Made by a program: the position numbers and the translations under genes. The notes beneath the pieces are model-generated. The model had not been told where the DNA came from. It made no database searches and saw only the letters and a program-made list of their open reading frames with translations. A stretch of DNA of 49,845 nt from Candidatus Omnitrophota bacterium (GTDB lineage Bacteria > Omnitrophota > Gorgyraeia > Gygaellales > Profunditerraquicolaceae): NCBI GenBank assembly GCA_026387405.1, contig JAPLLV010000031.1, positions 1-49,845 of the forward strand. The letters run 5' to 3'. Positions 1 to 49,845 of this stretch are shown in pieces (position 1 is the stretch's first letter; each line of letters opens with the position of its first letter).

Positions 1-1140
1 CATCTCAGTGGGTGGCAACTGGCTAAACTACGGCACTACCGGCACAGGGCTTACGCCTTCGGTGTTCATCGCCGACAACTCAACCGTGATTCTTACCGGC
101 ACAGGCGCCTCAAACACAATTACCTCAGGCCAAACCAACTCTCCATTCTACAACCTCACTCAAAGCGGAACAGCCAGCACAGACACATACACCCTGCAAG
201 ACCCGTTAGTCGTAAGCCACACCCTCACTCTTACCACCGGAACATTGGATACCAAGTCAACCGGCAGCTATGCCATCACCGTAGGAAGCGCCAACCCGGT
301 TAACGGCAACTTTGACCAGTCATCCGTAAATTCAAAATTTGTAGCCCGCAGTTCGCTAATCACTTTAAACGGCAATGGGACATTTACGGCAGACGGGACG
401 AAGGACCAAACGCAATACAACGCGGCTTCGCTGGTGCTGAATGGGGTGAATACGCTGACGTATAATAATTTTACAAATTATACGGCTAATGGTTTTTATA
501 ACCTGACCGTGGGGCAGAGTACGCATACGACGACTCTATCTTCTAACTTCACTGTTTTAAACCTTTTAACTGTGGGTTCAGGGACATTAACAGGTGGCAG
601 TGCTCAAGTATTTTTACTTGGCAGTACCCCATTAAGTTTTGATGCCGCCTCAGTAGTATCTATCTACATCCTTTGGTTTAATAAAGCAGGTTCTCAGACC
701 ATACCATCCCTTGCCAAAGGATACGATTGTCATATTTATTTAAATGCTACTCCTCAAACTGTTACCCAGACTGGCGATGTGGTGTTAAATGGTACAAGAA
801 CGCTTATTCTTACAGATAGTATTGCTGCAGCTGGTTCAAATACTTGGAAAACCGATGGATATAACCTTACCGTTGGCGGAAATCTTCAAATCGGTAGAGG
901 TTCTGATACTGGTTTAAAGAAACTCGACGCTACCAAATACGGCGATGGTATCCCTGCTAACGGAGGCCGAACCTCAACCATCTCAGTGGGCGGCAACTGG
1001 ATTAACTACGGTACCACCGGCACAGGGCTTACGCCGTCGCAGTTCATCGCCGACAACTCAACCGTGATCCTTACCGGCACAGGCGCCTCAAACACAATTA
1101 CCTCGGGTGTTTCCAACTCTCCATTCTACAACCTCACTCA
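1..1140 (+). repeat. Long-period (about 978 bp) near-identical internal repeat: segment starting at 1 recurs at about 979
   Basis: catctcagtgggtggcaactgg... at 1 versus catctcagtgggcggcaactgg... at 979, followed by near-identical sequence through ..tctccattctacaacctcactcaaa. Confidence 0.85.
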
Positions 1141-3538
1141 AAACGGAAGCGGCGGAACATACGCATTGCAGGATGCCCTCATTGTCACTAATACCCTTAC
1201 CTTGACTAACGGCACCTTCTCTGTCGGGGGAAAGACCCTGACATTGAACGGCCCGGCAATCGCGGGTACACCGGCTAATCTATCCACCACGTCTTCTTCA
1301 AGCCTTGTCTTCGGCGGCAGCTCAAGTGGAGTTAATATCCCAAGTAGTGTGACCGCACTGAACAATCTCACCATTAACAATACCAATGGTGTTACCTTAA
1401 ACTCAAGCCCGGCCATCTCCGGAACGCTCACCTTAACCAGCGGCGCGCTGGGTGCCAATGGTTATAATATAGGAATAGCCGGCGACTGGACTAATAACGG
1501 CGGCACTTTTACCTACGGTTCAGGCACAGTGACCTTTAATGGCGCTGGTGCACAAGCTATTAATGGAACCTCAAACTCGCAGACCTTTAATAATTTAATC
1601 ATTCAGAAGGCCGCAGGCACAACTCTAAGCGTAGGCGGTTCTACTACTAGTTTAACTGTGAATAACCTCACTGAAACAACCGGGAATTTCATTGCGCCGG
1701 CTACACTTAATATCAATGGTAATCTTACTATTACCGGCGGCACCTTCACTGCCGGTGCCAACACCAATATTAAAGGCGGCTGGTCCAAGGCCATTGCCGC
1801 GACATTCACTCCCAACTCGGGCACAGTCACATTTACAGGAACAGGCGCATCGGCCATCTCCGGCTCAAGCGCGTTCTATAATCTTACCTGCGCGACAGCA
1901 GGGAAGACCTTGACCTTTACGGCAGACACGGCCCAAACTGTTACCAACTCGCTTACTCTTACAGGCACAGCGGCAAATCCAATTATCATCAATGATACGG
2001 GCGCGGGTGCAGTGCCGAAACTGACCGTGAACTCCAGCGCCACACAAAGTATCAACAATGTCAGCATCACCAATAACGACGCCTCAGGCGGCATTCAGCT
2101 TGTGGCGCGCGGCACTGGCTCGTCATTACATGGAGTTGTCACAAATTGGGCGCTCGGTTCAACCGGCACAACCTTTACCTGGACGGGTTTAGTTTCCTCT
2201 GACTGGAACGCCTCCGGAAACTGGGATTTAGGTCTTGTGCCGTCTTCTACTGATAAGGTAATTATGCCGTCAGGCACGCCGAATCAACCGGCTCTTACAG
2301 GCTCGATAAGTTTTGTTAATCTTGATCTGAATGTTTCCCTTGATGTTGGCTCATATACTTTGACCATAAGCGGTAATCTTACCGGTTCCGGGACAATCCA
2401 AGGAGTAAGTCCTACTTTATCTGTCGAAGGATACATCGGAATATTTAATCACCCTATTAATATGTCTGTTACCGGCACTCCTACTATATACGCAGGAAGT
2501 ATGTTTAATAATACTTCTATCGCGTTGTCAGGAGTCAAGCGCCCCTATAATTTCCCAGGGGCAATTCCCGGTTTTGTCTTTATCAACGGTCATCTGGAAG
2601 ATAAAATAGGGCAGAATACTATCCGGCCGGTGTTAAATACCGGCTTAAACCCGCTCTACCGCGGCACGAATAATTTTATCGCTCCCGTTCCCACGATGAT
2701 TACGGTTCCAATGTTTATGCCTATGAGAGGATTTGGAGTTATGCCTATGCCGGCGCCTGTCCCGGCGGCAATACCATTACCTGCTCCTGTGCCTGTTCCT
2801 ATAGTAGTACCGATACCTTCAATTGCGCCTGCTGTACATATGCCGCCTGTTATTGCGCCTGAAGAATTCATCGGCGCGAGGACTCATTCAATCCTTCCTC
2901 AGATCGCCACCTCAGAAACATTCCTTGGCAATATCGCCGAGGCGAATCTGCCTGAGCCTTTATTTAGAGGCATTGCAACCTCTGTTAATCTGCCTCTACC
3001 GGTAACCTTTGAGGAATTCAGGGGGAGCCTGGCCGGAGTAAATCTGCCGCAGCCTGCCATTGCCCCGGGATTTAAAGGCATAAGTTCAGAAGGCCTGCTG
3101 CCGCCTGTTATTGCGCCTGAAGAATTCATCGGCGCGAGGACTCATTCAATCCTTCCTCAGATCGCTACTCTAGAAACATTCCTTGGCAATATCGCCGAGG
3201 TGAATCTGCCTGAGCCTTTATTTAGAGGCATTGCAACCTCTGTTAATCTGCCTCTACCGGTAATCTTTGAGGAATTCAGGGGGAGCCTGGCCGGAGTAAA
3301 TCTGCCGCAGCCTGCCATTGCCCCGGGATTTAAAGGCATAAGTTTAAAGACAGCAATACCAATAGTAGAATCTTTAGTTATTAAAGAGATTGTTCCGGGA
3401 ACGAGGGTTGAGCTTATGTTTCCTGGGGGAAAGAATATAATTCCGACTTATGGGATAGGTATTCCGTTTGGGGTAGAAGGCCCGGTTATGGACACTAAAA
3501 TACGGTTAGAGAAAGAGAAAGGAAAACAAGAGCGATAA
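1..3538 (+). CDS. Large repetitive beta-helix/adhesin-like surface protein, 5'-truncated by the window edge
   Basis: Open frame continues to the window start (ISVGGNW before the annotated GTG at 8). Gly/Thr/Asn-rich repeats such as GGNWxNYGTTGTGLTPSxFIADNSTVILTGTGASNTITSG occur twice; Pro/Val-rich C-terminal region. Confidence 0.75.
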   Translation, partial: ISVGGNWLNYGTTGTGLTPSVFIADNSTVILTGTGASNTITSGQTNSPFYNLTQSGTASTDTYTLQDPLVVSHTLTLTTGTLDTKSTGSYAITVGSANPVNGNFDQSSVNSKFVARSSLITLNGNGTFTADGTKDQTQYNAASLVLNGVNTLTYNNFTNYTANGFYNLTVGQSTHTTTLSSNFTVLNLLTVGSGTLTGGSAQVFLLGSTPLSFDAASVVSIYILWFNKAGSQTIPSLAKGYDCHIYLNATPQTVTQTGDVVLNGTRTLILTDSIAAAGSNTWKTDGYNLTVGGNLQIGRGSDTGLKKLDATKYGDGIPANGGRTSTISVGGNWINYGTTGTGLTPSQFIADNSTVILTGTGASNTITSGVSNSPFYNLTQNGSGGTYALQDALIVTNTLTLTNGTFSVGGKTLTLNGPAIAGTPANLSTTSSSSLVFGGSSSGVNIPSSVTALNNLTINNTNGVTLNSSPAISGTLTLTSGALGANGYNIGIAGDWTNNGGTFTYGSGTVTFNGAGAQAINGTSNSQTFNNLIIQKAAGTTLSVGGSTTSLTVNNLTETTGNFIAPATLNINGNLTITGGTFTAGANTNIKGGWSKAIAATFTPNSGTVTFTGTGASAISGSSAFYNLTCATAGKTLTFTADTAQTVTNSLTLTGTAANPIIINDTGAGAVPKLTVNSSATQSINNVSITNNDASGGIQLVARGTGSSLHGVVTNWALGSTGTTFTWTGLVSSDWNASGNWDLGLVPSSTDKVIMPSGTPNQPALTGSISFVNLDLNVSLDVGSYTLTISGNLTGSGTIQGVSPTLSVEGYIGIFNHPINMSVTGTPTIYAGSMFNNTSIALSGVKRPYNFPGAIPGFVFINGHLEDKIGQNTIRPVLNTGLNPLYRGTNNFIAPVPTMITVPMFMPMRGFGVMPMPAPVPAAIPLPAPVPVPIVVPIPSIAPAVHMPPVIAPEEFIGARTHSILPQIATSETFLGNIAEANLPEPLFRGIATSVNLPLPVTFEEFRGSLAGVNLPQPAIAPGFKGISSEGLLPPVIAPEEFIGARTHSILPQIATLETFLGNIAEVNLPEPLFRGIATSVNLPLPVIFEEFRGSLAGVNLPQPAIAPGFKGISLKTAIPIVESLVIKEIVPGTRVELMFPGGKNIIPTYGIGIPFGVEGPVMDTKIRLEKEKGKQER
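2843..3344 (+). repeat. Two tandem 258-bp-period (86 aa) repeat copies: 2843-3086 and 3101-3344
   Basis: PPVIAPEEFIGARTHSILPQIAT.ETFLGNIAE.NLPEPLFRGIATSVNLPLPV.FEEFRGSLAGVNLPQPAIAPGFKGIS occurs twice with only a few nucleotide differences. Confidence 0.95.
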
Positions 3539-3543
3539 CCTTT

Positions 3544-3966
3544 TTATTGCACTTTGAAGATAGTGGATTTTAGAGTTTGTTTCCCAAAATTTAAATCTAT
3601 TCTATATTGTCCGACCGGTAGTTTTTTGCCCTCCGGCATGGTCAGCGAAACGCTGCCCGAGCCTTCTTTTCTCGGTATCGTAAAATTATAATCTAGTATA
3701 TGAATATTGTCCGTGACAAAATACCATCGAGCCATAACTGTTGTATTGACTTCAGTATTCTTCCATTGAAACCAACAGAATACTTTTTGGGTTCCATCAG
3801 GGAAGACACCGGTTACGCCAAGAGGCATTAGTTTCTCATCTATCCCCTTCGCCGTCTTGATATCAGTTATATTTATAGCGGTAGTTTGCTGCAAAGAACA
3901 AGCAGATAAAATAAAAGCCATCAATAGAACCAAACAAATGTTTTTCTTTTCGACCAGCATATTCAC
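3544..3966 (-). CDS. Small putative lipoprotein
   Basis: N-terminal hydrophobic segment with lipobox ILSAC; 140 aa. Confidence 0.6.
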   Translation of the reverse strand: MNMLVEKKNICLVLLMAFILSACSLQQTTAINITDIKTAKGIDEKLMPLGVTGVFPDGTQKVFCWFQWKNTEVNTTVMARWYFVTDNIHILDYNFTIPRKEGSGSVSLTMPEGKKLPVGQYRIDLNFGKQTLKSTIFKVQ

Positions 3967-4002
3967 CTCCGTATAGCTATTTTTCTGACCCGCTATATTA
4001 AA

Positions 4003-5409
4003 TCATCTTTTCGTTATTAAAGCAAGGAAATTTCTATTTAACAATTTTTTGGCTAAAAAAGGACAGATTATAACAGCGCATGGAAAAGTGATATAGTTCC
4101 AGATATAGCCAGAGACAAGAAGGGCATAGCTCAAAACAAAAAATAAGCATATTTCCAAGAGGATTATCATGGCGGCCTTTGGCGCGCTAAGTAATAATAA
4201 AAAAATAGATGCTAAAATCACGCCGATAATTATAACCATCTTTTCAATTAATTTTGGCACTTCTTTTAGAAAGTCATGCGTGTAAAGAGCAAGAAAGGCA
4301 TTTGCATTCAGGATCACTCCCGGCAAGAAGCCAAAAGAGGTGTTTTGGATATCTTGGAACAAGGCAGGCAAAACACCTATTAAAACAATTTTATTTTTTA
4401 CAAGGCGCGGATCGAAATCTCCTTTTAAGGCATGGTAAAAGGAGATATTTTGAAAATTTTTAGTATGCGCGCGAAAATGTATGAGGAAAGATTTGCTGAC
4501 GGGATCAACGGGTACATACCATTTTTCGCCAAACTTACTTTGGAAAGTAACCGCGTTGCCTTTCTCCGCTATAGAAGCAATATCGATTCCCTTGGCGGCT
4601 TTAAGAATTTGCATTTCCCAAAACAGAAAACCTTCTTGTTTTTTCTCTTTGCTAACCAGATAGATTAGGTTTCTGCGGATTATGCCATCTTCATCCTGAA
4701 GCTTTGTTGTGATGCCATAAGTGGCGTTGCTTCCAAACGATAGAGCATCAGGGATAGTTAAGTATCCGTATTCATTGATAGTGGTGGCAAGGATCACTTT
4801 ATTAGAATCTAAAGCTTTCTGAAGAAGGGCATCGTCTTCCTTGGCAGATTTACCGAAATAAGCCAAGTCGATCCCAATCACCCGTGGCGCTGCTTTTTTA
4901 AGATTTTCGATAACGGCAGCGAAATCTGAACGCGGATAGGGCCAGCGATATGGCATATTCGATACTGTTTCGTTATCAATGCCGACGATAACAATATCGT
5001 TGCAGGCCGTAGGCGGAGCTCTAAGGATATATTCCAAATGGAGCAGCCCGCCATAAATTCTGCGGTCTATATTCTTAAGAAAAGGTTGGTAATCGAAATA
5101 AAATAGCGGAAAAGTTGAGAGAAGCAGGGATGTTCCGATAATCAATATTTTTTGTTTCAGGGAGATAGCAAGCGCTTTCGCCGGAATATAGAGATACTCC
5201 TCTTGCTGACTAAGGGCATTGGCAAGATCTCCTTCGCTTACAAACCCATTTTTAAGCAGTATCTGGCCAATAAGGCCACCTTCATTTTTTTGTATCTTCA
5301 AGGCGGCCTCAAGTTCTGTTTTAGTCAGCAGCCCTTTTTCAATCAGGATTTCTCCAAGCCTTTTAGGTCTTTTTTCCATAATATTTTGTTTAATTTCTGG
5401 AAAAACCAA
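4003..5409 (-). CDS. MshEN/T2SSE-N-like domain fused to CHASE2 sensor domain and C-terminal TM helices, no recognisable output domain
   Basis: RLGEILIEKGLLTKTELEAAL..GQILLKNGFVSEGDLANAL (two T2SSE_N-like units), then CHASE2-like DRRIYGG..IVIVGIDNETVS..WPYPRSDFAAVIENL..APRVIGIDLAYF, then hydrophobic helices. Confidence 0.7.
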   Translation of the reverse strand: MVFPEIKQNIMEKRPKRLGEILIEKGLLTKTELEAALKIQKNEGGLIGQILLKNGFVSEGDLANALSQQEEYLYIPAKALAISLKQKILIIGTSLLLSTFPLFYFDYQPFLKNIDRRIYGGLLHLEYILRAPPTACNDIVIVGIDNETVSNMPYRWPYPRSDFAAVIENLKKAAPRVIGIDLAYFGKSAKEDDALLQKALDSNKVILATTINEYGYLTIPDALSFGSNATYGITTKLQDEDGIIRRNLIYLVSKEKKQEGFLFWEMQILKAAKGIDIASIAEKGNAVTFQSKFGEKWYVPVDPVSKSFLIHFRAHTKNFQNISFYHALKGDFDPRLVKNKIVLIGVLPALFQDIQNTSFGFLPGVILNANAFLALYTHDFLKEVPKLIEKMVIIIGVILASIFLLLLSAPKAAMIILLEICLFFVLSYALLVSGYIWNYITFPCAVIICPFLAKKLLNRNFLALITKR

Positions 5410-5563
5410 AAAGAAGTAATTAAGGGTTTCGGGAAATTACATGAAATTTAATCAGAACGGCCCACTGTGTTTGTTATTCTATATCATCTTTTTAGTCATT
5501 GCAACAAATTAGATTTACAGTATCGCTTTAATTAAACTTATTTTATGATATAATACCGCGAAT

Positions 5564-6307
5564 ATGAATAATAAAATTAGAAGAATAGTTATATTCTCGG
5601 CAGTCTTCATATTGTGCGCCGCTATCGGCGTGGCGGCATTCACGGTATTCTTTGACCAGGCGGTCATAGTCAGGAGGAAGACTATCTATCGCATTAATAC
5701 TCCTGATAAGGTCGTAGCTATAACGTTTGACGACGGCCCTTCACCGGTTTGGACGCCAAAGATACTTGACGCGCTTAAAAAGGCAGGCGTCAAGGCCACA
5801 TTCTTTATGATCGGGGAACATATAGTCAGGTATCCGGAAGTGGCGCGCAGGGTCAGGGATGAGGGGCATGAGATCGGCAATCATAGTTATGACCACCACG
5901 TGCTTCTGCGTTATTCGATGGATTCTCTTGCGCAGGAGATAAAAAAGGACGAGAAGGTTATTCAAGAGGTTACCGGAGTCACTACGCATTATTTTCGTCC
6001 GCCCAAGGCCTGGCTTACCTCAAAAGAGAAGAAAAAGGTTGAAGGTATGGGCTATAGGGTGGTCCTCTGGTCGCTTAATTCCAAAGACTGGGTGACCTTT
6101 GATGAAAAATATATCGTGGGGTATCTTGCGCGCAACATCCGGCCCGGAGATATTATACTTTTTCACGATAGCGGCGGGGTCTTTGTTACCGAAGGCGGTA
6201 ATCGCAGTGAGACCGTAAAGGCTATCCCCAGGCTGGTAGAAAAACTAAGGGCAAAAGGTTACAAGTTTGTGACTATAACCGGGCTATTGGATTACGCAAA
6301 ACAATGA
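5564..6307 (+). CDS. Polysaccharide deacetylase (NodB homology domain)
   Basis: AITFDDGPSPVWTPKILDALKKAGVKATFFMIGEH and GHEIGNHSYDHH motifs. Confidence 0.9.
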   Translation: MNNKIRRIVIFSAVFILCAAIGVAAFTVFFDQAVIVRRKTIYRINTPDKVVAITFDDGPSPVWTPKILDALKKAGVKATFFMIGEHIVRYPEVARRVRDEGHEIGNHSYDHHVLLRYSMDSLAQEIKKDEKVIQEVTGVTTHYFRPPKAWLTSKEKKKVEGMGYRVVLWSLNSKDWVTFDEKYIVGYLARNIRPGDIILFHDSGGVFVTEGGNRSETVKAIPRLVEKLRAKGYKFVTITGLLDYAKQ

Positions 6308-8010
6308 AAACACGGACATCCAGTGAAATCCCGCTGAAGCAGGAATGCGAAAGCGGGATGAAAAAGACCGACCTTAAGTATATACTCATTTTGCTCGGCC
6401 TATCGTATCTGTTTTTCATGATAGGCAGCGGCAGCCTCGCCCTTACTAATCCTGACGAAGTATTTTACGGCCAGACCGCCAAGGAGATGATCTCTCACCA
6501 CAGTTGGATGACTCCTTATCTGTTTGATAAGCCGCAGTTTGAAAAACCCATTCTTTTGTATTGGTTTTTGCGTTTGGCATACGGGATCTTCGGGATCTCC
6601 AGTTTCGCCGCGCGGTTTTTCCCCGCCTTGTTTGCCGCAGCAGGCGTGTTGTCAACATACCTGTTGGCCGCACTGTTCTTTGGCGACCGCAAAAAGGCCT
6701 TCCTCGCGGGCTTGATCCTCGCCTCCGGCGGACTTTACATCGGATTAGCCAGGACCGTATTTACCGATTTGATCTTTTCTATATTTATACTCCTGGCATT
6801 ACATTCGTTCCTCCTTGCGTATCTTGATAGAAGAAAGGAGGGGGCGGGGATATTATTATTCTTTATTTTTTCAAGCCTCGCCGTATTGACCAAGGGGCCG
6901 CTGGGATTATTGATCCCGCTATTTATAATCCTCTTATTCCTATTTTTCAAAAGAGAGTTTAAGTTCTTATTTACCCCGTATTTTTTCTGGGGCGCGGTCA
7001 TCTTTATTATTACTACATTTCCCTGGTATGTTTTCATGATCCGGAGATTCGGCGGGGCATTTACGCACGAGTTTTTTTATAACGACCATATAAGGCGGAT
7101 TTTAGAGGCAGAGCACACAAGCAACGATACCTGGTATTTCTATCCTTTGTCGATGTTCGGCTGCATGTTTCCCTGGAGCCTGTTCGTTCTTGCGGGGGCA
7201 GTCCATTTATTCAGGCGCGTCAGGTCCGGGTCAACGCCGGTTTATCTTTTCTTGGCTTGCTGGATAGGCGTGGTCTTCCTGGTCTTTCAATCCGCGCACT
7301 CAAAATTAGTCAGCTATATCTTTCCTTTGTTTCCCGCCCTGGCTATCATGAGCGGCGATTTTATATACAGCCATGCCCCATCGGCGAGTAAGGGCCGTAT
7401 GTTTTTCCTCCTCTGTTTTTCCTCTGTGGCGGCTTTGGTTGTTTTCCCCATTGGCCTGGTGGTGGCGCGGCTGCGATTCCCGGAATATCTTCCGCAGCAG
7501 TGTCCGGTATTCCTTTTTATTCTCGCCTACTCGGCGCTTATTGCCGCGGCGCTATTTTTTGTTTTCAGGCGCGAATTTTTAAGAAGTATTTATCTCCTTT
7601 CTTTATCAATACCGCTCTTATTGGTGTTTTTCGCCGCCATAGATAAGCATGTTGAGCCGTATATATCCAGCCGCGAGGCATGTGACTTTCTTTTAAAAAA
7701 CTACAAGGTCGATAATACCATACTTTGTTCCAAGCCTTTCCTGCGCGGCGTGCGATATTGTTCCGATAAAGAAGTCGCCGTCGTGGATCCCTATGGCTCA
7801 AATTTTTTCAGTCCCCACCCGGTGCTTTTTCTGGATACCGATGAAAAGATAAAAGGATTTATGCAGAGGCAAGGTATAACCTACGGCGTCTTTAAGAAGT
7901 CCGTCATCAGCGACATTGAGCGCGCGCTGGGTAAAGCTGCCAGGTTGGAAGTGCTTAAGGTGATCGGTAATGAGTATGTCGTGCGGGTGGATTTTAGCAA
8001 GGCAAGCTGA
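6304..8010 (+). CDS. ArnT/PMT-like dolichyl-phosphate-mannose-type glycosyltransferase, multi-TM
   Basis: LTNPDEVFYGQTAKEM..TPYLFDKPQFEKPILLYW motif of the PMT/ArnT family. Alternative start at 6358. Confidence 0.8.
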   Translation: MKTRTSSEIPLKQECESGMKKTDLKYILILLGLSYLFFMIGSGSLALTNPDEVFYGQTAKEMISHHSWMTPYLFDKPQFEKPILLYWFLRLAYGIFGISSFAARFFPALFAAAGVLSTYLLAALFFGDRKKAFLAGLILASGGLYIGLARTVFTDLIFSIFILLALHSFLLAYLDRRKEGAGILLFFIFSSLAVLTKGPLGLLIPLFIILLFLFFKREFKFLFTPYFFWGAVIFIITTFPWYVFMIRRFGGAFTHEFFYNDHIRRILEAEHTSNDTWYFYPLSMFGCMFPWSLFVLAGAVHLFRRVRSGSTPVYLFLACWIGVVFLVFQSAHSKLVSYIFPLFPALAIMSGDFIYSHAPSASKGRMFFLLCFSSVAALVVFPIGLVVARLRFPEYLPQQCPVFLFILAYSALIAAALFFVFRREFLRSIYLLSLSIPLLLVFFAAIDKHVEPYISSREACDFLLKNYKVDNTILCSKPFLRGVRYCSDKEVAVVDPYGSNFFSPHPVLFLDTDEKIKGFMQRQGITYGVFKKSVISDIERALGKAARLEVLKVIGNEYVVRVDFSKAS

Positions 8011-8057
8011 TTGCCTATTATGTTGACAGGAGCAGTATTAATAGTAAAATTAATATT

Positions 8058-8621
8058 ATGGCAGAGCAGACAGTTAAAGAGATGAAGGTGAAATTGGCCG
8101 CGCTTTTAAAGAGGGAGGCCTTGAAGCGGGGGAGGTTTGTCCTGTCTTCGGGCAAGGTCAGCGATTATTACCTTGATGGCCGGGTGATCACCCTGACCCC
8201 GGAAGGCGCGCACCTGGTGGCTAGTATTATCCTGGATTACGTCAAGGATAACCATATTGACGCGGTAGGAGGCCCGACATTGGGCGCAGACCCGATAGTA
8301 GGGGCGGTTGCAGCCTTGGCCCATCTGAATGATATTCCTCTACGGACTTTTATCGTGCGTAAGGCGGTTAAGGAGCATGGCACACAGCGCCAGATTGAGG
8401 GGCCAACGCTTGATCCGGGCCTGAACGTGCTTCTGGTGGATGATGTGGCTACTACGGGTAAGGCGATCCTGGAGGCCAAAGAGGCCCTGGAGAAGATAGG
8501 TATAAAACCGGGCCATGCGTTGGTTATCGTGGACAGGCAGGAAGGCGCTAGCGAGAATCTGGCGGCATCCGGCTTGAAACTTGAGGCTATTTTCCAGATA
8601 AAAGAGCTTTTGGCCCCGTAA
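8058..8621 (+). CDS. pyrE: Orotate phosphoribosyltransferase
   Basis: FVLSSGKVSDYYLDGRVITL..GGPTLGADPI..VLLVDDVATTGKAILEA (PRPP motif). Confidence 0.92.
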   Translation: MAEQTVKEMKVKLAALLKREALKRGRFVLSSGKVSDYYLDGRVITLTPEGAHLVASIILDYVKDNHIDAVGGPTLGADPIVGAVAALAHLNDIPLRTFIVRKAVKEHGTQRQIEGPTLDPGLNVLLVDDVATTGKAILEAKEALEKIGIKPGHALVIVDRQEGASENLAASGLKLEAIFQIKELLAP

Positions 8622-8720
8622 GATGTTTAGAGGCTATGAAAGAGCATCGAAGTATATCAAATAGTATCAGATAGTTTCAGAAGGAATAAGATAACAATTG
8701 ATAGTAGTATAGAGTATCTT

Positions 8721-9965
8721 GTGGTGAAAAAAAAGATTATTGTTGTAGGCGCGGGTCCTGCCGGGATGATGGCGGCTATCCGGGCGAAGGAGTTGGGGCA
8801 GGATGTGGCCCTTATCGAAAAAAATCCCTCTCCCGGCGCGAAACTCGTCTTAAGCGGAAAAGGCCGCTGCAATCTTACCAATACCGCCGGTTTAGAATCT
8901 TTTCTGGCCCGATTCTCCCGCCAGGGCCAATTCTTAAGAGACGCTTTCAAGAAATTCTTCCACGAAGAGCTGATAAGGTTTTTTGAAGATAGAGGCCTGA
9001 AGATAAAAATAGAGCGGCAGCTGCGCGCCTTTCCCGTCACTGACAGTTCATTAAGTATCCTCGATGTGCTGAAAAAAGAGCTGGAGAGAAGCAAGGTAAG
9101 CCTGATCTTCGGAAGGCCGGCCAAAGGTATCATCATAAAAGACGATCGCGCTGCGGGCGTATTGCTGGATAATTCCAGGATTGAATCGGGGGACAGGATC
9201 ATTATTGCGACCGGCGGGGTCACTTTTAGCTTTACCGGTTCAACCGGTGATGGGATCAATTGGGCCAGGTCGCTTGGCCACCGCGTAAGCGAACTTCGGC
9301 CCGGCCTTGTCCCTTTAGATGTTCGCCAGCAGTATCCAGGGCGCCTGGAAGGTTTGACCTTAAAGAATATCCGGCTCAAAGTTTGTAACGCTAAAGAGAA
9401 ATTGGTCTCTGAGATAGGGGAGTTGTTGTTTACCCGTTCCGGAATATCCGGACCGCTGGTTTTAACATTAAGCGGCAGGATTATTGATCTACTGGAGGAA
9501 CATAATGCTATGCATGTGGAGATAGACCTCAAGCCGGCGTTAAGCCGGGAACAATTGGATGCGCGTCTGCGCAGAGAATTTATTTTAAATTCGCGGCGGT
9601 CATTGAAAAACACGCTTAAGGGGCTGCTTCCCTTGAGATTGATAGATGTCTGTATAGATATCCTGGGTATCGCTCCGGAAAAGAAGGTAAGCCATATCGC
9701 TTACGAAGAGCGTAAGAGGATAGTCGAGCTGCTAAAAGGCTTTCGCCTCGATATCAGAGGCCCCCGGCCGATGCAGGAGGCAATGATCACCCGGGGCGGC
9801 GTTTCTTTAAAAGACATAAACCCGCGCACCATGGAGTCGCGCCTGGTTAAGGGATTATATTTTTGCGGCGAGATGATCGATGTGGATGCCGACACCGGCG
9901 GGTTCAATCTTCAGGCGGCATTTTCTACGGGTTATCTTGCCGGCGAGAGCGCGGCGTTAAAGTAG
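8721..9965 (+). CDS. HI0933/BaiN-like FAD-dependent oxidoreductase
   Basis: GAGPAGMMAAIRAKELGQDVALIEKNPSPGAKLVLSGKGRCNLTN; C-terminal TRGGVSLKDINPRTMESRLVKGLYFCGEMIDVDADTGGFNLQAAFSTG. Confidence 0.9.
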   Translation: MVKKKIIVVGAGPAGMMAAIRAKELGQDVALIEKNPSPGAKLVLSGKGRCNLTNTAGLESFLARFSRQGQFLRDAFKKFFHEELIRFFEDRGLKIKIERQLRAFPVTDSSLSILDVLKKELERSKVSLIFGRPAKGIIIKDDRAAGVLLDNSRIESGDRIIIATGGVTFSFTGSTGDGINWARSLGHRVSELRPGLVPLDVRQQYPGRLEGLTLKNIRLKVCNAKEKLVSEIGELLFTRSGISGPLVLTLSGRIIDLLEEHNAMHVEIDLKPALSREQLDARLRREFILNSRRSLKNTLKGLLPLRLIDVCIDILGIAPEKKVSHIAYEERKRIVELLKGFRLDIRGPRPMQEAMITRGGVSLKDINPRTMESRLVKGLYFCGEMIDVDADTGGFNLQAAFSTGYLAGESAALK

Positions 9966-9996
9966 AGTAAAAAGTGCAATTTAAAAGTTAAAAATT

Positions 9997-11352
9997 ATGC
10001 CTGACATTTATCTGGCTTCGCGCTCTAAGGCGCGCAGAGAACTGCTTAAGTCTCTAGGGATAAAATTTAAGGTCATCCCTGTTGATATTAAGGAAAAAAG
10101 TAATCCTAAGTATTCATCTTACGCGCGTCTGGTCAGGCATAACGCTTTGCTCAAGGCGCGCGCGGCAGGGCGCAGAGTTGAAAGCGGCGTCATTATCGCA
10201 GCCGATACCCTGATGGTGCAGGACAAAATTATTTTCGTCAAGCCGAAAAATTTAGCCGATGCCCGCAGGATGCTGAAAAATTTAAGCGCTAAGCCGCAGA
10301 CAGTCTATACCGGCATTGCGCTTATTGATAAAGACAGCGGCAGAGAGTCTTGCGATTACGAAAAGACAAAAGTTTATATGGATAAATTGAGCGATAATGA
10401 TATTGATAATTATTTTGCCTGCGTTTCGCCATTAGGTAAGGCCGGCAGTTACGATATCTCGGGGCGCGGTGCTTTTTTTATCCGGCGTATTGAGGGTTGT
10501 TTCTATAACGTGGTCGGGCTGCCTATAAGAAAACTATACAGGATGCTTAGAAAATTGGATATTAAAGTTTTTTCATTTGCTATCTGCTATATGCTATATG
10601 CTATTTTTTTATGTGGTTGTTCCACGGAATATAACGTCGCTACTAATAAGGAGGAGACGTTCTTCTACACTACCGAAAAGGAAGTCGCGATGGGCAAGGC
10701 TATCGACCGCCAGGTACTGACCCAGCATAAACTTACAGAGGATCTTCTTGTGCAGAAGCGGATAGAGGATATAGGCCGGAAGATCGTAGCTGTCTGCGAC
10801 AGAAAAGATATCGATTACCATTTTAAGGTGCTGGAGGACGATGAGGTCAATGCCGTATCGCTTCCGGGCGGGTTTGTGTATGTCAATAGCGGGTTGGTCA
10901 AGAGGGCAGCTAATGACGACGAATTGGCCGCGGTATTAGCGCATGAAGTGGGGCATATCGTTGCCCGGCACAGCATCAAGAAGCTGCAGGGTATGATGGG
11001 CTATACCCTGCTGCGCCTCCTGACCCTGGCAGCCCCTTCCGGCGGCGGGGCAGTTGGAGGGGCCGCGGACGCCGCTTTTAATGAACTGATGCTGGGGTAT
11101 TCGCGGGAAGATGAATTTCTGGCGGATCAGATGTCCGTGCGTTATACAAAGTTAGCCGGCTATAATCCTCACGCGATGATAGATTTTTTAAAGAAACTCA
11201 AGGAGTCAGACCGCAGGAAACCGCTTAGGCAAATAAATTATTTCAAGACTCACCCCTATGTCCCGGACCGCATTCGGGTGGTCAAACAGGCGTTAGGCGA
11301 GAGCATAGGCTTTTCCGACTATATTAATACCGAGCAGCAGCCCCATGACTAG
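9997..11352 (+). CDS. Fusion ORF: Maf-family nucleotide pyrophosphatase followed in frame by a lipoprotein-type M48 metallopeptidase
   Basis: N-term MPDIYLASRSKARRELLKSLGI..ADT..GKAGSYDISGRGAFFIRRIEGCFYNVVGLPI (Maf); then FAICYMLYAIFLCGCST (lipobox) and VLAHEVGHIVARH (HExxH) M48. Confidence 0.85.
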   Translation: MPDIYLASRSKARRELLKSLGIKFKVIPVDIKEKSNPKYSSYARLVRHNALLKARAAGRRVESGVIIAADTLMVQDKIIFVKPKNLADARRMLKNLSAKPQTVYTGIALIDKDSGRESCDYEKTKVYMDKLSDNDIDNYFACVSPLGKAGSYDISGRGAFFIRRIEGCFYNVVGLPIRKLYRMLRKLDIKVFSFAICYMLYAIFLCGCSTEYNVATNKEETFFYTTEKEVAMGKAIDRQVLTQHKLTEDLLVQKRIEDIGRKIVAVCDRKDIDYHFKVLEDDEVNAVSLPGGFVYVNSGLVKRAANDDELAAVLAHEVGHIVARHSIKKLQGMMGYTLLRLLTLAAPSGGGAVGGAADAAFNELMLGYSREDEFLADQMSVRYTKLAGYNPHAMIDFLKKLKESDRRKPLRQINYFKTHPYVPDRIRVVKQALGESIGFSDYINTEQQPHD

Positions 11353-12439
11353 AAAGGCCTTATGCATAATTTTTGTGTTTTTAATCCTGATAGGCTGTCA
11401 GGCGCAAAGAGAGAGGGTCCGGGAGAATAGAATGACAGATCCCGGCTCAAGGCGCGAAAATCCCTTTGGCGTGTTGGAATTCCTGCATTGGAACCATCCT
11501 TGGAATAACCACAAATACGCGACCCGCAAGGATCTTGAAAAAGCGGCGGCCTTGATGCGGGAGGCCGGCGTAGGAACGGTGCGCATGGATTTTCTTTGGC
11601 AGGATATCGAACCGCAGCAGGGAAAATTTGATTTTGCGAAGTACGATTTTATCGTTGAGCTGCTACGCAATAATAATATAACCGTCCTGGGTATATTGGA
11701 TTATAGCGTAGATTGGGACTCGCCGCAAAGAAAGTGGAACTATCCCTCCAAAGACCACCGCAGATTCATAGATTATGCCCGGAAGGTCGTAGTTCGCTAT
11801 CGGGATAAGGTAAAATACTGGGAGGTCTGGAATGAGCCGGATTCCCATACTTATTGGGAGCCTCAAGACGGCCTGGCGGGTTACTGCGCTTTATTAAAGG
11901 ATGCCTATATTGCCTTAAAAGAGATTGACCCTGAATGCCGGATACTTAACGGCGGCCTGGCCGGCGGTCTCTCGAGCGTAAACAACCTTTATGATCACGG
12001 CGCAAAAGGTTACTTCGATATCCTTAACTTGCATATTTTTGACTCGCCCCTTCATCCCGGGGCCTTAAGCCGGGTCAAGGCCTACCCTAAGCTGGCTTAC
12101 AAGGTGATGCAACGTAACGGCGACGGCGCAAAGAAAATCTGGATCACCGAGATCGGCTGTCCCGGCGTGCCAAAGGGGGTAAAGACCAATAACTGGTGGA
12201 TGGGTAATAATCCGGGCGAAGAAGAACAGGCCGTCTGGGCAAAAGATGTTTTTAGCGGGTTATTAAAGATAGAAAGGGTTGAGAAAATATTCTGGGCATT
12301 CTTCCGGGACACCTTGGAGCACTGGAAAGACGGGACTGATTATTTTGGACTGGTGCGTTGGGATTTTACCAAGAAGGGCTCATATGCGGCGTTTAAGAGA
12401 TGTTTTGAGTCCTGGAAGCAATCGAGCGGTTTGGAATAA
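11345..12439 (+). CDS. Putative glycoside hydrolase (clan GH-A-like), lipoprotein
   Basis: Lipobox LIGC; VRMDFLWQDIEPQQGKFDFAKYD; YWEVWNEPDS; IWITEIGCPG acid/base and nucleophile contexts. Confidence 0.75.
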   Translation: MTRKALCIIFVFLILIGCQAQRERVRENRMTDPGSRRENPFGVLEFLHWNHPWNNHKYATRKDLEKAAALMREAGVGTVRMDFLWQDIEPQQGKFDFAKYDFIVELLRNNNITVLGILDYSVDWDSPQRKWNYPSKDHRRFIDYARKVVVRYRDKVKYWEVWNEPDSHTYWEPQDGLAGYCALLKDAYIALKEIDPECRILNGGLAGGLSSVNNLYDHGAKGYFDILNLHIFDSPLHPGALSRVKAYPKLAYKVMQRNGDGAKKIWITEIGCPGVPKGVKTNNWWMGNNPGEEEQAVWAKDVFSGLLKIERVEKIFWAFFRDTLEHWKDGTDYFGLVRWDFTKKGSYAAFKRCFESWKQSSGLE

Positions 12440-12454
12440 AGGGGAAGTGTCGCT

Positions 12455-13123
12455 ATGCGTATCTTAGTGGTTGAAGATGAAAAAAAAGTAGCGGATTTTA
12501 TCCGCCGCGGCCTGAAAGAGGAAGGTTATGCGGTTGATGTGGCTTATGACGGCGAAGAGGGATATTTTTTAGCCGGCACCAACCCTTATGATCTGATAGT
12601 GCTTGACCTAATGTTGCCTAAACAAGACGGTCTGAGTTTATGCCGTTCTTTACGGCAGGATAGATTGACTACACCCATACTTATGCTTACGGCCAAGGAC
12701 GCGGTCAAAGATAAAGTGGCGGGCCTGGATTCAGGGGCGGACGATTACCTTACCAAGCCCTTTGCCTTTGAGGAATTTCTGGCCAGGGTGAGGGCGCTCT
12801 TGCGCAAAAAAGATAACCTGGCCTCAACGCTGCTTAAGGTAGACGACCTTGTGCTGGACACGCTGAGCCGCAAGGTTATCCGCGGGGGAAAAGAAATATC
12901 CCTTACCCATAAGGAATATTCGCTCCTTGAATATCTTGTGCGCAATAAAGGGACAGTAGTGACCCGGACCATGATCTCCGAGCATGTCTGGGATATCAGT
13001 TTTGATACGCTCACTAACGTTATCGACGTCTATATAAATTACCTGCGCAGGAAGATCGACCGCGGCCGGAAGAAAGAACTCATCCACACCCTGCGCGGTT
13101 CAGGATACATCCTTAAGGAATAA
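12455..13123 (+). CDS. OmpR/PhoB-family response regulator
   Basis: [42 protein letters not shown] plus winged-helix C-terminus. Confidence 0.93.
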
Positions 13124-13127
13124 TACG

Positions 13128-14615
13128 ATGTTCCGCAAATCCGTCCGCATAAAATTTATACTCTGGTATACATTGCTCCTTGCGGTTACCTTCCTTTTAT
13201 TCAGTTTTATACTATACTTTGATTTTGAGAAGAGCCAGCGGGACAATATGGATGACCTGCTGTTTTCCCAGGCAGAGGGCGTGGTCAGTTCCATCAATAC
13301 CTACTGGGAAACGGAAAAAATGGAGGCAATTAAAGGCGGGGTGAGCGAGAGCGTATTCACCAAGATAAATAATGAAAATTTTGTAAAGATCGCCCGGAGA
13401 TGGGTAAGCGAAAAGTCCCGGGAGCCGGAATTGCTTAATATCATGGTGAGTATCTATGACTATAGCGGAGCTATAATCGCCTCTTCGGCCGGCCTTGGCC
13501 AGGGGTCTTATCTGCCTGACGGGATCGCCAACAAGCTTGACGAAGATAACGTGTTTTACGAAAACCGCAGGATAAGGTTAAGCCGGAGCAGCGAAATGTC
13601 GTTCAGGGTATTGACCTTGGGGGTGGTAGAGAACGGAAAGATCGTCTATTTTGTCCAGGTGGCCAGCCCGTTGACCTTATTCTACGCCTCTATCCGGCGG
13701 CTGCGTTTTATCTTGTTTTTGCTGCTTCCCTTAACCGTTTTTATTGCCAGTATTGCGGCCGGTGAATTCCTCGTCAGCATTACGCTTAAGCCTCTGAACC
13801 GGATGATGAAGACCGTGAGGCAGATCACGGGTGAGAATATGCATCTGAGGCTTCAGATACCCGAAACCAAGGACGAGATCAAGAAACTGGCCGAGACCTT
13901 TAACGAGATGTTGGATAAGATCAACAGCGCTTTTATCTCGCAGAAGCGTTTTATGCACGACGCCTCCCATGAATTAAGGACCCCGCTTACCATACTCAAA
14001 GGTGAACTTGAGGTAGCTTTGAAAAAAGCCCGCTCACAGGATGAGTACCTATCAGTCCTGCGCAGTAATTTGGAGGAGATAAACCGGATCGTGCGCATCG
14101 TGGAGAATCTTCTTTTATTGGCCCGGTTTGACAGCCAGGAGGCCGTGCTTAAAAAAAATCCGCTGGACTTAGGCCTGCTCCTCGAAGAAACAGTAAAGGA
14201 TACGCGCGTGCTTGCCGAGAAGAAGAATATTTCCGTAGAGTCTTCTCTGGAAGGGAACGTTGAGTTTGAGGCAGACGGAGAAAAGCTGCGCCGTGTATTT
14301 CTAAACCTTTTGGATAACGCCATTAAATATACCCTCGAAGGAGGCAGGGTATCTGTGGGCCTCGCGAAACGGGGTTCTTACGCAGAAATAGAAATAGCCG
14401 ATACCGGTATCGGCATAGATAATAAAGACCTGCCTTTCATTTTTGAGCGGCTGTACCGCGCGGACAAATCCCGCAGCAGCCAGGGTTTTGGCCTGGGTTT
14501 AAGCATCGCTAAATCTATCGTCCAGGCCCACCGGGGCACGATCAGCGTACAGAGTAAGCTGCATCAGGGTACCACCTTTAAAGTTTGCCTTCCGTTAACA
14601 GCCCTCCCAGATTAG
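13128..14615 (+). CDS. Sensor histidine kinase (TM, HAMP, HisKA, HATPase_c)
   Basis: [22 protein letters not shown] box [23 protein letters not shown]. Confidence 0.93.
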
Positions 14616-14693
14616 AAAATTTTAATCTTGTTCTAACCCCTTTTTAATGATCTCTATGTTACCTTCATTGAGGAAGAAGGGGGGTGAAGAAAT

Positions 14694-14939
14694 ATGAAAA
14701 AAATAATAGGGATTTTTGTTAGCGTGTTTATGCTGGTGTGTTTCCTGACAACGGGTTTTGCCGCCCAGGAAGGCAATACTACTGTTCTTGATTCGACCGC
14801 CAAACCGGCAGCGACATCCAAGGTAGCAGCAAAGCATAAGAAGGCTTCGAAAAAACATAAAGAGGCCAAGAAACCAAAACATCTTAATAAAGATGTAGCG
14901 GGCCAAACGCAGGGAACGAAAGCGGAGGTAACGAAATGA
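14694..14939 (+). CDS. Small secreted Lys/Ala-rich protein
   Basis: Signal peptide MKKIIGIFVSVFMLVCFLTTGFAAQ followed by a basic low-complexity region. Confidence 0.6.
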   Translation: MKKIIGIFVSVFMLVCFLTTGFAAQEGNTTVLDSTAKPAATSKVAAKHKKASKKHKEAKKPKHLNKDVAGQTQGTKAEVTK

Positions 14940-15337
14940 AAAAGATTTTGCTGCTGGCGTTGTTAATCCTGCCCCTAATGATAGGGGGGATTGTTTTCGC
15001 CGAAAATGCCTCCTCCTGCGCAGGCGTAAATACGTCTGCATTGCCCTCTCCGAAGGCAGCAGTAACTCACGAGACGCCGAAAGTAAATATAGTTACCGGT
15101 AAGGTGGAAGAAGTCAATCTTGCCGATCCGGCAAAAGGCACCAAGTCGGAAGTAACGGTGGTTAGCGAAGACGGCGCTAAGGTTACCGTCTTAGTAAAAA
15201 CAAATACCACGATTTATGGCGCTGATTGGAAGGCAATAGGATTGGAGAAGATAAAACCCGGCGATACGGTTAAAATAAAATATTTGATCAGTAAAGAAGG
15301 GGTTCGCGAGGCCAGGTCTTTAAGCCTGGTGAAATAA
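14936..15337 (+). CDS. Small exported protein, DUF5666-like
   Basis: Signal peptide, then a VTGKVEEVNLADPAKGTKSEVTVVSEDGAKVTVLVKTNTTIYG beta-rich domain; start overlaps the upstream stop. Confidence 0.6.
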   Translation: MKKILLLALLILPLMIGGIVFAENASSCAGVNTSALPSPKAAVTHETPKVNIVTGKVEEVNLADPAKGTKSEVTVVSEDGAKVTVLVKTNTTIYGADWKAIGLEKIKPGDTVKIKYLISKEGVREARSLSLVK

Positions 15338-15348
15338 GCCTTTGTTTT

Positions 15349-15380
15349 AAGATGCGGCAGGCGAAGGCTTGCCGCATCTT
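15349..15380 (+). terminator. Strong 11-bp hairpin 3' of the two-component operon (no good U-tract)
   Basis: aagatgcggca-ggcgaaggct-tgccgcatctt perfect inverted repeat. Confidence 0.5.
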
Positions 15381-15450
15381 GATAAATATAAGGCTGCTGC
15401 AGGAATTCTATTGTGAAATACAATTTCTTATCATATAATGTTTTCAAACT

Positions 15451-16377
15451 ATGTCGCTAGAATTCAAGTTTAATTTAAAAAAACCGTCTTTTCCGGAGGC
15501 ACCTCCGCAGGTCCGTAATGGCCATGGCCTGTTTTTGGAAGGTGATAACGGGGCCGCGGTCATCCTGGTCCACGGCCTCACCGGCACTCCGCAAGAGATG
15601 AGATTTCTGGCATCGTACTTAAATAAGAGGGGATACACGGTATCATGCCCGCTCCTGGCAAACCACGGCGAACACTTAGAGGTGCTTAAAGCTACCAAAT
15701 GGCAGGATTTTTATCAATCGGTAAGGAACGCTTTTATGGAGGTAAAGGATAGGCGCGCCGTTTTTGCCGCGGGATTATCTATGGGGGCGCTGCTTGTTTT
15801 GCTGCTTGCCGAGGAATTCCCGCAGCAGGTAAGCGGCGTAAGCTGCATTTCACCCACATTGTTTTATGACGGCTGGAATATGCCGTGGTATAGATGTTTT
15901 CTCCCCCTGGCATGCTCGACTCCCATAAGGCACTTCTTGTATTTTAAGGAAGATTATCCCTACGGTATAAAAAACGAGGCCATCCGCGAGCGCGTGCACA
16001 GGTATTATACGCAGGTCAGGTTGCAGGATCATGATGCACAAAAGGTCATGCAATATGGTTACCCCTTTTTCCCGGTCACGCTTCTTCGTGAGCTAAAGTT
16101 TCTGGTAGACCATTTAAGCAATAAGCTGGCAGTCATTCATACCCCCACGCAGATCATCCAGGCTGTCGATGACGATATGACCAGCGTCAAGAACGCGCAG
16201 TTTATCTACGATAGAATCAGATCTCTCAAGAAAGAAATAGTGCTCCTGGAGAATTCCTATCATGTAATTACCGCAGATCAGGAGAGGGAGAAGGCAGCGC
16301 AGAAATTGTTTGAGTTCTTCGATAGTATCTATCAGGGCAAAATACAAAAAAACATAAGCTATGCCTCCGTATCTTAA
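15451..16377 (+). CDS. Alpha/beta hydrolase (carboxylesterase-like)
   Basis: AVILVHGLTGTPQEMRFLASYLNKRGYTV; AAGLSMGALL nucleophile elbow. Confidence 0.85.
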   Translation: MSLEFKFNLKKPSFPEAPPQVRNGHGLFLEGDNGAAVILVHGLTGTPQEMRFLASYLNKRGYTVSCPLLANHGEHLEVLKATKWQDFYQSVRNAFMEVKDRRAVFAAGLSMGALLVLLLAEEFPQQVSGVSCISPTLFYDGWNMPWYRCFLPLACSTPIRHFLYFKEDYPYGIKNEAIRERVHRYYTQVRLQDHDAQKVMQYGYPFFPVTLLRELKFLVDHLSNKLAVIHTPTQIIQAVDDDMTSVKNAQFIYDRIRSLKKEIVLLENSYHVITADQEREKAAQKLFEFFDSIYQGKIQKNISYASVS

Positions 16378-16849
16378 AAGATTATCGGGCTACAATTTCC
16401 TGTTTGATTTTGACAATACTATTACGCCTTTTGACGTGCTGGACGATATAATAGAAAAATTTTCGGTTAACGATGATTGGGTTGTCTATGAAGAGGCCTG
16501 GCGCGCGGGGTTTGCCAACAGGATAGGATTTGATAAGGACAGGTTGGTTCCTTTTTTTCCGCATCAGCACGATGCCTGTCCTTGCTGCGCTAACTGTAAG
16601 ACAAGGCACCTGACGAAATATAGCTCCGCGGGAAATATCGTCGTTTACATCGGCGACGGGCTCTCGGATACCTGCGCTGCCCAGAACGCTTCTTTAGTTT
16701 TTGCCAAAGGGCATCTCTTGGAATATTTGAGGAAAAAAGGCGTTAGCTGCACGGCCTTTGAGAACCTGGGAGATATCCAACGTTACCTCGGGGAGGTAAT
16801 TGATAATGGGACAGAAGATAAAGCTCGGCAAAAGGCAGGTAAGGCCTAA
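16361..16849 (+). CDS. HAD-superfamily phosphatase, MtnX-like, apparently internally shortened
   Basis: FLFDFDNTITPFDVLDDII motif I and YIGDGLSDTCAAQNASLVFAK motif IV; PHQHDACPCCANCK Cys cluster; region expected to carry HAD motif II not seen. Confidence 0.65.
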   Translation: MPPYLKRLSGYNFLFDFDNTITPFDVLDDIIEKFSVNDDWVVYEEAWRAGFANRIGFDKDRLVPFFPHQHDACPCCANCKTRHLTKYSSAGNIVVYIGDGLSDTCAAQNASLVFAKGHLLEYLRKKGVSCTAFENLGDIQRYLGEVIDNGTEDKARQKAGKA

Positions 16850-18218
16850 GGGAAATGGTATCCTTGATCTGGAGGCAAAATACTGCTCCTGGGGCGATAC
16901 GGTCCATTATGCCAAGAAGTTAAAGGTCTTTGACCGCTGCGAGGGGATATATTTATATGATAAGGGAGGGACGCAATATCTGGACCTCCAGATGTGGTAT
17001 TCTGCGGTAAACTTCGGATATAAAAACCCCAGGTTAAATGAGGCCCTGAAGCGGCAGATCGACCGTCTTCCGCAGCTCGCCTGTCAATATCTGCATGAAG
17101 AAAAGATCCTGCTTGCCGCAAAACTCTCCCGGAGAATAGAGCTGGCTTTTGAAACGGAAGGGAGGGTGCATTTTAATGTCGGCGGCTCAAGCGCGGTGGA
17201 AGATTCTTTGAAATTGGTCAGGAACCACACGGGCAGAAACCTGGTTTTCGCCTTTATGGGCGGTTACCACGGGCGCACCCTCGGAGCCTCGGCTATTACT
17301 TCCAGCTATCGTTACCGCGAGAAATTCGGGCATTTTTCAGACCGCGCTCTCTTTATACCCTATCCGTATTGTTTTAGATGTCCCTACGAAAAAAAGAGGG
17401 AATATTGCGATTTATACTGCCTGAGGCAGTTTGAAAGACTGTTTGAAACAGAATACTATTCTGTGCTGAATACCAAGACAAAGAAATGCGAATGCGGGGC
17501 GTTTTATGTTGAACCGGTGCAGGGAACCGGAGGTTATATTATCCCTCCCCGCGACTATTTCTCGGGCCTGAAAGAAGTATTGGACAGGTACAATATACTG
17601 CTGGTGGATGACGAGATCCAGATGGGCTTTTTCCGCACGGGAAAATTCTGGGCCATTGAGCATTTTAACGTTATCCCCGATATTATTGTTTTCGGAAAAG
17701 CGCTTACCAACGGCCTCAATCCTCTTTCGGGTATATGGGCTAAAGAAGAACTTATTTCACCCAAGGTATTCCCCGCCGGCTCTACCCATTCCACTTTTTC
17801 CGCCAACACCCTTGGGACAACCGTGGGCCTGGAGACCATGAAGCTGATCGAGGAATCCGATTTTGTCAATGAGGTCCCTAAAAAGGGCGAGTATTTCGTT
17901 TCCCGACTAAAGCAGCTAAGACGAAAATACCCCCAGATAGGGCATGTTGAAGGTCTGGGGTTGGCGCTCAGGATAGAGATATGTCAGAAGGACGGCTATA
18001 CCCCCAACCGTGAACTGACCGACGCCGTAATGAATATCGGCTTAACCGGGAGATTGCGCGCGGGCGGCAAAAGACAAGGGCTTATCCTTGATGTGGGAGG
18101 TTACTACAAAAACGTATTTACCCTGGCTCCTTCGTTATATATCGAGAATCGCGAGATAGACCTGGCGGTTGAGCTTTTCGAAGAGGCGTTAGCCAAAGGG
18201 ATTACCGAGACCTCCTAG
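16800..18218 (+). CDS. Class III PLP-dependent aminotransferase (acetylornithine/GABA aminotransferase-like)
   Basis: VGGSSAVEDSLKLVRNHTGRN..GGYHGRTLGASAIT..LVDDEIQMGFFRTGKFWA..VFGKAL. Start could be 16806. Confidence 0.88.
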   Translation: MIMGQKIKLGKRQVRPKGNGILDLEAKYCSWGDTVHYAKKLKVFDRCEGIYLYDKGGTQYLDLQMWYSAVNFGYKNPRLNEALKRQIDRLPQLACQYLHEEKILLAAKLSRRIELAFETEGRVHFNVGGSSAVEDSLKLVRNHTGRNLVFAFMGGYHGRTLGASAITSSYRYREKFGHFSDRALFIPYPYCFRCPYEKKREYCDLYCLRQFERLFETEYYSVLNTKTKKCECGAFYVEPVQGTGGYIIPPRDYFSGLKEVLDRYNILLVDDEIQMGFFRTGKFWAIEHFNVIPDIIVFGKALTNGLNPLSGIWAKEELISPKVFPAGSTHSTFSANTLGTTVGLETMKLIEESDFVNEVPKKGEYFVSRLKQLRRKYPQIGHVEGLGLALRIEICQKDGYTPNRELTDAVMNIGLTGRLRAGGKRQGLILDVGGYYKNVFTLAPSLYIENREIDLAVELFEEALAKGITETS

Positions 18219-18219
18219 C

Positions 18220-19440
18220 TTAGATCCCCTTGATCCTTTCTATTATGAAATCCTGTTCTTCGTCTTTTAAGAATTGGCTGGTAGAGAGAGTGATGTGTTT
18301 TTCTGCAAGGCGCCGCGCGTTTGGGCATTCTGTTTTCGGCAGTATGGTTTTTAAATAAGCGTAATCCGTAATCGCGGATAAGTAAATCCGTGATATGCCC
18401 AGTCCGGAATTTTTGAAAATCTCAAGCGCCTGCTCGCGTTTTAAGGGGTCATCGAAAACGAGGGTGAGATAAGGATAATTTGATGAATCTCCCGCTGATT
18501 CGGTAATTAATTCTATCCCCGCCATACCTTTGAACCCTTCTATATAACGCAGGGCTTTTTGCCTTTGCCTGGTTATTTCCTGCCGCAGGCGAGGGAATAG
18601 CGTGTGCCCGACTTGTTTTCTTATCTTTGATACCTTATGTAGAGGGAAATCCATAGTGAAATATTCAATAGCCGCCCGTTCAGGTTGTCTCATTGTTTCC
18701 CAGAATAACCCGGGAAGCCCGAACGCCAGCCAAAACAAAAGCGGCCGGTAAAAGACCGAATATCCGAATAGCTCAACTAACTTTAATCCTTCAGAAAAAA
18801 CGTCATTTTTTGCTACTCTAGCCGCGGTTTTATCGATCAGCGGGTCAAATTCCTGTTTGTTTATGATCGCCCCGCCTTCGTAAATCGTCAGGCCTTTCCC
18901 GCGGCAAAGGCTAAAGAAAGAGAAATCTCCGAGCGTCCCTGTAATTTCGCCGTCATACATTGCGCCCAGGCTCTGGGCACAATCTTCGATAATAAATATA
19001 TCTTTATTTTGCGTTATTTTTTTTACGGTTTTTATGTCTGCGGGGATACCCGCTAAATGGACGGGAAGAACCGCCAGTATATTTTTATTTTCGGCGCATA
19101 TTTTTTCCAGACTGCTTGTTTCGAAATTGAAATCGTGATCATTTATGTCGCACACCTCAACCTCAAGGCCGGCTCTTTTTATAGCTAATGGGACTAAGGG
19201 ACAGATGAAAGAGGGTATGATCACCGTTTTCCTGGAGGAAATGTCTTTCAGGGCCTGCAAAATAATGTAGAAGGCGGCTGTCCCGGAATAAGTTATCCGG
19301 ACGTTAGATACGCCGAAAAGAATATTCAGGTCCTCTTCGAGGGTTGCAGCAGGCCGGTTGGTTTTTGTAAAAATAGAGAAGAGGTCCCTGGCGGATATTG
19401 GCAGGCCTGCAGTAGGCGGTATTTCCCTTAAGAATCTCAT
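18220..19440 (-). CDS. DegT/DnrJ/EryC1-family aminotransferase
   Basis: VRITYSGTAAFYIILQAL; IEDCAQSLGAMYDGEITGTLGDFSFFSLCRGKGLTIYEGGAI (putative PLP Lys context). Confidence 0.8.
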   Translation of the reverse strand: MRFLREIPPTAGLPISARDLFSIFTKTNRPAATLEEDLNILFGVSNVRITYSGTAAFYIILQALKDISSRKTVIIPSFICPLVPLAIKRAGLEVEVCDINDHDFNFETSSLEKICAENKNILAVLPVHLAGIPADIKTVKKITQNKDIFIIEDCAQSLGAMYDGEITGTLGDFSFFSLCRGKGLTIYEGGAIINKQEFDPLIDKTAARVAKNDVFSEGLKLVELFGYSVFYRPLLFWLAFGLPGLFWETMRQPERAAIEYFTMDFPLHKVSKIRKQVGHTLFPRLRQEITRQRQKALRYIEGFKGMAGIELITESAGDSSNYPYLTLVFDDPLKREQALEIFKNSGLGISRIYLSAITDYAYLKTILPKTECPNARRLAEKHITLSTSQFLKDEEQDFIIERIKGI

Positions 19441-19449
19441 TTTCGCGAA

Positions 19450-19548
19450 TTGTCATTGCGAGGGAGCGAAGCGACCGAAGCAATCCCAAAAACGAGATTG
19501 CTTCGCCCCTTCCCTGCCTGCCGGCAGGCAGGGGGGCTCGCAATGGGG
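19450..19548. repeat. MITE/REP-like interspersed repeat (GTCATTGCGAGGGAGCGAAGCGACCGAAGCAATC family) with nested CCTGCCTGCCGGCAGGCAGG palindrome
   Basis: Inverted ends cattgcgagggagcgaagcgaccgaagcaatc ... gattgcttcg...ctcgcaatg; related copies near 30410 and 39660. Confidence 0.85.
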
Positions 19549-19612
19549 CTAATTTAGACAACAATGATTTTTTATGATAAAATATCCCTAGTTATGTTGC
19601 TATCTATTATAT

Positions 19613-20746
19613 ATGCCTAAAATTACCTGTCAAATTATTGATTCGGTCGGCAAGATCCCGCGAGAAGATTGGGATAGGTTATTTGGCGATATCACCGAAG
19701 GTTATGAATTCTATAAGGTGCTTGAAGAATCGCGGCTTGAGGAATTCACTTTTTACTACCTTATCTTATATTGGGACCAAAGAATTATTCTTATCGCCCC
19801 TTTATTTATAGCCGACTTTAACCTTGATATAGCGGTTGAAGGCCGGCTGGAAAGGGTTATTTCCTGCGTGCGCAGGTTTCTCCCGCGATTCCTGACCACA
19901 AGAACTTTGTTTTGCGGCTCTCCTTTCGGCGAGCAGGGGATTATCGGGATCGATAAATCCATGGAGAGTGATTTTGAGATCGCCGGAGAATTTTTTAAGA
20001 ACATTGATATGTTTAGCAGGCAGAAAAAAACCCCCCTTTTTATGTTTAAGGATTTTACGCAGGCCGATCTCGAATTTCTAGAGTTGTTTAGAGGATACGG
20101 ATTATTCCGGGTGAATAGTTTTCCCTGCGCAATCGCCGAACTCAATTTCGGGTCGTTCGAGGAATACCTGAAAAGCCTGGGGCACTCGACAAGAAAAGGT
20201 TTGCGCCGCAAGATTAAAGAGGCTTCGGGGGGTGGAGGGGTTATCATAAAGGCGGTTGACCGCGCCGATGGAGCAATCGATGATATATACCGGTTATATC
20301 TGAATACGCATCATGGCGGCACCACTAAATTCGAGAGATTGACAAAGGAGTTTTTCTTGAGCGTTTCCAGGAATATGCAGCCGCATACGAAATTCTTCCT
20401 CTACTATGTTGATGGCGAGCTGGGGGCATTCAACCTAGTTTTTATATACAAGGATTTATTCATTGATAAATTCATCGGTTTCGATTACGATATATCCAAC
20501 CGGAGCCACCTATATTTCATAAGCTGGTGCAACAATGCAGAGTGGTGCATTAAAAACGGCGTGCGTTCCTATACATCCGGCCAGACAGATTACCATGCCA
20601 AGATAAAATTAGGCAGCAAGTTGTCCCGGAGGTATGCCTATCTCAGGCACAGGAATAATATAGCCAATATTCTTCTTAAGGCCCTGGTGTTGATACTTAA
20701 GCCGGAAAATTATGACGCGGATATCCTGATAAATAAGCATGCATAA
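19613..20746 (+). CDS. FemAB/BioF2-like GNAT acyltransferase
   Basis: EYLKSLGHSTRKGLRRKIKEA; C-terminal YTSGQTDYHAKIKLGSKLSRRYAYLRHRN. Confidence 0.7.
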   Translation: MPKITCQIIDSVGKIPREDWDRLFGDITEGYEFYKVLEESRLEEFTFYYLILYWDQRIILIAPLFIADFNLDIAVEGRLERVISCVRRFLPRFLTTRTLFCGSPFGEQGIIGIDKSMESDFEIAGEFFKNIDMFSRQKKTPLFMFKDFTQADLEFLELFRGYGLFRVNSFPCAIAELNFGSFEEYLKSLGHSTRKGLRRKIKEASGGGGVIIKAVDRADGAIDDIYRLYLNTHHGGTTKFERLTKEFFLSVSRNMQPHTKFFLYYVDGELGAFNLVFIYKDLFIDKFIGFDYDISNRSHLYFISWCNNAEWCIKNGVRSYTSGQTDYHAKIKLGSKLSRRYAYLRHRNNIANILLKALVLILKPENYDADILINKHA

Positions 20747-21155
20747 AAAAAGACTTACCTTTAGAATAATGTTTTTTCTTATATCCGCGGATTTTCTGGA
20801 GACATTCACGCACCTCTGTTTTAAAAAGGGGGTCCTCTCCAGAAGCGCGTTTGCCATTCATAATATATCCGACATTTTTGTTTTTCTCCAGGGCGTTTTC
20901 TCTTCGCCGTTTATCTGGTTTGGGCTATTCTCGGTGTTTACGACATTCATTATCTGGGCAACGCTGCTTTCTAAAATAGACTTGAGCGTTGCTGTGCCCA
21001 TATGCAGTTTTAGTTATATGCTCATCCCTTTAGCCTCGCTTGTTTTTCTGCATGAAAAAATAAGCCTCCTGAGATGGGCCGGGGTGTTATTGATACTACT
21101 GGGAGTGGTTTACGTTTCTTTAAGCAGCGCGGATAAGGAGCCTTTGCCCAAATGA
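20739..21155 (+). CDS. Small 4-TM EamA/SMR-like transporter subunit
   Basis: Four hydrophobic helices ending in MLIPLASLVFLHEKISLLRWAGVLLILLGVVYVSLS. Confidence 0.7.
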   Translation: MHKKRLTFRIMFFLISADFLETFTHLCFKKGVLSRSAFAIHNISDIFVFLQGVFSSPFIWFGLFSVFTTFIIWATLLSKIDLSVAVPICSFSYMLIPLASLVFLHEKISLLRWAGVLLILLGVVYVSLSSADKEPLPK

Positions 21156-21532
21156 GAGAAGGACTGATTTTTATCTTATTTCTTATAGCGCTGACCAGCG
21201 TCTGCGATACCATAAACCAGATTGTTTTGAAATCCGCCATCAATTCTCTATCTTCTCCCGCGGCCAATTTCCGGGCTATAATAAAGTATGTTCTCAAGCT
21301 TATTCTAGTGCCAAGGGTCTGGGTCAGCTTTTTGTTCAGCGTTATATCGTTGTGCATCTGGCTGTTTGTCCTTTCCCGGGCGGACTTAAGCTTTGCCTTT
21401 TCCGCAGACAGTATGCATTATATTTTTATTGCCCTGGCGTCAAGGTCCGTATTGAAGGAGAGCATTTCTTTCAAGCGATGGATGGGTATCGCGCTTATTA
21501 TGGCCGGCATAACCCTGGTATCCTTAAGTTGA
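21152..21532 (+). CDS. Second small 4-TM EamA/SMR-like transporter subunit
   Basis: YIFIALASRSVLKESISFKRWMGIALIMAGITLVSLS; overlaps the upstream stop; paralogous layout. Confidence 0.7.
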   Translation: MREGLIFILFLIALTSVCDTINQIVLKSAINSLSSPAANFRAIIKYVLKLILVPRVWVSFLFSVISLCIWLFVLSRADLSFAFSADSMHYIFIALASRSVLKESISFKRWMGIALIMAGITLVSLS

Positions 21533-21554
21533 TCATTCGTGAGCCACAAAGGAC

Positions 21555-21582
21555 TTGACAGGGCAAAAAAATGTTATACAAT
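21555..21582 (+). promoter_or_regulatory. Sigma70-type promoter for the kdp riboswitch leader
   Basis: TTGACA (21555-21560), 16-bp spacer, TACAAT (21577-21582). Confidence 0.65.
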
Positions 21583-21654
21583 TGTATTCGATACGAAGGC
21601 GTGTCAAAAAGAGCAGACAGAGACGTTCAGCAGAGCGTCTTTTTTTATGCGCCT

Positions 21655-21822
21655 TATACATGCTTAATTTCTTTTATTTTCCCGTTTATCGGGGAAATGA
21701 AAGAAGGCGGGGAGACCAAGAATTCGATCAAGCGGATCTTGGGGCGAATATCTGGATTTTTAGATTAGGGTTTCTCAACCCGAGCCCGACAGCTAACCTC
21801 GTGAGCATTGATGAGAGAACAC
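21655..21822 (+). promoter_or_regulatory. c-di-AMP riboswitch (ydaO/yuaA type) upstream of kdp
   Basis: Conserved blocks ggcggggagaccaag ... cttggggcgaat ... agggtttctcaacccgagcccgacagctaacctcgtgagc ... gagag match the ydaO consensus as I know it. Boundaries approximate. Confidence 0.92.
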
Positions 21823-21850
21823 ACCAGAGAAGGCGTTCTCTGGTTTTTTG
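21823..21850 (+). terminator. Intrinsic terminator forming the riboswitch expression platform
   Basis: accagagaa-ggcg-ttctctggt followed by a T6 run. Confidence 0.85.
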
Positions 21851-21865
21851 TTGTAGGAGGGGAGC

Positions 21866-21946
21866 ATGGATTTGTTATTTTTAGGGATTACAGTGTTCTT
21901 CTTGGTGGTTTCAATCGGTTTCATCGTTCTCTGCGATCGAATATGA
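21866..21946 (+). CDS. 26-aa single-TM microprotein upstream of kdpF (MDLLFLGITVFFLVVSIGFIVLCDRI)
   Basis: taggaggggagc SD just upstream of the ATG; hydrophobic peptide; not in the supplied ORF list (too short). Confidence 0.6.
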   Translation: MDLLFLGITVFFLVVSIGFIVLCDRI

Positions 21947-21968
21947 ATATAAATAATAGAGGCGCGCG

Positions 21969-22061
21969 ATGACGATTATCTATTGGGTCGGGGGGATTGT
22001 TGCTGTCTTCTTATTTGTTTATCTATCGGTAGCTCTTCTTAAACCGGAGATATTCTCATGA
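21969..22061 (+). CDS. kdpF: KdpF-like small subunit (MTIIYWVGGIVAVFLFVYLSVALLKPEIFS)
   Basis: YLSVALLKPEIFS resembles KdpF; ATGA overlap with the kdpA start. Confidence 0.8.
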   Translation: MTIIYWVGGIVAVFLFVYLSVALLKPEIFS

Positions 22062-23592
22062 ACTGGAATAATTTTATTCAAAGCGCCAGCTATATTACCG
22101 TGTTGCTCATTATGGTCAAGCCGCTGGGGATTTATATGGCGCGTATATATACAGGTAAGAAGGCCGGCCTTAACGTATGGTTCGCGCCTGCGGAAAGATG
22201 GACCTATCAGCTTTCGGGCATTGACCCTCAAAGAGAGATGTCGTGGAAGCAATATGCCTTTTCGGCCATGCTTTTTAATATCATAGGTATAGCGGCAGTT
22301 TACGCGATCCAGCGTCTTCAATCGCACCTTCCTTTAAACCCTATGTAGGTAATTTCTGGAGAGATCTTGTCCGGTCAACATTATATATACTCCTTCCGCT
22401 TGCGATAATATTTTCTGTTATATTAATTTCTCAGGGTGTTGTCCAGACATTTGCCCCAAGCGTAAAAGCGGCGTTTATCGAGCCAATTAAAGATGCGGAT
22501 GGAAAGGTTATTCCTGAACAGGCGATCGCGCTTGGGCCTGTTGCCTCGCAGGTTGCTATCAAGCAATTAGGGACAAATGGAGGAGGTTTTTTCAATGTCA
22601 ATTCTGCCCATCCCTTTGAGAACCCCACGCCTTTGTCAAATTTCATGGAAGTTTTGGCAATACTTTTGATAGCTGCCGCATTATGTTATACATTCGGATA
22701 TATGGTTAAAGACAGGCGACAGGGGTGGGCAATTCTGGCGGCGATGCTCATTATATTTGTTCCTTGCCTTTGGATTTGCATGCACTTTGAGCAAGCCGGC
22801 AATCCTATCTTCGATAAATTAGGCATTGACCAACGCGCAAGCGTTCTTCAACCAGGCGGAAACATGGAAGGAAAAGAAGCGCGTTTTGGGATCGCGAACT
22901 CCGTCATCTGGGCGACAGCTACAACCGCGGCTTCTAATGGCTAGGTAAATTCCATGCATGATTCCTATATGCCTCTTGGCGGAATGATCCCGATGTGGCT
23001 TATGCAATTAGGGGAGATCATATTTGGCGGCGTAGGCTCAGGGCTTTACGGCATGATAGCGTTTATAATTATCGCTGTATTTATAGCAGGCCTCATGATC
23101 GGCCGTACTCCCGAATACTTAGGAAAGAAAATCGAAGCATATGAAATGAAAATGGCTTCTCTTATGATTTTAATACCGCCTATACTTGTTCTTATGGGCA
23201 CGGCAATTTCAGTTATTCTGCCCGCAGGGAAAAACCCAATTTTAAATCCCGGGACTCACGGATTTAGTGAAATATTATATGCTTTTTCATCGGTAAGCAA
23301 TAACAATGGGAGCGCGTTTGCCGGGTTAACTACTAATACTTTCTTTTATAATGTGGCTCAAGGATTAGCGATGTTTTTTGCGCGATATTGGCTTCTTATT
23401 CCCGCCCTTGCGATTGCCGGTTCGCTTTCAAAGAAAAAAATAGTGCCTGTAAGCCAGGGGACATTGCCCACACATACGCCGCTTTTCATTGTTTTTTTAG
23501 TAATGGTTATTTTGATAGTGGGAGCTCTTACATTTTTCCCGGCTTTGGCTTTGGGCCCTATTGTCGAGCATCTTATGTTGAGAGGTATTTAA
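22058..23592 (+). pseudogene. kdpA: Potassium-transporting ATPase subunit A, disrupted (internal deletion/frameshift plus in-frame TAG)
   Basis: Three collinear KdpA fragments: 22058-22348, about 22347-22944, and 22954-23592 ([33 protein letters not shown]...). Roughly 70 residues after LPLNP are missing relative to E. coli KdpA as recalled. Confidence 0.88.
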
Positions 23593-25670
23593 TGAGCAGA
23601 TCGCATAAAGCTAAATCTTTGTTTGATCCGGATATTTGCTGGCCGGCAGCCGTAAATTCCATAAAAAAATTAGATCCCCGGCATCAGATCAAAAATCCCG
23701 TAATGTTTGTAGTCTTAGTGGGGAGTCTATTGACTACGGGTTTATATTTTCAAGCCTTAATGGGGCGCGGGGAAGCCCCGGCAAGTTTTATTTTAGCCAT
23801 AACCTTATGGTTGTGGTTTACGCTTATTTTTGCTAATTTTGCCGAAGCTATGGCCGAAGGCCGCGGCAAAGCCCAGGCCGAGAGTCTAAGAAAGGCGCGC
23901 AAAGATACTATTGCCAAAAAACTTTTAAAACCAAGTTACGGTTCCTCTCAAGAGAAAGTATCTGCCAGTACGCTTCGCAAAGGTGACGTTGTACTTGTTG
24001 AAACGGGAGAAATAATCCCGATGGATGGAGATGTCATCGAGGGAGTGGCTTCTGTTGATGAGAGCGCCATTACCGGAGAGAGCGCTCCGGTTATACGTGA
24101 AAGCGGAGGAGACCGCAGCGCTGTTACCGGCGGGACAAAAGTGCTCTCTGACTGGCTTGTAATACGCATAACAACAAACCCGGGAGAGACATTCCTTGAC
24201 CATATGATTGCGATGGTTGAAGGAGCAAAGAGACAGAAGACCCCAAATGAAATCGCGCTGAGTATCCTTTTGGCAGTTTTTACGCTCATTTTTCTTTTAG
24301 CCACAGCAACGTTATTGCCGTTTTCTCTTTATAGCGTAAGTGCGGCAGGTTTTGGACAACCCATTACAGTAACGGTGTTAGTCGCCTTGCTTGTGTGCCT
24401 TATCCCGACCACTATCGGAGGATTGTTGTCCGCTATAGGTATCGCCGGCATGGATAGGATGATCCAGGCCAATATAATTGCTACATCGGGCAGGGCAGTA
24501 GAAGCATCCGGAGATGTGGATGTATTGCTTTTGGATAAAACCGGAACGATCACCCTTGGCAATAGACAGGCGGTAGCTTTTATTCCGGCCCAGGGCATTA
24601 GCGCTGAAGCGTTGGCCGATGCCGCCCAACTTGCTTCCTTGTCAGACGAAACTCCTGAGGGAAGGAGCATCGTAGTCCTGGCTAAAGAGAAATACGCTAT
24701 CAGGGAGCGTCAAATCCACGAGCTTAACGCGCATTTTATTCCTTTTTCTGCACAAACGCGCATGAGCGGAGTGGATTTAGGCGATGGCAGGCAGATAAGA
24801 AAAGGAGCGGTTGATGCCATCGAAGATTATGTAAGGAAACTCAATGGTTTGTTTCCCGAAGATTTAAAGGCATCCATTGATTCCATATCCAAAAGCGGGG
24901 GTACGCCTTTGGTTGTCGCGGAACATAGCAATGTGCTTGGGGTAATCCAGCTAAAAGATATTATCAAAGGCGGAATTAAAGAGCGTTTTGCCGAACTCCG
25001 GCGCATGGGTATTAAAACCGTAATGATTACGGGGGATAATCCTTTGACTGCCGCGGCAATTGCCGCTGAAGCCGGCATGGATGATTTTCTGGCGCAAGCC
25101 ACGCCTGAAACAAAGCTTAAATATATACGTCAAATGCAGGCAGGGGGTAGGCTTGTTGCCATGACCGGTGACGGGACAAACGACGCGCCCGCCCTTGCGC
25201 AGGCAGATGTCGCCGTTGCCATGAATACCGGCACGCAGGCGGCAAAAGAAGCCGGGAATATGGTTGATCTTGATTCTAATCCCACGAAGCTTATTGAGAT
25301 CGTTGAAATCGGCAAACAACTTCTTATGACCCGCGGCTCACTTACGACATTTAGTATCGCCAACGATGTATCCAAATACTTTGCCATCATCCCCGCCGCC
25401 TTTGTAGGGACATACCCGGTTCTTAGGGCGCTCAATATTATGCATTTGGCTACACCTGAGAGCGCGGTTCTCTCTGCGGTCATATTTAACGCGCTTATTA
25501 TTATATTTCTTATTCCTCTGGCATTAAAAGGTATCCGTTATAAGCCGATGCCGGCAAGCCGGCTCTTGCGCGATAATCTATTTATCTATGGGATAGGGGG
25601 GATCATAGCGCCATTTATAGGGATAAAATTGATTGATATGGTTTTGGTGGCGTTACATCTAGTGCGATGA
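23592..25670 (+). CDS. kdpB: Potassium-transporting P-type ATPase subunit B
   Basis: [64 protein letters not shown]. Start reassigned from 23388 to 23592. Confidence 0.96.
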
Positions 25671-26257
25671 GGAAAGATATGATTAAGGGACAGGTAAAAC
25701 AAGCAATTTTAATCTTCATAGTTCTATCAATAATTACAGGCATTATCTATCCGCTTTTTATTACCGGTATCGCCCAGTTATTTTTTAGAGGTCAAGCCAA
25801 TGGCAGCTTGATCTACCGGAACGGTACGCCGGTTGGTTCAAGCTTGATCGGCCAGGCATTTAACGATCCCAGGTATTTTTGGGGCCGTATTTCAGCGACA
25901 TCGTCCGTTCCTTTTAACGCAGCTTCTTCATCAGGCTCAAATTTAGGCCCGTCTAATCCGGCATTACTTGAGGAAGTGAAGGCGCGTGTCAAAGCTTTAA
26001 AGGACTCCGATCCCGATAATACAGGTCCTATACCGGTAGACCTAGTTACTTCATCAGCAAGCGGGCTAGACCCGCATATTAGTTTAGCGGCGGCATATTT
26101 TCAGGCCCCGCGTATCGCACGGCTTAGGGGATTATCGCAGGGTACCGTTAAGATCCTTATCGTCAAGCATACTTCCGGGCGTTTATTTGGGCTGATAGGG
26201 GAGCCGGTGGTAAATGTGCTGGAACTTAATTTAGCGTTAGACGAGTATAAGAAATGA
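25667..26257 (+). CDS. kdpC: Potassium-transporting ATPase subunit C
   Basis: [50 protein letters not shown]. Confidence 0.95.
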
Positions 26258-26294
26258 ATAACACAGATATATTTTATGAGGTATAATTAAACCT

Positions 26295-28475
26295 ATGGAA
26301 AGACCGGATCCGGATGTAATCTTAGCCAAGGTTAAAGCCGAAGAGAGCCGCCGCGGTAAACTTAAGATTTTCTTTGGAGCAGTCGCGGGTGTCGGTAAGA
26401 CCTATTCCATGCTTGAAGCGGCTCGCTCGCGAAAAAAAGAAGGCATTGATGTTATAGTTGGTTATGTAGAAACTCACAAGCGCGCCGAGACCGAAGCGCT
26501 TTTGGAAGGCCTCGAAATACTCCCGCCTAAAATCATCTCTTATAAAAATGTTCAGTTGCGTGAGTTTGATATTGATGCCGGTCTAAATAGAAAACCAAAG
26601 CTTATTTTAGTGGATGAATTAGCGCACACCAATTCCCCCGGTTCCCGTCATCCAAAGCGTTGGCAGGACGTCCAGGAGCTTCTTGACCAGGGCATCGATG
26701 TATATACTACCTTGAATGTTCAGCATTGCGAGAGCGCAAACGATATCGTCGCTCAGGTGACCGGGGTCGTGGTGCGTGAAACAGTGCCTGATACTTTTAT
26801 TGAACAGGCTGATGAAGTAGAGTTGGTTGATCTTCCCACTGAAGAGCTTCTCAAACGGTTAAAAGAAGGAAAGGTGTATCTCGGCGAACAAGCTCAGGCG
26901 GCGACAGAGCATTTCTTCCAGCCGGGGAATTTGATTGCTTTGCGTCAGTTAGCCCTGCGCTACACAGAACGCAACGTAGATACTAAATTGATGTCGTATA
27001 AAAAGGAGCATGCTGTTTCAAAAGTCTGGAATGTACGGGACAGGTTTTTGGTTTGTATTAGCCCGAGCCCCTCTGCGATGGGATTGATCAGGGCCGGTAA
27101 GCGTATCGCTTTAGACTTGGGAGTAGAGTGGATTGTGGCATATGTTGAGCCTCTGGCTGAGTTGCGTCCGGAAGATAAAGGCAGGGTGTCCGAGATGCTT
27201 AATTTTGCGGAAAAATTGGGCGCTCAAGTAGTGGCGCTTAGCGGACAGGATATCGCGGAGACATTGATTTCATACGCCCGCTCAAAAAATGTAACAAAGA
27301 TAATCATTGGAAAACCCGGAAAACCAAAGCTGCGGGAATTGATCTTCGGCTCAATATTTGATAAGTTAGCCCGTAAATGCCAAGATATTGATCTGTATTT
27401 ATTGAGCGGAGATACCCAGGAGCAACCGGTTAAATTTAAGCCGCTTGCCCTGACTCTTTTTTCCTGGGAAAATCTCTGGCTAGCCTTTGGTATTGTTATA
27501 CTTTGTACTTTAGTTGACTGGGGCTTGGCATTGTTGCGCCTGTCGTTAGTCAATATGATTATGGTTTACCTTCTGGGCGTGACTTGGATAGCTTTCCGGT
27601 ATGGACGCCGCATATCAATGATAGCATCGTTTTTTAGTGTCTTATTTTTTGATTTCTTTTTTGTGCCGCCATTTTTTACCATTGTGGTAAGACATGTTGA
27701 GTATATTTTTACATTTATAGTGATGCTCGGAGTCGGCCTTATGATAGCGCATTTAACCGGCCAACTCAGGCGTCAAACTATCTTCATGATGGCGCGCGAA
27801 GAACGGACTAAAACGCTATATGCCTTAAGCCGCGAACTTTCAAAAAGTTCTTACCCCGACGAATTATTCAAAATCGCGCTTGCGCACATTGAAGATTTTT
27901 TTAAATGCAGGGTAGTTATTTTTATTCTGGATAAGAATAAGAGGCTGGCAGCTAAGTTTGGCGAAGCAATCCAGTTAGCGCTGGATCCAAATGAGCTTGC
28001 TGTTGCGCAATGGGTATTTGATCATAAGAAATCCGCAGGTAAGGGTACAGATACTCTACCCGGATCAAACGGAATGTACTTGTCTTTTACGGGCGCTGAA
28101 AAAACTGTAGGGGTTTTGGGGATTTTCCCAATCCAGGAGAAACAATTTGTTGAGCCGGAGCAGTTACATATATTGGAGATGTTCGTTAATCAAACTGCTT
28201 TGGCGGTTGAAGGAGCACAGCTTGCCGCAGCAGCCCTTGATGCGGAGTCTAAGATTGAGAATGAAAGGTTGAGGAATCTAATTCTAACAACTTTTTCTTC
28301 GGGGCTTACTGAACCTCTTACGTCTATTTCTCAAACTGCATCCGAATTACTGAATCTGGAAAACATTCAAGATGACTCAAAGCGCGCTGCGTTGATAGGA
28401 AGAATGCGACAGGAGGTAGAGCGTCTAAACACTCTCATAGCTGAATTACCTCAAATACTTGAGATTAAAGAATAG
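26295..28475 (+). CDS. kdpD: KdpD-like sensor lacking a functional histidine kinase module
   Basis: N-term KIFFGAVAGVGKTYSMLEAARSRKKEGIDVIVGYVETHKRAETEALLEGLE, USP-like domain, 4 TM region, GAF-like domain; ends in a HisKA-like remnant with no SHDLRTPL and no HATPase_c. Confidence 0.9.
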   Translation: MERPDPDVILAKVKAEESRRGKLKIFFGAVAGVGKTYSMLEAARSRKKEGIDVIVGYVETHKRAETEALLEGLEILPPKIISYKNVQLREFDIDAGLNRKPKLILVDELAHTNSPGSRHPKRWQDVQELLDQGIDVYTTLNVQHCESANDIVAQVTGVVVRETVPDTFIEQADEVELVDLPTEELLKRLKEGKVYLGEQAQAATEHFFQPGNLIALRQLALRYTERNVDTKLMSYKKEHAVSKVWNVRDRFLVCISPSPSAMGLIRAGKRIALDLGVEWIVAYVEPLAELRPEDKGRVSEMLNFAEKLGAQVVALSGQDIAETLISYARSKNVTKIIIGKPGKPKLRELIFGSIFDKLARKCQDIDLYLLSGDTQEQPVKFKPLALTLFSWENLWLAFGIVILCTLVDWGLALLRLSLVNMIMVYLLGVTWIAFRYGRRISMIASFFSVLFFDFFFVPPFFTIVVRHVEYIFTFIVMLGVGLMIAHLTGQLRRQTIFMMAREERTKTLYALSRELSKSSYPDELFKIALAHIEDFFKCRVVIFILDKNKRLAAKFGEAIQLALDPNELAVAQWVFDHKKSAGKGTDTLPGSNGMYLSFTGAEKTVGVLGIFPIQEKQFVEPEQLHILEMFVNQTALAVEGAQLAAAALDAESKIENERLRNLILTTFSSGLTEPLTSISQTASELLNLENIQDDSKRAALIGRMRQEVERLNTLIAELPQILEIKE

Positions 28476-28534
28476 GGTATAGAGAGGTTTGGCGATTATA
28501 GCGTTGGTTCTTGACCGGGATCAGCGCTTCTTTT

Positions 28535-30127
28535 TTAATGAGTATGCTCGGAGTGTAGAGGCACGGGGTGTGCTTTATGATGCAGTAGGCTGTGTTCGAA
28601 GCTGTAGGTGAAATAAATGATCAGCCCAAGGATCAGCCAGATGACAAACCTTATCCAGGTGATGCCGGGCAGCGCGGTCATGAGAAATATGCAGCTGGCT
28701 ACGCCCAGAAGCGGGAAGACCGGGTTAAACGGGACTTTAAAGGTGCGCTGCCTTAAGGGTTCTTTGATGCGCAGGATTATAATACCGAAGCAGACCAGGA
28801 CAAAGGCAAAGAGAGTGCCGATATTGGTCAGGTCAACCATTTCGTCGATATTGGTAAAAGCGGCGATAGAAGCAATAATTATACCCACGACAATCGTTGT
28901 AACATGAGGCGTTTTGAATTTCTCATGGACGCGTGCGAAAACTTTCGGCAGAAGTCCGTCGCGGGCCATGGAAAAGAAGATCCTGGATTGCCCGAGTATC
29001 AAAACCAGCAGTACCGCGATGTGGGCCACAATAGAACCGAAGGCCACGATAACCCCAGCCCAGGGGAGATTAATATGCTGCATGGCTAAGGTCAACGGCT
29101 CTGCCTTTTCGTGGGCAAGGGATGTTTTTAACAGCGAGAAGGGGACGATGCCGGTAAAGACCGCGGCCACCAACATATAAATAATCGTGCATATAACCAG
29201 CGAGCCTATGATCCCGATAGGCATATCGCGTTTCGGGTTGCGCGTTTCTTCGGCAACGGTAGAGACGCAGTCAAATCCGATATAGGCAAAGAACGCGATA
29301 GCAGCTCCCGCCTTGATCCCGGCGAACCCATTGGGCGCGAAGGGAACCCAGTTCTGCGGCTTTACGTAGAAAGAGCCGAGCGCCACAAAGAAACCAAGCA
29401 CTACAAGCTTCACAATGACCATGGCGACATTAAACCGGGAACTCTGTTTTATGCCGGTTACCAGGATCGCGGTTAAAAGCAGTACGATAAAACAGGCAGG
29501 AATATTACATATAATAGGCAAGCCAAGGATATGCGGCGCGCTATTAACCGCATTCCAGGCATTCTGCAGCACAGGCTGCAGTTTATCAAAGTTCGTTCCG
29601 GAATTAAGAAGCCCGGCAGCTTTGTGAAAGCCATGCATTGCCGAACGGTAGTCGATAGTGGCCCATGGCGGCAGGGTTATTCCGAAACCATGCAATAGCG
29701 CGGTGAAGTATCCCGACCAGCTGATGGCAACCGCAATGCTTCCCACGCAATACTCAAGCATCAGGTCCCACCCGATGATCCAGGCGATCAACTCTCCGAA
29801 TGAAGCATAAGAATAGGTATAGGCGCTGCCGGATATAGGGACAAGCGAGGCGAATTCGGCGTAGCAGAGGGCGGCGAAACAACAGGCCACCGCGGTGATG
29901 GCAAAAGAAACTATCAGGGCGGGCCCGGCTCCCGGGCGCAGCGCGTCCCCGGCTGCGGCTGTTCCGACTGTGGCGAAGATTCCCGCGCCGATGATAACGC
30001 CGATACCAAGGAGGATAAGTTCGAATGGACCGAGGACCTTTTTTAGCCGGTGCCCGGGTTCATGGCTTTCGGCTAAGATCATATTCAGGTCTTTAAGGCG
30101 GAAAAGCTGGCGTGAGAATCTTTTCAT
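28535..30127 (-). CDS. APC-family amino acid permease (cationic amino acid transporter-like)
   Basis: LGIGVIIGAGIFATVGTAAA; multiple TM helices; FAYIGFDCVSTVAEETRNPKRDMPIGI. Start reassigned from 30175 to MKRFSRQLF at 30127. Confidence 0.9.
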   Translation of the reverse strand: MKRFSRQLFRLKDLNMILAESHEPGHRLKKVLGPFELILLGIGVIIGAGIFATVGTAAAGDALRPGAGPALIVSFAITAVACCFAALCYAEFASLVPISGSAYTYSYASFGELIAWIIGWDLMLEYCVGSIAVAISWSGYFTALLHGFGITLPPWATIDYRSAMHGFHKAAGLLNSGTNFDKLQPVLQNAWNAVNSAPHILGLPIICNIPACFIVLLLTAILVTGIKQSSRFNVAMVIVKLVVLGFFVALGSFYVKPQNWVPFAPNGFAGIKAGAAIAFFAYIGFDCVSTVAEETRNPKRDMPIGIIGSLVICTIIYMLVAAVFTGIVPFSLLKTSLAHEKAEPLTLAMQHINLPWAGVIVAFGSIVAHIAVLLVLILGQSRIFFSMARDGLLPKVFARVHEKFKTPHVTTIVVGIIIASIAAFTNIDEMVDLTNIGTLFAFVLVCFGIIILRIKEPLRQRTFKVPFNPVFPLLGVASCIFLMTALPGITWIRFVIWLILGLIIYFTYSFEHSLLHHKAHPVPLHSEHTH

Positions 30128-30134
30128 AGTAGAT

Positions 30135-30214
30135 GAACACCCGCGCAAATTCCCCCGCGGGGGACACTGGCCCAATTCCGATCTGGGCCAGGTAGCCGCT
30201 TAGCGCGGGGTGTC
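30135..30214 (-). repeat. Structured intergenic element, copy A (sense strand of the permease, directly upstream of its start)
   Basis: Reverse complement gacaccccgcgctaagcggctacctggcccagatcggaattgggccagtgtcccccgcgggggaatttgcgcgggtgttc aligns with 34308-34372. Confidence 0.8.
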
Positions 30215-30234
30215 TCATATTACTACAAAATAAA

Positions 30235-30318
30235 TGGTGCGGAAGGAGGGAGTTGAACCCTCATGTCTCGCGACACAGGCTTCTGAGACCTGCGTGTCTG
30301 CCATTCCACCACTTCCGC
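30235..30318 (-). tRNA. tRNA-Leu (CAG), CCA encoded
   Basis: Reverse complement GCGGAAGUGGUGGAAUGGCAGACACGCAGGUCUCAGAAGCCUGUG...GGUUCAACUCCCUCCUUCCGCACCA; loop CUCAGAA. Confidence 0.95.
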
Positions 30319-30409
30319 AAAATCATTCCAAGTATATCCTACCTTTGTGGTTCTGTCAACATTGCCTTTTCAGTAATCGGTTAGTGCATGGGGGTGTCAC
30401 CCTGCAGTC

Positions 30410-30535
30410 ATTGTGAGGAGCCCCCTTATTCTTGCTTTCGCAAGAAAGTATAGGGGCGACGAAGCAATCTCTGTAGGGATTGCTTCCCGCCACGCTTCGC
30501 TCGCGGCTTCGGCTTTGGTCGCTCGCAATGACAAC
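30410..30535. repeat. MITE/REP-like interspersed repeat, second copy, with nested hairpin ttcttgctttcgcaagaa
   Basis: gtcattgtgaggag ... gcgacgaagcaatctc ... gattgcttc ... ggtcgctcgcaatgac. Confidence 0.85.
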
Positions 30536-30605
30536 TCGGAAATTAATCGATTGCGATAGGTTTGTTTTGTTGATATAATGTAATGTTCTAAGGGGGAACT
30601 ATAAG

Positions 30606-31562
30606 ATGTTTTTAGAGTCTTTTAAGGTTACCGGATTGGCCATGGCAGAGATATTCCTGCTGGGGGCCATAGGCTATCTTTTGGTGAAAAAAGAAGTCCT
30701 GGGGGAAGGTTGTTTAGATACCTTAAGTCGGCTGGTTGTTGAGGTTACATTGCCTCTCTTAATTTTTTGTCAGCTGATCAGGGATTTCAGGTTTGACCGG
30801 TATCCGCATTGGTGGGTCTATCCTTTGTTGAGTATAGTCATAACCCTCGCGGCTTTAATAGTCGGATATTTGTTCACGGTATTTATCAAAGGAAACCAGC
30901 ATAAGGTGCAGTTCTTAAGCCTGGTCACCTTTCAGAATTCAGGGTTTCTGCCGCTGGTTTTGATCGCGGCTTTACTGCCGCCGGGCAAGTCCGACATTAT
31001 GTTCATTTATTTGTTTTTATTCCTGATAGGTTTTAATCTTGTAGTTTTCCCTCTGGGGATTTATATATTATCGTTCCACGAAAATAAAAAATTTGATCTG
31101 GGTATTTTATTGAATCCGCCGGTTGTCGCTTCTATTATAAGCCTGGCGGTCATATCTTTCAGGTTAACCGGATTTTTCCCGGATGTGGTGATTAAGCCGT
31201 TGCGTATGATCGGAGACTGCACGCTGCCGCTGGCGATGTTTGTGGTCGGAGGGAGCCTTGCCGTGGTGCGCCTAAAACATATAGACGTAAAGGCGATGAG
31301 TCTCCTGGTTTTAGTGAAACTGGTGGTATTGCCTTTACTGGGGCTGGCCCTGGTAATCAAATTGCAGATGCCGGAATTAATCGGCCTTTTGATTATCTTA
31401 GAGCTGGCAGTGCCTCCGGCAACCACGCTATCGGTGATCACCCGGCACTACAAAAAAGATGACCTTTTGATCAGCCAGGGGATATTTTTCGGGCATATCG
31501 CCAGCCTTATCACCCTGCCTGTATTTTTAAGTTTATATTTAATGCGCTTCATGATAAAATGA
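30606..31562 (+). CDS. AEC-family (auxin efflux carrier/malate permease-like) transporter
   Basis: Multi-TM; FQNSGFLPLVLIAAL; GDCTLPLAMFVVGGSLAV; LELAVPPATTLSVI. Confidence 0.85.
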   Translation: MFLESFKVTGLAMAEIFLLGAIGYLLVKKEVLGEGCLDTLSRLVVEVTLPLLIFCQLIRDFRFDRYPHWWVYPLLSIVITLAALIVGYLFTVFIKGNQHKVQFLSLVTFQNSGFLPLVLIAALLPPGKSDIMFIYLFLFLIGFNLVVFPLGIYILSFHENKKFDLGILLNPPVVASIISLAVISFRLTGFFPDVVIKPLRMIGDCTLPLAMFVVGGSLAVVRLKHIDVKAMSLLVLVKLVVLPLLGLALVIKLQMPELIGLLIILELAVPPATTLSVITRHYKKDDLLISQGIFFGHIASLITLPVFLSLYLMRFMIK

Positions 31563-32014
31563 TCAATCTTGCTACGAACCGAAAGGCGCGTCGCGATTAC
31601 GAGATACTTGAGACTGTTGAATGCGGCATTGAATTGAAGGGCTCGGAAGTCAAGTCTTTACGCGACAAACGCGTTAACCTGGATGAGAGTTTCGCGCGCA
31701 TCGATGGGGGCGAGGTCATTTTATACAACGCGCATATAAGCCCATACGAACAAGCAAGTTACCTGAATGTTGAACCTACGCGCCCGCGTAAGCTGCTTCT
31801 GCACAAGGGGCAGATAATAAAGTTGACCGCTAAAATAGACCAGAGGGGTTTTACCCTTATTCCGTTACGGGTATATTTTAGCGAGCGGGGGTTTGCCAAA
31901 GTAGAGATAGCGCTTGCTAAAGGCAAAAAGTTGTATGACCGGCGCCAGGATATCAAGAAGCGCGAGTTGAATCTGGAGATGCGCCGGGTGATGAAGAACA
32001 GAAGAAGTCGTTAG
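31559..32014 (+). CDS. smpB: SsrA-binding protein SmpB
   Basis: NRKARRDYEILETVECGIELKGSEVKSLRDKRVNLDESFARIDGGEVILYNAHISPYEQ; adjacent to tmRNA. Confidence 0.97.
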   Translation: MINLATNRKARRDYEILETVECGIELKGSEVKSLRDKRVNLDESFARIDGGEVILYNAHISPYEQASYLNVEPTRPRKLLLHKGQIIKLTAKIDQRGFTLIPLRVYFSERGFAKVEIALAKGKKLYDRRQDIKKRELNLEMRRVMKNRRSR

Positions 32015-32040
32015 TAATAAACTAACGACCAACGACTAAT
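32007..32040. repeat. Heptamer-period repeat family 2 (GTCGTTR/YAACGAC), inverted pair between smpB and tmRNA
   Basis: gtcgttagtaataaactaacgaccaacgactaat; smpB stop codon lies inside the array. Confidence 0.75.
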
Positions 32041-32460
32041 TGGGGGGGTGAAAGGGCTCGACTTAGGTAAGTCGGGTAAGAGTAGCATGCCGCGGACGCA
32101 GGGTGGGCCGCGTTAACAATCCTTGCACAATATAAACGCAAAAACGAACATCAGTTCGATGGCAGCAGAAAGATATAGTGCCGTTCTTCCTTTAGGTTTA
32201 GGAGTGGCACCTATATTTACTGCTCCAGCGTTTGCAGCCCTTCCTTAATTAAATAAGGAAGGCCTCAACCCGGGATGCCCACGATCCGGGATTGAGCGCA
32301 AGTGGGCTAACCATGCGCTTTTTGCCTTTGGGTGCCTGGTGAAAGTTTAAAAGGCTGCTGCTTGCCTGATCCTGTCTATCGGAGCGGGCAAGAGCAAGCG
32401 TAAAAGACAGACTAAGCATGTAGCGACTTTTATCTGATTGCTTAGGGACGGCGGTTCGAT

Positions 32461-33115
32461 TCACTAGAGTCGCGCTAAGAGGTGACTTTTAGCGAAAACC
32501 TAGCTTAATCAGGGAAGCCCTAACGTACCTGCCTGTCGTCAGACAGGAAGCCGAGGGTAATCCTGAGGGGTGCAAGCCCTGCAGAGACTCCTGATGCAAA
32601 GGGGATAGGGGGTGTTACCGTTGGAAGAAGTCGAGAAAGCGTATATTGCGGGAATCGTTGATGGCGAAGGGACAGTAACCCTGATGAAGCACCATAAAAA
32701 TGAAACGCATATCCCTTTTATCGGGATTGCTAATAATAATTTGGTGCTTCTGAAGTGGATTAAGTCTTTAGCCGGAGGCAATATTTGCTCAAAGAAGAAA
32801 AGGTTGCCGCATCACAATGATTCCTATGTCTTGAATATAAGACAAGATAGGGCTTTACGCTTCCTCGGCGAAATAGGCAAATACCTAATCATAAAGAAGC
32901 CACAGGCAGAGTTAATACTGAATAAGTATAAATCTGTCACGCGTCGTAACGGAAGATATACTACTGCGTTACTACAAAAAAAGATGCGGTTGGTTGCTGA
33001 GATTAGGAAGCTTAACCATCGGTAAAATTATGCCTCCTATAATACGCTAGGCTCTTGCTAGATAAAGCAAGATGAAGAGATAGTCCACGCTATCTGGAAA
33101 CAGATAGAGCACGTG
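32461..33115 (+). mobile_element. Group I intron in the tmRNA T-loop
   Basis: P1 candidate cgau|uc-acta-gagucg with U.G at the splice site; core-like blocks gcagagactcc and agatagtccacgc; omega-G at 33115; exact T-arm reconstitution. Confidence 0.88.
32612..33025 (+). CDS. LAGLIDADG homing endonuclease encoded in the tmRNA intron
   Basis: AYIAGIVDGEGTVTL single LAGLIDADG motif; 137 aa; GTG start. Confidence 0.88.
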   Translation: MLPLEEVEKAYIAGIVDGEGTVTLMKHHKNETHIPFIGIANNNLVLLKWIKSLAGGNICSKKKRLPHHNDSYVLNIRQDRALRFLGEIGKYLIIKKPQAELILNKYKSVTRRNGRYTTALLQKKMRLVAEIRKLNHR

Positions 33116-33137
33116 TCCGCCCACCTCCACCAAATTT

Positions 33138-33176
33138 GCAAATGGCACGTGGCACGTGGCAAATGGCGAATAGCAG
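33138..33176 (+). repeat. Heptamer-period array, family 1, left-type (gcaaatg gcacgtg gcacgtg gcaaatg gcgaata gcag)
   Basis: GC recurs every 7 bp; begins 6 bp after the tmRNA CCA. Confidence 0.9.
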
Positions 33177-33183
33177 AAAGAAA

Positions 33184-34311
33184 ATGAAACGCGCAATATT
33201 TAATCACAGATCGAGGATATTTTATTATGGCTATTTGCTATTTGCTATTTGCCCCGTGCTATTTGCTATTTGCTATTTGCTATCCGGTTGCGCCACTCTT
33301 CCTACGAGAGAGTCTTTGCCCACCTATACCATAAAAGGAGTTACCTATTTGCCTTTAGCTGCCCTTTGTAATTCCAGGGATATAACTTGGGAATACGATA
33401 CCTTCACCCGTTCGGCTGTCCTGAAAAAGGAGGGCCATAAGATAAATCTGCGCGTGGGAGATGATCTCGTGTTGGTTGACGGTGTTGCCGAAAACATCAG
33501 CAGCCCTGTGGATATTTATCAGGGGGTTTTGGTGGTGCCTTACAGGTTCAAGGTAAAGATACTGGACGATTTATATAAGACCCCGACTGCCGGCAGAAGG
33601 TTGCCGGTTGTTTTATCAAGGCTTAAGACCATAGTTATAGATGCCGGACACGGCGGAAAAGACCCCGGGACTACAGGCAAGACCGGCTTAAAGGAGAAAG
33701 ATATCAATCTGGATATCGCAAGAAGGCTTGCCAGGATTCTTAAGAACAGCGGGGTCAATGTGATCATGACGCGCACCAATGATACGTATCCGTCGCTTGC
33801 GCGCAGGGTGGCCATCGCGAATAATGCCAAAGCGGATCTGTTCATGAGCATCCATACCAACGCCAACCGGGTAAGGAGTCTTAAGGGTTTTGAGGTGTAT
33901 TATGTCTCTCCCAAGGCGGATGATTCAAAACGCGCGCTTGCCAGCGCCAGGGAGGCAGCTTTAAATCTAGATAAGAGTTGTTTTGCCGGTAATTCCCTGT
34001 ATCTGAGAGCCACGGTCTGGGATCTGCTTTATACCTATAACCGCGGCGAATCCATGGAACTCGCCAGCTCTATATGCCATACGATACATAAAAACGTTGA
34101 TGTCTGCGTGCTGGGAGTGAAGAACGCGAATTTTTTTGTCCTGCGCGGGGCGCGCATGCCCGCGGTGTTGGTGGAGATAGGCTTTCTTTCAAATTCGAAA
34201 GAAGAGCGGTTGCTGAAGAATAATTTTTACCGTCAGGAGATCGCCGAATCCCTGACGCGCGGGTTAGAGGATTATGAACAAGGATTACCGATTGTCACCT
34301 CGCGCTATTAG
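33184..34311 (+). CDS. N-acetylmuramoyl-L-alanine amidase (Amidase_3), lipoprotein
   Basis: IVIDAGHGGKDPGTTGKTGLKEKDINLDIARRLARIL..VLVEIGFLSNSKEE; lipobox LLSGC. Start reassigned from 33136. Confidence 0.9.
   Translation: MKRAIFNHRSRIFYYGYLLFAICPVLFAICYLLSGCATLPTRESLPTYTIKGVTYLPLAALCNSRDITWEYDTFTRSAVLKKEGHKINLRVGDDLVLVDGVAENISSPVDIYQGVLVVPYRFKVKILDDLYKTPTAGRRLPVVLSRLKTIVIDAGHGGKDPGTTGKTGLKEKDINLDIARRLARILKNSGVNVIMTRTNDTYPSLARRVAIANNAKADLFMSIHTNANRVRSLKGFEVYYVSPKADDSKRALASAREAALNLDKSCFAGNSLYLRATVWDLLYTYNRGESMELASSICHTIHKNVDVCVLGVKNANFFVLRGARMPAVLVEIGFLSNSKEERLLKNNFYRQEIAESLTRGLEDYEQGLPIVTSRY
33229..33285 (+). repeat. Heptamer-period array, family 1, right-type, 8 units, within the amidase signal peptide
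   Basis: gctattt x3, gccccgt, gctattt x3, gctatcc. Confidence 0.95.
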
Positions 34312-34372
34312 CACCTGGCTCAGATAGGTATTGGGCCAGTATTCACCTTGTGGTGAAGATTTGCGCGGGTGT
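34308..34372 (+). repeat. Structured intergenic element, copy B, upstream of murI
   Basis: cgcgctattagcacctggctcagataggtattgggccagtattcaccttgtggtgaagatttgcgcgggtgt. Confidence 0.8.
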
Positions 34373-34399
34373 ATCCTTTCTGGACAGGGAGGCTTCTAA

Positions 34400-35197
34400 G
34401 TGAGAAAACCCATAGGCGTATTTGATTCGGGCGTGGGAGGTTTAACCGTGGTCAAGGAATTGATCCGCGACCTGCCGGATGAGGATATCGTTTATTTCGG
34501 GGATATCGCGCGGGTGCCCTACGGGATACGTTCCCGGGAGACGATAATACGTTATTCCATCGAAGACACGCTGTTTTTATTAAAACAGGACGTAAAACTG
34601 ATCTGTGTTGCCTGCAATACCGCCTCAAGCGTTGCCTTGCCGGTGATCAAGAATCATTTCAAGGTTCCTATTATCGGGGTGTTGGTCCCCGGAGCGCGGG
34701 AGGCCGTATACGCCACGCGTAATAAACGTATCGGGGTCATCGGTACGCGCGGCACCATAAAAAGCCGAAGCTATGAAATGGAGATAAAACAGCTTGATCC
34801 CAAGGTCTCGGTTTATACCGCGAGTTGTCCTTTATTTGTCCCTTTTGTAGAAGAGGGTTGGTATAAAGGCCCGGAGGTTTTAAGCGTGGCCAGGACATAT
34901 CTGGCTCCCCTAAAACAGGCCCGGGTGGATACGCTTATTTTAGGCTGTACGCATTATCCGCTGATCAAACCGGTGATAGCGCGGGTCATGGGCCCGGGCG
35001 TCACCCTGATAGATTCTGCCAAACAAGTAGCCATCGAGGTGAAGAAGATCCTCGCCAGCGAAGGCCTGCTTAATACTAACGGCAGAAAGGGGGATCATAA
35101 GTTCTATGTAAGCGATAACCCGGAATGGTTTAGCGACCTGGCCAAGAGCTTTTTAGGCCGCCCGATCAAGAATGTGAGGAAGACCAGTAATGTATAG
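34400..35197 (+). CDS. murI: Glutamate racemase
   Basis: GVFDSGVGGLTVVKELIRDLP; VACNTASS; LGCTHYPLI. Confidence 0.96.
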   Translation: MRKPIGVFDSGVGGLTVVKELIRDLPDEDIVYFGDIARVPYGIRSRETIIRYSIEDTLFLLKQDVKLICVACNTASSVALPVIKNHFKVPIIGVLVPGAREAVYATRNKRIGVIGTRGTIKSRSYEMEIKQLDPKVSVYTASCPLFVPFVEEGWYKGPEVLSVARTYLAPLKQARVDTLILGCTHYPLIKPVIARVMGPGVTLIDSAKQVAIEVKKILASEGLLNTNGRKGDHKFYVSDNPEWFSDLAKSFLGRPIKNVRKTSNV

Positions 35198-35546
35198 CAT
35201 AAAGATAGAGGCTTATTTCAGCGCGGCCCACAACCTCAGGGGATATAAAGGAAAATGCGAAGCGCTGCATGGGCACAACTGGAAGGTGGAGGTAGCGGTG
35301 GCCCGGGAAAACCCGGATAAGGCAGGCATGGTCGTGGATTTCAGGCTATTGAAGAATGAGCTGCATAAGATTTTAGAAAAACTGGACCATAAATACCTGA
35401 ATAATATTACGTATTTTAAGAAGATTAATCCCACCTCTGAGAATCTCGCTAAGTACGTATATGATCGTATCAAACTCCATACGCCTGACATCAGATCCGT
35501 AACGGTATGGGAATCGGAAAATTCATCGGCAACTTATTATGAATAG
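35190..35546 (+). CDS. queD: 6-carboxy-5,6,7,8-tetrahydropterin synthase
   Basis: FSAAHNLRGYKGKCEALHGHNWKVEV; LDHKYLNNI. Confidence 0.94.
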   Translation: MYSIKIEAYFSAAHNLRGYKGKCEALHGHNWKVEVAVARENPDKAGMVVDFRLLKNELHKILEKLDHKYLNNITYFKKINPTSENLAKYVYDRIKLHTPDIRSVTVWESENSSATYYE

Positions 35547-37719
35547 CAAGAAGGCAATCGTTCTTTTGTCAGGCGGATTGGATTCAGCGACTACGCTGTA
35601 CATCGCCAAAAAGCAGAAATTTAAATGTCTCTGTCTAATTTTTGATTACGGTCAGCGCCACCGCAGGGAAATAGTGTCAGCTAAAAAAATCGCGCGGAGC
35701 GCGGGCTGCAAATGGCAGATCGTAAAAATCTCCTTACCCTGGAAAGGTTCGAGCCTGCTGGATAAAAGTATTGCTTTTACCAACGACCAGCCCCGCCTGC
35801 CTAGTGATACGCGGGGCGGGCAGGGACTAACGACTAACGACCAAGCAGGCATTCCCAATACCTATGTCCCCGGCCGCAACATCATATTTTTGAGCTTTGC
35901 CTTATCTTGCGCCGAGGCAATCGGCGCGCAGGCAATATTTATCGGAGCAAACGCCATAGATTTTTCGGTTGCTATTGATAGCAAGGTAATCAAAAAAGAC
36001 GATGGTTTAATTCCGATTCAAAGGTGCAGTATCGGTGATTACATATTGAGTATGGATAGAGATACTTTGAAAATTCGATGGAGCAGGGTTCAGGGGCTAA
36101 TAAGACATAAATATTTCAGCCAAATCATGTATCGAATTGTTACAGAACATGGTAGAGAAATAATCGTTTCTAATGGGCATTCACTTTTTACATTAAATGA
36201 TGAAGGGATAATACAGCCAATCAAAGTAGACTGTATCAAAAAAGGAGATTATATATTGGCCCCTTCTAAGCTAAAAATGTTCAGTAATATTAATAGCTTG
36301 AATTTATTAGACTTATTAGCTAATGAAGAATACCTTTTCATTATGCATCCTAAGCTTGGTTGTTTAATAAAACATTACAAAAATGAACGGGAGAGATGGT
36401 GGAAAAGAACCAATGTTATGCCTCTAAACATCTACAATAATCTTTTTAGGATGCATTTAAAGATTAAAGATGATGAAATCCTAATTAAGTCTAGGAAAGA
36501 TAGAGAACGAGCAATTCCGGCAGTGATGAAACTTAATAAGATTTTATCTTTCTTTTTTGGGTTATGGTTGGCTGAAGGAAGTTACGGGAAAAGAGGGGCT
36601 GTCTGTATTTCATGCGGTAATGAAGAAGCCACAATAAATTTTAGAGATGTGTGTAGAATCTTTAGTGCTAAAATGAGTGTAAGAAAAAACAAGATTGATA
36701 AGTCAATGAGTTCACCTTTGTTGATGAAGATAATGAAGAGGTTAGGGTTTGTAGGTAAGGCGAGAACAAAAATAGTGCCTCCGATTATCTATGATTTACC
36801 GCTTGAATTACAAGCTGCATTTTTGCGCGGTTTCATAATTGGAGATGGTTCGGTTAGTAAAGACGGAGCTGTCGGCATATACTCTGCGAGTAAACCGTTA
36901 ATCAATAGTATCCAAGACTTATTGCTCAATTTTAACATCATTGCATATAAAAAACAAAATAAGCATAAAAAGACAAATTTCTACGATAAACCTTCTACCA
37001 TTTATTGTTTAATGATTGAGAACAGCATCGATAAACAGTTTTTTTTGAAATTCATCGGCAACATTAATAATAAAATTAGATTATCGCCAACTTATCGTTC
37101 AAGAATAAGAGGCATTCCACCATACAAAAAATTGAATGATGAACTTAAGTTATGCAGAACTCCTGTCGCAATTACTAAGATAAAAAATGCAATTAGAAAT
37201 AATGGAATATATACAGAAAACCGTTTTGACAGGAAACTCCTTCTAAAACTTATACCTCAAACGGCAGATAGAACTTTAAAAGAAAAGTGGAGTTCTTTGG
37301 TTAATAACGATCTTATATTTGCTAAAGTTGAACAGAAAAGAAGGGTCCCGTATATTAATAAATATATTTATGATGTATCTGTAGAAAACAATCAAAATTT
37401 CGTTTGTGATGGAGTTATAGCTCATAATAGCGGTTATCCGGATTGCCGTCCGGAATTCTACCGGGCCTTTAGTCATGTGATCGCGACAGGCACTAAAGCC
37501 GGCTCAGAAAGAAAAAAGATTGCCGTCGAAACACCCTTGATCCATTTGGGAAAGGCAGAGATCATAAAATTAGGTTTTAGCCTGGGCGTGCCTTTTGAAA
37601 AGACCTGGTCGTGCTATAGGGGCGCCGGCGTTCCCTGCGGGAAATGTGACAGCTGTTTTTATCGCGCCAAGGGTTTTAAAGAAGCGGGGATCAGGGATCC
37701 ATTGTTAAGGAGCAGATAA
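35539..37719 (+). CDS. queC: 7-cyano-7-deazaguanine synthase containing an intein
   Basis: Exteins VLLSGGLDSATTLYIA...IFIGANAIDF and SGYPDCRPEFYRAFS...CGKCDSCFYRAKGF (QueC), interrupted by a 488-aa insert. Confidence 0.95.
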   Translation: MNSKKAIVLLSGGLDSATTLYIAKKQKFKCLCLIFDYGQRHRREIVSAKKIARSAGCKWQIVKISLPWKGSSLLDKSIAFTNDQPRLPSDTRGGQGLTTNDQAGIPNTYVPGRNIIFLSFALSCAEAIGAQAIFIGANAIDFSVAIDSKVIKKDDGLIPIQRCSIGDYILSMDRDTLKIRWSRVQGLIRHKYFSQIMYRIVTEHGREIIVSNGHSLFTLNDEGIIQPIKVDCIKKGDYILAPSKLKMFSNINSLNLLDLLANEEYLFIMHPKLGCLIKHYKNERERWWKRTNVMPLNIYNNLFRMHLKIKDDEILIKSRKDRERAIPAVMKLNKILSFFFGLWLAEGSYGKRGAVCISCGNEEATINFRDVCRIFSAKMSVRKNKIDKSMSSPLLMKIMKRLGFVGKARTKIVPPIIYDLPLELQAAFLRGFIIGDGSVSKDGAVGIYSASKPLINSIQDLLLNFNIIAYKKQNKHKKTNFYDKPSTIYCLMIENSIDKQFFLKFIGNINNKIRLSPTYRSRIRGIPPYKKLNDELKLCRTPVAITKIKNAIRNNGIYTENRFDRKLLLKLIPQTADRTLKEKWSSLVNNDLIFAKVEQKRRVPYINKYIYDVSVENNQNFVCDGVIAHNSGYPDCRPEFYRAFSHVIATGTKAGSERKKIAVETPLIHLGKAEIIKLGFSLGVPFEKTWSCYRGAGVPCGKCDSCFYRAKGFKEAGIRDPLLRSR
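35779..35845. repeat. Heptamer family 2 array inside queC with a nested GC-rich palindrome-like insert
   Basis: accaacgacca[gccccgcctgcctagtgatacgcggggcgggcaggg]actaacgactaacgaccaag. Confidence 0.75.
35965..37428 (+). mobile_element. Intein in QueC with LAGLIDADG endonuclease domain
   Basis: N-terminal Ser splice block (SVAIDSKVIKK..), VSNGHSLFTL block B-like, FFFGLWLAEGSYG and FLRGFIIGDGSVSKDG LAGLIDADG motifs, C-terminal YIYDVSVENNQNFVCDGVIAHN followed by +1 Ser. Confidence 0.93.
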
Positions 37720-37721
37720 AA

Positions 37722-38393
37722 ATGAAAGGCCGGATTAACGAGGTATTTAAGAGTGTCCAGGGCGAAGGCCCCTATGCGGGCGAAGAGCAGGTCTTCGTGC
37801 GTTTATTCGGCTGCAATTTGAGCTGCAGATTTTGCGATACGCCTTTGAAGGGCTTTCGCGAATATGAGCCACAGGAGCTCCTGGAAGACATAAAGTCGCA
37901 TAAACAGGAAGTGCATTCCGTGTCCTTTACCGGAGGGGAGCCGCTTTTGCAGAGAGATTTCTTAAGGGAGGTGTTGATGCTTACCTCTCAGGCGGGATAT
38001 AAGAATTACCTTGAGACCAACGGCACGCTATTCTCCGAATTAAAAGGTCTGATAGATTTTGTGGATATTGTGGCCATGGATTTCAAATTATCCAGTTCCG
38101 CAGGCATGGGAGATCTCCTGTGGATGCACCGCAGGTTCCTGGAGATCGCCTCAAAAAAAGAGGTTTTCATAAAGGCGGTTGTCTGCGCGACAACAACCGA
38201 GAGCGACCTGGCTGAAAGCTTAAAATTAATAAAAGAAGTAAAGCGCGACGCGATCTTAGTGCTGCAGCCTAATAGCCGCGAAGCGGGACCCCAGCTTCAG
38301 GATAAATTAGCTCGTTTCAAAGAACTGAGTGAGGCTGAAGGCGTGGATACGCGCGTCATCCCGCAGATGCATAAGGAGTGGGGAGTCAAGTAG
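37722..38393 (+). CDS. queE: 7-carboxy-7-deazaguanine synthase (radical SAM)
   Basis: FKSVQGEGPYAGEEQVFVRLFGCNLSCRFCDTP; FTGGEPLLQ. Confidence 0.95.
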   Translation: MKGRINEVFKSVQGEGPYAGEEQVFVRLFGCNLSCRFCDTPLKGFREYEPQELLEDIKSHKQEVHSVSFTGGEPLLQRDFLREVLMLTSQAGYKNYLETNGTLFSELKGLIDFVDIVAMDFKLSSSAGMGDLLWMHRRFLEIASKKEVFIKAVVCATTTESDLAESLKLIKEVKRDAILVLQPNSREAGPQLQDKLARFKELSEAEGVDTRVIPQMHKEWGVK

Positions 38394-38422
38394 TCGTTAG
38401 TCGTTGGTCGCTAGTCGTTGGT
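38393..38422. repeat. Heptamer family 2 array directly after queE
   Basis: gtcgtta gtcgttg gtcgcta gtcgttg g. Confidence 0.85.
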
Positions 38423-38442
38423 AAAGAAAAAAAGGATAAGGC

Positions 38443-38835
38443 GTGAAGAAGAAATCTTTGTATGAAGGGTTGCAGAAGGGTGTGCGGAAATTAAAAACGC
38501 CTGGAATAGAGGTCTGGAAGAATCAATATCCGGATAAAACATATTCCATACAGTTAGAAGTTCCCGAATTTACCTGTATTTGTCCAAAGACCGGGTTGCC
38601 GGATTTTGCCGTTATCACTATAGAATACTCTCCGCGCAAATACTGTATCGAGCTAAAGTCTTTTAAGATGTACACAATTTTCTTCCGTAATGTCGGGATA
38701 TTCCACGAACATCTCATTAATAAGATGCTTGAAGATTTCGTACTTGCCTGCAGGCCGCGCCGGGCTAAGATCAAAGGGGTATTTAATCCACGCGGCGGGA
38801 TCACTACTACCGTCAGCCGGGAGTATAAGGGATGA
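38443..38835 (+). CDS. queF: NADPH-dependent 7-cyano-7-deazaguanine reductase
   Basis: EFTCICPKTGLPDFAVITIEYSPRKYCIELKSFKMYTIFFRNVGIFHEHLIN; GTG start. Confidence 0.95.
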   Translation: MKKKSLYEGLQKGVRKLKTPGIEVWKNQYPDKTYSIQLEVPEFTCICPKTGLPDFAVITIEYSPRKYCIELKSFKMYTIFFRNVGIFHEHLINKMLEDFVLACRPRRAKIKGVFNPRGGITTTVSREYKG

Positions 38836-39653
38836 GAAAGATATCAGCGCGAATGATAACTGATACGGTCGCGGGTTTATGTGTTAAGGCTAATCTGATA
38901 TTGAGGGATGATGTATTGTCGGCATTAAAGACGGCTTTTGCCCTGGAGACTAACGCAAGGGCTAAAGGAATAATCAAGGCAATTATTGAGAATGCCCGCG
39001 TTGCCCGGGTAGATAAGCTTGCTATATGCCAGGATACCGGGATGCCGGTGGTATTTGCCCAGATCGGACGTGAGGTAGTGATCGAGGGCAATTTTAACGC
39101 AGCGATAAATAAGGGGATTGAGTCAGGATATAGAAAGGCGTGTTTAAGGAGTTCGATAGTAGAAGATCCGTTATCGCGCGGAAGGGCCCGGTATACCCCG
39201 GCGGTAATACATATTGGGATGGTAAATTCGAATAAATTGAAATTAACCGTATTGCCCAAGGGTTTTGGCTGCGAGAATAAATCTCAAGCCTTGATGTTTA
39301 AGCCCACGGCAGATATAAGCGAGATAAAAAAATTTATAGTCAACGCGGTAAAAATTGCAGGCCCGGATGCCTGTCCGCCGTATGTGGTGGGCGTGGGTAT
39401 AGGAGGGACGGCTGATTATGCCTCGTTATTGGCGAAGAAGGCCTTATTGCGAAAGATAAAAAGTAAAAAATCAAAATTAGAAAAAGAATTATTGGGGAAA
39501 ATTAATAAGCTCAACATCGGCCCCATGGGCCTAGGCGGCAAGACAACGGCCTTGGCGGTTAATATTGAAACTTATCCTACGCACATCGCCGGACTGCCGG
39601 TGGCGGTGAATATCAGCTGCCACGCCTTAAGGAGCGCTACAGCAGTACTATAG
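38832..39653 (+). CDS. Class I fumarate hydratase, alpha/N-terminal subunit
   Basis: CQDTGMPVVFAQIG; PKGFGCENKS; GVGIGGTADYA; GPMGLGGKTTALAV. Confidence 0.93.
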   Translation: MRKISARMITDTVAGLCVKANLILRDDVLSALKTAFALETNARAKGIIKAIIENARVARVDKLAICQDTGMPVVFAQIGREVVIEGNFNAAINKGIESGYRKACLRSSIVEDPLSRGRARYTPAVIHIGMVNSNKLKLTVLPKGFGCENKSQALMFKPTADISEIKKFIVNAVKIAGPDACPPYVVGVGIGGTADYASLLAKKALLRKIKSKKSKLEKELLGKINKLNIGPMGLGGKTTALAVNIETYPTHIAGLPVAVNISCHALRSATAVL

Positions 39654-39659
39654 TAAAAA

Positions 39660-39735
39660 TGCGATTACTTCACTTCGTTCGCAATGATATGTGGTAGTCA
39701 TTGCGAGGGAGCGAAGCGACCGAAGCAATCTCTGA
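39660..39735. repeat. MITE/REP-like interspersed repeat, third copy, between fumarase subunit genes
   Basis: gcgattacttcacttcgttcgcaatgat...gtcattgcgagggagcgaagcgaccgaagcaatctc. Confidence 0.85.
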
Positions 39736-39736
39736 T

Positions 39737-40261
39737 ATGAAAAGAATAGTAACACCTTTAAATAAAGGACAGATCAAACAACTAAACTCGGGGGATGAGG
39801 TTTTGTTAAGCGGTGTTATTTATACTGCCCGCGATCAGGCGCATAAAAGGCTGGACGAGACAATCAAAAGAGGCAGGAAGCTTCCGATAGATCTAAAAGG
39901 CGCGGTTATTTATTATTGTGGCCCGACAAGAACTCCCAAAGGAAAAGTTATCGGTTCTTGCGGCCCAACCACCAGTTCGCGCATGGACGCCTTTACGCCC
40001 GCCTTGCTTAAGAAGGTCGGCCTGAAAGCCATGATCGGCAAAGGGGCCAGGTCAAAAGACGTAGTCAGGGCGATTAAAAAACACAAAGCAGTTTATTTCC
40101 TGGCCTATGCCGGATGCGGGGCTCTTATAGCCGGATATATTAAAAAGGCAAAAACCATTCTCTACAAAGACCTGGGGGCTGAGGCGATCCACAGGTTAGA
40201 GGTAAAAGATTTACCTCTCATAGTTGCCATTGATTCGCGAGGGAGAGATATTTATAGTTAA
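39737..40261 (+). CDS. Class I fumarate hydratase, beta/C-terminal subunit
   Basis: LLSGVIYTARDQAHKRL; YYCGPTRTPKGKVIGSCGPTTSSRMD; start reassigned from 39701 because the 39701 start lies in the repeat. Confidence 0.92.
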   Translation: MKRIVTPLNKGQIKQLNSGDEVLLSGVIYTARDQAHKRLDETIKRGRKLPIDLKGAVIYYCGPTRTPKGKVIGSCGPTTSSRMDAFTPALLKKVGLKAMIGKGARSKDVVRAIKKHKAVYFLAYAGCGALIAGYIKKAKTILYKDLGAEAIHRLEVKDLPLIVAIDSRGRDIYS

Positions 40262-40296
40262 GGCATCTGGGCCAATGTTCACTACTGTGAAAGGAT
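40262..40296 (+). repeat. Structured intergenic element, copy C (partial), upstream of rph
   Basis: ggcatctgggccaatgttcactactgtgaaaggat; shares the tgggcca.t.ttcac-loop-gtgaa portion of copies A and B. Confidence 0.55.
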
Positions 40297-40302
40297 AATA
40301 TT

Positions 40303-41043
40303 ATGAAACGCATAGACGGACGAGCCGCCAATGAATTAAGAAAATGTAAGATCACGCGCCATTACCTCAAATTTCCCGAAGGTTCCTGTCTTATAGAGCT
40401 GGGTAATACCAGAGTCATTTGCACTGCCTCGGTTGAGGATAAAGTGCCGCCCTTTTTGAAGAATTCAGGAACAGGGTGGGTGACCGCGGAATACGGGATG
40501 CTTCCGCGTTCCTGCGACAAGCGTATCCCGCGCGGTAAAGATTCCGGCAGGACCTATGAGATACAGCGCCTGGTAGGCAGATCCTTGCGCACGGTTACCG
40601 AATTAAATAAATTGGGCGAGCGCACGATCTGGATCGACTGCGATGTGATCCAGGGGGACGGCGGAACGCGCACTGCCTCGATCACGGGAAGTTTTGTGGC
40701 GCTGGCCGATGCGCTGCATAAATTGCAAAAGGACGGGTTGTTCGGCAGCCTGCCCGCCAAGGGTTCAGTGGCGGGCCTGCCTATCAAAGACTTTGTCGCC
40801 GCTACCAGCGTCGGGATATTTGACGGAGAACATATACTTGATCTGTGCTATGAAGAGGATTCTAAGGCGGAAGTGGATATGAATATCGTGATGACCGGAA
40901 GCGGAGAATTCATAGAGATCCAGGGAACGGCCGAGCGCAAGCCGTTCAGTAAAGTTCATATGGACAAGTTGTTGGTCCTGGCCAAAAAAGGCGTTGAGGA
41001 TTTGATCGAAATTCAGAAGGGCCTTTTAAAAAGCGTGCTTTGA
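40303..41043 (+). CDS. rph: Ribonuclease PH
   Basis: [61 protein letters not shown]. Confidence 0.97.
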
Positions 41044-41651
41044 TGGAATTAGTTGTTGCCACCAAGAATAAGAAGAAGCTCAAAGAGATCAGGGATATCT
41101 GGAAGAATTTAGGACTTGAAGTAAGTTCTCTGGCGGATTATCCGCGGGCTCCCCGTATTATCGAGAACGGCAAGACGTTCAAAGAAAATGCGGTCAAAAA
41201 AGCGGTCAAGACAGCCCGTTTCACCGGAAAACTTACTCTGGGTGAAGATTCCGGGCTTTGCGTGGAGGCTTTAAAGGGGAGACCAGGGGTTTATTCATCC
41301 CGGTTTTCCGGTAGAAACAAGAGCGACCCTCAGAATAACCTGAAGGTGCTGCGTTTATTGGGAGATCTGCCTCCGGCAAAGAGAAAAGCTTATTATATCT
41401 GCGCCGTGGCTTTGGCTGATCAAGACGGAGTGGTCGGTGTAGTAGAAGGAAGGTGCGATGGCAGGATCGGTTTTCAACCCAAGGGCACCAGCGGTTTCGG
41501 ATACGACCCTTTGTTTATAATTCCCGAATATAACAAGACCTTTGCGCAATTGGGCGAGCGTATAAAACACAAGATGAGCCATCGTTTCCACGCCCTTGAA
41601 AAAGCCAAAAAGATCATCGAGAAATATATTGAGGGAAAGAAGAGCGGTTGA
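41040..41651 (+). CDS. rdgB: XTP/dITP pyrophosphatase (RdgB/HAM1)
   Basis: [46 protein letters not shown]. Confidence 0.95.
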
Positions 41652-41708
41652 TATAATTGAACCGTAAAATGTATTTCGTATATATATAAAAATTAAAGAA
41701 ATTTGTAA

Positions 41709-41786
41709 CGGGGCGTAGCTCAGTTTGGCTAGAGCGTTTGGTTTGGGACCAAAAGGCCACAGGTTCAAGTCCTGTCGCCCCGACCA
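41709..41786 (+). tRNA. tRNA-Pro (UGG), CCA encoded
   Basis: CGGGGCG acceptor, loop UUUGGGA, GUUCAAGUC T-arm, 3' CGCCCCGACCA. Confidence 0.96.
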
Positions 41787-41790
41787 GTTA

Positions 41791-41846
41791 GCTAATGGCA
41801 CGTAGCATATGGCAAATGGCACGTAGCAGAGGGCACATGGCCGGAT
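41791..41846 (+). repeat. Heptamer family 1 array, left-type, 8 degenerate units
   Basis: gctaatg gcacgta gcatatg gcaaatg gcacgta gcagagg gcacatg gccggat. Confidence 0.9.
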
Positions 41847-42197
41847 ATGTTTAGATTTGAGGAACTAGATATCTGGAAGCTCGCAGTGGATTACGCTCAC
41901 GATATTTATACCATTGCAAATAAATTTCCTCTTAATGAGCAGTATAACGTTACTTCACAACTTAAAAGAGCTGGTTTATCAATTTCGAACAACATCGCTG
42001 AAGGGTCGGGTGTTACGACAAACAAAAATTTTAGTTCGTTCTTAGATATCAGCGTATCATCTGCTTTAGAGACAGTAAACATTTTGTATTTTGCGGCTCG
42101 AAGAGGTTATATTAGCGAATCTGAACGATTAAACTATTACCAAAAAGCCGAAACATTAATTAAGAAGATCAGAGCATTTAAGAATTCTTTGAAATAG
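41847..42197 (+). CDS. Four-helix-bundle protein (23S rRNA intervening sequence/S23 family, Avd-like fold)
   Basis: FEELDIWKLAVDYAHDIYTIANKFP..YNVTSQLKRAGLSISNNIAEGSG....FLDISVSSALETVNILYFAARRGYIS. Confidence 0.92.
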   Translation: MFRFEELDIWKLAVDYAHDIYTIANKFPLNEQYNVTSQLKRAGLSISNNIAEGSGVTTNKNFSSFLDISVSSALETVNILYFAARRGYISESERLNYYQKAETLIKKIRAFKNSLK

Positions 42198-42230
42198 CCT
42201 ATTTGCTATTTGCAATATGCTATTTGCAAA
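42197..42230 (+). repeat. Heptamer family 1 array, right-type
   Basis: gcctatt tgctatt tgcaata tgctatt tgcaaac; ends 3 bp before tRNA-Arg. Confidence 0.85.
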
Positions 42231-42233
42231 CCT

Positions 42234-42310
42234 GCGCCTGTAGCTCAAATGGACAGAGCATCTGCCTTCTAAGCCGAGGGTTGGCCGTTCGATTCGGCCC
42301 AGGCGCGCCA
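42234..42310 (+). tRNA. tRNA-Arg (UCU), CCA encoded
   Basis: GCGCCUG/CAGGCGC acceptor; loop CUUCUAA; GUUCGAUUC T-arm; GCCA end. Confidence 0.95.
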
Positions 42311-42317
42311 AATTTAA

Positions 42318-43481
42318 ATGAAACTGACGATAAGAATATTCCTGGTGATCATTCTGGCCGTAGCCTTGATTTTATGCTCGGTTTTTGTCTTTTTTTCAAT
42401 ACGCGGCAAAGATTTAATAGTCAGAGAACTGCAAAATGCCACCCAAAAAAAGGTAAGTATAGATTATTTCGCGCTTCACCTTCCTTCGGAGATAACGCTC
42501 GGTAATATTGATATCAACGGTTTGGCCAGGGTGCGCTCTGTGGTCATCCGTCCGAATATAATCGAGTGTCTCACCGGGCGCCTGGTGTTTGATAAAATCG
42601 CGCTGCAAGGCCTTGAGTTTACTTATGTGAAGGCAGGGTCTGCCCCGGAGTCCATCTTTCAGCCCGCGGAGGATTTCCGAAAAAAGATGCCTTTTGCCCG
42701 GGGTATATTTATCAAAAATCTCGATTCCGCGTCCGGTAAAGTTGATTTCATCGACCGGTCTGTAGGCAGCGGAGGCCTGGAGCTTCGTCTTGATGAACTG
42801 AGTTTTTCGTTCCATAATTTGACATTTTTTGCGCATTCCGTAGTGACAAAATTTACTTTGAAGGCAGAGATTCCCTGGCATGAAGGTCAAGGAAAAGGGA
42901 GCGTGGAGGCTAAAGGTTGGTTTGACCTGGGCAAGAAAGATATGGAAGCCACGCTCAAGGTAGCGGATATAGACGCCGTTTATCTTTCTCCTTATTATGC
43001 CGGTTGGCTGAACCTTGACAATGCGCGCATCGATAAGGCAAGGTTTGATTTTAATAGTGCGATACAGGGAGAGGACAATAACCTTACGGCGCTGTGTCAT
43101 CTGGAATTAAAGGATATTGTATTTAAACCGCGGTCCCCCAAGGAAGAGCTGAAGAAGGAGGAACGGGCGGTCAATACCGTGATAGGCGCTTTTAAGGCCA
43201 TGGACAACGGTAAGATGTTCGTGGATTTTGTCGTCAGCACCAGGATGGACCGGCCGGAATTCGGTCTCGCCAATATCAAGGCCGCCGTTAAAGATAAAAT
43301 GACGCAGGCCAGGCAGGCGAATCGCCTGACAGTCCAGAAGGCCGCGTTATTGCCCGGTAAAGTATTCGGTGGGACCGTAAAAGGGACCACGGATATAACC
43401 AGGGCGCTTATCGGCGGGACTTTAAGCCTGGGTAAAGAATTGAAAAAGGCCTTTGAGATAGCTTTTCAAAAGGAAAGATAG
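42318..43481 (+). CDS. AsmA/DUF748-like membrane-anchored protein
   Basis: N-terminal TM then SIDYFALHLPSEITLGNIDINGLARVRSVVIRPNI..FDKIALQGLEFTYV repetitive beta pattern. Confidence 0.6.
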   Translation: MKLTIRIFLVIILAVALILCSVFVFFSIRGKDLIVRELQNATQKKVSIDYFALHLPSEITLGNIDINGLARVRSVVIRPNIIECLTGRLVFDKIALQGLEFTYVKAGSAPESIFQPAEDFRKKMPFARGIFIKNLDSASGKVDFIDRSVGSGGLELRLDELSFSFHNLTFFAHSVVTKFTLKAEIPWHEGQGKGSVEAKGWFDLGKKDMEATLKVADIDAVYLSPYYAGWLNLDNARIDKARFDFNSAIQGEDNNLTALCHLELKDIVFKPRSPKEELKKEERAVNTVIGAFKAMDNGKMFVDFVVSTRMDRPEFGLANIKAAVKDKMTQARQANRLTVQKAALLPGKVFGGTVKGTTDITRALIGGTLSLGKELKKAFEIAFQKER

Positions 43482-43544
43482 AGACGAGGAACAAACGGCG
43501 GGTGTTCAATGAATATCCCGATCCCGCAGCCAAAATACTAGACG

Positions 43545-44693
43545 ATGATTAAAAGATACCTGAAGAGGCTTGGCAATTTTTTGGTTGATTGCGCCAGTAT
43601 CCTGTCTTCCCGCAAAAATTCCGAGATAGCTTTACAAAGAATTAGCAATTTTAACAAGACGCTCCTGAATACTATTCCCTTTGGCCTTGATATTGTAGAT
43701 GAGCGGGGAAATATTATGTATATGAACCAGATACTGGAAAATGCCATCGGCGAAAAGACTACCGGTAAGAAGTGCTGGGAGGTATACACGGACGATAAGA
43801 AGCAGTGCGATCTTTGTCCTTTAAAAGTAGGTTTTGAAACCGGCGAAACAAAGACTATTGAGGTCAATGGCGCGTTTGGCGGCAAGACGTTTCTTGTCAC
43901 GCATACGGGCATGATTTATAACGGCAAAAAGTCAGTCATGGAGGTTTTTATCGATATCACCGGCCGCAAAAAAGCAGAACAGGTGATCCAGCAGGCGCTA
44001 AAGGCAAAATCGGATTTTACCAGCATGGTTTCTCACGAGCTTAGGACCCCGCTCACCGCTATAAAAGAAGGGATTTCAATTGTTCTGGACGGAGAGGCGG
44101 GGGCGATCAATAAAGAACAAAAGACATTCCTGGACATAGCCAAGAGAAACGTGGACAGGCTCAACAGGCTTATTAACGAGGTCCTGGATTTCCAGAAGCT
44201 TGAAGCCGGCAAGATGGCGCTCAAAATGGAAGAGAACGATATCAACCAAGTTGTAAAAGAGGTCTATGACACCATGTTTTCTTTGGCGCAGGGAAAAGGT
44301 TTGGGGTTTGTTATTAATACCGCAGAGCATCTGCCCAAAGTTAAATTTGACCGGGATAAGATAATCCAGGTTTTGAACAATCTTGTCACTAACGCGATCA
44401 AGTTCACCGAGAAAGGTTCTATTAACATCGCCACTACCGGGGGAGATAATTTTATCCGTGTCTCTGTGCAGGATACCGGACCCGGCATTAAGGCAGAAGA
44501 CATCCCGCGGCTATTCCATGAGTTCGAGCAATTGGAGGGCGAAGTAGACCGGAAAACCGGCGGGACAGGGCTGGGCTTGATAATCTCTAAAGAAATTATA
44601 GAGAGTCACGGCGGAAAGATCTGGGTAGAGTCAAAAATGGAGCAAGGTTCAACTTTCCATTTTATTCTGCCTATTGAAGAACGCAGGGGTTAA
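43545..44693 (+). CDS. PAS-domain sensor histidine kinase (soluble)
   Basis: PAS with [56 protein letters not shown]. Confidence 0.92.
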   Translation: MIKRYLKRLGNFLVDCASILSSRKNSEIALQRISNFNKTLLNTIPFGLDIVDERGNIMYMNQILENAIGEKTTGKKCWEVYTDDKKQCDLCPLKVGFETGETKTIEVNGAFGGKTFLVTHTGMIYNGKKSVMEVFIDITGRKKAEQVIQQALKAKSDFTSMVSHELRTPLTAIKEGISIVLDGEAGAINKEQKTFLDIAKRNVDRLNRLINEVLDFQKLEAGKMALKMEENDINQVVKEVYDTMFSLAQGKGLGFVINTAEHLPKVKFDRDKIIQVLNNLVTNAIKFTEKGSINIATTGGDNFIRVSVQDTGPGIKAEDIPRLFHEFEQLEGEVDRKTGGTGLGLIISKEIIESHGGKIWVESKMEQGSTFHFILPIEERRG

Positions 44694-44757
44694 GTAGTAT
44701 GCACGCGGCCATATCGGATTGGCCGGTGTGCACATTGTGCAAAGGAGAGCTGACCGT

Positions 44758-45150
44758 ATGGCAAATCTAAAGGTCCTCTTGGTGGATGATGAAGGTGATT
44801 TCCGTAAGATCTTAGGGGTAAGAATAAGAGCATGGGGATATGATTTCATTGAGGCCGACAGCGGCGAAAAAGCCATTGATATTTTAGCGCACCAGGGGCC
44901 GGATATTGTGATCCTCGATTATTTGATGCCGGGCATGGACGGGGTTTCCACTTTAAGAGAGATACGCAAGCTAGACAATAAGATACCGGTGATCATGCTT
45001 ACCGCGCATCTGCATGAAAAGACTATCACCGAAGTGAAGGACTTAGGCGTCAGCGCTTTTGTGCCGAAAATAAGCGCATATACGGATACCATATCTGCTT
45101 TGCAGGCGGCATTAAAGATAACAGAGGATCAATCGCATAAAAAGAAGTAG
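44758..45150 (+). CDS. Response regulator receiver protein
   Basis: KVLLVDDEGDFRKILGVRI..DIVILDYLMPGMDGVSTL..LTAH. Start reassigned from 44719. Confidence 0.88.
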   Translation: MANLKVLLVDDEGDFRKILGVRIRAWGYDFIEADSGEKAIDILAHQGPDIVILDYLMPGMDGVSTLREIRKLDNKIPVIMLTAHLHEKTITEVKDLGVSAFVPKISAYTDTISALQAALKITEDQSHKKK

Positions 45151-45152
45151 CC

Positions 45153-45521
45153 ATGTCAAAGAAAAGGATATTATTGGTTGACGATGAAGAGGACCTGGTA
45201 AAGACAGTAGCCTTTCGCCTGGAGGCTAACGGATACGAAGTTACAAGCGCTTATAATGGCATGGAGGCTATTGATAAGGTGCACAAGGATAATCCGGACC
45301 TGGTCATCCTTGATATTATGCTGCCTAAGATTGACGGGTATAAGGTCTGCGGGCTGCTCAAGAAAGACCCAAGGTACAAAGATATCCCCATTATAATGTT
45401 TAGCGCCCGGGCCCAGGAGTCAGACATAAAGATGGGAGAAGAGGCGGGCGCGGATGCCTACATTACCAAGCCGTTTGAGCCGCAGGCGCTGCTGGAAAAG
45501 ATCCGTGAGCTATTAAAATAA
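45153..45521 (+). CDS. Response regulator receiver protein
   Basis: RILLVDDEEDLVKTVAFRLEANGYEV..LVILDIMLPKIDG..YITKPFEP. Confidence 0.93.
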   Translation: MSKKRILLVDDEEDLVKTVAFRLEANGYEVTSAYNGMEAIDKVHKDNPDLVILDIMLPKIDGYKVCGLLKKDPRYKDIPIIMFSARAQESDIKMGEEAGADAYITKPFEPQALLEKIRELLK

Positions 45522-47432
45522 ATGAAAAAAGAACCTGAGCAATACCGGCTTTTAAGGGATTTTATGGACCACGTGCCCGATGTTATCTATTTCAAGGATA
45601 AAAAAGGCAGGTTTGTCCTGGTGAATAGGGCGCACGCCAAAGGGCTGGGGCTTAAACCGGAAGAGGTAATAGGAAAAACCGATTTTGATATCTTTCCCCG
45701 GGAACGTGCGAAACTGATGGAGCGCGATGACCGTAAGGTGATGACTACCGGTAAGCCTATAATCGATAAGGTGGAACGGGCCACCAGGCCGGACGGCGTG
45801 GATAACTATGTTTCTACGACCAAGATACCGCGTTTTGATGAAAAAGGCAGGGTTATCGGGCTCGTGGGCATTACCCGCGATATCACCCATCGTATGCAGA
45901 TCAAGCGTCTGGAAGAGGAGCGGGCCCGGATCGGCAAGAAATTAGAGGTCCTGGAGGAGCTTAATAAATTAGAGTCGGGCTTTATCTCGGCGGTTTCCCA
46001 TGAGTTGAGGACGCCGCTGGCGATCATTAAAGAGGCGATAGGCGTGGTTATCGACGGCCTGGCCGGCCCGGTAAACAGCCAGCAAAAAGACTTCCTGAAT
46101 AGGGCCGGCAATAATATAGGCCGGCTAAAAAATCTTATCGATGATCTGCTGGATATATCGCGCATTGAGACCGGAAGGCTAAGGTTACATTATTCCCTGG
46201 TTAACCTTAATGATCTGATCGTTGATTCTGCCGATCATTTCCGGCGCCTTGCGTTTGATAAGGGTGTAAAACTGCAGTATCAACTGCCCAAAAAAGAGAT
46301 CAATATTTTTGTGGACGCGGAAAGGACCGTCCAGATCGTCAACAATCTTATTGACAACGCGTTAAAATTTACCGAGGAGAAGGGCGAGGTAAGGGTGAGG
46401 GTTGATATCCTGGAAGATAAGGTCAGGGTAGCGGTTTTTGATACGGGCGTAGGCATAGGTAAGGAAGACCTGCCTAAACTGTTCAATAGGTTCGTGCAGG
46501 TATCCAGGGTCGCGGGGGCGGGAAAAAAGGGCGTGGGCCTGGGGCTTTCCATTGTAAAGGAATTGGTGCATAAGCACGGCGGAGAGATCTGGGTGGAGTC
46601 TAAATCCGGGGTAGGAAGCAGGTTTTACTTTACCCTGCCGCGCATCCATAGCGTGAATATCCTTAACGGTGATACAAGAGACAGGGTAAACAATTTGCTA
46701 AATGACGGCAAGAGGGTGTATCTGATCAACCTGCTTGTGATCAACAGCCGCGAAATTAAAATAGATACCCTGAAATTGATCAATGACCTGAAAAATATCG
46801 TCGAGCAGGCCTTCAGGCTCGTCGCCAGCACCGGCGAGGGCGGTTTTCGGATAAACAGTGCGGATACCCGCAGGGCCGAATTCAGCGTTATCTTTCCCGA
46901 TGCTACGGATAAGAAGGTCTCTCTGGCCGTTGATTTCCTCAAAGAGAAGATCAGGGATTATTTTATCAAAAACAGGGTAATGAACCTGTTCGTCAATATA
47001 GGCAAGTTTCCCTACGTCGAAAAAGAAGAGGATGCCGGGAATTTTCATATCAAGAATGTCCACATCGGCTTTGAGAAAAGAAATTTTAAAAGGGTCGATT
47101 GCAATGGGGATATGGAAATCTGTTTTTCTGACAGGTCCATAGGATTGTCGGTCCAGACAGTGGATATCTCTCAGGGAGGGATCTGTTTTCTAAGCAAGGG
47201 ACAATTAAAGACGAACAAGTTGATAGAGGTTAAATTAAGATCCTCCAAGTCAAAGGCGCCCGTATCTTTTAAGGCCAGGGTTGCCTGGATCAAGCCCATT
47301 GAAGAATCCAGGGGTAAGGTAAATAAGTATAAAATAGGGGCAGAGTTTTCCGGGATAAAAGGCAAAAGCAAGAAGGAACTTTTAAGGCTTATCAAGTCTC
47401 TGTCTTCTTTGAATAAGAGATTAAAGTTGTAA
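45522..47432 (+). CDS. PAS-HisKA-HATPase_c histidine kinase with C-terminal PilZ-like domain
   Basis: [28 protein letters not shown]-term NFKRVDCNGDMEICFSDRSIG..TVDISQGGICFLSKGQL..KARVAWIKPI..YKIGAEFSGI (PilZ-like). Confidence 0.88.
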   Translation: MKKEPEQYRLLRDFMDHVPDVIYFKDKKGRFVLVNRAHAKGLGLKPEEVIGKTDFDIFPRERAKLMERDDRKVMTTGKPIIDKVERATRPDGVDNYVSTTKIPRFDEKGRVIGLVGITRDITHRMQIKRLEEERARIGKKLEVLEELNKLESGFISAVSHELRTPLAIIKEAIGVVIDGLAGPVNSQQKDFLNRAGNNIGRLKNLIDDLLDISRIETGRLRLHYSLVNLNDLIVDSADHFRRLAFDKGVKLQYQLPKKEINIFVDAERTVQIVNNLIDNALKFTEEKGEVRVRVDILEDKVRVAVFDTGVGIGKEDLPKLFNRFVQVSRVAGAGKKGVGLGLSIVKELVHKHGGEIWVESKSGVGSRFYFTLPRIHSVNILNGDTRDRVNNLLNDGKRVYLINLLVINSREIKIDTLKLINDLKNIVEQAFRLVASTGEGGFRINSADTRRAEFSVIFPDATDKKVSLAVDFLKEKIRDYFIKNRVMNLFVNIGKFPYVEKEEDAGNFHIKNVHIGFEKRNFKRVDCNGDMEICFSDRSIGLSVQTVDISQGGICFLSKGQLKTNKLIEVKLRSSKSKAPVSFKARVAWIKPIEESRGKVNKYKIGAEFSGIKGKSKKELLRLIKSLSSLNKRLKL

Positions 47433-47491
47433 GTTGCGGGTTTTTGGTTATAATAAAATACAGATTTAGGGGGGACTTAGGGAGGTAGTAA

Positions 47492-47902
47492 TTGAGGCTG
47501 ATTCTTTTTGGACAGACTAAGGAAGTTTCCAATACGCTCATGTATAGCATAGCGGCGGGTGTTGCTATTCTATTTGTATATTTTATTTTTTACGCGCCGT
47601 TAGCCAAAGAAATAAAGAAAAAATCGCGGGAATATAAATCCCTTGAGGCTAAATTACAAGAGGCTCGTAATACAATAGAATCCTTGCGCAATAAAGGTGT
47701 CTCTTCCTCAAAGGCTGAATTATCCGGGAGATTGGAATTAAGGGGCGTATTCTTGGATAAAAAGGTTCCCTTGGCTATTATCAACGATAAGGTAGTTGCT
47801 GTTGGTGATAAGATCGGGAGGAACGCGGTAACTGATATCAAAGAAGACGTGGTGGTCCTGAACGACGGCAGCAAAGACTTCGAGCTAAGGTTAAATCAAT
47901 AA
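47492..47902 (+). CDS. Single-TM, coiled-coil protein with GspC/PilP-like C-terminal domain
   Basis: TM helix; LEAKLQEARNTIESLRNK; LELRGVFLDKKVPLAIINDKVVAVGDKIGRNAVTDIKEDVVVLNDG. Confidence 0.5.
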   Translation: MRLILFGQTKEVSNTLMYSIAAGVAILFVYFIFYAPLAKEIKKKSREYKSLEAKLQEARNTIESLRNKGVSSSKAELSGRLELRGVFLDKKVPLAIINDKVVAVGDKIGRNAVTDIKEDVVVLNDGSKDFELRLNQ

Positions 47903-47943
47903 AAACTCCGGAATAAATACCTATATTGAAAATCGGCATTGTG

Positions 47944-48020
47944 GTGGCTATAGCTCAATTGGTTAGAGCATCAGACTGTGGCTCTGAGGGTTGGCGGTTC
48001 GATCCCGCTTAGCCACCCCA
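47944..48020 (+). tRNA. tRNA-His (GUG), CCA encoded
   Basis: GUGGCUA/UAGCCAC acceptor, discriminator C, loop CUGUGGC, candidate G-1 at 47943. Confidence 0.95.
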
Positions 48021-48182
48021 ACTTATTGCAGCACAAGAGGTTATGATAAAAGAAGGCTTGGATAGATAAAACCAAAAGTTTTAGCTTTATGCAGAATTAT
48101 AGTTTCATTTAAATTTTAGAATCAAAAATTTTTGTTAGATTTTGCCACTTTCTACGTCTATTGTAGTAGGAGGTGGTAAAAT

Positions 48183-49082
48183 ATGGAAAATAAAATAGTA
48201 AAGATCCCGCTTCTCACTTATATGCCCATCATCACTCAAGAGAAAGTAACCCACAAAAAAGATATTTCCCGCCTGTTTGAAGATATCCCACAAAAGCCGT
48301 ATTTTGAAGATACGAAGCGTAATATTGCCTTATTCAAAGCAAATTGTTTCGATATACTTCCTAATCTTCATGAAAACTCCATAGATATGATTTTTGCTGA
48401 TCCTCCATATTTTCTTTCTAACGGTGGATTTACTTGTCATGCCGGGAAGAAGGTCTCTGTTAATAAAGGCAAGTGGGATATATCAAAAGGCTTAGAAGAA
48501 AACTATATTTTTACCCAAAGATGGCTAAGAGAATGTCAGAGGGTTTTGACACCCAATGGAACTATTTGGGTATCTGGCACTTCACACATTATCTATACGG
48601 TAGGCTCGGCAATGCAGACTTTAGGTTATAAAATATTAAATGATATTGCTTGGTTCAAAGTAAATCCTCCGCCAAATTTAAGCTGTCGTTATTTTACGCA
48701 TTCCACCGAAACTATTCTCTGGGCAGCTAAGAACAAAGACAGTAAGCATTTTTTTAATTATCCCTTGATGAAAAAGATGAACAATGATAAGCAAATGCTA
48801 AGCCTTTGGTCTATTAAAGCGCCAGGTTCGGCAGAGAAAATATATGGTAAGCATCCTACACAGAAACCTATAGAATTATTGGATAGGATTGTGAAGGCCT
48901 CAACAAGGACAGGAGATATAATCCTGGATCCTTTTAGCGGTAGCGCTACAACCGGAATAGCGGCACATAAAGAGGGAAGGCAATACATAGGAATAGAATT
49001 AGAGGAAGAGTATTTAAAAACTTCGATAAAAAGACTTAAAGATGCTTTTAGAGATAAGGAAAGGCTAAGTGGCAACCATTGA
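48183..49082 (+). CDS. Beta-class N6-adenine DNA methyltransferase (DpnA/HinfI-like)
   Basis: IDMIFADPPYFLSNGG; NPPPNLSCRYFTHSTETILWAAKN; GKHPTQKPIELLDRIV; DPFSGSATTGIAA. Confidence 0.92.
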   Translation: MENKIVKIPLLTYMPIITQEKVTHKKDISRLFEDIPQKPYFEDTKRNIALFKANCFDILPNLHENSIDMIFADPPYFLSNGGFTCHAGKKVSVNKGKWDISKGLEENYIFTQRWLRECQRVLTPNGTIWVSGTSHIIYTVGSAMQTLGYKILNDIAWFKVNPPPNLSCRYFTHSTETILWAAKNKDSKHFFNYPLMKKMNNDKQMLSLWSIKAPGSAEKIYGKHPTQKPIELLDRIVKASTRTGDIILDPFSGSATTGIAAHKEGRQYIGIELEEEYLKTSIKRLKDAFRDKERLSGNH

Positions 49083-49695
49083 CAAAGGCAGAGCAATCAT
49101 CAAGTTGAAAGAGTTAATTGGCAAAGACTTGAGGCCATTAGCTCGTAAATTTGGGGTGACGGTTTTTACAGATGAACTTAATTGTGTTGGACGGAATAAG
49201 GGGTGGGCGGGGCAGGTATTAGAAAGGTATATCGGCTTAGGAGTAAATAATATTCAGGCTCCTAATGGGGGTTATTGGGAATTGAAGATGGCTTCACTTA
49301 AGAAGTTGAAAAATGGAGTTGTTGTTCCTAAAGAAACAATGCAGATTACTATGATTAATCCCGAGCAAGTTAAGAACACGCCGTTTGAGAGTAGCCATTT
49401 ATTGGCTAAATTGAGAGAGACGATTATTTGCGCAAGGCTGTATAATGATATAAATGAAACGCGGTCAGTTTTACTTTCGGTAGGAAAATTTGACTTGGGA
49501 GATAAGTATTTGTATGAACAAGTTAAGGCAGACTACGACTTGGTGAGGAATGCTATTAGAACGAGAGGGTTTAGTGTTTTAACCGGAGCTATGGGCGTTT
49601 ATGTTCAGCCGCGTACTAAAGGAGCTGGACATGGAAGTATTAGCCGCGCTTTCTATGCACGTCCGGTATTTATAAAGAAAATATTAGGCCTTTAA
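49069..49695 (+). CDS. Putative type II restriction endonuclease (MutH/Sau3AI/MvaI-like PD-(D/E)xK fold)
   Basis: NKGWAGQVLERYIGLGVNNIQAPNGGYWELKMASLKK (E..ExK-like core); overlaps the methyltransferase 3' end. Confidence 0.65.
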   Translation: MATIDKGRAIIKLKELIGKDLRPLARKFGVTVFTDELNCVGRNKGWAGQVLERYIGLGVNNIQAPNGGYWELKMASLKKLKNGVVVPKETMQITMINPEQVKNTPFESSHLLAKLRETIICARLYNDINETRSVLLSVGKFDLGDKYLYEQVKADYDLVRNAIRTRGFSVLTGAMGVYVQPRTKGAGHGSISRAFYARPVFIKKILGL

Positions 49696-49714
49696 AAGCC
49701 TGTAATCGCAATAC

Positions 49715-49845
49715 AATAATGTCCGGTTTTAGCAAAGCAAGAATGTCCTGTTCCAAAGTTGCTATAATGATCCTTTCCAAAGGAGGATCACATGGCAGGA
49801 AGGGACATTATAATGGCTACGCAGGAGGAACTAAAACGGCTTAAT
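49715..49845 (+). mobile_element. Left end of an insertion sequence (ISNCY-type), truncated by the window edge
   Basis: Terminal repeats aatgtccggtttt / aatgtcctgttcc, then SD aggagg and a transposase-like start. Confidence 0.7.
49792..49845 (+). CDS. Transposase N-terminus (MAGRDIIMATQEELKRLN...), partial
   Basis: Matches the typical ISNCY-type transposase N-terminus as I recall it; runs off the window. Confidence 0.65.
   Translation, partial: MAGRDIIMATQEELKRLN

Follow-up and report, generated by a model that had tools for sequence, protein, structure and literature searches.

The IVP/S23 gene between tRNA-Pro and tRNA-Arg in the window (the whole 49,845-bp stretch of DNA analysed here) is bracketed by two arms of degenerate 7-bp repeats (Table 1). 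This block is probably a small selfish mobile element, in which IVP would recognise the heptads of its cognate arms and mobilise itself together with hairpin derivatives. Comparison across genomes shows that arms are associated with IVP genes and complementary to each other, that protein and heptad covary, that hairpins of the same heptad are dispersed, that elements are polymorphic in presence and absence, and that their orientation goes with transcription. Heptad arms appear to be a family-wide companion of IVP genes and apparently form the termini of a very small mobile element.

Table 1. Arms, genes and related features in the window.
Feature	Coordinates	Strand	Evidence
tRNA-Pro(TGG), left neighbour, CCA-ended	41709..41786	+	ARAGORN; Rfam tRNA
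Left arm, eight GCNNRTR heptads up to the ATG	41791..41846	+	Sequence, lag-7 score
IVP/S23 four-helix-bundle gene, 116 aa	41847..42197	+	HMM, AF2 pLDDT 96.8, fold matches
Right arm, GCTATTT type, inverted complement of the left-arm heptads, abutting the stop codon	about 42198..42230	+	
tRNA-Arg(TCT), right neighbour	42234..42310	+	ARAGORN
ORF-less element, left arm, with the window-IVP heptad, starting just past the apparent tmRNA 3' CCA	33133..33174	+	RNA hairpin z=-7.4
Right arm of the same ORF-less element, translated as an AICYLLF-type hydrophobic signal peptide that precedes the lipobox Cys in the gene downstream	33230..33283	+	
Lone arm from the same heptad family, within a further lipoprotein-type signal peptide	10575..10604	+	

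The block is about 440 bp long, and its IVP gene is in sense with both flanking tRNA genes. The left array has a lag-7 score of 11 (shuffle mean 2.8, p = 1e-4) and the right array one of 14 (shuffle mean 2.5, p = 5e-5), with 20,000 shuffles each. Lags from 3 to 12 other than 7 all score 3 or less in both arrays. When reverse-complemented, the right array aligns to the left array with a score of 17, against a mean of 6.2 and a maximum of 12 for shuffled sequences. Coordinates and shuffle tests thus agree with the preliminary description, which placed 7-bp arrays around an IVP gene between these two tRNA genes and regarded the right array as the complementary type of the left. The left array indeed runs to the base before the ATG, as had been described, while its distance from the CCA of tRNA-Pro, given there as 5 bp, is 4 bp. 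In the RNA fold of the element the arms are paired, yet the z of the whole element is only -1.0. A tRNA-targeting integrative element was considered and rejected, as IVP is the sole ORF and the 3' end of tRNA-Pro is not duplicated at the right end. Three-frame stop codons were also rejected as the cause of the 7-bp period, with 33% observed and 29% in column-shuffled arms.

The S23/IVP identity of the 116-aa cargo, proposed earlier from the letters, is corroborated by PF05635 (E=8e-30, 103.6 bits, curated cut-off 33.8) and TIGR02436 (E=7e-28, 97 bits, cut-off 24). S23/IVP proteins, a family long without an assigned function, have been described as passengers of 23S intervening sequences (IVS). 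The AF2 model of the window IVP matches 2gsc with a TM of 0.92 and 2rld with 0.75-0.80. The solved relatives have five chains per entry. We know of no catalytic residues or recombinase domain in IVP, and the window element encodes no known recombinase. The four-helix-bundle fold is common to Avd of diversity-generating retroelements (DGRs), as the preliminary description stated: Avd 4dwl matches the model with TM 0.80/0.86 and rmsd 1.7, with a Foldseek E-value weaker than those of 2gsc and 2rld, and DGR ribonucleoprotein structures match likewise. From this shared fold, IVP could be imagined as an Avd-like factor in a DGR-like diversification, with a reverse transcriptase mutating the inner bases of the arrays. 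Such a process is very improbable here. It is disfavoured because reverse transcriptase (RVT_1) has no match in the genome of the window, which is 92.9% complete, and the variation is limited to a small set of recurring unit types. IVP also differs from Avd in its sequence, with about 10% identity, and no DGR context was seen. Among the roles suggested earlier for the arrays, a templated or mutagenic process loses ground for these reasons, whereas their role as element ends gains from the arm-IVP link and the empty sites described below.

All PF05635 loci found in 58 relatives were collected, and named genomes across many phyla contributed a further 80. The closest relatives of the window IVP point to Omnitrophota as the host phylum. 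A viral-contig query had few relatives (2 loci). An array was called at a period-7 score of at least 8, which 1.2% of shuffled flanks pass. Arrays were found in 69% of the upstream and 66% of the downstream flanks of 146 IVP loci in Omnitrophota and further phyla, where homologous elements at orthologous sites, notably in Bacteroidota, are not independent samples. About one third of IVP flanks have no detectable array. The period-7 score is 11.5/11.8 at 69 loci of relatives, against 3.4-5.1 at other periods except the multiple 14, and 11.2/10.8 at 79 loci of other phyla. Among other genes of the same loci, about 12% are array-positive, in some cases through an array close by. The expected enrichment of arrays beside S23-family genes is therefore seen across phyla. 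The arms pair better with their partner at their own locus (17.7) than with arms of other loci (9.05), and match better in inverted than in direct orientation in 71 of 78 cases. The preliminary description would have been abandoned had arrays shown no association with IVP genes or had there been no empty sites; both the association and an occupied/empty polymorphism were found.

In 1.13 Mb of sequence, period-7 segments number 126 per Mb and those of neighbouring periods 0-30, and 77 of 142 period-7 arrays fall in the 6.7% adjoining IVP genes. Ordinary slippage-prone 7-bp repeats could gather in spacers and meet IVP genes incidentally, since heptamers rank among the common repeats of many bacteria (PMC4679880) and their copy number differs among Coxiella strains (PMC4990558). 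The concentration of about half of the arrays around IVP genes makes this origin hardly credible, as do the two arms being inverted copies of one heptad and the heptad following the protein across phyla. The TAACTGA repeats of Beggiatoaceae are dispersed intergenic 7-bp direct repeats in many copies near start codons, and the text of that paper mentions neither S23 nor intervening sequences (PMC4679880). They resemble IVP arms as intergenic 7-bp repeats in many copies, and differ in that inverted pairs are nearly absent (PMC4679880).

The heptad differs between elements and agrees between the two arms of one element. The more alike two IVPs are in sequence, the more alike are their heptads (Mantel r=0.48, with at most 0.15 in permutations), and the reverse-complement control gives r=0.13. 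Between phyla the correlation is r=0.44, with a maximum of 0.31 in within-phylum permutation. Cross-phylum pairs at 50-60% protein identity have 27% identity at four-fold sites, which equals random, and their heptad similarity is 0.515 against 0.369 for the control; these 33 closest pairs are not independent, with few elements behind them. Since heptads are alike where synonymous sites are saturated, linked neutral descent would be insufficient, and constraint or renewed matching is needed. The coupling of protein and heptad fits the arrays being binding sites of IVP.

Arms of the same kinds also form hairpins without any ORF. The heptad pattern has 110 matches in the genome of the window, where its reversed control has 11. 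The clustered matches comprise, among others, two hairpins lying between tRNA-Lys, tRNA-Leu and tRNA-Gly and one after tRNA-Gly. Relatives mostly have 0-10 matches, with bursts in genomes G024, G048 and G052. As RNA, the hairpins are strong, with z from -2.8 to -7.4, the latter for the element behind the tmRNA gene (Table 1). A sister heptad, GCGNNTA, is carried by an IVP element with two copies of ~99% identity at different sites of the window's genome, one after a cooS-like and the other after a glmS-like coding sequence. As read from the sequence, its first TAG acts as the stop codon of the upstream coding sequence. As a candidate target-site duplication, such as a MITE-like element would have, the two copies suggest a TA...TA boundary, seen in this single element with the pairing of its contig halves inferred. 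This sister heptad also makes up at least 15 hairpins without an ORF, 62-86 bp long, and the GCG-type variants form a small recurring unit set: GCGTATA, GCGTAGA, GCGTTTA, and GCGGATA. The arm order of ORF-less hairpins follows the direction of the flanking genes, although this is suggestive only. Automatic scoring of arm polarity matched the flanking direction in 12-13 of 16 GCG-type hairpins. Re-reading by the outermost heptads gave 13 that agree with both flanks, one that agrees with one flank, one discordant by a simple ORF call, and one unclassifiable.

In other phyla, arrays unlinked to IVP resemble the heptad of the resident IVP only modestly above chance (p=0.018). G024 has many GCG-type arrays, yet none of the IVPs found in it has a GCG-type heptad. 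The genome of the window also contains dispersed copies of a third heptad family, GTCGTTA/TAACGAC (window 38391-38422 and loci L239, L244, L254, and L258), for which no IVP with that heptad was found. A very long array of about 26 heptads occupies 2-185 of L245 (G000:C40) at a contig end. Two arms in the window (Table 1) and others in L013 and L014 are read as AICYLLF-repeat signal peptides before a lipobox Cys; repeat arms may have been co-opted as lipoprotein signals. At about 569-603 of L250, a heptad array lies within a folP-like coding sequence and adds a short peptide.

The 3' part of the tmRNA gene itself (window 32051-33131, Rfam) apparently contains a group I-like intron that carries a LAGLIDADG-type ORF (about 32620-33025), and the CCACCTCCACCA end of the gene is near 33131. 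In two relatives, tRNA-Arg is apparently split by an insert with an endonuclease-like ORF (L016, L017, and L281). Other features of the window are a 258-bp tandem duplication with 97% matching at 2841-3344 and a c-di-AMP riboswitch (Rfam) at 21651-21822.

A single-gene element accompanied by many short non-autonomous intergenic hairpins with species-specific bursts resembles REPIN-RAYT systems, where stem-loop ends are moved in trans. A Y1 transposase of the IS200/RAYT type could move arms and hairpins in trans, in a REPIN-like manner, with IVP as a passenger or helper. Stem-loop ends moved in trans would be just the REPIN pattern, and Y1_Tnp has 4 matches in the genome of the window and at least one in 43 of 58 relatives. 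REPINs as such are described in PMC3116915. This explanation is rather improbable, however. The flanks of 20 Y1/RAYT-type genes are array-positive in 5%/10%, far from the 69%/66% of IVP, and it is the IVP protein that the heptad tracks. Y1 matches are lacking altogether in several genomes whose IVP is armed, for example G007, G030 (98% complete), and G038. RAYT was rejected as the main owner of the arms, RAYT-type flanks being mostly without arrays. The IVP element further differs from REPIN-RAYT in having no Y1 transposase and in having 7-bp tandem arrays as arms.

The pair of tRNA-Pro and tRNA-Arg is conserved in the host family. Its spacer is 5, 20, 43, or 67 bp in some genera and contains unrelated inserts in others. 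In G049, which belongs to another family of the same order, the spacer holds a different IVP element with 35% identity and a different heptad. In its congener G048 the spacer is about 24 bp and empty of IVP. The occupied and empty spacers, together with the varied inserts, indicate that this spacer is a recurrent landing site. Two other IVP sites of G049 also differ in G048: at one (L094) IVP is absent, and at the other (L084) a GIY-YIG-like ORF is in its place. An IVP element can thus be present or absent between genomes at the same tRNA-Pro/tRNA-Arg spacer, a polymorphism that the preliminary description had proposed to look for. This evidence of movement consists of presence/absence and copy number in draft assemblies, and the target-site flanks of the other occupied/empty pairs are too diverged to compare. 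A tRNA gene lies within 200 bp of 10 of 154 IVP loci, against 0.7% of random positions, an adjacency to tRNA genes above the control. Counting the window IVP itself, its subgroup at 66% identity or more has five members, all of them near tRNA genes. The subfamily of the window IVP may prefer spacers behind tRNA genes.

Where the flanking genes are co-directional, IVP has the same direction in 99 of 105 cases and is opposed in 6. The arrays start a median of 4 bp past the upstream stop codon. This placement of hairpins and IVP genes, intercistronic, along transcription and a few bases past stop codons, could also be expected of a regulator at the RNA level. IVP would then bind heptad hairpins in transcripts and control its own operon and a scattered regulon, and hairpins would be kept as regulatory sites, not as selfish ones. 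The strength of the RNA hairpins is in line with this, as is the arm order in most of the 16 ORF-less GCG-type hairpins by the outermost-heptad re-reading. The related Avd acts in a ribonucleoprotein whose structures match the fold. Against regulation, bursts of copy number occur in single genera, with values near zero in their relatives, arrays also lie within the folP-like coding sequence and signal peptides, and sites are empty in a congener. Regulation is unlikely on balance, though less so than transposition by Y1.

As a mobile element, the block could work as follows. The two inverted arms would be its ends, and the four-helix bundle of IVP would bind the arm heptad, either as DNA or as RNA. 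IVP may act in trans on ORF-less hairpins of the same heptad. The spread would be mainly into spacers between co-directional genes, just past stop codons. By analogy with the Coxiella IVS, the arms may fold in the transcript and then be cut, as by RNase III, and insertions in tRNA and mRNA operons would thereby be tolerable. It can be speculated that folded arms also mark insertions for the IVP protein. Candidates for cutting and joining are host replication and repair enzymes, or a transposase in trans.

The 23S rRNA IVS of Leptospira and Coxiella burnetii share with the window element the protein family, terminal inverted repeats that pair as RNA, and an ORF in sense. Unlike them, the window element lies between tRNA genes, outside the 23S rRNA helix. 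Both of its arms are heptad arrays, the heptad varies by IVP lineage, and ORF-less hairpins are dispersed. In the IVS of C. burnetii, the S23p ORF is immediately preceded by a tandem array of three GACAGAT heptamers, with two or three units depending on the strain; RNase III excises this IVS from rRNA with a cut site at the first heptamer (PMC4990558). Heptamers are therefore already known in one 23S element, and a general rule for the IVP family is apparently unreported. We found only the Coxiella heptamers and unrelated heptamers, in a search with subscription papers outside its reach, by which absence is not proven.

Tentatively, IVP/S23 proteins could define a widespread class of mobile elements whose movement relies on protein-matched heptad arms, with no known type of recombinase or reverse transcriptase encoded by the elements themselves. 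Among the landing sites of this class, that of the classical 23S IVS would be a special one. The family-wide, protein-specific heptad signature is a concrete candidate ligand for S23/IVP proteins. With it, the question of how these elements move can be put directly to binding and mobility assays. Many of the heptad hairpins dispersed between cistrons, and some lipoprotein signal peptides, may also owe their origin to such elements.
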